Part shown: piece by piece, positions 1-27,520 of the stretch
How the letters are laid out: each line of letters starts with the position of its first letter
Numbering within the stretch: the first letter of the stretch is position 1
DNA from: a virus
IMG/VR virus record: IMGVR_UViG_3300050821_003095
Span: 1-27,520 of that record
DNA length: 27,520 nucleotides
Reading direction: 5' to 3' (one strand)
Position numbers and translations under genes: made by a program
The notes under the pieces: generated by a model
Databases searched by the model: none
What the model was told of the DNA's origin: nothing
The model's input: only the letters and a program-made list of their open reading frames with translations

Positions 1-87
1 GCTCAAGGTCTGTCCGGGAGCTGCCAGCACGTCGTAGGCCACCACGCCAGTCGCCAAAGCGACCCAGGCGCGGTCGGCCGGCTTCAT
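1..87 (-). CDS. Membrane protein of the lysis region, cut by the window edge
   Basis: Only the first 29 codons are in the window; the frame is still open at base 1. The ATG at 87-85 overlaps the TGA of the preceding gene in an ATGA junction, which supports the start and translational coupling. The visible peptide starts MKPADRAWVALATGVVAYDV and holds one hydrophobic stretch at about residues 8-22. Short one-pass proteins that begin with a similar DRAW-type motif are common next to holin and lysin genes in mycobacteriophages, so a role in lysis is plausible. I cannot say more without the rest of the gene. Confidence 0.6.
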   Translation of the reverse strand, partial: MKPADRAWVALATGVVAYDVLAAPGQTLS

Positions 88-593
88 TTCGCGGGACGCT
101 CCAAGGCGCGCAGATCATCGTCAAGCTCGTCCGGGGCCGGGGGGAGTTCCGCTCCGGGCATGTGTTCGTTGACCCAGTCTGCGATCCCCCGCAGGTAGCC
201 GAGGGCCATCGCATACAACCGCTCAGCCTTAGTCGCTCTGAGTTCCGCGGCCAGGGTGCGGGACTCTGCGGCCTCAATCCGCCGTTCGGTCACGTTGGAG
301 CGTGTCTCGTTGATCGTGGACCGCGCCTCCACAGCCTCCAAACGCGCAGTCAACGTGTCTGCGTAGGCTTTCCACCGCGCCGCAACAGCATCCTCAGCCG
401 CAGTGACAGCACCCTTCTCCGCGGCGACCGCGGATGCCTGGGCCGTCACCGCAGCAGCGTCAGCGGCTTTCTCCGCCGCAACCGCATGCTTCTCCGCGGC
501 CCGCCGACCAACCCTCGCCGAAGCGATAACACTCACAGCGCCGAGAAAAGCCGTCGCTCCCGGAACCACCCACGACGCGTCTTCAGGAGTCAC
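84..593 (-). CDS. Membrane-anchored alanine-rich coiled-coil protein, lysis region
   Basis: This protein has 169 residues. The start is GTG at 593, with a GGAGA-like ribosome site about 8 bases upstream. Residues about 8-26 form one hydrophobic segment. Residues about 30-125 are a long run of Ala, Glu, Lys and Arg with heptad-like spacing, predicted here to be one long helix or coiled coil. The last 40 residues are acidic and proline-containing. It lies downstream of the holin-like gene and overlaps the next membrane gene by ATGA. A single membrane anchor followed by a periplasmic helix is the layout of inner-membrane spanins and of LysZ-like phage proteins, so a role in the last step of lysis or in modulating the holin is possible. 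I see no catalytic motif. The function is inferred from position and architecture only. Confidence 0.7.
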   Translation of the reverse strand: MTPEDASWVVPGATAFLGAVSVIASARVGRRAAEKHAVAAEKAADAAAVTAQASAVAAEKGAVTAAEDAVAARWKAYADTLTARLEAVEARSTINETRSNVTERRIEAAESRTLAAELRATKAERLYAMALGYLRGIADWVNEHMPGAELPPAPDELDDDLRALERPAK

Positions 594-639
594 TAGTCGT
601 CTCCGAGTGGATCAACCGGATTCCAGCCGTGAGAGGCAG

Positions 640-831
640 TCACAGCTTCTCGGTGTCTTGGATAAAACCCGCCACTGCCGCGAGCACCGCCAAACCAGAC
701 GTGACAACAGCAGCCCACGTTGCGGGCAGGAAATTACCGTAGGTGTGCATCAACGTGGTACCCACAGCACCCGTAGCCGATAGGAACGCCACAACCTTTT
801 GCGCGGTCTGAGATAGGTTTATTGATGCCAT
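640..831 (-). CDS. Holin-like small membrane protein
   Basis: This 63-residue protein starts at ATG 831 behind a strong ribosome site (GGAAGGAACC, about 8 bases upstream). Residues about 11-29 are weakly hydrophobic and residues 37-57 strongly so, with a short polar N-terminus and a charged C-terminus (DTEKL). This is compatible with a one- or two-segment holin that makes the membrane lesion through which the endolysin reaches peptidoglycan. The size, position beside lysin A and lysin B, and topology fit mycobacteriophage holins. It is separated from lysB by three tRNA genes on the other strand, so it may have its own promoter. A TTGACG hexamer on the minus strand (884-889) is a possible -35, but no good -10 follows. 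Confidence 0.75.
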   Translation of the reverse strand: MASINLSQTAQKVVAFLSATGAVGTTLMHTYGNFLPATWAAVVTSGLAVLAAVAGFIQDTEKL

Positions 832-908
832 GATTGGTTCCTTCCGTGGTAATCTGAGCGCATGTTTTGCCGACTCAGTCGATCGTCAAGTTCCTCCCGC
901 TAATTGCT

Positions 909-992
909 GGAGAGGTAACTCGGCTGGTGTCGTGGCGTCCCTGCTAAGGACTGCGAGTTTCACCGCTTGAGGTTCGATTCCTCACCTCTCCG
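909..992 (+). tRNA. tRNA-Ser (anticodon GCT)
   Basis: The acceptor arm GGAGAGG (909-915) pairs perfectly with CCTCTCC (985-991), and the discriminator base is G. The anticodon loop is CTGCTAA, giving anticodon GCT (serine AGC/AGU). A long class II variable arm precedes the T arm, whose stem TGAGG/CCTCA closes the loop TTCGATT. The gene lies on the strand opposite to the flanking lysis genes. The 3' CCA is not encoded. The D arm pairs less well than the rest. Confidence 0.88.
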
Positions 993-997
993 CTTGG

Positions 998-1082
998 GGA
1001 AGGCGCCGCCGGATGGTCGGCAAGCGGTCTTGAAAACCGTGGTGAGCAACGCGTCTTAGGGGTTCGACTCCTCCGCCTTCCG
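998..1082 (+). tRNA. tRNA-Ser (anticodon TGA)
   Basis: The acceptor arm GGAAGGC (998-1004) pairs with GCCTTCC (1075-1081), with discriminator G. The anticodon stem GCGGT/ACCGT closes the loop CTTGAAA, giving anticodon TGA (serine UCA, rare in high-G+C mycobacterial genes). A long variable arm is present, as expected for serine. The T loop is TTCGACT. The T stem has one mismatch and one G-T pair. It starts six bases after the first tRNA, so the two are probably co-transcribed. Confidence 0.87.
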
Positions 1083-1083
1083 C

Positions 1084-1157
1084 GCTCCGGTAGCCCAATT
1101 GGTAGAGGCACCAGATTTAGGCTCTGGTCAGTGAGAGTTCGAATCCCTCTCGGAGCA
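1084..1157 (+). tRNA. tRNA-Leu (anticodon TAG) with a short variable loop
   Basis: The acceptor arm GCTCCGG (1084-1090) pairs with TCGGAGC (1150-1156, one G-T pair), and the discriminator is A, as in leucine tRNAs. The anticodon stem CCAGA/TCTGG closes the loop TTTAGGC, giving anticodon TAG, which reads CUA. The T loop is TTCGAAT, with an A-C mismatch inside the T stem. The variable loop has only five bases (TCAGT), so the molecule has the 74-base class I layout, whereas cellular leucine tRNAs are class II. It starts one base after the second tRNA and ends one base before the lysB stop codon. Confidence 0.85.
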
Positions 1158-1158
1158 C

Positions 1159-2286
1159 TCAGGTTTGAGTGCCACCGGAGTTGATGTAGTCGGCCGTCCA
1201 CTTCTGGCACACACCCGTCAGATACTCAATCGCGGGAAGCCAGTTATAGTCGTAATGATCGGCGGCGGCTTGGGCGACGAGAAACATGATGCCGTTGTAG
1301 ATTTCTTCGATCATCCCGACGGGCATCAAGAGGGCTTCAGCGACTTCTACGACGTTGAGGAAGTCTTGCTTCTGAACCGCGTTGTACACGAGGGTTCCGA
1401 CGTGGCCGGCGGGGGCTTCCGCGGTCCACGGGTTATCCCCCACGGGGGCGTTCGTGTACAGCTCGGTAGCTCCCCCGTCTGTGCCCAACCATACGTAGTC
1501 GTACCAAAAGGCTGGTACCTCATTGGGTTTCAGGCAGTCAGGGCCGGAGATTCCCCCTGTGACGGCGCCGAACTGTTTCGCGGGCATCCCCCAGCCACAG
1601 TTCGCGTTTCCGTTGGCGACACCCGGACTGCGGCAGGGGTTGCCGAATGTTGCTGCGGCGATCACATCAGGAAGGCGGTTGTGGCATCGGCCCTGCGGGT
1701 TCAACACTTCGTCGCGCCAGAAATGGGACGCGCAAATCCCGCCTTGCGAATATCCGAACGGGATGATCGGGCCCACCGTGTGAACAGTGTTGACCTGCCG
1801 CACAGCCTCATCGACACCCATCTGAGCCGACGCCCCCATAGGCGGATTAGTTACCGAGGCCGGATAGTTACCGATGGGCTGCACCACCACGTTCGGACAT
1901 GCCTTAGCGACATACTGCGCCGCCCCATACGGTTGCGGGGAGTCGGTGTCGAACATGTCCACACCGGTTCCCTGCCACGTCAAAATGGTGATCTTCGGGG
2001 GTGCGATGAATCCTGATCGGACCTGCCACGACCAGTTCATAACACCGTTGGCCTGCAGTGCATCCGAGTGGATGGTGGCTTTGTCCGCAAGGTATGCCTT
2101 CTGCATCTGCGTGACAACATCAACCATCGTCTGGTCGTACGTTTCAGCCGCCGTTCCACCCGCGGTCAGGGACGCTTGAAGCGGGGCTGCGTAGGAGAAC
2201 CGCTTGACAAAGTTGGCCTTCATGGCCTGCACGGTGGCAGAAACATCGTTGAGGCCATACCCGACCCAGGTGCCGTTAACTTCCAC
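1159..2286 (-). CDS. lysB: Lysin B, mycolylarabinogalactan esterase
   Basis: Lysin B proteins of mycobacteriophages cut the ester bond between mycolic acids and arabinogalactan and so detach the outer layer at lysis. This protein has 375 residues. The GTG start at 2286 lies three bases after the lysin A stop and behind AAGGGAA. Residues about 1-90 form an N-terminal region that looks like the peptidoglycan-binding part of longer LysB proteins. An alpha/beta hydrolase domain follows, with the nucleophile elbow GYSQG (Ser180). By spacing relative to known LysB enzymes, Asp263 and His344 are the likely other triad members. Four or more cysteines are scattered through the domain. The stop is one base from the 3' end of the opposing tRNA-Leu gene. 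The assignment is strong; the triad Asp and His are inferred from spacing. Confidence 0.93.
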   Translation of the reverse strand: MEVNGTWVGYGLNDVSATVQAMKANFVKRFSYAAPLQASLTAGGTAAETYDQTMVDVVTQMQKAYLADKATIHSDALQANGVMNWSWQVRSGFIAPPKITILTWQGTGVDMFDTDSPQPYGAAQYVAKACPNVVVQPIGNYPASVTNPPMGASAQMGVDEAVRQVNTVHTVGPIIPFGYSQGGICASHFWRDEVLNPQGRCHNRLPDVIAAATFGNPCRSPGVANGNANCGWGMPAKQFGAVTGGISGPDCLKPNEVPAFWYDYVWLGTDGGATELYTNAPVGDNPWTAEAPAGHVGTLVYNAVQKQDFLNVVEVAEALLMPVGMIEEIYNGIMFLVAQAAADHYDYNWLPAIEYLTGVCQKWTADYINSGGTQT

Positions 2287-2289
2287 GAT

Positions 2290-3522
2290 CTAGTTCCCTT
2301 CAGGGATATTGAGGATTTGTCCAGAAAAAATCAGGTTTGGATTAGTGATGTCCGGGTTCGCCGCGAGGAGGGCTTCTTCAGTGACGCCGAACTGACCCGC
2401 GATCTGGTCGAGGCTGTCCCCGAATTGCACCCTGTACGTCTCAGACACAGGAGCAGGCGCAGGTGGTGGAGGTGGGGGTGGTTGTGTGCCACCGTATTTC
2501 GCTACAGCAGCAGCGAACACATCCCACGGAAAGTTGTTCCCAACATCGGTGTGGGTGTTGCCGTCCTGCAGGTAATCGGAGCAGTAACGGTGGTCGCTGA
2601 TCCCCGGTGGGTCGGAGTTGTAGTCCGGTCCCGCAATGACATTCAACGGAATACCCCAGGCGTGGCAGTCCAGCACCGCCAGATACGCTGCCACATCGAT
2701 ACCGCGCCCCATGTTCGACAACCATTGCCCGCGGGACCAGTTGACGGTTGAGCCGGCGAAGCACATGTTGATGGAACGGTTGTTGCTGTTCATCACCGAC
2801 CACGACGCTTCCGGCATGTTCACGACATCGAATACATTGACGGCGTTGTCGATGGTGCGGTGATAAGAGACGGGGTTGCCGGTGTTCGCGGAGTTGATCA
2901 GGAAGTTAGCTAAATCCTCCGCCGACCCGGCACCTTCCTGCGTGTGCAGCAGCACCAGGTCTATCGGGGTTCCGTCGCGGTCTTGGTAGTTGGGGCAGCG
3001 GCCAACCCAGTTGTGGTAGTTGAATACCGGTGCTGCGGCGGTGACGTTCGACACTGGGGATACCTTTGGCTGAGAGGTGAGTCGGTTGTATTGCGCGACA
3101 GCGGCGCCGAATTCCTCGTCGTACCGGGTTGGGAACGCGGATTGCTGCACGTCCTGCGCGAACGTCCCGGGAGAGGTGTCGGGGTCGTTGTAGTTCATGC
3201 CCGCAAGGTGGTGATAAAACATCGCCGCCGACAAGTGGAGATCCATCTCCTCGGCGACGTCTCCCCACCACTGAAATTGCTGTTGGAACGGTCCCGCGGA
3301 GTCGTGGTCGTAACCATCCCCGTCGTTTGGAAAGTTCTCCGACTCGGGGACATTCGGGTTAGCAAGATCCCGATCACCGGATTCAACAATCGCTGTGGAT
3401 AATGCGATCTGAATACCCCGAGGACTGATCACGGGGTGCAGAGTTTCCGGTGTACCGACTGTGCGGGCGGTCTGGCCTTCAGCGATGATGGCGAGCGCAA
3501 CCTGATCAGGTGTGTATGTCAT
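2290..3522 (-). CDS. lysA: Lysin A, peptidoglycan hydrolase with amidase and LysM domains
   Basis: This endolysin cuts peptidoglycan. I chose ATG 3522 (410 residues) because it overlaps the stop of the upstream small gene as ATGA; a GTG at 3534 is in frame but less likely. Residues about 1-150 match the N-terminal hydrolase-like part of mycobacteriophage LysA proteins (ESGDRDLANPNVPES followed by SAGPFQQ). Residues about 170-340 form an N-acetylmuramoyl-L-alanine amidase type 2 domain. Its likely zinc ligands are the His in LLHTQE (about 193) and the His and Asp in THTD (about 324-326). A linker of seven prolines follows, then a C-terminal LysM segment (about 361-405, YRVQFGDSLDQIA). LysM binds N-acetylglucosamine in the wall. 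The cleaved bond of the N-terminal part is not assigned here. Confidence 0.93.
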   Translation of the reverse strand: MTYTPDQVALAIIAEGQTARTVGTPETLHPVISPRGIQIALSTAIVESGDRDLANPNVPESENFPNDGDGYDHDSAGPFQQQFQWWGDVAEEMDLHLSAAMFYHHLAGMNYNDPDTSPGTFAQDVQQSAFPTRYDEEFGAAVAQYNRLTSQPKVSPVSNVTAAAPVFNYHNWVGRCPNYQDRDGTPIDLVLLHTQEGAGSAEDLANFLINSANTGNPVSYHRTIDNAVNVFDVVNMPEASWSVMNSNNRSINMCFAGSTVNWSRGQWLSNMGRGIDVAAYLAVLDCHAWGIPLNVIAGPDYNSDPPGISDHRYCSDYLQDGNTHTDVGNNFPWDVFAAAVAKYGGTQPPPPPPPAPAPVSETYRVQFGDSLDQIAGQFGVTEEALLAANPDITNPNLIFSGQILNIPEGN

Positions 3523-3659
3523 CGTTCCCACCACTGCCGTCGAATGCGCGGACGATCTACGCGCATCTCGAACTCCGCTATCCGCTGCTTGGCTGCTGCG
3601 AACATGGGCGCCAGTTCGGCCTTTGCCTCATCGCTCAAGTCATCAGTCAATGGGTTCAC
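3519..3659 (-). CDS. Small charged protein upstream of lysA (46 aa)
   Basis: This short frame starts at GTG 3659 and ends with a TGA that overlaps the lysA ATG (ATGA). It overlaps the preceding membrane gene by 17 bases. It begins MNPLTDDLSDEAKAELAPMF and ends in a basic, tryptophan-containing tail (RPRIRRQWWER). It reads as one amphipathic helix with an acidic front and a basic end. The coupled junctions on both sides make it likely to be translated. I recognise no family. It could be a partner of the neighbouring 45-residue membrane protein or of lysin A, but nothing in the sequence proves this. Confidence 0.6.
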   Translation of the reverse strand: MNPLTDDLSDEAKAELAPMFAAAKQRIAEFEMRVDRPRIRRQWWER

Positions 3660-3780
3660 TGTCGTCCAATTCGGTGGGGTCGATGAATGCGGCAGTAAAA
3701 AACGCCGCCAGCCAACAACCGACCACGACGGACAAGATGAGCCAGCCGGCGTCGATCACCCAGTGCAGAACTTCCCTCAT
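3643..3780 (-). CDS. One-pass small membrane protein in the lysis region (45 aa)
   Basis: The ATG at 3780 overlaps the stop of the phospholipase D-like gene as ATGA. The protein has 45 residues: a short polar N-terminus (MREVLHWVID), one strongly hydrophobic segment at about residues 11-33, and an acidic C-terminal tail (DPTELDDSEPID). It lies between a hydrolase and lysin A in a coupled run of lysis genes, where phages often put holins, antiholins or holin regulators. The shape would suit a pinholin-like or regulatory membrane protein. The separate holin-like gene at 640-831 leaves the division of labour open. The assignment rests on topology and place only. Confidence 0.65.
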   Translation of the reverse strand: MREVLHWVIDAGWLILSVVVGCWLAAFFTAAFIDPTELDDSEPID

Positions 3781-4316
3781 GCCTTCGCCTTCGCGATCAT
3801 GTGCGCGTGAATTGCATCTATCCGCATGCGGGCCTCGGCTGCCCGAGCTGGGCTGATTGACACCGTTAATTCGTTGTCCTGCAGATGTTCTGCAGCGTCA
3901 CTCCAGTTTGTTGAGCCGGTCGCCAAGATCGTTCCGTCGATCATCATCAACTTGAGATGCATGATGCGGCCATGCTCTGAAGATCCGATAGCCACTGAAC
4001 TATTCGGGAATTGTTCTTCGGCGAGGAGTTGCCGCTCGTGTACGCCGCCGGCTTGGGAACCATCGAGGGTGAGCCTCACCCGCACTTTAGGATCAGCCAA
4101 TTTCACCTTTAAAGCTGCTGCAAGATCAGGGTCGTCGAACCCGAACATCGCCAGATCAATTTCTTGATGGGCGTGGTTAATCAGAAACAGCAGCACGCCT
4201 TTGAGGTCGTCCACGGGTGAGTAGAAAGTTCTCACGTCTTGGGGGTATCCCGGCGAGAACGGTGCGGCTTTGAACTGGTCCAGCACTGTAAGGCTCGAAA
4301 GCGGATGAGCTGACAT
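3777..4316 (-). CDS. Phospholipase D-like (single HKD motif) protein
   Basis: This protein has 179 residues. The ATG at 4316 overlaps the upstream stop as TGATG. It carries one complete HKD motif: His120, Lys122 and Asp127 (HLKLMMID), followed by GSTNWS at 134-139. It also has the N-terminal strand-helix pattern of the family (QEIDLAMFGFDD). Single-motif members of about 150-200 residues, such as bacterial Nuc-type endonucleases, work as homodimers that form one active site from two HKD motifs; some relatives cleave phospholipids. There is no signal peptide. It lies between a PE-PPE-type hydrolase and small lysis genes, which could suggest a lipid substrate, but a nuclease that degrades host or competing DNA is equally compatible. 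The family is clear; the substrate is not. Confidence 0.85.
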   Translation of the reverse strand: MSAHPLSSLTVLDQFKAAPFSPGYPQDVRTFYSPVDDLKGVLLFLINHAHQEIDLAMFGFDDPDLAAALKVKLADPKVRVRLTLDGSQAGGVHERQLLAEEQFPNSSVAIGSSEHGRIMHLKLMMIDGTILATGSTNWSDAAEHLQDNELTVSISPARAAEARMRIDAIHAHMIAKAKA

Positions 4317-5044
4317 CAGTAGGTTGGTGTCGCGACGGTGACTGGCCGGTTGTAGGCCGACTCGATGGTGGGACGGATAGCTTCATCGAGGGCGCTCACC
4401 GTGGAGTTCCATGTGGTTCCATACATGGGGACTGGTTGCGTCATAGACCAGATGTAGGTGGTGTTCCCGACAACGTGTGAACCGTTCCCTGCGGCCGTGG
4501 GGTTTGGTGACACGTTTTGATAGTTCGGGTGCACGGAGCCCTGGCCGGCGAGGGCGTTGAAGAAGGCGTTACCGTTGAATGTGCCTGTGGGATAGTCGGT
4601 CCAGCCGTCGTATTGTCTTTTCACGTCGGTTACTTGGTAGGAGCTGCTGGTGGGGAAGTTGACGGCTGTGGTGAACCAGTTCTGCCACTCATTCCCCGCT
4701 TCGGGCCCCAACGCCCCTCCATATGGGCTGACGGAGTTCCCAATGAACGTGAAGGACAGATCAGAGGGGCTGATGGTGCTTGAAGGTCCGTAGTTGGCGA
4801 TCCAATACGAACCCACAACCGCGCCCAATGAGTGCCCGAATACCACCATGTCCCCGGTCCCGGACAGCAGGTAGGAGTTCAACAGTTGGGCGCCCTGCTC
4901 GACGGTCGACAGGAAAAGCCCAAAGTTGTTGTAAGGGACCTGAATGGTGGTTTGTCCGTTGGTGACGGCGCCTTGCAGCATGGTCGGCATGTAGTTGTTC
5001 AACCCGCTGAACGCGCCACCCAGCATGTAAACCGTTGAGGTCAT
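4316..5044 (-). CDS. PE-PPE-domain serine hydrolase (alpha/beta hydrolase)
   Basis: This protein has 242 residues and starts at ATG 5044, next to the stop of the following structural gene. It has an alpha/beta hydrolase core with the elbow GHSLG (Ser72), an Asp in RQYDGWTDYP (Asp146) and a His in VHPNY (His172). The RQYDG..D(F/Y)P block followed by VH..Y is characteristic of the PE-PPE domain found at the C-terminus of mycobacterial PE and PPE proteins, several of which are esterases. Here the domain is free-standing, without a PE or PPE leader or a signal peptide. It is coupled to the phospholipase D-like gene and lies upstream of lysin A. I infer a role against host envelope lipids or in the virion; a tail-associated enzyme is also possible, as it directly follows the tail genes. 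Confidence 0.8.
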   Translation of the reverse strand: MTSTVYMLGGAFSGLNNYMPTMLQGAVTNGQTTIQVPYNNFGLFLSTVEQGAQLLNSYLLSGTGDMVVFGHSLGAVVGSYWIANYGPSSTISPSDLSFTFIGNSVSPYGGALGPEAGNEWQNWFTTAVNFPTSSSYQVTDVKRQYDGWTDYPTGTFNGNAFFNALAGQGSVHPNYQNVSPNPTAAGNGSHVVGNTTYIWSMTQPVPMYGTTWNSTVSALDEAIRPTIESAYNRPVTVATPTY

Positions 5045-5449
5045 TTACGCGGAGGTTGGGATGGCGACGCTCAGCGACGACAGCTGCAGAATGTTGCCCG
5101 AGGCCCACGCCTGGGAAGTGGTGAGGGCACCGGAGGTGATGAACGTACCCGAGGTGGATGCTGTCCAAATAGAGATCGCGGTAATCGTCTCCGACGTACC
5201 GCCATTCGTCCACTGCGGGTTGGAGGTGGTCATCGTGATAGTTCCCGACGATGAAGTGCCGAACGTCACCGAGACACGCGTGGAGGAGCCGGCGGAAATG
5301 CTTGTCGTGCCCGCGGTGCCCGGTGCGGCGGTGTGCAGTTGGACGAAAACGTTGCCTGAGGTGGTGTAGGCGTTCGTCGCTATCGTGGTGCCGTTCAACA
5401 CGTTCAGCAACGCGTTCGCGACCGTCGAGGAGAAGCTGTACGTGCTCAC
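5045..5449 (-). CDS. Probable minor tail or virion structural protein
   Basis: This protein has 134 residues and is rich in Ser, Thr and Ala (many TST and SGT repeats). It is predicted to be mostly beta strand. The start is GTG 5449, overlapping the stop of the upstream 36-residue gene as GTGA. The segment FVQLHTAAPGTAGTTS resembles a motif (LHT..PG..GT) seen in small phage tail or fibre proteins. It is the last structural-looking gene before the lysis genes. There is no signal peptide and no catalytic motif. A fibre tip, adaptor or decoration role is likely; the exact role is unknown. Confidence 0.65.
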   Translation of the reverse strand: MSTYSFSSTVANALLNVLNGTTIATNAYTTSGNVFVQLHTAAPGTAGTTSISAGSSTRVSVTFGTSSSGTITMTTSNPQWTNGGTSETITAISIWTASTSGTFITSGALTTSQAWASGNILQLSSLSVAIPTSA

Positions 5450-5556
5450 TTGTTTTCTTCCTTATCTTTGGGGGTGTAGTCGGGATGTCTCGGATCGTCT
5501 TGAGTGATCACCACAGCCGTAGCGTTTACTTCGGCGCTAATCAGAAAAGGATTCAT
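5446..5556 (-). CDS. Small acidic protein between fibre and minor tail genes (36 aa)
   Basis: The ATG at 5556 has an AGAAAGAAA ribosome-site-like run upstream, and its TGA overlaps the next GTG start (GTGA). The peptide begins MNPFLISAEVNATAVVITQD and ends in a charged tail (PKDKEENK). It is short but coupled to the downstream gene. In these phages such small frames between tail genes are often conserved without known function. I recognise no family. Confidence 0.5.
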   Translation of the reverse strand: MNPFLISAEVNATAVVITQDDPRHPDYTPKDKEENK

Positions 5557-5626
5557 GCGGGTTTCTTTCTGTTTTTGGGCAGTGTTGACCGCCAACCGAA
5601 CTCGGCATTTCGTGAATGTGTTGGGC

Positions 5627-7780
5627 TTAAACCCATTCGACTTTCAGATATCCAGCTGCGCCGGTTCCTCCGCTGCCGCTGGAGTTTCCGCCGCCGCCGC
5701 CGCCGCCGCCGCCGCCTTGCGCGCCGCCGTTACCGCCGAGGTAGCCGGTAGAACCGTCCGATGAGCCACCACCACCACCTGCGTCTGGGCCACCGATGTT
5801 GTTGCTCGGTGCGGCACCAGGAGCAGAACCGCTGGTGCCTGCTGCGCCGCCGGTAATTCCGCCGCCGTTCGCCCCCGCACTGGCGGCGAACACAGTTGAG
5901 GACGTATTGCGGCCACCACCACCACCGCCGCCACCACATCCGCTACTGCTGTTATTTGTTGGTGCCGGTGCTGCGGCCGCCCCAGTGCTGCCGTTCGCGC
6001 CCGCGGTGCCGTTAGTGGTCGTGGCACCCGATACGCCACTAACCGACGCCGTACCACCTGTACCGCCGGTTCCCGCTGTGCTGCTGCCGCCGTTGGTGCC
6101 TTGGTGGCCGCCGTTCGCAGTACACGTCACTGAACCGGAGGTGAAACTGACCGCTCCACCGTTACTGCCCGGGCTGATCGAGGTTGTCTGCACGACTGTT
6201 GAATAGGTGCTGCCTAGCGATGCGACTGGGATAAAGAACCGTGCGATAGCACCGGCTCCGCCACCACCACCGCCGCCGCCGGACTGTGCGAATGCTGCGC
6301 CGTAGCCGTTTCCGCCGGGGCCGCCTTGACCTATCGCAGTGATCCAGCATCCGGCGGTGTTTGTCGGGACGGCCTGGTTTGTGCGGGCAACGTTGGTTTC
6401 GGTGATCGGGGTGAACTCGACACCTGCTGCCGTGATGGTAGGTGTAACTGTGATCGCCGAGACTGCACGCAATGCTGCCCCAACGCTCACCGCAGGAGTT
6501 GCGGTGACCGCAACCGTTACTGGGAAGGTCCCCGGTGACGCAGCCACCGATATCGATGGGGTTGCTGTCATGGATACGGTTGCCGGCACGATTACCTGTG
6601 CCGCGGCGGACACCGACGGGGTGACTGTGATTGCCGCCGTGTCGGAGATGATGGTGTCCCCGACCACAGAAACTGACGGTGTAGCTGTGATGGCTGCCGA
6701 ACCGAATCTGGTCACCACAGCCGCCGCCGAGACAGATGGGGTGACGGTGATGAGAGCTGAATCGGGTTCCAGGACAACCCCAGCCGTCGAAATCGACGGG
6801 GTGACGGTGACCATTGAAGACTGGGATGTGCTGACCGTCGCGGAGATCAACGGTGACACTGTTTCCGTGCTCGCCGCTAACGTTGTCACACCACCCGCAA
6901 CCGACACCGCGGGTGTCGCAGTGATGGTGGTGGTGACGGGGTCGATCACCGCAGCGGCAACACTCACCGTAGGGGTGGCAGTGATGGAGCTGGTTTGCGT
7001 GGTGATCGCCTGACCCACCACCGAAAACGACGGGGTGGAAGTCACTGCGGAGGCGACGGTGGTACTGGTGGCCGCACTCACTGCGGGTGTCGCGGTTACT
7101 GATGCTGTGTCCGCAAGCACCGCTGAGCCCGCCACAGACACAGTGGATGTTGCGGTGACAGCGACTACCGCCTGCCCCGGTAGAGCGACCGTCGCCGACA
7201 CAGACACAGAAGGGGTAGCTGTGACTGTGGCGGCAATGTTGTTGATCGCATTACCCACAACCCCAACCGTGGGTGCGGCATTCACGGCGACCGCGGCGGT
7301 TTCGATGAGCGTGACCGCCGCAGTGATCGTGGGTGTGACTGTCACTGCGGCAGCAGCGCTCTTGTACACCACCCCCGACGCCGACACTGACGGTGTTGCG
7401 GTGATGAAGATGCTGGTGTCGTCTGACGTAGCCGAAGCTATCGACGGGGTTGCAGTGATGGCGACAGCAATGGGTTTGATCAACGTGGCCGCCACCGAAA
7501 CTGATGGTGTGATAGTGGCGAAGCCACCCGCAGGCACCTGTACGAGTGCCGCCGCAGCAACAGTCGGCGTGATAGTGCTGGCTGATGTGGCGAACTCGAG
7601 CGCCCGAACCATCACAGCCACCGAAGGTGCCGCAGAGACGGCTACCGTCCCAGACTCCCGAACCCCCAAAGCTGCTGAGATAGTCGGAGTTGCGGTGATC
7701 GTAGAGCCGAGGTGGATTTCCGCCCACCACCCCGTAATCGGAAGCGGGGTGTCATCCGTGCTCCACCACGCCGCCGTCAT
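5627..7780 (-). CDS. Tail fibre with tandem beta repeats and a glycine-rich tip
   Basis: This protein has 717 residues; the start at 7780 overlaps the stop of the preceding small gene by one base. Residues 1-25 form a Trp-rich head. Residues 26-458 hold 22 degenerate repeats of about 20 residues with the core (I/V)TATPSVSVAG, likely short beta-strand pairs forming a long shaft. From about residue 460 the protein turns into a glycine-rich domain with many GGxGG runs (GQGGPGGNGYG, then a run of eight glycines). It ends in AAGYLKVEWV, a form of ending shared by glycine-rich phage tail proteins. Such glycine-rich regions act as receptor-binding tips in other phage adhesins. It sits last in the tail block, where host-range proteins usually lie. 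The trinucleotide run at 5688-5716 encodes part of a glycine tract. Confidence 0.82.
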   Translation of the reverse strand: MTAAWWSTDDTPLPITGWWAEIHLGSTITATPTISAALGVRESGTVAVSAAPSVAVMVRALEFATSASTITPTVAAAALVQVPAGGFATITPSVSVAATLIKPIAVAITATPSIASATSDDTSIFITATPSVSASGVVYKSAAAAVTVTPTITAAVTLIETAAVAVNAAPTVGVVGNAINNIAATVTATPSVSVSATVALPGQAVVAVTATSTVSVAGSAVLADTASVTATPAVSAATSTTVASAVTSTPSFSVVGQAITTQTSSITATPTVSVAAAVIDPVTTTITATPAVSVAGGVTTLAASTETVSPLISATVSTSQSSMVTVTPSISTAGVVLEPDSALITVTPSVSAAAVVTRFGSAAITATPSVSVVGDTIISDTAAITVTPSVSAAAQVIVPATVSMTATPSISVAASPGTFPVTVAVTATPAVSVGAALRAVSAITVTPTITAAGVEFTPITETNVARTNQAVPTNTAGCWITAIGQGGPGGNGYGAAFAQSGGGGGGGGAGAIARFFIPVASLGSTYSTVVQTTSISPGSNGGAVSFTSGSVTCTANGGHQGTNGGSSTAGTGGTGGTASVSGVSGATTTNGTAGANGSTGAAAAPAPTNNSSSGCGGGGGGGGRNTSSTVFAASAGANGGGITGGAAGTSGSAPGAAPSNNIGGPDAGGGGGSSDGSTGYLGGNGGAQGGGGGGGGGGNSSGSGGTGAAGYLKVEWV
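6407..7705 (-). repeat. 22 tandem protein repeats of about 20 residues in the fibre gene
   Basis: The 433 codons between 7705 and 6407 divide into 22 units of 18-22 residues. Each has the core T(A/V)TP(S/T/A)(V/I)S followed by a small hydrophobic stretch. At the DNA level the units have a period of about 60 bases but have diverged, so this is an old duplication series. The variable residues follow the core, as expected for a shaft with changing surface loops. Confidence 0.85.
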
Positions 7781-7968
7781 CAGCTACCAGGTGTGTAGAG
7801 GTCGTCCCAGTGGTCGACTTCGGTGGTGATTTTCGTGACCGCACCCGAAGCAACCGTCGCTACTAGCCATGCATGGACGGCGAGGTGCCCGACCTCGGGG
7901 AACTCAGTCCTAATCGCCACTGCACCTGTAGCAGGGTCGCGTTTGATGTGACCGGTTTGATAGTCCAC
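7780..7968 (-). CDS. Small conserved-type protein between minor tail genes (62 aa)
   Basis: This protein has 62 residues and starts at 7968, sharing one base with the stop of the large minor tail gene; its own stop shares one base with the fibre start. It begins MDYQTGHIKRDPATGAVAIR and ends WDDLYTPGS. Small proteins with a similar opening (TGHIKRDP.TGAVA.RT) and a W.DLY ending are found between minor tail genes of mycobacteriophages. The strict coupling to the fibre gene suggests a partner or chaperone of the fibre, or a small tail component. No catalytic motif is visible. Confidence 0.7.
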   Translation of the reverse strand: MDYQTGHIKRDPATGAVAIRTEFPEVGHLAVHAWLVATVASGAVTKITTEVDHWDDLYTPGS

Positions 7969-10541
7969 TAGTTCTCCAATTCGACTGTGATACCAACCCA
8001 GTTACATGTCACCGACGATGTGGCGCCGAAGCTGACCGACGATGCTCCCGGAGCGTCACCGAAGACCATGCCCCAGGCGTTGCCGCTTCCGCTTCCTTGC
8101 TTGTTGTACCGCTGCGTCTGGCCACCGGAAGTGGTGTAAGTCATCGTGCATGCACTTACGGCGGCTTCCGCGAACGCGCCTAAAACCATGTGTCCCGTGA
8201 CCGAGGACGTGGACATCGACAGTGCAGTGCCACCGGAACCCGATGCGAAGTTGATAGTGCCGATTTGTGAGGCGACATAGGATGCCGTGTTGCCGCCGAG
8301 GTCGTAGATCGCGTCGCCGCTCGCCCCGGTAACCGACACTGCGACCGTCTGAGTTCCCGAGCCGGGGGTTTTCAGCCACCAGATCTCTAGGGTGGTGTAT
8401 TCGCCGTCCGCGCTCTGCAGCGTGGATGTTACGCGCTTCTGGAGCGTCATCGACGTGCCGCCGTAGGTGACAGACGATGACGATGCGGCACCACCAGGTG
8501 ACATGTACGAGATGACCGCCAGCACGCCAAGATCGCCGGTTGCGATGGTGTGCGTCCACGACGTTGTGGCTGTGGTTGTCAGCGGGTCCGTCCAGCCGCC
8601 GGCACCGACAGCGCCGAACGTCACTGTCGCACCAGTCCCGCCCACAATGTTTGTCGCCGGAATTGCGGTGAGACTAGGCACAATTGAGGACGTCGGGTTA
8701 CCGGTTGAGGTTCCACCGTTCTGCGACTGATAGATCCCATCCGTGATCGCCTGCGCCGTCGTATTCGCGGTGCTAGCAGAGGAGATGGCTATCGACGCGT
8801 TTGTTCCCGCAGTCGTAGCGGAAGCTTGCGCTGCAGTAATCGACGCCCCTGTTGTGGGGGCTGTATCAGTCGGTGCGGTAACGGAATTCACAACCCCGGT
8901 CAGGGCGAGCAGATCATTCCAGCAGGAATACCAGGTGACTTTGCCGTTACCGGTGCCGCCGCCAGACCAGATCGTCCCCGGCGCATCAGTTGAAGTCCCG
9001 GCCGCGTAGGTCAGGTGGAATACGTCCGATAACACCAGCAGATCGTTGGTGAGCCGGGTGGACCAGGAGGAGGCATTCGAGGCTGTGGTGTGGACGGAGG
9101 ATACGTCCGCGCCAAGGTTCGCGCCGCCTAACACGTTGGTGACATTCGCGGGCGGAATCAAACCGAGGTAGGTTTCGATCTGGGTTAACGTGTGGCCTGT
9201 ACCGGAGTGACCGAGGGCGTTGGCGATGTAGTCGAGGATGGCTTGAACATCCGCACCCAAACTGGAGCCACCCAAGCTGTTGGACACGTTGGTGGAGGCC
9301 ATTTGCCCACTGCTGGTGTTGATTCCGAGGGCGGTGTTGAAGAACTGCTGGATAGTGAAAATATCCGCGGAGATCAGGCCGGATTCGGTGGTGGAATAGG
9401 TGTTCCACGCAGATTCCACGGCAGTGATGAACGTCGACCAGTTCGTGTAACCGGTGATCGCGGTCTGCACTGCCTGGAGGAACGTCGCAAACGCTGCGGT
9501 TGAGGCCGTCGAATTGGACTGCAGGGTTGTTAAATCGTTTTGCAGGACGGCGAGGTAGCCTCCGGTGACGTTGGCTTCACAATCATCCCACCACACAGAC
9601 CCCGCACTAGCATTCCCGGCGACCACCAATCGGAGTTGGACGGCATTCACACCGCTCGAGGGAACCGTGTACGTTCCGGTGAGTTCGGTCCACGACCCGC
9701 TAGACGCCGGAGACGCGAGCTGCGTGACCTCAAACGCTGTACCGGCAACTAATTCAGACCCGGACTGTGAGTATGGAATCAGCTGCAGCTGAATCGGATT
9801 CGACCCTGTATAGGCCAAACCAGACCACATCACCCAGGCCGTCGCGGTAACCACTTGTCCTGCTTGTACGGCCCCGGGGATACCTTTCAGGGCTTGGAGG
9901 ACACCGTTGCAAACGGCTTTCGCCGAACCTGAACCCGTGATCCCGGTGTGGTCGTGGCCGCCGTCCCACGACCACTGACCCGTAGCCGATACCGATGCCG
10001 GGTTTGGAAAGTCGAAGACGGGTTGAATGTTTTGACTGACATTCACGACGGCGGGGGCAGGGATGGAGTTGACCAAACCCCACTGCGTGGATGACCCGAA
10101 GATGGATTGCAGGATGTCCTGCATCGCCGTCGTCAGATCAGACCAGTCACCTGTGGCGAAGAAGTTCTGTAGCTGGGTCCAGGCGTTATTTGCGGCTTCA
10201 CCAATACCATTCAGGTAGGTGATTACCTGCGTAACTTCGGCGTCGGTTTCCTGAACGATTCCGTTCAGGAGGTTTTGAAAGTTCAGCCACGCCTGCTGCA
10301 GCGACGCGGAGATGCTGTTGAACAGGTTTTGGGCGTCGGCGATCCAGTCGACGAAATCCAGGCCGGTGGCGTTATCAATCGCCGTTAACACAGAGTTGAA
10401 GAACGCCTGCTCTGCGGCCGCCAGGGCGGCGGGAATCCCCGCGTTTAGTTTGTTGATTTGCGCTGAGGTGACCGAGATTTGGTTGTTCGGGTCGTTGGTG
10501 ACCTGAAGGTTCTGCGGGAACAGGTCGATCTGGCGGGGCAT
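7968..10541 (-). CDS. Large minor tail protein with a carbohydrate-binding-like middle
   Basis: This protein has 857 residues and starts at ATG 10541. Residues about 1-165 are helical and Asn/Gln-rich (repeated WLNFQNLLNG and AWTQLQNFF type segments). Residues about 172-322 look like a jelly-roll carbohydrate-binding module: it begins FDFPNPASVSATGQWSWDG, has GSWTELTGTYTVP in the middle and ends VWWDDCEANVTGG. A second helical part follows, with short repeats of the type NVLGGANLGADV (two or more copies). Residues about 645-857 form a beta-rich C-terminal domain (SYMSPGGAASSSSVTYGG, then GASGDAIYDLGGNTASY). The architecture and place within the tail block suit a minor tail protein that contacts host wall sugar. 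Domain identities are by pattern, not by search. Confidence 0.82.
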   Translation of the reverse strand: MPRQIDLFPQNLQVTNDPNNQISVTSAQINKLNAGIPAALAAAEQAFFNSVLTAIDNATGLDFVDWIADAQNLFNSISASLQQAWLNFQNLLNGIVQETDAEVTQVITYLNGIGEAANNAWTQLQNFFATGDWSDLTTAMQDILQSIFGSSTQWGLVNSIPAPAVVNVSQNIQPVFDFPNPASVSATGQWSWDGGHDHTGITGSGSAKAVCNGVLQALKGIPGAVQAGQVVTATAWVMWSGLAYTGSNPIQLQLIPYSQSGSELVAGTAFEVTQLASPASSGSWTELTGTYTVPSSGVNAVQLRLVVAGNASAGSVWWDDCEANVTGGYLAVLQNDLTTLQSNSTASTAAFATFLQAVQTAITGYTNWSTFITAVESAWNTYSTTESGLISADIFTIQQFFNTALGINTSSGQMASTNVSNSLGGSSLGADVQAILDYIANALGHSGTGHTLTQIETYLGLIPPANVTNVLGGANLGADVSSVHTTASNASSWSTRLTNDLLVLSDVFHLTYAAGTSTDAPGTIWSGGGTGNGKVTWYSCWNDLLALTGVVNSVTAPTDTAPTTGASITAAQASATTAGTNASIAISSASTANTTAQAITDGIYQSQNGGTSTGNPTSSIVPSLTAIPATNIVGGTGATVTFGAVGAGGWTDPLTTTATTSWTHTIATGDLGVLAVISYMSPGGAASSSSVTYGGTSMTLQKRVTSTLQSADGEYTTLEIWWLKTPGSGTQTVAVSVTGASGDAIYDLGGNTASYVASQIGTINFASGSGGTALSMSTSSVTGHMVLGAFAEAAVSACTMTYTTSGGQTQRYNKQGSGSGNAWGMVFGDAPGASSVSFGATSSVTCNWVGITVELEN

Positions 10542-10547
10542 TAAAGT

Positions 10548-10895
10548 TTAGGTGACGCTGGTGGCTGGGGTGATCGTCACCGGTCCCTGAGCGGAGTTCG
10601 TGATCGGCGTCGACAAAATGCACCAGTCCACCATGTTGTTACCCGTCGCACCCGAGCACATGATCAGGTACGGGTAGGTGCCGGCGGGCAGGTTGATCGT
10701 CACCTGTGACCCTGTCGCTGAACCGTTCGCGTTGGCGGTCCAGGTCGTGGCCTGCCGCGCATACGCGGGACTTCCACCCGTGCACTCATTCAAAACGGTG
10801 GAGGTGTTGCCGGGGGGACCGGTGCATAACCCGATGTAGTCACCCAACGCGGTGTAGTCGTTGCAGATGTTCTGCGCGGTCGTTAACTGATTCAC
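10548..10895 (-). CDS. Small beta-rich minor tail protein (115 aa)
   Basis: I chose GTG 10895 as the start: it has AAAGGG seven bases upstream and lies just downstream of the preceding gene's stop, whereas an upstream in-frame start would overlap that gene by about 80 bases. The protein begins MNQLTTAQNICNDYTALGDY, holds four cysteines, and is beta-rich with many Thr and Ser. A segment of the type YIGLCTGPPGN..V.NECTGG resembles small phage tail proteins that carry an LCT.PPG motif. It lies between two minor tail proteins, six bases from the next. It is probably a tail tip or fibre component. Confidence 0.68.
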   Translation of the reverse strand: MNQLTTAQNICNDYTALGDYIGLCTGPPGNTSTVLNECTGGSPAYARQATTWTANANGSATGSQVTINLPAGTYPYLIMCSGATGNNMVDWCILSTPITNSAQGPVTITPATSVT

Positions 10896-10908
10896 GCCCA
10901 AACCCTTT

Positions 10909-12099
10909 CTAGTGGTGCCATATCGCGGACAGGGTGACCCGGCCACCGAACGTTCCGAAATATGCTGTCGGTAAAGCCCTCTCGGTACCAACAGGTAGCG
11001 CGAGCATTCCGAGCTGGGCGTTTGCGGCTTGGAAGTTGTAGGCCGTCGCCAAACCGGTGTTCAGCAAGTTCACGTAGACCGTTGTTGTCGCCCCGGCCGC
11101 GGTCTGCGCGTACCCGTTGGTGGGGCTCATCGCTCTCGACGGCGCCCCTGCTTCCGATGTGTGCGGCGTCAATGTGATGGAGCCGGACGTGTTGGCGTTG
11201 CCGTAGGCGACCAGGGTTCCGCTGGGGCTGCCGATGCGAACCTCAGCGGAAAGCAAAGGTGTGAACGATAAATCAATGCCGGTGATATCGATCTGGCCGT
11301 TGATCCACGGCTGCCACGCCCAATTCTGGGTTGGGGCCTGCCAGGTGCAGATCGTCTGCGAGCCACCCGTAATCCCCGAATAGGATTGGAACGCTGATTC
11401 GGGGATGGTGTAGGGGCGGGGCATGATGTCACCGATGTCCATCGGCTGAAAGATCGGCGCCCCACCCAGCGTGTACTGGCCGTTAAACCCCAAAACCTGA
11501 CCGACAGTCGGGGGCGTGGAGAGATTCACGTCAGGGCACTGCGACAATGACGCCGCCGGACCCTGAGGCCCCGTGGGGACGGCGAGGTTCAGCTGCCACT
11601 GCGGATTCGATGCCGGCCCAGATACTGTCACATACGAATTCAGGTCCGAGTCAATCAAATCCACTACAGGGGTGATCACCGGATACGGCCCTGGAGGGCC
11701 TTGGGAGCCCATCGGCATCTGCCGATACTCCGTGCCATACCAAATGTAGGCGGCAGTGCCGGTGATATTCCCGTTGGAGTCGACGGTTTTGAAGATCCAA
11801 TACTTTCCGATATCCGCCGTCGTGTCAGTCAAATCCTGGGGAAGATCCGAAGGGCTCGCAAGGTTGTCCTTCTGGAACATCAACGCGAACTGCGGATTAC
11901 CCTGCGGCCCCGCGGGCCCCTGCAACACTGGAACCGTCAAGACACCTTGATCGCCGAACATCTCAAACGTCCCGGAGAACATATTCGGCGTTGTGGGATC
12001 GGTTGCCACACCCAACAGATGCACATTAGCGAGGATTGTCCCCAACGGCACGGTGTCGCCGACACTCAACATCTGCACAACGTTGTTGGGTTGAGTCAC
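10909..12099 (-). CDS. Minor tail protein with short collagen-like segments
   Basis: This protein has 396 residues; the ATG at 12099 overlaps the upstream stop as ATGA. It carries three short collagen-like Gly-X-Y stretches at about residues 61-68 (GPAGPQGN), 131-139 (GSQGPPGPY) and 177-183 (GPQGPAA). They separate small beta domains (for example PQFALMFQKDN, then ASNPQWQLNLAVPTG). The C-terminal half (about 210-396) is beta-rich. Short collagen-like stretches are frequent trimer-forming elements in phage fibres. Its place suits a minor tail or fibre protein. No enzyme motif is visible. Confidence 0.8.
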   Translation of the reverse strand: MTQPNNVVQMLSVGDTVPLGTILANVHLLGVATDPTTPNMFSGTFEMFGDQGVLTVPVLQGPAGPQGNPQFALMFQKDNLASPSDLPQDLTDTTADIGKYWIFKTVDSNGNITGTAAYIWYGTEYRQMPMGSQGPPGPYPVITPVVDLIDSDLNSYVTVSGPASNPQWQLNLAVPTGPQGPAASLSQCPDVNLSTPPTVGQVLGFNGQYTLGGAPIFQPMDIGDIMPRPYTIPESAFQSYSGITGGSQTICTWQAPTQNWAWQPWINGQIDITGIDLSFTPLLSAEVRIGSPSGTLVAYGNANTSGSITLTPHTSEAGAPSRAMSPTNGYAQTAAGATTTVYVNLLNTGLATAYNFQAANAQLGMLALPVGTERALPTAYFGTFGGRVTLSAIWHH

Positions 12100-12344
12100 G
12101 GCATTCCTTCAATGTGGTCTACGTAGTTGATTTCGGGCTTCACATGCCACAGATCTTGTTTCACGTCGCCGTCAGCGATGCCCCACTCTTTGGACCGCAC
12201 CAACCCATCGAAGATTGTTTGCGCGGCCTGCTGCATCTCCTGCACATACGGTGCGGCCTTGTTGCAATCCCGAATGAACTGAGATAATGCTCGGCGCTGT
12301 TCGGGGTTGAGCATCGAAACATCAACGCGCTTAACAGGTTTCAT
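12096..12344 (-). CDS. Small helical protein in the minor tail block (82 aa)
   Basis: This protein has 82 residues; it starts at ATG 12344 overlapping the upstream stop (ATGA) and ends overlapping the next start (ATGA). It is basic at the N-terminus (MKPVKRVDVSMLNPEQRRAL) and mostly helical in the middle, ending KPEINYVDHIEGMP. Its two overlaps lock it between the Gp37-like protein and the collagen-like minor tail protein. I do not recognise a family with a known role; a tail assembly helper or small baseplate subunit is the likeliest reading. Confidence 0.68.
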   Translation of the reverse strand: MKPVKRVDVSMLNPEQRRALSQFIRDCNKAAPYVQEMQQAAQTIFDGLVRSKEWGIADGDVKQDLWHVKPEINYVDHIEGMP

Positions 12345-14329
12345 CCGAATATCGTGCCTTCTCCGAGGAGCCCGGCGAACATTCCGTACACCGCGTTCAA
12401 GGAACGCATAGTCCTAGCGACGTGGTCCTGTTTGTCTTTGTCGTCCCCCACTGACAAGGTGCACAGGACGGGGCTTTGGCGATCCCAAGTTCGTTTGATG
12501 GCGGTGATTTGATCGACGTAGATCACGCCGTCGAACTCCCAGCCCGCGCGCTCCCCTAACCGCGCATCTACATCCAGAACCCAAGGGAAGCCCGAGATCA
12601 CCTGGGCTTGGAACCCATAAAACGCGCGAGTGTTGAAGTCGGCTTGGCGGAGAGTGATGATGCCGGCGAGGGTGTAGGCGGTTTGGGTTCCCCGCTCGAA
12701 ATGCTCCTGATACGCCAGGTCCCCGGTCCACACCGCCCTGGTTGGGTCAGTTATGCGTTCCCACGCCAGCAGCGAATTGTCCAGCTGCCCTTGATAGAGC
12801 GAGGACAGGCCCGCACCGATGGGAGGACCGCCTTCGACGGCGACGCCGCCCAAACCACCACCAGCCGCTACTACCGTTTGGAGTTGGCTTAATCCATATT
12901 GGATGCCGAACGTCTGCGCTTCGTTAACAAGACTTGGTGAACGGCCGCCGGTCATCATCGTCAACGGGGGCGCTTTATACAGCGAATGCTGTTTACTTAC
13001 GACGCGGTCGTAGGTGGATTCACGCCAAATCACATTCGGCGCTGCCGGGGCCACACCCAACAGGTCTTCCGCGATTGGGGCGGTGGGGTTGATGACGTCG
13101 ACAACCGGTTCACCGTCAAGGGTTTGGCCGGTATCGGCGTTGATCAAAACGCTAGTAAATAGGTCGTCGAACGTGACGCCGATCAGGTTCAGCAAACCAT
13201 CTAAAGCGGTTCCGGTGGGGCCGGTCTGCCCGGACATGTCCTCGAGGGAGAAGATCACACAGTTTCTTGTTGGCATCGTTAGGGTGTCGATTGCGGCGGT
13301 TCCGATGGCCTTAACCAGTTGGTCGCCGGAACTCAACCCCAACGCGTCCAGCACATCGACGGCGACACCTTCAATACCGGTGATGAGGTTGGCGAGGTCG
13401 GTGTTTGGAGAGTCGGTGTCCTCGTCGGCGAGGAAGGTGTAGGCGCGCATGACGACGCCGCAGTCTTTGAGCATGTCCACGGTGGAGGAATGCCAGTCTG
13501 TCCACGTAGCCCCTAAAGCGGTCCAGCGGGACTGATCCACCAGTGGATTGACGAACGCGACTTGGATGGGCCACGACAGGGGGTTGAAGTCCTGGAGCGG
13601 GTTCTGGTCCAGGACTGCGGGGTTGATCCACGACAGCGGGTTGAACGCGTTCGTTATCCCCGATAAGCCTGGGACGAATAGGCGTGCGAGGTTGATGAAG
13701 AAGGTGGCGAACAGGATAGAGCGGATCGGACCGGGCAGAATCCAGATGCGCGGCAGCTGGATCTCAGGGGCGAATATGGGGTTAGCCGCGATGAGGAGTT
13801 TTTTGGCGTGCTCCCGAACCGATAACGCGATGAGTTCGACTGTGCTGGTGCCATCTTCGTTGCGTTTGACGTTGATCTGATGAACCTTGCCGCCCCACCG
13901 CGTCTTCCATGTCCTCTGGGTTGGGATGGGGTCGATGATCAGATGAACGTCTGTATAGACCTGGATCTGGTTTACCATGTAGTCGACCAGATAGTTGTCG
14001 TAGGTGACGACGACGCGGGCAGTGCCGGTGTCCGACATCAATTCTTCGGTGTCACAGGAGAGTTCGCCGACGATCTCGGCGATCACCTTCATGTTTTGAT
14101 CCGCTAGCCGCATCATCGGGCGCTGCTGCGCGCCCTGCGTGATCAGGTTGGCTTTGTTCACCATCCAGGTGAAGCAGGACAGCGGATCAGTCACCGGATC
14201 AGGGATACCGTCGGTGCCTGTGGGGGCGAACACACCGTCCAACAGTTTCGCGAAGTTAATCCCCACCGGAGGTAATAGGGCTGCGAGGGTTGGGCTTTCG
14301 GGTATGCCGTACAGGTCGAAACTTGTCAC
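12341..14329 (-). CDS. Minor tail protein, Gp37-like baseplate or tail-tip type
   Basis: This protein has 662 residues; ATG 14329 overlaps the upstream stop. Residues about 80-180 (ELSCDTEELMSDTGTARVVV, then WKTRWGGKVHQINVKRNEDG) resemble the core of the phage Gp37-like family (ReqiPepy6 Gp37), which in tailed actinophages follows the Dit-like protein. This suggests a Tal-like or tail-hub role. The middle is hydrophobic and proline-rich (PLSWINPAVLDQNPLQDFNP, with two PLSW copies). The C-terminal part has beta character and ends in a short hydrophobic helix. It is probably part of the baseplate that contacts the host wall during DNA delivery. Confidence 0.8.
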   Translation of the reverse strand: MTSFDLYGIPESPTLAALLPPVGINFAKLLDGVFAPTGTDGIPDPVTDPLSCFTWMVNKANLITQGAQQRPMMRLADQNMKVIAEIVGELSCDTEELMSDTGTARVVVTYDNYLVDYMVNQIQVYTDVHLIIDPIPTQRTWKTRWGGKVHQINVKRNEDGTSTVELIALSVREHAKKLLIAANPIFAPEIQLPRIWILPGPIRSILFATFFINLARLFVPGLSGITNAFNPLSWINPAVLDQNPLQDFNPLSWPIQVAFVNPLVDQSRWTALGATWTDWHSSTVDMLKDCGVVMRAYTFLADEDTDSPNTDLANLITGIEGVAVDVLDALGLSSGDQLVKAIGTAAIDTLTMPTRNCVIFSLEDMSGQTGPTGTALDGLLNLIGVTFDDLFTSVLINADTGQTLDGEPVVDVINPTAPIAEDLLGVAPAAPNVIWRESTYDRVVSKQHSLYKAPPLTMMTGGRSPSLVNEAQTFGIQYGLSQLQTVVAAGGGLGGVAVEGGPPIGAGLSSLYQGQLDNSLLAWERITDPTRAVWTGDLAYQEHFERGTQTAYTLAGIITLRQADFNTRAFYGFQAQVISGFPWVLDVDARLGERAGWEFDGVIYVDQITAIKRTWDRQSPVLCTLSVGDDKDKQDHVARTMRSLNAVYGMFAGLLGEGTIFG

Positions 14330-15366
14330 CGGGCGCGCCTGTACCGTTGGGGCACGAACGCGGTGATCGTCGCATGCGGGTTGGTATGCATCACTGTGAA
14401 ATGCGTGGCAGTCATCGGCGGGATAGTGTTGACGAACCGGGTGTAGCCGCGCTGCCAGATTGGCTCATCGGACTGGTCAATACCGGACAGAAAGAAGTTC
14501 AGAATTCCTGATGAGCGGGCGATGTCGTAGAATACGTTGTCTTGAGGATCGTTCTGCGCCACCAAAGTTCTTTGCGCGGGGTCGGTGTTGCATAACACGA
14601 CACCATCGCCGGGGAAGATTTCCGGAAGCGTCACCATCGACGTGGAGTTGTTGTCCTGCAGCTGGCAGTACCCGGCCCCGGAGATCAAGTAGTAGACGTG
14701 GGTTTCGACGTCGCCGCGGTTCGCCAAAACAATGTTCCCCGAATAATATCCGGAACTTGCGGGTGGTCCTGATGTGAGGGCGTTCCACTGCCCGTACACG
14801 GTGGGTTTCGAATACAGGGGCCACGGGGCGATCCAGTTGATGTCCCATTCGGCGAAGTTGTTTCCGTAGGCGACGGGGTCGATCTGCTGCGCCGAATCGA
14901 CTGTCTTGTATGGGTAGACCTGAATCCACCGCCATCCCGAGAGTCGGGTGAAGACCCCTAGCCAGCCGGGTTGGTTTTCGATCTGGCCGGCCCACCACCG
15001 CTCCTCCGCCATCCGATAGAGGTAGTTGTTCGCCCCGTAGATTTGGACGCGGAAGTTGATGAGGCGTTGTTTGATGTTGGTGCGTTGAATCGTCGACCCC
15101 AGCTGAAAGGCGCCCTCGATCTGCACTTGCTCGAACGGGATGTGCTGCTCCCCCTGAATGACAGGACCGAGCTGGACACCTTCCCAGCCTGCGAGAGCGC
15201 CGTTGAGGTGAAAGACATTGCCGTTCGGGTCGATGTAGATGACCTGCGTCTGCAGCGCAGCCAAATACTCTGGGAACTGGGTTAGTTGGGTATAGGAGGC
15301 ATACCGCTGCCCCACCGTGTAGGAGGCTGTCTGCCCGATGGGGATCGGGTTGATGAGGGCCGTCAT
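14326..15366 (-). CDS. Minor tail protein, distal-tail (Dit)-like
   Basis: This protein has 346 residues; ATG 15366 overlaps the tape measure stop as ATGA. It is the first gene after the tape measure, where the distal tail protein is encoded in most siphoviruses. The N-terminal half has the pattern expected of a Dit-like hub: beta strands with LGPVIQGEQHIPFEQVQIEG, then a Trp-rich stretch (EERWWAGQIENQPGWLG). WDINWIAPWPLYSKP is like the phrase found at the end of the ring domain in related phage proteins. The C-terminal part is beta-rich. It would form the ring that joins the tail tube to the baseplate. Confidence 0.78.
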   Translation of the reverse strand: MTALINPIPIGQTASYTVGQRYASYTQLTQFPEYLAALQTQVIYIDPNGNVFHLNGALAGWEGVQLGPVIQGEQHIPFEQVQIEGAFQLGSTIQRTNIKQRLINFRVQIYGANNYLYRMAEERWWAGQIENQPGWLGVFTRLSGWRWIQVYPYKTVDSAQQIDPVAYGNNFAEWDINWIAPWPLYSKPTVYGQWNALTSGPPASSGYYSGNIVLANRGDVETHVYYLISGAGYCQLQDNNSTSMVTLPEIFPGDGVVLCNTDPAQRTLVAQNDPQDNVFYDIARSSGILNFFLSGIDQSDEPIWQRGYTRFVNTIPPMTATHFTVMHTNPHATITAFVPQRYRRAR

Positions 15367-17480
15367 CCCGTGCCCGTCGCCGGCAGCATCCCAGAGTTGT
15401 TGGTGCCCCCCATTGCGGGCATCCGGTTCGCAGCGCCGTTAGCGGCCTCATGTAAATCCTGTGTCGGGCTCATGACGCCCTGTTGCGTCACGTTGAGCTG
15501 CGGGCCGACGTCGCCGTAATAGTGATTGGTGGTGTTTTGGGTTTCCCCTGTGCGGACGTTCTGCGCGCCGCCGGGGCCGACCGGTATAGAACCCGCGTGA
15601 GGTATCAGACCGCCAAGCCCGGACAGCATCGAACCACCACCGCCCCCGAGGGAACCGCCCTGCTGGGAGCCTCCGCCAGCGAAGGCGTTGACCAGTCCGG
15701 TGGCGAGTTTCGTGATACCGAAATGCAGCGGATTACTCGAGCCGCCAAAAGATTTGAACACCGACCCGTCGAGGCCGAACTCCTGCAACACACCATTAAC
15801 CAGGCCAGAGCCGAGTTGCTGGGCCTGATCCTGCGAACTACCGCCCCCAGCCCCACCACCGTCGGCCGGCATAATGTACAGCGGGTCATGCTGCGCGCCT
15901 GTGGGGATACCGAGGTTTCCGGAGCCATCCATCGCGAGGTGGGCGTGCTGGCTGAACTGCGGATCACCAGCACCCACGGAGCCGCCCAACGCGAACGCGC
16001 CTGAACTACCCCCAGATTCGGCGTTCACACCTCCGGGGAGAGTGGCCGCGGTGTGACCCATGTTGCCGCCGCCGTGGTCATACCAGCCGATATTCAGGTC
16101 GTTCGATCCGCCCAAACCGGGCTGGAAGCCGTGCGACATCAGCCAATCGCCCTCATTGACGGTGGAGAACTGAACAGACGGGGCCATACCCAAAGCTGCG
16201 GTGGCGAGTTTGGATACCATCCCGGAGCAGTCATTCCGCAACGCCTGGCTATATGGCGTGCCCTGAAGGGATTGCGCCACCTTGTAGAGATTGGCGACTT
16301 TGCCGCCAGAGGCGTGCAGCTCGGCAGGACTCGACGCCGACGAAGGAACACTGTCGGCGAAACTGGGCAGCGCCGCCGCCGGTGCAGCAGTAGGCGCAGC
16401 GGGGGCTGCTATCGCACCGGGCCCGCTGACCGGTAGACCACTGGAGAAAGCGTCGTAGGCGTCGGCCCCGGAGCCGAGAACGTCGCCGCCGCGACCCAAT
16501 CCGGTGACATCGCTCAGATCGACGCCCGAAGGACCAGCTGATCCCGGAACGTGCATGTGGACGCCGGGGATTTGATTCCCCAGATTGGCTAGCGTTTGAC
16601 TGTAGTTGCTGCCCTGATTTTTCGGGTCAACAATGGCGCCGGCCCCAGTGTTTTGCAAACCTTGGTTGAGGGCTTGGATGGACATCAGCCCCGCGCTTAT
16701 GGGGATGATCATCTTCTCTAGAGCGTCGCCGACCTTGCCGATGACACCGGGCATGTCTTTGAAGATGTCCGCGAACCCCTGCGCGGTGGCTTTCGCTTCG
16801 TCGAGTTTCCCGAAAGCATCCTGCAAGGGCTGGGGTAGGTCTTTGACTTCGATACCGAGCTTACCGAAACTGTCGACCAGCTTCGATACACCACCAGTGG
16901 TGTCGCCGTCTTTGAAGGAGGCGAACGCCTGTCTGGTGTTGTTCGCTGCGTCTTTGACCCCGGTGACTTTGTCCTTCAGGCTGTCGATCCACGTTTCAAA
17001 GCCCTGACCGGCTGCTTTAGAGAGCGCCCCGCCGACCATCCCGGCGACACCCTCATCGCCGAACGCAGTCTTGAATGCGCCGCCAACAACGTCCTCAACC
17101 CGTTCGGAGAGTTGCCGTTTGATGTCGGGGCTGATAGCCCCAACCATCTCCTTACCGACATCGCCGAGAGCGTCGCGGAACTTGGAGTGGGCCTTTTTGC
17201 CGGTGTCTTGGAGGGCTTCTTCGACCTTGCTGGATTGTTCCTTGACGCCGTCGGCCATCGACTCCGACGCATCATTCCCAGCTTTGTGGAAGACGTCTTT
17301 GACTTTGCCGGTGGCTTTGGTGAAGGAGTCGTGGATCTTGTCGCCGAGCCCGGAGGTGCCCTTGTCGAACGATTCGGTGGCGCCCTTACCGGCTTCTTCC
17401 ATCGCCGGCCCGAGCTTCGATGTCTCGGGCATGATGGGAACCCACAGCACCGAAAGATCAACGTGACTGGGACCAGCCAT
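15363..17480 (-). CDS. Tape measure protein with an NlpC/P60-like segment
   Basis: This protein has 705 residues; ATG 17480 follows AGGAAGGGAACC. The tape measure sets tail length and is injected through the tube. Residues 1-230 are helical and Lys/Asp/Ala-rich, as expected for a coiled core. A hydrophobic stretch at about 260-285 could insert into the membrane. Residues about 395-500 look like an NlpC/P60-type cysteine peptidase: NDCSG (Cys418), then NMGHTAAT (His476). In other mycobacteriophages such motifs in tape measures help cut peptidoglycan during infection. The remainder is Gly/Ser-rich. By the rule of about 0.15 nm per residue the tail would be near 105 nm, on the short side. Position directly after the frameshifted chaperone genes supports the call. 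Confidence 0.93.
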   Translation of the reverse strand: MAGPSHVDLSVLWVPIMPETSKLGPAMEEAGKGATESFDKGTSGLGDKIHDSFTKATGKVKDVFHKAGNDASESMADGVKEQSSKVEEALQDTGKKAHSKFRDALGDVGKEMVGAISPDIKRQLSERVEDVVGGAFKTAFGDEGVAGMVGGALSKAAGQGFETWIDSLKDKVTGVKDAANNTRQAFASFKDGDTTGGVSKLVDSFGKLGIEVKDLPQPLQDAFGKLDEAKATAQGFADIFKDMPGVIGKVGDALEKMIIPISAGLMSIQALNQGLQNTGAGAIVDPKNQGSNYSQTLANLGNQIPGVHMHVPGSAGPSGVDLSDVTGLGRGGDVLGSGADAYDAFSSGLPVSGPGAIAAPAAPTAAPAAALPSFADSVPSSASSPAELHASGGKVANLYKVAQSLQGTPYSQALRNDCSGMVSKLATAALGMAPSVQFSTVNEGDWLMSHGFQPGLGGSNDLNIGWYDHGGGNMGHTAATLPGGVNAESGGSSGAFALGGSVGAGDPQFSQHAHLAMDGSGNLGIPTGAQHDPLYIMPADGGGAGGGSSQDQAQQLGSGLVNGVLQEFGLDGSVFKSFGGSSNPLHFGITKLATGLVNAFAGGGSQQGGSLGGGGGSMLSGLGGLIPHAGSIPVGPGGAQNVRTGETQNTTNHYYGDVGPQLNVTQQGVMSPTQDLHEAANGAANRMPAMGGTNNSGMLPATGTG

Positions 17481-17483
17481 CAG

Positions 17484-17792
17484 CTAGGTTCCCTTCCTGT
17501 TGAAGACTTTCGCGCGGTGCGCCTCATAGTCCGCGATGCTGGTGAACTCCGACTTGGCTTCTGCCGCAGGCTGTTTACGCGTGGTGCGCCAGTCGGGTTG
17601 GTTGGTTTCCAGCGACGCGAGCATTGTTCCGTTGTCCAGGACGTGGCAGACGGATGATCCCGGCGGGGCGGCGACTATCAGTGATAGGACTTCTGGCGCG
17701 GTGAGTTTCGGGGTGAACAAGTCGGTTGCATGCAACCCCAGGACCAGTAGGTCCCGCTGGACTGCGTGCCAGTGGAAACCGATGGCACGCAC
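17484..17792 (-). CDS. Tail assembly chaperone, downstream frame (T-type)
   Basis: This 102-residue frame, counted from GTG 17792, is probably made mainly as the C-terminal part of a fusion with the upstream frame, by -1 frameshifting (as lambda G-T). The frame is open back to 17834 without a good start codon or ribosome site. It ends three bases before the tape measure gene. It begins MRAIGFHWHAVQRDLLVLGL and ends SEFTSIADYEAHRAKVFNRK. The mixed basic, helical character and the place between the major tail protein and the tape measure fit tail assembly chaperones. Independent translation from GTG 17792 cannot be excluded. Confidence 0.8.
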   Translation of the reverse strand: MRAIGFHWHAVQRDLLVLGLHATDLFTPKLTAPEVLSLIVAAPPGSSVCHVLDNGTMLASLETNQPDWRTTRKQPAAEAKSEFTSIADYEAHRAKVFNRKGT

Positions 17793-17800
17793 CAGCAGCG

Positions 17801-18127
17801 TTATTCCGGGGGTAGTCCGACCTCTGGTGGTTCGCTAAGGTTTTTGAACCACCGGTCGAAGAATGCTTCCCGTTCGTCGTCGGGGAGGTCGAGGACGCGT
17901 TCCTGAATGTGGTCGGGAACTTTCGCGCGGTCCATGAACTCGAATGTTTGGTATGCCTCGCTGAGTTTGCGGACCTTCCAAAGGAACTTGATCGGCTTGA
18001 TGCCGTCCACTTCTTCCCATAGCACAGACGATTTGGGGAAAACAATGGGTTCGGAGCCGTCCTCAGGGCGGTAGGTGAAGGTCGGCTTGTCCCCGTAAGG
18101 GGACGCCTTCTCTTCTACTGCGGTCAC
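17801..18127 (-). CDS. Tail assembly chaperone, upstream frame (G-type)
   Basis: This 108-residue protein starts at GTG 18127, overlapping the major tail protein stop as GTGA. It is acidic (EDGSEPIVFPKSS, EVDGIKPIKFLWKV, DDEREAFFDRWFKN). In siphoviruses the gene just before the tape measure encodes a chaperone that is partly extended into the next frame. Here the next frame is -1 relative to this one and lies directly downstream. The likely fused product continues GLPP-GITLLVRAIG. The protein coats the tape measure before the tube polymerises. The call is by position, size, acidic character and frame arrangement. Confidence 0.85.
   Translation of the reverse strand: MTAVEEKASPYGDKPTFTYRPEDGSEPIVFPKSSVLWEEVDGIKPIKFLWKVRKLSEAYQTFEFMDRAKVPDHIQERVLDLPDDEREAFFDRWFKNLSEPPEVGLPPE
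17807..17813 (-). other. Candidate -1 programmed frameshift site
   Basis: On the minus strand the last codons of the upstream frame read GGA CTA CCC CCG GAA TAA. The heptamer A CCC CCG (17813-17807) allows a slip of one base back, giving ACC CCC GGA ATA and entering the downstream frame. The -1 frame is closed by a TAG at 17837-17835, so any shift must happen in the 34 bases 17834-17801. The heptamer is imperfect for the X XXY YYZ rule because the first base is A rather than C. Confidence 0.5.
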
Positions 18128-18702
18128 GTGTGGATTCCGTCGTCGGTGATCTCGTACACGAAGTTCCCGGACGTGTCAGGGAAGGCTTCCATCGTCACGT
18201 CGTACACGGCGAGGTCGAGGTGGGTCCACTTGTAGGGCCCCACTTCGGTGACACGCGCAATCGGCAGTGCCTGGCGCACGGTGGCCAGCTGGAAGAAGCC
18301 CTCAAATACCCATACTGCGTTCACGTTCAGAAGCGGGTTCAACGCGGTGTTGGTGAGGGTTCCAACCGTGCTGGTGGGCGCGGTGACGGTCACGTTGCTG
18401 TCGGAGTGGACCGCTTTCAGCACGTCCGCGTCCAGAGGCTGCAGGAGCTGGAACTTGAACGTCACCGAATAGGACTGCTGTAGCGAAGCAATCAAGGAGC
18501 CGCCCCACGCGAATTTCTTTGTGTTGGGTCGGTTCTCCTGGCGTGTCACACCCTGATCTCCCACATACCCCAGCGGCACCAACGGCGATGTGAGCGCGGT
18601 TGTGGTGTCGGTGGGAAGTGTGCTTCCTAGTGGGGCCCGCCAAATTCCGCCAGTAATATTGGGGGAGACGGCAAGCGTCTGCGCGACGGTGTTACCTGAC
18701 AT
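18124..18702 (-). CDS. Major tail protein (tail tube)
   Basis: This protein has 192 residues; ATG 18702 has AGAAAGAAAG upstream. It is beta-rich, with features of the tail tube fold: GYVGDQGVTRQENRPNTKKF near the N-terminus, then SYSVTFKFQLLQPLDADVLK, and a C-terminal part with LDLAVYDVTMEAFPD. Many copies would stack into the tail tube around the tape measure. Its place between the tail terminator and the two chaperone frames is the classical one. A 21-base gap upstream with its own strong ribosome site would support high expression. Confidence 0.9.
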   Translation of the reverse strand: MSGNTVAQTLAVSPNITGGIWRAPLGSTLPTDTTTALTSPLVPLGYVGDQGVTRQENRPNTKKFAWGGSLIASLQQSYSVTFKFQLLQPLDADVLKAVHSDSNVTVTAPTSTVGTLTNTALNPLLNVNAVWVFEGFFQLATVRQALPIARVTEVGPYKWTHLDLAVYDVTMEAFPDTSGNFVYEITDDGIHT

Positions 18703-18723
18703 TGGCTTTCTTTCTATTCGGGG

Positions 18724-19167
18724 TTAGGGATTCCACGGTTGTCCCGCCACGCGCCAGGTCACTGAGGCCCTGAATCGGGGGAGGATTACATCGGGGTCTG
18801 TCGCGCGGTGGGTATCCACAACGCCCATGACGCCGACGACATACCAATCGAACGTCCCATCGCTGATGGTTTGTCCACGGCCGGCGCCCATCAAAGCGAC
18901 AGCGCGAGCTGTGATCAATTGGGCTTGGATCTCATCGGGGCTGTACCCGAGGAGGATGCACTGCTTGTCGTACTGGAATCGGTTCGGCTTCGAACCACCC
19001 CCATCCTCAACCCGCAACATCCCATTCACGGTGTCCGCGTCGATAGATGGGCTGGGAACTCTTGTGGTGACTGGGGTTGGGGCTAAAGCGGTTTGAAGAT
19101 AGTTGATAGCCAGGGTTTCGATGTTGGGGGTGAGAAGTACCGGATCAACGGTCGGCCCGAAGGTCAT
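18724..19167 (-). CDS. Tail terminator protein
   Basis: This protein has 147 residues; ATG 19167 overlaps the upstream stop as ATGA. It begins MTFGPTVDPVLLTPNIETLA and has helix-strand alternation with a central VNGMLRVEDGGGSKPNR. It then has the stretch YDKQCILLGYSPDEIQAQL and ends in a beta-rich SVTWRVAGQPWNP. The place (after the head-closure proteins, before the major tail protein) and the size of about 140-150 residues fit the hexameric protein that caps the finished tail and joins it to the head. The fold assignment is by position and composition. Confidence 0.78.
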   Translation of the reverse strand: MTFGPTVDPVLLTPNIETLAINYLQTALAPTPVTTRVPSPSIDADTVNGMLRVEDGGGSKPNRFQYDKQCILLGYSPDEIQAQLITARAVALMGAGRGQTISDGTFDWYVVGVMGVVDTHRATDPDVILPRFRASVTWRVAGQPWNP

Positions 19168-19466
19168 CGGCCGCCCATCGCCGCTGCGGCTTTCAACAGG
19201 ACATGATGGGTCATTTCGATGCGGATGCCGTGCCCGTCAACGGGATGCACATACAGTCTTGGGCGTGTGTTGTCGGGATCTTCCGACATGACGATACCGA
19301 AATGCCCTGTCTTAGGGCGTGTTTGCCACTTCTTCGACTTGAGTTCTTCTTTGCACATATCGTTGACCATTTCGAGCATCTCTTCTCCCTTAGCGCGGAG
19401 GTGCTCTTTGACTATCGGCATGTGCCGGATCTGGCGGTGCTGTTCCTCGGTCAATTCGAAGCCCAT
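19164..19466 (-). CDS. Head-tail connection protein, HK97 gp10-like position
   Basis: I chose ATG 19466, which overlaps the upstream stop as TAATG; the longer frame back to 19577 only shadows the neighbour. The protein has 100 residues. It begins MGFELTEEQHRQIRHMPIVK, has a helical, charged first half (LRAKGEEMLEMVNDMCKEEL), then a beta part (TGHFGIVMSEDPDNTRPRLY). It ends MTHHVLLKAAAAMGGR. The long N-terminal helix, beta strands and C-terminal helix suit the HK97 gp10-type neck protein found at this place in many siphoviruses. No enzyme motif is seen. Confidence 0.72.
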   Translation of the reverse strand: MGFELTEEQHRQIRHMPIVKEHLRAKGEEMLEMVNDMCKEELKSKKWQTRPKTGHFGIVMSEDPDNTRPRLYVHPVDGHGIRIEMTHHVLLKAAAAMGGR

Positions 19467-19837
19467 TAGTTGACTCGCCTTACATGTACGGTGCCGCCGA
19501 AAATGGATTTGTAGCGTTGCCACGGCAACCCGTTCGACCATGAGACGGGCCGGTTCTGGACTTCGTAGGTGAGCCATTCGGTGCCGTTGTTTACCAGCAC
19601 GTTGTCCAGCTTTTTGTACAACGTTGGGTCGGGGACCTCGAGGAGGAGGTCGATGATCGTTCTTTCGACGTACTCGATGGAGATTGGGTCGACGCGGCCG
19701 TCGTTCAACTGTTGAATCCCGATGATCATCCGCGGGATCGGATCAGACAGTGATCCGATCGGGTTGTTGTGCGCATCCAACCCGGTTTGGGTCCATATCT
19801 GGTGCTTGATCTCAACTGCGAGCGGGAAGACGGGCAT
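19466..19837 (-). CDS. Head-closure (head-tail stopper) protein
   Basis: I chose ATG 19837, which overlaps the upstream stop as TAATG, giving 123 residues; a longer in-frame reading to 20116 only overlaps the adaptor gene. The protein begins MPVFPLAVEIKHQIWTQTGL and is beta-rich: DPIPRMIIGIQQLNDGRVDP, then TIIDLLLEVPDPTLYKKLDN, then WLTYEVQNRPVSWSNG. It ends GGTVHVRRVN. The size and the order adaptor, stopper, neck, terminator support a stopper that closes the portal channel until the tail joins. The assignment is by gene order and beta-barrel-like pattern. Confidence 0.75.
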   Translation of the reverse strand: MPVFPLAVEIKHQIWTQTGLDAHNNPIGSLSDPIPRMIIGIQQLNDGRVDPISIEYVERTIIDLLLEVPDPTLYKKLDNVLVNNGTEWLTYEVQNRPVSWSNGLPWQRYKSIFGGTVHVRRVN

Positions 19838-20421
19838 TAGAACCTGACTAGGGTGTACGGTCCCAGTCGGCGGCGTTGATCGTCTGTGAGCACTAAACCC
19901 AACGCGCCCATACTGATTGAATACGGGCCCGAACTGATTTGGGTGGCGATCCCCGATGGGAGCTCGAGTGCTTTGTTCGCCAACTCCATCCCAACTCCGG
20001 CGATGATGGGCGGCAGCGTCGGATACCCGTGCGTGTAGGTAACTTCCGCGAACCGCGCCAGCGGCGAAGGGTATTCGCGGAACCTTTGCTCGGACTCCAA
20101 CGGCCACAACGGCCACTGAAAGTAGTGGTGCTGAATACGGTTAATAAACCCGGCCTGGTGCCAGTGGTAGGCGCACGGGTTCAACGTCAACCCATTCAAG
20201 GTGATCGACTGCACCCCAGTCACATACAGGGAAGGAAGCATGATCGTTCCCTCAGGCTGGATAGGAACCGACTCCGTCACGGTGATCGACGGATAGATGT
20301 GCCACTGGCAGAAGTTGCGGATCGTGTCCCCCGCAACCGACAGAAACCAATCCGGGTCCGACGCTTGAAACGATGCCAGGTCAGTAGAAGTCAGCAGACC
20401 AGGAGGCTGCGGTGCGGTCAT
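19837..20421 (-). CDS. Head-to-tail adaptor protein
   Basis: This protein has 194 residues; ATG 20421 overlaps the upstream stop as ATGA. It begins MTAPQPPGLLTSTDLASFQA, then has SVAGDTIRNFCQWHIYPSIT, a pattern typical of adaptor proteins of the gp6/gp15 type. Their helices pack under the portal: a first helix, a W/H/P bend, and then beta strands with V.SITLNG.L. The C-terminal half holds THGYPTLPPIIAGVGMELAN, which resembles the repeated phrase YTHGY...P..I in phage adaptor proteins. It binds the portal on the inside of the neck. The gene order supports it. Confidence 0.85.
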   Translation of the reverse strand: MTAPQPPGLLTSTDLASFQASDPDWFLSVAGDTIRNFCQWHIYPSITVTESVPIQPEGTIMLPSLYVTGVQSITLNGLTLNPCAYHWHQAGFINRIQHHYFQWPLWPLESEQRFREYPSPLARFAEVTYTHGYPTLPPIIAGVGMELANKALELPSGIATQISSGPYSISMGALGLVLTDDQRRRLGPYTLVRF

Positions 20422-20552
20422 GGCTGCCTAATCCAGATCTGCGTCAACTCGGAATCCACCACCGGAACACCCATCCCCGCGTCCTCATGGAACGTGGTCA
20501 CATACCGGTAGACGTACTCCTCAGTGTCCGGGGGCACATCTGGGGATGTCAC
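20418..20552 (-). CDS. Small protein between capsid and adaptor genes (44 aa)
   Basis: This 44-residue frame starts at GTG 20552, immediately after the TAA of the upstream 58-residue gene, and its TGA overlaps the adaptor ATG as ATGA. It begins MTSPDVPPDTEEYVYRYVTT and ends SELTQIWIRQP. It is acidic with strand-like alternation. The tight junctions on both sides make it likely to be translated. I recognise no family. It may be a small neck or capsid component. Confidence 0.6.
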   Translation of the reverse strand: MTSPDVPPDTEEYVYRYVTTFHEDAGMGVPVVDSELTQIWIRQP

Positions 20553-20729
20553 TTACCCGGCTTTGGTTTTCGCTGTACTCGTGGTTGAAACCGGCTTCTT
20601 GTCCTCGGGTTCAACGACTTTCGACTTCGTGACGAGTTTCTCATCCGATGGGTCATACCCTTCGGGTACTTCTTTGGCGCCGTCGCCGCGGTCCCATTCA
20701 TAGCCAGAGATTCGCGTGGTGTGGCCCAT
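20553..20729 (-). CDS. Small charged protein after the capsid gene (58 aa)
   Basis: The ATG at 20729 has a strong ribosome site (GAAGGAG). The protein has 58 residues: MGHTTRISGYEWDRGDGAKE at the front, then a Lys/Glu/Pro-rich, probably disordered tail that ends TSTAKTKAG. It lies between the capsid hairpin and the 44-residue gene. Small proteins with a low-complexity Lys- and Thr-rich tail downstream of the major capsid gene are common in actinophages, where the role is unknown. It may bind the capsid or DNA. No catalytic motif is visible. Confidence 0.7.
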   Translation of the reverse strand: MGHTTRISGYEWDRGDGAKEVPEGYDPSDEKLVTKSKVVEPEDKKPVSTTSTAKTKAG

Positions 20730-20750
20730 GATTCTCCTTCAAAGTGGTGA

Positions 20751-20783
20751 CCTTGGAGGCGCAGGATCGCTGCGCCTCCAAGG
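20751..20783 (-). terminator. Perfect 14-bp hairpin after the capsid gene
   Basis: CCTTGGAGGCGCAG (20751-20764) and its exact complement (20770-20783) enclose a five-base loop. In the minus-strand transcript it starts seven bases after the capsid stop codon. No U-run follows, so it is not a textbook intrinsic terminator. It may act as a partial terminator or as an RNA end that stabilises capsid mRNA, giving more capsid than downstream proteins. Confidence 0.65.
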
Positions 20784-20790
20784 CTGTTTG

Positions 20791-22245
20791 TTACGGGGCG
20801 TTCTGCAGCACCAGCAGCTCGAACAGCTCAGGACGCTCGACCATCAGGCCGATGCGCTCCTCAGCCCGAGCAGTCCACAAGTTCTGCTCGAAGTCGGTAC
20901 CGTTGGTGTTGGTCATGTCGACCCGCAAACCACCACGCCGTAGGACACGGTTCCAGCCGGCGAAGTCGCCGACCAGGATGTAGCCCTGCGGCATCGCGGG
21001 TGTGGCAACAACCTTTTTGCCCCACAACCCGAACACCGAAACCGCCTGGGGGGTTCCCTCAGCCTGGTTCCAGCCGTAGTCGCGGCCGAACATCGAACCA
21101 CCGAAGTACTGGTTGTTCAGATCCTTGGCGAGACGCACAGTCAGGTAGTCCTGCGGGTTCATCACGATGGCGTCGGGCTCGAAGAAGTGCAACACCCGAA
21201 TGTCGGTGAGGGCCTGAAGGATTCCCTCCGCGATCTGCACACCCGTAGGCGCTGTACCGGTTGAGCCGGTGCCGACGACCGCCCTGCCCGGAACCACGGA
21301 GGCGACGGTCGCGTTGGTGGCACCCAAACCAGCGGTACCCGCAGTGGGGACAGCTAGGTTGGTGACCGCGGTGATCGTCTGCGGCGCGGTGAAACCGGCG
21401 GTGCGGTTCAGAATTCCGTTCACACCCGGGTAGCCGGCGCCTGCGAGGAGCTGGACTTCTTCCTCACGCTGAACACCCATCACCAGGCGCTGCTGAATCA
21501 GCGACCAGACCAGGCCGGCGTCTTGGATGAGTTCGTCGGTGACCCGCTCGAGGTTGGCGATCTTGCCGACCTGCTCGGTGTAACGCTGGAAGCTGTGAGT
21601 CGAAGTGGGCTTCGTCGCACCTTCATTGGTGGCCGCAGCGTTGTTCGTCCACGACGCTTCACGCACATACGTCACAACGGGTGAGTCGCATGCGTAGCTC
21701 GGAATCAAGCTGGCGATGATGTTCTCGTAGAACCGCAGGTCAACGATCTGAGGGATGAACTCCGGGGCGATGAACGGACCCGCAGTACCAGTCAGGAAGT
21801 ACGTTCCGTTCGCCAGGGCGGACGGGGTTGTGGTTCCTGATGCGGCGTCACCGGAAAGGCCGGTCACACCTTGGGTTTTCATGCGGATTTCGTCGGCGGC
21901 GTTCTTCAAACCGAACTCGAACGAAACCGCTTCCTGCCGGCGCGACTCTGGGCGCGCCGCCGTCTTGATGCGGTTGAACCCCTCCTGATACTTCTTCAGG
22001 TGGTCCGGGACCTGTACGTCGGCGGAGTCACCGCTGGGGTTAGGGTCGGCTGATCCGGTGAACCCCAGCGCCTTGCTGTAGGTGCGGATCGCCGTCTCGA
22101 TCTCGGTGTTCTCCTTCTCCGCCTTGTCCATGAAGGAGTCGAACTCTTGAGCGTTGATCGAATCCGATTCGAACGCTTTGGTTTTCTCGATTACTTCGCG
22201 CCGCAGCTCCTCGCTGCGCTGCGCCAATGCACCCTTACTGGGCAT
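20791..22245 (-). CDS. Major capsid protein, HK97 fold
   Basis: This protein has 484 residues; ATG 22245 has AGGAG upstream, and overlaps the protease end by 11 bases. Residues about 1-110 are a helical delta-domain-like region (charged, RSEELRREVIEKTKAFESDS) that is probably removed by the neighbouring protease. From about 150 the protein is a typical HK97 capsid: FIAPEFIPQIVDLRFYENII, YVREASWTNNAAATNEGATK, then RVTDELIQDAGLVWSLIQQR. It continues with NPQDYLTVRLAKD and YILVGDFAGWNRV, and ends RAEERIGLMVERPELFELLV. No separate scaffold gene is seen; the delta domain and the acidic tail of the protease may do that job. A strong hairpin follows the gene. Confidence 0.94.
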   Translation of the reverse strand: MPSKGALAQRSEELRREVIEKTKAFESDSINAQEFDSFMDKAEKENTEIETAIRTYSKALGFTGSADPNPSGDSADVQVPDHLKKYQEGFNRIKTAARPESRRQEAVSFEFGLKNAADEIRMKTQGVTGLSGDAASGTTTPSALANGTYFLTGTAGPFIAPEFIPQIVDLRFYENIIASLIPSYACDSPVVTYVREASWTNNAAATNEGATKPTSTHSFQRYTEQVGKIANLERVTDELIQDAGLVWSLIQQRLVMGVQREEEVQLLAGAGYPGVNGILNRTAGFTAPQTITAVTNLAVPTAGTAGLGATNATVASVVPGRAVVGTGSTGTAPTGVQIAEGILQALTDIRVLHFFEPDAIVMNPQDYLTVRLAKDLNNQYFGGSMFGRDYGWNQAEGTPQAVSVFGLWGKKVVATPAMPQGYILVGDFAGWNRVLRRGGLRVDMTNTNGTDFEQNLWTARAEERIGLMVERPELFELLVLQNAP

Positions 22246-23110
22246 GATTACTCCTAAAAGAAGATTGCTTGGTTAGGAAAGCGAGTGACCGGGCGCGTGC
22301 TGCCCGTCGCTCTGGTGCCGTGTCATCGGCGGACTTTTCAGCGGCTTCGGCGGGTACCTCTGCGGGCGCATCAGCGGCGGCTTTGGTAGCGGCTTCGGCG
22401 GGTGAATCGTCGGGCGATTCTTCCGGCGATCCAGCATCTTTCGTGCTGGAAGATTTTTGGCGGATCTTCTCCTCGATGTTGGAGAAGGTTTCCCGATCAA
22501 GTACGTGGGCGTTTTTATTTGCGCCGTCTGCGGTTCCTGGGTCGGCTTCGATCTCGTTGGCGCACTGCGCCCCCAGGTGGCAGGCGGCGTCGTGGATGGC
22601 TTGGACCATGTCGTCGTGCTTCACATCTGGGTTATCCCCTGATGCGCTCATGCCGCCGTCGGCCTTGTCGATCTCGGCGGCTTTGGATGAGAGGACGACT
22701 GCTTCGGGGTTGGCGGGGATCGCGACGAACGCGGCGTTCAACAGTTCCCGCTGGATGCTGTTGTCTTTCTGGTTCTTCGACTCCGCGTAGGTTACGGAGA
22801 CGGTGTTGACGTGGCCTTCGTTGACCAGTTGCCGCACCATCTGTGCGTAGGGGGTGCCGGCGAAGGTGCCTTTGCCGATCATCCGGTTACCCTCAATCCG
22901 CGGGATCGCGGAGCCTACGGTTTTGTCGAGGGAGCGGCCGTGGTCGCCGTCGATGTGAATCTTGGCGGGGAGTGGGGTTTTCCATTCCTGCGCCCACAGG
23001 TTCTCGTTGTCCCGATCCAAAGCCTCGGTACTCAACACGACTTCGAACTCGCCGTTAGGGTTTTCGGATTCGACCGTCGCTACGGTTGCGTTCTTTTGGA
23101 TCACGTTCAC
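22235..23110 (-). CDS. Capsid maturation protease with an acidic C-terminal extension
   Basis: I chose GTG 23110, which overlaps the portal stop as GTGA and has GAGAGG about 7 bases upstream (291 residues). The catalytic domain (about 1-150) has HIDGDH with His52 and His57, and VNTVSVTY with Ser105. These match the herpes-type prohead protease pattern, which uses His and Ser. From about 150 to the end the protein is low complexity: Asp/Glu/Pro/Ser/Ala-rich (SPEESPDDSPAEAA), with a basic end (ERRAARARSLAFL). Phage proteases with such a tail often double as scaffold. It trims the capsid delta domain. The gene order portal, protease, capsid is standard. Confidence 0.88.
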   Translation of the reverse strand: MNVIQKNATVATVESENPNGEFEVVLSTEALDRDNENLWAQEWKTPLPAKIHIDGDHGRSLDKTVGSAIPRIEGNRMIGKGTFAGTPYAQMVRQLVNEGHVNTVSVTYAESKNQKDNSIQRELLNAAFVAIPANPEAVVLSSKAAEIDKADGGMSASGDNPDVKHDDMVQAIHDAACHLGAQCANEIEADPGTADGANKNAHVLDRETFSNIEEKIRQKSSSTKDAGSPEESPDDSPAEAATKAAADAPAEVPAEAAEKSADDTAPERRAARARSLAFLTKQSSFRSNHAQ

Positions 23111-24567
23111 GCGATTCGCCTCTCTAACAGGAACTCGCACGCCTCACGCACGCCATCGGTGTCGCCGGTCTTGTCGATCAGGAAGCGGGCCGCGGTTTGG
23201 ATTGATTCGCCACGCCCTACATGGGCGCCGATCTCCCGCATGTACTTCTGCACAGGCGCAGACGGAACTTGGGTGCCCCCAGGCCCGTTGAGGGCCGGGA
23301 CGTGGGTTGAGGCCCCGTTATCGGAGTTGACGGCTGGACTGTCTGTAGGACCGGCGACGCCGGCTTGCGAGAGCGGCACCATCGCCCCTTGGACATAGAG
23401 TTTGTCGGCTTCCGCACCGGCGACGTTCAAATCGAAGAACTGGCGGGCTTCGGCGGGGGTCATCACGCCGGACTGCACCAGTTTCGCGACAGCATCGGCG
23501 CGCTGCTCGAATGCGCCTCTAAGGACTTCGGCGACAGCGAATTTCATCACTTTGGGGCCGTTGAACTCCCGCCCGACTTCCCAGTTGATGACGGATTCGA
23601 TGAACTCGATGCGGGGAGCCATCGAGTCGCGGTAGAGGGAGCGCATGTTTTCGGTGATGTTGGAGAATGTGGCGTGGTCCATGATCTGCAACGACGACGG
23701 CGGGAGGTCGAAGACGCCGGCTACTTCTTCGCGGTTCAGCTGGCGGGCCTCGAGGTAGGCCATATCAATGGCCTTGGAGGGGTCTATCGGTTTGAAGGTG
23801 ACGCCGTCTTCGAGGACTGGGACTCTTCCGTGGTTTCCGGTGCCTTGGTGTTCGGACTGGAAGCCCATCTTGACGCGTTGGCGTCCAAGGGTTCCGAGTT
23901 CGCGTTCGCTTTCGATGACACCCGTGATGTTCGCGCCGTTTTTCCACGTCGCCTGCATCGACCGGCGGGCGGAATCCTCGTTGAACAGGGTTGAGCGGAG
24001 TGGTTCTAGGCGGGAGATGCCGCGCATGATGCCGTCTGGGTTGAACTCCCTGAATGGGACGATGTCTGCTCGCGAGAACACCACACCTGGCCGGCCCAGG
24101 AACCTATATGCTTCTTCTCCGCCTGTGTCCCTGAAGATTTGGAGGAGGCTGGGGTGCATGGGGACGAAGCCGGTGATCTGGTTGCCACGGCCTTCACGGA
24201 GTTTGATCCAGTAGGTTTCGCCGTATACCTCGATGGTGGCGCCGGTCCATTCCCAAAACGCTGAGGGCGGCATGGTGGGGCACGGGTCTGCGATTAGTTG
24301 GGCGTAGGGGCCGTCGAGGTCGAGTTCTTGCCCAGTTTGGGGGGATTGGTCCCACACGGCCGCACCCAGACGCGCAATCGACCGTGAAACCTTGCGGACT
24401 GCCGCGTACACCCACGGCTGCGTCCTGTAGAGGGTGCCGTAGGAGGCGAAAGCGTCCTCCAGGGACATGCCCATGCGGGGCACGAAGTAGGACGGCCAGA
24501 ACTGGGGGGCGGTTTCCGCGAATGCCTGCGGGGCGAGCGGCATGTTGGAGCCGTTTTCCAGAATCAC
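23107..24567 (-). CDS. Portal protein, HK97 family
   Basis: I chose GTG 24567, which overlaps the stop of the small upstream gene as GTGA; this gives 486 residues instead of 517. The protein forms the dodecameric ring at the capsid vertex through which DNA is packaged. Typical HK97-portal phrases are seen: YRTQPWVYAAVRKVSRSIA, EVYGETYWIKLREGRGNQ, SRLEPLRSTLFNEDSARRSM, KPIDPSKAIDMAYLEARQLN, and HATFSNITENMRSLYRDSMA. The C-terminal 60 residues are Gly/Pro/Ala-rich and probably flexible. It precedes the protease with a four-base overlap. Confidence 0.93.
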   Translation of the reverse strand: MILENGSNMPLAPQAFAETAPQFWPSYFVPRMGMSLEDAFASYGTLYRTQPWVYAAVRKVSRSIARLGAAVWDQSPQTGQELDLDGPYAQLIADPCPTMPPSAFWEWTGATIEVYGETYWIKLREGRGNQITGFVPMHPSLLQIFRDTGGEEAYRFLGRPGVVFSRADIVPFREFNPDGIMRGISRLEPLRSTLFNEDSARRSMQATWKNGANITGVIESERELGTLGRQRVKMGFQSEHQGTGNHGRVPVLEDGVTFKPIDPSKAIDMAYLEARQLNREEVAGVFDLPPSSLQIMDHATFSNITENMRSLYRDSMAPRIEFIESVINWEVGREFNGPKVMKFAVAEVLRGAFEQRADAVAKLVQSGVMTPAEARQFFDLNVAGAEADKLYVQGAMVPLSQAGVAGPTDSPAVNSDNGASTHVPALNGPGGTQVPSAPVQKYMREIGAHVGRGESIQTAARFLIDKTGDTDGVREACEFLLERRIA

Positions 24568-24791
24568 GTTGATTCCGTAATGAACGCGTGAATCCGGTCC
24601 ACATACTGTCGTCCTGGGAGCGGGTTGGGGATTTCGCCTGGGTTGGGGATGGTTTCGCACTGCTCGAGGACGTAGGTGTCTTTGTCGAAACTCGCTAACC
24701 TGCCGGCGAATAGGGTGACGCCGTTGTCTATCAAGTTGACTGCTACGCGCCTATTCAGGGCTTTGGACAGCTCCCTTTTGCGTGTGAACAC
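24564..24791 (-). CDS. Small Sm-like protein between terminase and portal (75 aa)
   Basis: This protein has 75 residues; GTG 24791 follows AAAGGAAACC. It begins MFTRKRELSKALNRRVAVNL and has a strand pattern reminiscent of the Sm1 motif of Sm/LSm/Hfq proteins: RRVAVNLIDNGVTLFAGRLA, then FDKDTYVLEQCE. The second half is Pro-rich and ends VDRIHAFITES. It is coupled to the portal gene (GTGA) and 13 bases from the terminase. Small proteins of this size lie between terminase and portal in some actinophages without known role. An Sm fold is only a visual match and would need structure prediction. An RNA-binding or packaging role would be inference. Confidence 0.6.
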   Translation of the reverse strand: MFTRKRELSKALNRRVAVNLIDNGVTLFAGRLASFDKDTYVLEQCETIPNPGEIPNPLPGRQYVDRIHAFITEST

Positions 24792-24804
24792 GTAGCGGTT
24801 TCCT

Positions 24805-26370
24805 TTACAGGACTAGAACATCGGGGCCGTCGGCCATCGAGTAGATGCTGGGGCGGTCATCGGGCAGGTTCTGCAATCCCCATACGGCCCCGATGCCGGC
24901 CATCAAGGGTGCTGTGTCTGTGGGGGATTTGAGGGGGTCGAGGACCCATCCGCCTTCGGGCCCGACTTTCGTTGCCGCGGTAGTGGCGGCGGAGTCCATC
25001 CCCGGGTGGGGTAGGTGTCGGATGCGGCGCTCTTTGAGCGCGTCGAATAGTTGCCCGTGTGCGGCAGCAACTTCCGCGGCTTGCCATTTGATGAACGGCA
25101 GTTTGGCTTCTTCGATCTCCGCCGCCAACGACGCTGCGGGAATCCTCGACCCGATCCGCACCACCACACCGTTGAATCGGGTTCGGTGTTTTTTGAGGAA
25201 GGGGATGACCCAGTCGGTGCCGGGTTGGTCTTCCCACACACCGAAAACCGGTTTCCCCTGCAGATCCAAAGTGGCGCGGGCCAGATATGTTCTGGTTCGG
25301 TCAACGTCGATCTCCACACACACCGACGACGAAGTCTTAGAACCGACGTTGGGGTTGGTGTCGGAGGTGTCGGCCCAACACCCGTCGGGGAATGGTCCTC
25401 CATCGCTGGAGGCGACCCAGATGCAGCGGCACTCTTTATCAAAAACAGCGGCAGGGTCTTCCGCTAACGCATGAATCAGGGACCGTTCGGTGACGCAGTC
25501 GGGGACGATATCGCTGTGATTCATGGACGGGTTAGCCTGCGCCAACGCCTGCATATCCGTTCTCGCGGACGTTGGGGGCGCGGACCACTCGAAGAACCCC
25601 GATGCGACATCGCCAACAGCACTAAGAAGCGCGGCTATCGCTTCATCGGGCTCATCTAGAACCTCTTTATCAGCATCGCCGTCGGGCCAACCCAAATTCC
25701 GGTGGGCTTTGGCCCTCAGATGTCGCAGGACGACAGATTGGAGCGTTCCGGCGTTAGCGAACGCCCACACCTGCGCTTTCGGCCGCGCCATGGTTGTCTT
25801 AGTCACGGACCCCCACGAGCTCCAGGTCTGGTGTTCCTGCAACTCGTCCATCAGGATCAGATCACCGGAGAAACCCTTACCCCCGGCTTTGCTTGACGAT
25901 GCAACCCGGTATTCGCAGCCTGAATCGAGGATTAAACGCTTGGGATGTCCCCGTTTCACGCCTGCACGGTCTTTATCACCTGTTCCCGCGATGAGAGGCT
26001 CGAGTTCGTCGTTGTTCATCGCCCATTCGACGGCGGATTCCCACGACTCTTCAGCCCTGGAAAGATCTTGCGCGGTCGCAATTACCATCCGCGAATCCAG
26101 CGCGTAGATATGCCACAGCGCAAGAATCACCATGAGAAGCGACTTGCCTGACTGTCTGGCAACCTCTACTACCACGGTCCTAAATCTGTAGAGACCGTTG
26201 TCGTCCAGCTCGAGGCCGTGGATCAGAAGCCATTTCTGCCAGGGAAATAGTCGAATCTCGAGGACCGTTTCGGCGAACGCGATGCAGGCGTAGCCGTGGG
26301 TGTTAGCGGGGTCGCTGAGGTCGCGCCGCGGCGGAGTGAAGATACGCGGCGTTTCACAGCCCTTGATCAC
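24805..26370 (-). CDS. terL: Terminase large subunit
   Basis: I chose GTG 26370, which overlaps the stop of the 88-residue gene as GTGA; the frame goes 68 codons further upstream but that part overlaps the neighbour. This gives 521 residues. The protein is the packaging motor and nuclease. Visible motifs are a Walker A-like VEVARQSGKS (about 68-77) and Walker B LILMDE (about 171-176). A C-terminal nuclease part follows, with VEIDVDRTRTYLARATLD (Asp residues) and WVLDPLKSPTDTAPLMAGIG. The classic terminase stretch LMDELQEHQ is present. It works with the small subunit at 27.0-27.4 kb; two other genes lie between them. Confidence 0.93.
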   Translation of the reverse strand: MIKGCETPRIFTPPRRDLSDPANTHGYACIAFAETVLEIRLFPWQKWLLIHGLELDDNGLYRFRTVVVEVARQSGKSLLMVILALWHIYALDSRMVIATAQDLSRAEESWESAVEWAMNNDELEPLIAGTGDKDRAGVKRGHPKRLILDSGCEYRVASSSKAGGKGFSGDLILMDELQEHQTWSSWGSVTKTTMARPKAQVWAFANAGTLQSVVLRHLRAKAHRNLGWPDGDADKEVLDEPDEAIAALLSAVGDVASGFFEWSAPPTSARTDMQALAQANPSMNHSDIVPDCVTERSLIHALAEDPAAVFDKECRCIWVASSDGGPFPDGCWADTSDTNPNVGSKTSSSVCVEIDVDRTRTYLARATLDLQGKPVFGVWEDQPGTDWVIPFLKKHRTRFNGVVVRIGSRIPAASLAAEIEEAKLPFIKWQAAEVAAAHGQLFDALKERRIRHLPHPGMDSAATTAATKVGPEGGWVLDPLKSPTDTAPLMAGIGAVWGLQNLPDDRPSIYSMADGPDVLVL

Positions 26371-26633
26371 ACCGAGGGGAACATGAAGGTGACTGTGGCA
26401 CTCGCCGCAGCCACCGCATACAAGTCGTGCACCACGCCGGCCGCCGATGGGATACGGAACGCCGCCGACGTGGGCCCGACAACGCCGGTCGTGGTAGTCA
26501 CGCCAGGGCCGCCGTAAGTCACCGCAGACGTGCTGTAGACGAGGATGTCGTCGTTCTCGGCGGGAACAGTGCATACCTTTGTTGCGGTCGTGCCGACGCT
26601 CACTGAGCCATGCACGTAAGTTTCGTTAGCCAT
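26367..26633 (-). CDS. Small beta-rich protein between the terminase genes (88 aa)
   Basis: This protein has 88 residues; ATG 26633 has GGAAGG upstream. It begins MANETYVHGSVSVGTTATKV and is rich in Thr, Val, Ala and Gly with strong beta propensity (VTYGGPGVTTTTG, then SAAFRIPSAAGVVHDLYAVA). It ends ATVTFMFPSV. It looks like a small virion or decoration protein rather than a packaging enzyme. It is coupled to the terminase large subunit by GTGA. The same general type (short beta proteins with M..ET..V opening) occurs near the head genes of some actinophages. A decoration or fibre-like function is possible; I recognise no named family. Confidence 0.72.
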   Translation of the reverse strand: MANETYVHGSVSVGTTATKVCTVPAENDDILVYSTSAVTYGGPGVTTTTGVVGPTSAAFRIPSAAGVVHDLYAVAAASATVTFMFPSV

Positions 26634-26714
26634 TCGTTACCTTCCGGGGTAATTCACAGAAAATCCGCAGACATTTCGGGAACAACACCCGCTGATCTGC
26701 TAGTTAATGGCACT

Positions 26715-27005
26715 ATGACAACCATGATCCGCATATTCACCCTGGTGGGTGCGGCGTTTCTGCTGGTCGCACCCGCAGCTCGCGCCGACGAAGGATCGTT
26801 TATCGCCGATCTCCAAAGCCAGGGGGTTCCCACTGGCTGGCCGTTCGTGGTTCAACCCATCGCCGGCACGAACATCTGCAACGAACTCCACAACGGGTTC
26901 ACCCCGCAAAAAGTCGTACAACAGTTCGCGCCGATCCAGGCGAACTACGCCCCAGCTATCGTGGCGACCGCGCAACGCGACATCTGCCCCGACACCCTGC
27001 ACTAA
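26715..27005 (+). CDS. Secreted DUF732-type protein, probable moron
   Basis: This is the only protein gene in the window that I accept on the plus strand. I chose ATG 26715 (96 residues). Residues 1-25 are a signal peptide: basic start (TTMIRIF), hydrophobic core (TLVGAAFLLVAPA) and an Ala-X-Ala site before DEGSF. The mature part has two cysteines and the layout of mycobacterial DUF732 proteins: F..DLQ.QG.P, then NICNELHNGFTP, then an Ala-rich helix and a C-terminal CP pair. DUF732 proteins are small secreted proteins of unknown function in mycobacteria. It is inserted between the terminase genes and ends overlapping the small subunit stop (tail to tail). A TAGTTA sequence at 26701-26706, just upstream of the ATG, might be a weak -10 for a leaderless mRNA. 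No phage role is known. Confidence 0.8.
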   Translation: MTTMIRIFTLVGAAFLLVAPAARADEGSFIADLQSQGVPTGWPFVVQPIAGTNICNELHNGFTPQKVVQQFAPIQANYAPAIVATAQRDICPDTLH

Positions 27006-27424
27006 CCAGTATTTACGCTGGTCATCGACCTAACAGAAGCCAATTTCGACTTCTTCTCATCCCCAGACTTACGGATCTGGCCCATCAACTCCGCGAACTT
27101 CGCAGCCGCCGCCGGCCTCGTCGACAACGCCTTCGGATTGTCCAAAACCTCACACAATGACTCCGCCGCCGCCACCAAATCCGGCACTTTATCGCCGTTC
27201 AGCGACTCCATAGCCAGCCGAAACGCCGCAACCCGCGGTCCCACAACCTCAACAGGGACACGCCCACCAGGCAGAAACGCTAACCCCGCGTTACCCACAG
27301 CAGGCTCGCTCCCAGCCTTCCGGCGCTTCAAATCCTGCTGATACTCCCGCTCAGCCAATTTGCACTGCTCACACCGGCAACCCTGCCTGTAGCCACGCCG
27401 CCCATGACTCGCAATAGTCGGCAT
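27002..27424 (-). CDS. terS: Terminase small subunit
   Basis: I chose ATG 27424 (140 residues), which has a GGAG ribosome site; ATG 27445 is in frame but has a poorer upstream sequence. It begins MPTIASHGRRGYRQGCRCEQ and carries CRCEQCKLAEREYQ, a Cys-rich opening (HG...GY..GCRC..C) common in small terminase-type and related DNA-binding phage proteins. A Gly/Pro-rich stretch follows, then a helical C-terminal part (VVGPRVAAFRLAMESLNGDK, then AKFAELMGQIRKSGDE). It is the first gene of the packaging block and sits next to the candidate operator repeats. The call is by position, size and the Cys-rich start. Confidence 0.72.
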   Translation of the reverse strand: MPTIASHGRRGYRQGCRCEQCKLAEREYQQDLKRRKAGSEPAVGNAGLAFLPGGRVPVEVVGPRVAAFRLAMESLNGDKVPDLVAAAESLCEVLDNPKALSTRPAAAAKFAELMGQIRKSGDEKKSKLASVRSMTSVNTG

Positions 27425-27440
27425 ATTCACTCCAAAACAA

Positions 27441-27520
27441 TGCATAAACCGTGCATAAATCTCTCGTTGTTATACACGTTAGTTGAAAAGTCGTCCGTGA
27501 AAATTGCGGGGGGCCCTCGA
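27441..27520 (-). promoter_or_regulatory. Possible promoter and direct repeats upstream of the packaging operon
   Basis: TGCATAAA occurs twice on the plus strand (27441-27448 and 27452-27459), with a spacing of 11 bp, about one helical turn, so one protein could bind both on the same face. On the minus strand TATAAC (27474-27469) is a good -10 for the terminase operon; no clear -35 is seen at 16-18 bp. The last bases hold a G run and GGGCCC. I see no gene in the final 75 bases. Confidence 0.4.

What the first reader, a model, noticed from the sequence alone, without database searches (positions are those of the whole stretch)
3519..5044. Lysis region enlarged by a PE-PPE hydrolase, a phospholipase D-like protein and two hidden small genes
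Between the last tail gene and lysin A lie four genes that usual mycobacteriophage lysis cassettes lack: a free-standing PE-PPE-type serine hydrolase (Ser72, Asp146, His172), a single-HKD phospholipase D-like protein (His120, Lys122, Asp127), a 45-residue one-pass membrane protein and a 46-residue charged protein. The junctions TGATG, ATGA and ATGA tie them to lysA, so they should be made together. Together with LysA and LysB this could attack three envelope layers: inner-membrane phospholipid, peptidoglycan and mycolate or other lipid esters. The substrates are inference; the phospholipase D-like protein may instead be a nuclease.
Basis: partly seen in the sequence, partly recalled or inferred. 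Interest (0 to 1): 0.72.

Follow-up and report, generated by a model that had tools for sequence, protein, structure and literature searches.

The report
Phage envelope-enzyme genes beside lysin genes
Between the tail genes and the cell-bursting genes of an uncultured mycobacterium-type phage sit a lipid-ester-cutting enzyme, which relatives build into the phage tail, and a phospholipase-D-fold enzyme, which relatives keep beside the cell-wall-cutting lysin; the stretch looks like a meeting point of entry and exit tools rather than one enlarged lysis set.

Summary
The four ORFs exist as described: a PE-PPE serine hydrolase (PF08237, E 4.5e-19), a single-HKD PLD-like protein (PF13091, E 1.9e-17), a 45-aa membrane protein and a 46-aa charged protein, all packed against lysA. 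Relatives split the block. The PE-PPE domain tracks tail genes: it is the N-terminal part of a Gp37-type tail protein in three contigs, lies among tail or fibre genes 4.5-6.8 kb from lysA in two more, abuts a tail gene in the window, and has no signal peptide; a separate LysB is present. The PLD protein tracks lysins: its family (at least 85 uncultured phage contigs; no match in 50,697 cultured phage records) lies within 3.5 kb of an endolysin in 24 of 31 records (4.1 expected). In contig L011 the two are 5.3 kb apart, PLD beside lysA, PE-PPE with tail genes. The PLD model is closest to NucT, Zucchini and Nuc, but the family is acidic, so its substrate is open. The 45-aa protein stays with the lysin. 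Best reading: a tail-borne entry esterase next to a lysin-linked phosphodiesterase. The three-layer lysis model is only partly supported. New variant of known kinds.

The parts
4316..5044 (-). PE-PPE-type serine alpha/beta hydrolase, 242 aa, no signal peptide; Ser72 in GHSLG, Asp146, His172
   Evidence: PF08237 E 4.5e-19; triad invariant in relatives; AF2 model pLDDT 82.9, nearest PDB a cutinase-like protein
3777..4316 (-). Single-HKD PLD-like phosphodiesterase, 179 aa; His120, Lys122, Asp127, GSTNW motif
   Evidence: PF13091 E 1.9e-17; family of at least 85 contigs; AF2 model pLDDT 89.6, nearest PDB NucT/Zucchini/Nuc
3643..3780 (-). 45-aa single-pass membrane protein, acidic C-terminus; lysin-linked
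   Evidence: Homologues in L002, L003 and L004, upstream of the endolysin gene each time
3519..3659 (-). 46-aa charged protein, overlaps TM45 by 17 nt and lysA by ATGA
   Evidence: Homologue L003:9423-9581 at the same place, E 3e-4; junction
2290..3522 (-). LysA endolysin (N-terminal domain, Amidase_2, LysM); start ATG at 3522 preferred over GTG at 3534
   Evidence: Pfam and PHROG hits; L002 orthologue starts MTYTPDE
1159..2286 (-). LysB (mycolyl-arabinogalactan esterase type)
   Evidence: phrog_102 E 1.9e-48, weak Cutinase hit; separate clade from PE-PPE
640..831 (-). 63-aa holin candidate downstream of LysB
   Evidence: 38.6% over 57 aa, E 2.8e-6, to L017:12251-12445, which lies between LysB and an r1t-type holin
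5045..5449 (-). gp80-type tail/fibre protein, 134 aa, abuts the PE-PPE gene (TAA|ATG)
   Evidence: PF23140 E 3.3e-20; 83% identical partner beside PE-PPE in L003
12341..14329 (-). Sipho_Gp37-type tail protein; homologues in L005, L006 and L012 carry the PE-PPE domain at their N-terminus
   Evidence: PF14594 E 2.2e-36; alignment with L005

Best explanation
The stretch is the boundary of two late modules. (1) The PE-PPE hydrolase belongs functionally to the tail. It is a serine esterase made with the tail genes, without a signal peptide, and carried on or near the baseplate, where it would deacylate outer-membrane lipid esters of a mycolic-acid bacterium (acyl-trehaloses are a plausible substrate) during adsorption and entry. 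(2) The PLD-like protein, TM45 and q46 belong to the lysin side. PLD is a cytoplasmic single-HKD phosphodiesterase, probably a homodimer, made in step with the endolysin; it acts late on nucleic acid (somewhat more likely) or on membrane phospholipid. TM45 is a small membrane protein, possibly a second holin or holin modulator. q46 is a small lysA-coupled protein. Shown: genes, family matches, motifs, junctions, and gene-neighbour and fusion patterns; folds are predicted. Inferred: virion location, substrates, dimer, holin role.
For: PE-PPE is fused to the N-terminus of a Gp37-type tail protein in L005, L006 and L012, while the window has the same kind of tail protein without the domain plus a free PE-PPE gene. 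PE-PPE directly follows a tail gene in the window, L003, L004 and L011. Distances to LysA are 6.8 kb (L011), about 8 kb (L005, L006) and 16 kb (L012), and a separate LysB gene is found in all of these except L006, whose contig ends at LysA. PE-PPE and LysB are separate clades, 100/100 support. PLD: endolysin within 3.5 kb in 24/31 records against 4.1 expected, most at about 1 kb. In L011 PLD is 0.9 kb from LysA while PE-PPE is 6.8 kb away. PLD copies occur in Kitasatospora, Catenulispora, Modestobacter and Mycobacterium contigs, so its use is not tied to a mycolate layer. TM45 stays with lysA in L004 while PE-PPE and PLD lie about 4 kb upstream. PLD structure nearest to NucT, Zucchini and Nuc.
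Against: In the window, L002 and L003 the PE-PPE gene is only about 0.5-0.8 kb from lysA. L019 has a PE-PPE protein with a signal peptide between LysB and holin. The close PE-PPE loci are only five, and two of the three tail-fused ones (L005, L006) are near-copies. In L004 PLD sits with PE-PPE among fibre genes, not at lysA. Seven of 31 PLD records have the detected endolysin 22-91 kb away. The PLD family is acidic (median pI 5.4), which does not favour a nonspecific nuclease. No virion proteomics and no enzymology.
Confidence: 0.55

Rival explanations
1. Enlarged lysis cassette: PE-PPE, PLD, TM45, q46, LysA and LysB are all lysis proteins that attack inner membrane, peptidoglycan and outer lipids in turn.
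For: Overlapping reading frames from PE-PPE to LysA; L019 carries PE-PPE between LysB and holin, with a signal peptide; PE-PPE (PF08237) hits are reported for LysB proteins themselves (PMC7022511, PMC4563357, PMC8223927).
Against: Tail fusion and tail-gene location of the nearest PE-PPE relatives; LysB already present; the PE-PPE gene is just as tightly joined to the tail gene upstream.
Confidence: 0.22
2. PLD and PE-PPE are cargo genes (morons) inserted at the tail/lysis junction with no role in entry or lysis, for example superinfection exclusion, host-surface change, or DNA degradation against rivals.
For: L002 has an unrelated 139-aa HNH-like ORF in the PLD slot; signal-peptide PE-PPE genes sit at the right end of Anayavirus genomes beside HicAB; PLD has weak similarity to DrmC of DISARM.
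Against: Strong PLD-lysin proximity across diverse phages; PE-PPE tail fusion.
Confidence: 0.18
3. Within the best explanation, the PLD protein is a membrane phospholipase (for example on cardiolipin) that cooperates with the holin, as the reader first proposed, rather than a nuclease.
For: Lysin linkage; acidic family; Zucchini/MitoPLD, a close structural match, is named a cardiolipin hydrolase in PDB entries.
Against: Best sequence and structure matches are NucT and Nuc, called nucleases; no membrane anchor seen in the sequence.
Confidence: 0.3

Closest known systems
PE16/Rv1430 and other PE-PPE (PF08237) esterases (PMC3562317, PMC3037379)
   Same: PF08237 match; Ser-Asp-His order and spacing (74 and 26 residues here; 77 and 26 in Rv1430); alpha/beta hydrolase fold
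   Different: No PE or PPE domain and no signal peptide; motif GHSLG, where the host proteins have Gln at the fourth place; phage gene next to or fused with tail genes
Chp2/Rv1184c acyltransferase and the PE protein of trehalose polyphleate synthesis (PMC4183827, PMC10465359)
   Same: Chp2 is among the proteins listed with a PE-PPE domain (PMC3562317); works on acyl-trehaloses
   Different: Membrane-anchored host biosynthetic enzyme; substrate of the phage protein untested
Mycobacteriophage LysB
   Same: Same wide hydrolase superfamily; the LysB profile weakly reaches PE-PPE
   Different: Separate clade (100/100); the window has its own LysB
NucT (6ehi), Nuc (1byr), Zucchini (4ggj)
   Same: Single HKD, GSxNW/F motif, about 160-180 aa, TM-scores up to 0.77
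   Different: About 20-24% identity; the phage family is acidic, without signal or anchor, and lies beside endolysins
Ms6 lysis cassette (Gp1, LysA, LysB, Gp4, Gp5; PMC6116114)
   Same: Small gene ahead of lysA and small membrane proteins around LysA/LysB
   Different: q46 and TM45 match no known family; no PE-PPE or PLD gene among the five described Ms6 genes

Membership tests
PE-PPE domain family PF08237 | Profile score above curated cut-off | tested here: met
   69.2 bits against 21
PE-PPE domain family PF08237 | Ser-Asp-His triad in a GxSxG/S context | tested here: met
   S72, D146, H172 in 11/11 aligned proteins
PE-PPE domain family PF08237 | Esterase activity | not testable with these tools
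   Shown for Rv1430 (PMC3562317), not for phage proteins
LysB | Groups with LysB proteins | tested here: not met
   Separate clade, 100/100; no significant blastp match to any LysB tested (best E 4.7)
PLD-like PF13091 | Profile score above cut-off and intact HxKx4D | tested here: met
   63.8 bits against 27; H120 and K122 in 37/37, D127 in 36/37
NucT/Nuc nucleases | NCBIfam NucT equivalog cut-off | tested here: not met
   32 bits against 297; the works-like claim rests on predicted fold and weak profile similarity
NucT/Nuc nucleases | Homodimer with nuclease activity | not testable with these tools
   No complex prediction or assay available
Lysis cassette gene (PLD) | Recurrent proximity to endolysin | tested here: met
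   24/31 within 3.5 kb, expected 4.1
Lysis cassette gene (PE-PPE) | Recurrent proximity to endolysin | tested here: not met
   Close in window, L002, L003 and (distant relative) L019; 4.5-16 kb in L004, L005, L006, L011, L012
Tail-associated enzyme (PE-PPE) | Fusion to, or operon with, tail proteins | tested here: met
   Fused to PF14594 protein in L005, L006, L012; next to tail genes in the window and other free copies
Tail-associated enzyme (PE-PPE) | Presence in the virion | not testable with these tools
   Needs virion proteomics
Holin (TM45) | Membrane hole formation | not testable with these tools
   One hydrophobic segment only; no significant family match
Ms6 Gp1-type LysA chaperone (q46) | Sequence similarity to Gp1 | not tested
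   Position only; no Pfam, PHROG or NCBIfam hit

The most novel reading that the evidence does not exclude
Uncultured actinobacteriophages carry a widespread, lysin-coupled single-HKD phosphodiesterase as an unrecognised lysis component, and some phages of mycolic-acid bacteria carry a PE-PPE esterase on the tail that deacylates outer-membrane glycolipids, such as acyl-trehalose receptors, to open the mycomembrane on entry.
Probability: 0.3. Interest if true: 0.72.

Novelty: new variant of a known kind. Interest (0 to 1): 0.5.

Why it matters
How phages breach the mycobacterial outer membrane on entry is poorly understood. A tail-module esterase related to host acyl-trehalose enzymes would be a testable candidate tool. 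The PLD family (at least 85 uncultured contigs, no match to the window's member in 50,697 cultured phage records) would be a common but unseen partner of actinophage endolysins.

Tried and rejected
PLD fused to a larger protein in L060, L078 and L080: rejected for L060, whose N-terminal part is an Arg-rich frame that looks non-coding; L078 and L080 not read further. HNH assignment of the L002 ORF in the PLD slot: suggestive C/H pattern, but no Pfam, NCBIfam or PADLOC hit and no cultured-phage match. PLD as a DISARM or other defence protein: only weak DrmC similarity (E 6e-8 in PADLOC). PE-PPE as a LysB variant: rejected by tree. Promoters or terminators isolating the block: no sigma-70-like site, terminator-like sites below shuffle average. 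PDB sequence search with the PE-PPE alignment: nothing significant. r1t holin in the window: not found; the 63-aa ORF at 640-831 is the candidate instead. Literature: no paper held all of 'phospholipase D-like', endolysin, phage, nuclease and lysis; of the PE-PPE/phage/tail papers, the three read treat PE-PPE only as a LysB or lysin domain. The random-placement null is lenient, because any late gene is nearer to lysins than average.

Full report
Setting. The window is a 27.5-kb IMG/VR virus record. Apart from three tRNA genes, the genes studied here are on the minus strand: portal, capsid, a Sipho_Gp37-type tail protein, minor tail proteins, a gp80-type protein, then the reported block, LysA and LysB.

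Observation. The four ORFs, their motifs and the three named junctions are confirmed. Two additions: TM45 and q46 overlap by 17 nt, and PE-PPE abuts the tail gene upstream (TAA|ATG). Tight packing therefore joins PE-PPE to both sides and cannot by itself assign it to lysis.

PE-PPE. Relatives fall into three settings. (a) Free genes, 61-68% identical to the window's, in L002, L003, L004 and L011, next to tail genes; in L004 lysA is about 4.5 kb downstream behind fibre-like genes, in L011 6.8 kb. (b) N-terminal domain of a PF14594 tail protein in L005, L006 and L012, about 8-16 kb from lysA. (c) Divergent copies with what looks like a signal peptide: L019 between LysB and holin, and Nibb gp97 and similar genes of Anayavirus at the right genome end. 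StAugustine gp42 lies between tail genes and lysA. The L013 and L014 copies follow a recombinase gene. The window protein groups with (a), by path nearest to the fused domains among other rows, and LysB is a separate clade. Fusion plus gene order favour a virion role. Known relatives are esterases (PMC3562317) or act on acyl-trehaloses (PMC4183827), and trehalose polyphleates are needed for infection by phages BPs and Muddy (PMC10465359); the substrate suggestion is inference from these.

PLD. A profile search found 85 contigs with a relative (80 kept; 72 loci, the window included, after near-copies were removed); the window protein has no match in 50,697 cultured phage records, and a second member only a distant Wolbachia phage one. 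Downstream neighbours are often endolysins. In whole records, GH25, Rv2525c-like or Amidase_2 endolysins were detectable in 31 of 50; in 24 they lie within 3.5 kb (expected 4.1; no simulation of 20,000 exceeded 13). Genome copies lie in several actinobacterial groups, so the function is not specific to a mycolate layer. Fold and profile matches point to NucT, Nuc and Zucchini, yet the acidic charge leaves the substrate open. In L011 the PLD gene is 0.9 kb from LysA while PE-PPE is 6.8 kb away, separating the two associations in one genome.

Small genes. TM45 homologues in L002, L003 and L004 all sit just upstream of the endolysin (with q52 between in L003), even when PE-PPE and PLD are elsewhere. 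q46 has one convincing homologue, in L003. Their roles (holin partner, LysA helper) are guesses by position; the Ms6 cassette shows that such parts exist (PMC6116114).

Verdict. Observation confirmed, interpretation half right: PLD, TM45 and probably q46 are lysin-linked; PE-PPE is more probably a tail enzyme. Overall a new variant of known kinds, interest moderate.

Noticed in passing
window 909-1158 (+): Three tRNA genes (Ser-GCT, Ser-TGA, Leu-TAG) on the opposite strand, ending exactly where LysB ends (1159).
   Followed up: no
L002:2570-2989: A 139-aa HNH-like ORF without any family match takes the exact place of the PLD gene between PE-PPE and TM.
   Followed up: partly
L011:15517-16500: lysA appears interrupted by an HNH-type ORF (likely intron or homing endonuclease insertion); Pfam finds NUMOD4 and HNH_3 among the PLD neighbours.
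   Followed up: no
L011, L015-L019, L021, L023, L041, L048 (cluster c10): A conserved 250-400 aa protein (phrog_19005), cysteine-peptidase-like by eye (GDC ... GGHY), recurs near PLD and lysin genes.
   Followed up: partly
L004:9282-11879: A fibre-like protein with a weak GDSL/SGNH esterase domain lies next to PE-PPE and PLD.
   Followed up: partly
window 17484-18127 (-): Two adjacent small ORFs before the long tail ORF look like a tail assembly chaperone frameshift pair (by position only).
   Followed up: no

What the first reader, a model, noticed from the sequence alone, without database searches (positions are those of the whole stretch)
26715..27005. Plus-strand secreted DUF732-type protein inside the packaging block
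A 96-residue protein with a clear signal peptide and DUF732-type spacing of cysteines is inserted on the opposite strand between the terminase small subunit and an 88-aa gene. Bacterial-type secreted genes carried this way are often morons expressed from a prophage, so this may alter the host envelope or secreted proteins during lysogeny. The ATG lies close to a possible -10 sequence, which would suit a leaderless transcript.
Basis: partly seen in the sequence, partly recalled or inferred. Interest (0 to 1): 0.62.

Follow-up and report, generated by a model that had tools for sequence, protein, structure and literature searches.

The report
Stress-promoter secreted gene inside phage late operon
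A phage that probably infects mycobacteria carries, backwards inside its DNA-packaging genes, a small host-like secreted-protein gene with its own promoter, probably used while the virus lies dormant; related phages carry the same cassette in the same place, and its promoter looks like the type read by the host's stress-response sigma factors.

Summary
The ORF at 26715-27005 (+) is a 96-aa protein with a Sec-type signal peptide. It matches Pfam DUF732 above the curated cut-off, lies antisense between a terS-like gene and an 88-aa gene just upstream of terL, and evolves as a coding gene (dN/dS about 0.2).

Three other phages carry a two-gene antisense cassette at exactly this site: A, a membrane-anchored DUF732 protein, and B, the secreted one. 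The window lacks A and has B fused to A's promoter and start. A fifth phage carries A without B under a SigA-like promoter. In other relatives terS abuts terL, so the cassette is an insertion. B has been exchanged between phages (dS 0.40 against 1.2-1.9 for flanking genes).

A homologous reverse-strand DUF732 gene, Adephagia gp40, is published as lysogenically expressed, which supports the moron reading.

The promoter is not SigA-like. It reads GGAACA-N18-GTT, 9 nt before the ATG, and fits the mycobacterial SigH/SigE (ECF) consensus. It is conserved in three phages (one -35 change in a fourth) and predicts a leaderless, stress-induced transcript, on sequence evidence only.

DUF732 function is unknown; my guess is envelope stress tolerance or superinfection exclusion. 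New variant of a known kind.

The parts
26715..27005 (+). Gene B: secreted DUF732 protein, 96 aa
   Evidence: 87% identical orthologue in L004 with dN/dS about 0.2
26715..26786 (+). Predicted Sec signal peptide (24 aa, cleavage after ARA)
   Evidence: Read from sequence; hydropathy; low-confidence N-terminus in the AF2 model
26790..26993 (+). DUF732 domain; predicted four-helix domain with conserved Cys55 and Cys91
26679..26684 (+). GGAACA, putative ECF (SigH/SigE-type) -35 element
   Evidence: consensus GGAAYR-N17-18-GTT in PMC4803200
26703..26705 (+). GTT, putative ECF -10 element, within the conserved GTTAATGG..CTATGACA block; predicted start of transcription at about 26714
   Evidence: G-11 T-10 T-9 position from PMC6411747
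26706..26729 (+). Segment shared with the 5' end of gene A in relatives; gene A (496 bp in L004) is absent after it, so gene B is fused to A's promoter and start
   Evidence: blastn blocks: window up to 26729 pairs with the promoter and A start of L004, window from 26734 pairs with gene B
27002..27445 (-). Flank: 147-aa gene just upstream of terL in this phage group (terS by position); convergent, overlaps gene B by 4 nt at the stop codons
26367..26633 (-). Flank: 88-aa gene, conserved in the cassette-bearing phages, divergent from gene B
24805..26370 (-). terL, large terminase subunit (GTG start, by comparison with L003)
   Evidence: phrog_9 E 2.8e-62; 86% and 78% identical in L003 and L004
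27508..27520 (+). Probable genome (cos) end: GGGGGGCCCTCGA; contig L087 also ends here, and L003 carries it internally

Best explanation
This is a prophage moron. It is a host-derived secreted DUF732 gene with its own promoter, inserted antisense between terS and terL, where the late operon is silent in a lysogen. SHOWN: insertion at a site where relatives have terS abutting terL; the same site filled in four other phages by one or two DUF732 genes on the antisense strand; purifying selection; recent exchange of the gene between phages; a conserved GGAAC-N17/18-GTT element placed so that transcription would begin at or 1 nt before the ATG. INFERRED: host RNA polymerase carrying a SigH/SigE-type ECF sigma factor makes a leaderless mRNA when the lysogen is stressed. 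The product is exported by Sec, processed, and forms a small disulphide-closed helical domain in the periplasm or cell wall. In relatives, partner A displays the same domain on a membrane anchor with a proline-rich stalk. I think the likely benefit is a changed envelope: stress tolerance of the lysogen (about 0.4) or exclusion of superinfecting phage (about 0.3).
For: DUF732 match over the cut-off. L003, L004 and L200 carry antisense A+B at the same site, and L087 carries A with two small genes (Pfam for A and B; L087 domain). terS abuts terL in L005, L006, L007, L013-L015, L018 and L140 and in M. abscessus phages phiT45-1 and prophiGD05-2. B window/L004 has dS 0.40 against 1.47 (terL), 1.93 (88-aa gene) and 1.21 (terS). 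Breakpoints: window and L004 are collinear except for absence of 496 bp (gene A) and about 805 bp (HNH-type gene). Promoter: found upstream of the cassette in window, L003 and L004, with one other site among 4,455 ATGs in 356 kb of strand sequence; L200 has GAAACT-N17-GTT. SigH consensus GGAAYR-N17-18-GTT (PMC4803200) with GTT at -11 to -9 (PMC6411747). Temperate relative: tyrosine integrase in L003's contig. Functional precedent: Adephagia gp40 is DUF732 (40.4 bits), 32% identical to this protein, lies on the reverse strand next to the integrase, and is 'relatively strongly expressed' in a lysogen (PMC11373665).
Against: The window holds no integrase or repressor, so lysogeny is inferred from relatives. 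L200 deviates at one -35 base and L087 uses a SigA-like promoter, so stress control is not universal for this site. None of the 40 chromosomal loci related to A or B that were scanned has a GGAAY-N17/18-GTT site near its start, so the element is not a general DUF732 feature. No expression data exist for this phage. What DUF732 does is unknown.
Confidence: 0.74

Rival explanations
1. Moron as above, but transcribed constitutively in the lysogen by SigA-type polymerase from a weak or non-consensus promoter; the GGAAC...GTT match is incidental or is part of another conserved element such as a repressor site.
For: Adephagia gp40 is expressed in a lysogen (PMC11373665; no stress treatment is mentioned in the passages read) and has TAGGCT 7 nt before its GTG. 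L087's cassette has TTGACA-N16-TAGACT-7-ATG. L200's -35 is imperfect.
Against: No sigma-70-type site was found in 26300-27520. No ANNNT lies at -6 to -13 for a start at the ATG, the signature of 79% of M. smegmatis promoters (PMC6448022). Conservation falls on the two ECF elements with a diverged spacer.
Confidence: 0.35
2. The gene acts in the lytic cycle, for example as a small exported protein that weakens the envelope before lysis or blocks co-infecting phage, and its antisense position has no link to lysogeny.
For: Another phage DUF732 protein, Troll4 gp76, inhibits M. smegmatis growth when over-expressed, toxicity index 4 of 5, in a screen of genes predicted or shown to be expressed in lytic growth (PMC7474061). 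The gene sits inside the late region.
Against: It runs against the late transcript, and its own promoter would face convergent late transcription. Adephagia gp40 is non-toxic and lysogenically expressed.
Confidence: 0.15
3. A degenerate passenger: gene A was lost and B is on its way out, with no present function.
For: Gene A is missing and B is fused to A's first codons.
Against: The frame, signal peptide, both cysteines and promoter are intact. dN/dS between window and L004 is about 0.2. The fusion leaves B directly behind the promoter and in frame.
Confidence: 0.1

Closest known systems
Adephagia gp40 and homologues in related M. smegmatis phages (31 records match L200 gene B at E<=0.01)
   Same: Secreted DUF732 protein of about 100 aa, single gene on the strand opposite its neighbours, lysogenically expressed, start codon close behind a -10-like element
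   Different: Lies beside the integrase, not between terS and terL; -10-like element is SigA-type; no membrane-anchored DUF732 partner annotated beside it; 32% identity
DUF732 genes of M. abscessus prophages (e.g. CCUG48898T-2 gene 70, prophiGD36-2 gene 67)
   Same: Phage-borne secreted DUF732; in CCUG48898T-2 antisense to both flanks; prophiGD36-2 is related by terL (53%)
   Different: Other genome positions (glycosyltransferase region; integrase and polymorphic-toxin region); no ECF-type element seen before the start; 33-34% identity
Chromosomal secreted DUF732 proteins of Mycobacterium
   Same: Same domain and signal peptide; the closest share the C-terminal CPDTLH; up to 45% identity
   Different: Chromosomal setting; no GGAAY-N17/18-GTT near the start
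Phage morons / lysogenic-conversion genes; prophage-mediated defence genes of mycobacteriophages (e.g. Sbash 30/31, PMC6426596)
   Same: Extra gene or gene pair with its own promoter in an otherwise silent region
   Different: Antisense within the packaging genes; DUF732 has no shown defence activity and no PADLOC match

Membership tests
DUF732 (PF05305) | Profile match above the curated gathering score | tested here: met
   26.4 bits against 22.4
DUF732 (PF05305) | Two conserved cysteines in the domain | tested here: met
   C55 and C91 invariant in 16 sequences
DUF732 (PF05305) | Exported (signal peptide or membrane anchor) | tested here: inconclusive
   Signal peptide read by eye plus hydropathy; no dedicated predictor available
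Phage moron | Extra gene between two genes that are adjacent in relatives | tested here: met
   terS abuts terL in many relatives
Phage moron | Own promoter (and usually terminator) | tested here: inconclusive
   Conserved ECF-like element; no plus-strand terminator-like site found
Phage moron | Expressed from the repressed prophage | not testable with these tools
   Only precedent: Adephagia gp40 (PMC11373665)
Phage moron | Base composition unlike the phage | tested here: not met
   Gene 60.8% GC, window 59.8%; often but not always seen in morons, so weakly informative
SigH/SigE-type promoter | GGAAYR-N17-18-GTT with GTT at -11 to -9 | tested here: met
   Window GGAACA-N18-GTT; L003 and L004 GGAACT-N17-GTT (sixth base as preferred by SigE); L200 GAAACT
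SigH/SigE-type promoter | Transcription depends on that sigma factor | not testable with these tools
   Needs reporter or RNA-seq in sigma-factor deletion strains

The most novel reading that the evidence does not exclude
Temperate mycobacteriophages plug an envelope gene into the host's ECF stress regulon: SigH or SigE, released by oxidative or envelope damage (perhaps by an attacking phage), directly transcribes a leaderless prophage mRNA for secreted and membrane-tethered DUF732 proteins that reshape or shield the cell envelope.
Probability: 0.36. Interest if true: 0.66.

Novelty: new variant of a known kind. Interest (0 to 1): 0.44.

Why it matters
DUF732 is a family of exported proteins spread through mycobacterial genomes with no known function. 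A phage cassette that keeps a secreted and a membrane-tethered DUF732 gene together, moves between phages and carries a host stress-sigma-type promoter gives a small, genetically tractable handle on what the family does. If the promoter is real, it is a case of a prophage tying a cargo gene directly to the host's envelope or oxidative stress response, testable with one reporter plasmid in M. smegmatis. It also marks the terS-terL gap of these cos phages as a cargo site.

Tried and rejected
Chance ORF: rejected (profile match, conserved orthologues, dN/dS). The 131-aa upstream-extended ORF (ATG 26610): rejected, since conservation across phages centres on ATG 26715. SigA promoter: no site. Plasmid origin: no match in PLSDB. 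Known defence system: no PADLOC match. Fold homology to solved structures: AF2 model good for the domain, but no PDB fold match with E below 1 and no convincing PDB sequence match; the best viral folds are other mycobacteriophage DUF732 proteins. Search for the 16-mer GTTAATGGCACTATGA in viral contigs: 12 contigs, two of them known family members; the others were not examined and are about what chance would give in a collection of that size. terL scan of genome contigs found nothing and the gene-B scan gave four distant loci; of 397 Mycobacterium genomes only two have a similar terL (52-53%).

Full report
OBSERVATION. The window is a 27,520-base virus record whose right end is a probable cos end: the same GGGGGGCCCTCGA ends contig L087 and lies inside the longer contig L003. 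The structural genes run leftward from there. The plus-strand ORF 26715-27005 encodes a 96-aa protein with a signal peptide. It passes the DUF732 cut-off (26.4 against 22.4 bits) and hits phrog_658 at 1.9e-11. The AF2 model has four helices with high confidence in the domain (47 of 96 residues at pLDDT 90 or more) and a low-confidence signal region. The gene is antisense to the late genes and converges on the terS-like gene, overlapping it by 4 nt at the stop codons.

A TWO-GENE CASSETTE IN RELATIVES. The nearest relatives by terL are L003 (86%), L004 (78%) and L008 (74%, cut off inside terL). L003 and L004 both have, antisense between terS and the 88-aa gene, a gene A (168-180 aa: a short cytoplasmic part with the conserved ETQSxHAWSQ motif, one membrane helix, a proline-rich stalk, a C-terminal DUF732 domain) that overlaps by ATGA a gene B (92 aa, secreted DUF732). 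A scan with the 88-aa protein gave a further phage, L200, with the same A+B arrangement. L087 has a 67-aa membrane protein, a 63-aa helix-turn-helix-like protein and gene A, but no B. In other relatives terS directly abuts terL, so the block is an insertion. A different Mycobacterium prophage (L139) has three tRNA genes and an unrelated antisense membrane gene in the same gap, so the gap looks like a general cargo site.

HOW THE WINDOW'S VERSION AROSE. Against L004 the window is collinear from the 88-aa gene through the promoter and the first codons of gene A. It then skips 496 bp (gene A), is collinear through B (88% DNA identity), skips about 805 bp (an HNH-type gene of L004), and rejoins in terS. 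The window's B therefore sits directly on A's promoter and start (ATGACAACC|ATGATC). The simplest reading is loss of gene A. B has moved between phages: for window/L004, dS is 0.40 in B but 1.47 in terL, 1.93 in the 88-aa gene and 1.21 in terS, while against L003, whose terL is closer, B is only 44% identical.

PROMOTER. Between the 88-aa gene and the ATG the four phages share GTTAATGG-NN-CTATGACA and, 17-18 bases upstream of GTT, GGAACA (window), GGAACT (L003, L004) or GAAACT (L200), with a diverged spacer. The M. tuberculosis SigH consensus is GGAAYR-N17-18-GTT with GTT at -11 to -9. [quoted passage not shown]). Transcription would start at 26714, one base before the ATG, giving a leaderless mRNA, a common type in mycobacteria (PMC6448022). 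In 356 kb of strand sequence from this phage and relatives, the element with correct spacing to an ATG occurs four times, three of them here. In the window alone the chance expectation over the whole 27.5 kb is 0.24 (two matches were found there, the other inside the capsid gene). No SigA-type site is present. L087 instead has TTGACA-N16-TAGACT seven bases before the ATG of its first cassette gene. The ECF assignment rests on sequence alone.

WHAT IT MOST LIKELY DOES. The closest experimental precedent is Adephagia gp40, a reverse-strand gene next to the integrase that I find to be DUF732. It is 'relatively strongly expressed' in a lysogen and non-toxic (PMC11373665). Another phage DUF732, Troll4 gp76, inhibits growth when over-expressed (PMC7474061). 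L003's contig has a tyrosine integrase. I therefore commit to a prophage moron that alters the host's envelope or exported proteome, probably on stress; the benefit (stress tolerance or superinfection exclusion) is a guess.

RELATION TO KNOWN KINDS. DUF732 genes are already known in actinobacteriophages. What differs here is the site, the paired secreted and tethered design, the mosaic exchange and the ECF-type promoter.

Noticed in passing
L134:1109-2119 (contig of L003, G001:21108-22121): The relative's genome carries a full PPE-family gene (PF00823, 196.6 bits, plus PPE-SVP) after the lysis region: a candidate ESX-secreted moron in a temperate phage.
   Followed up: partly
window 4316-5044 (-): A 242-aa PE-PPE-domain hydrolase (PF08237, 69.2 bits) lies among the tail and lysis genes.
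   Followed up: partly
window 3777-4316 (-): A small PLD-like protein (PF13091, 63.8 bits) next to the lysis genes; a similar ORF is present in L003's contig.
   Followed up: no
window 5627-7780 (-): A 717-aa protein made of many degenerate TATPTVSVAA-type repeats with a glycine-rich C-terminus; no Pfam match.
   Followed up: no
L139 3050-3800: In another Mycobacterium prophage the terS-terL gap holds tRNA-His, tRNA-Glu and tRNA-Gly genes and an antisense membrane-protein gene.
   Followed up: partly
L087 4598-5004: Before gene A, a 67-aa membrane protein and a 63-aa helix-turn-helix-like protein follow a SigA-like promoter flanked by a GTTGAC/GTCAAC inverted repeat: a possible self-regulated cassette.
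   Followed up: no
L087 3998-4570 (-): The 88-aa gene's homologue in L087 is enlarged by an inserted stretch of about 100 aa that looks like a beta-rich domain.
   Followed up: no
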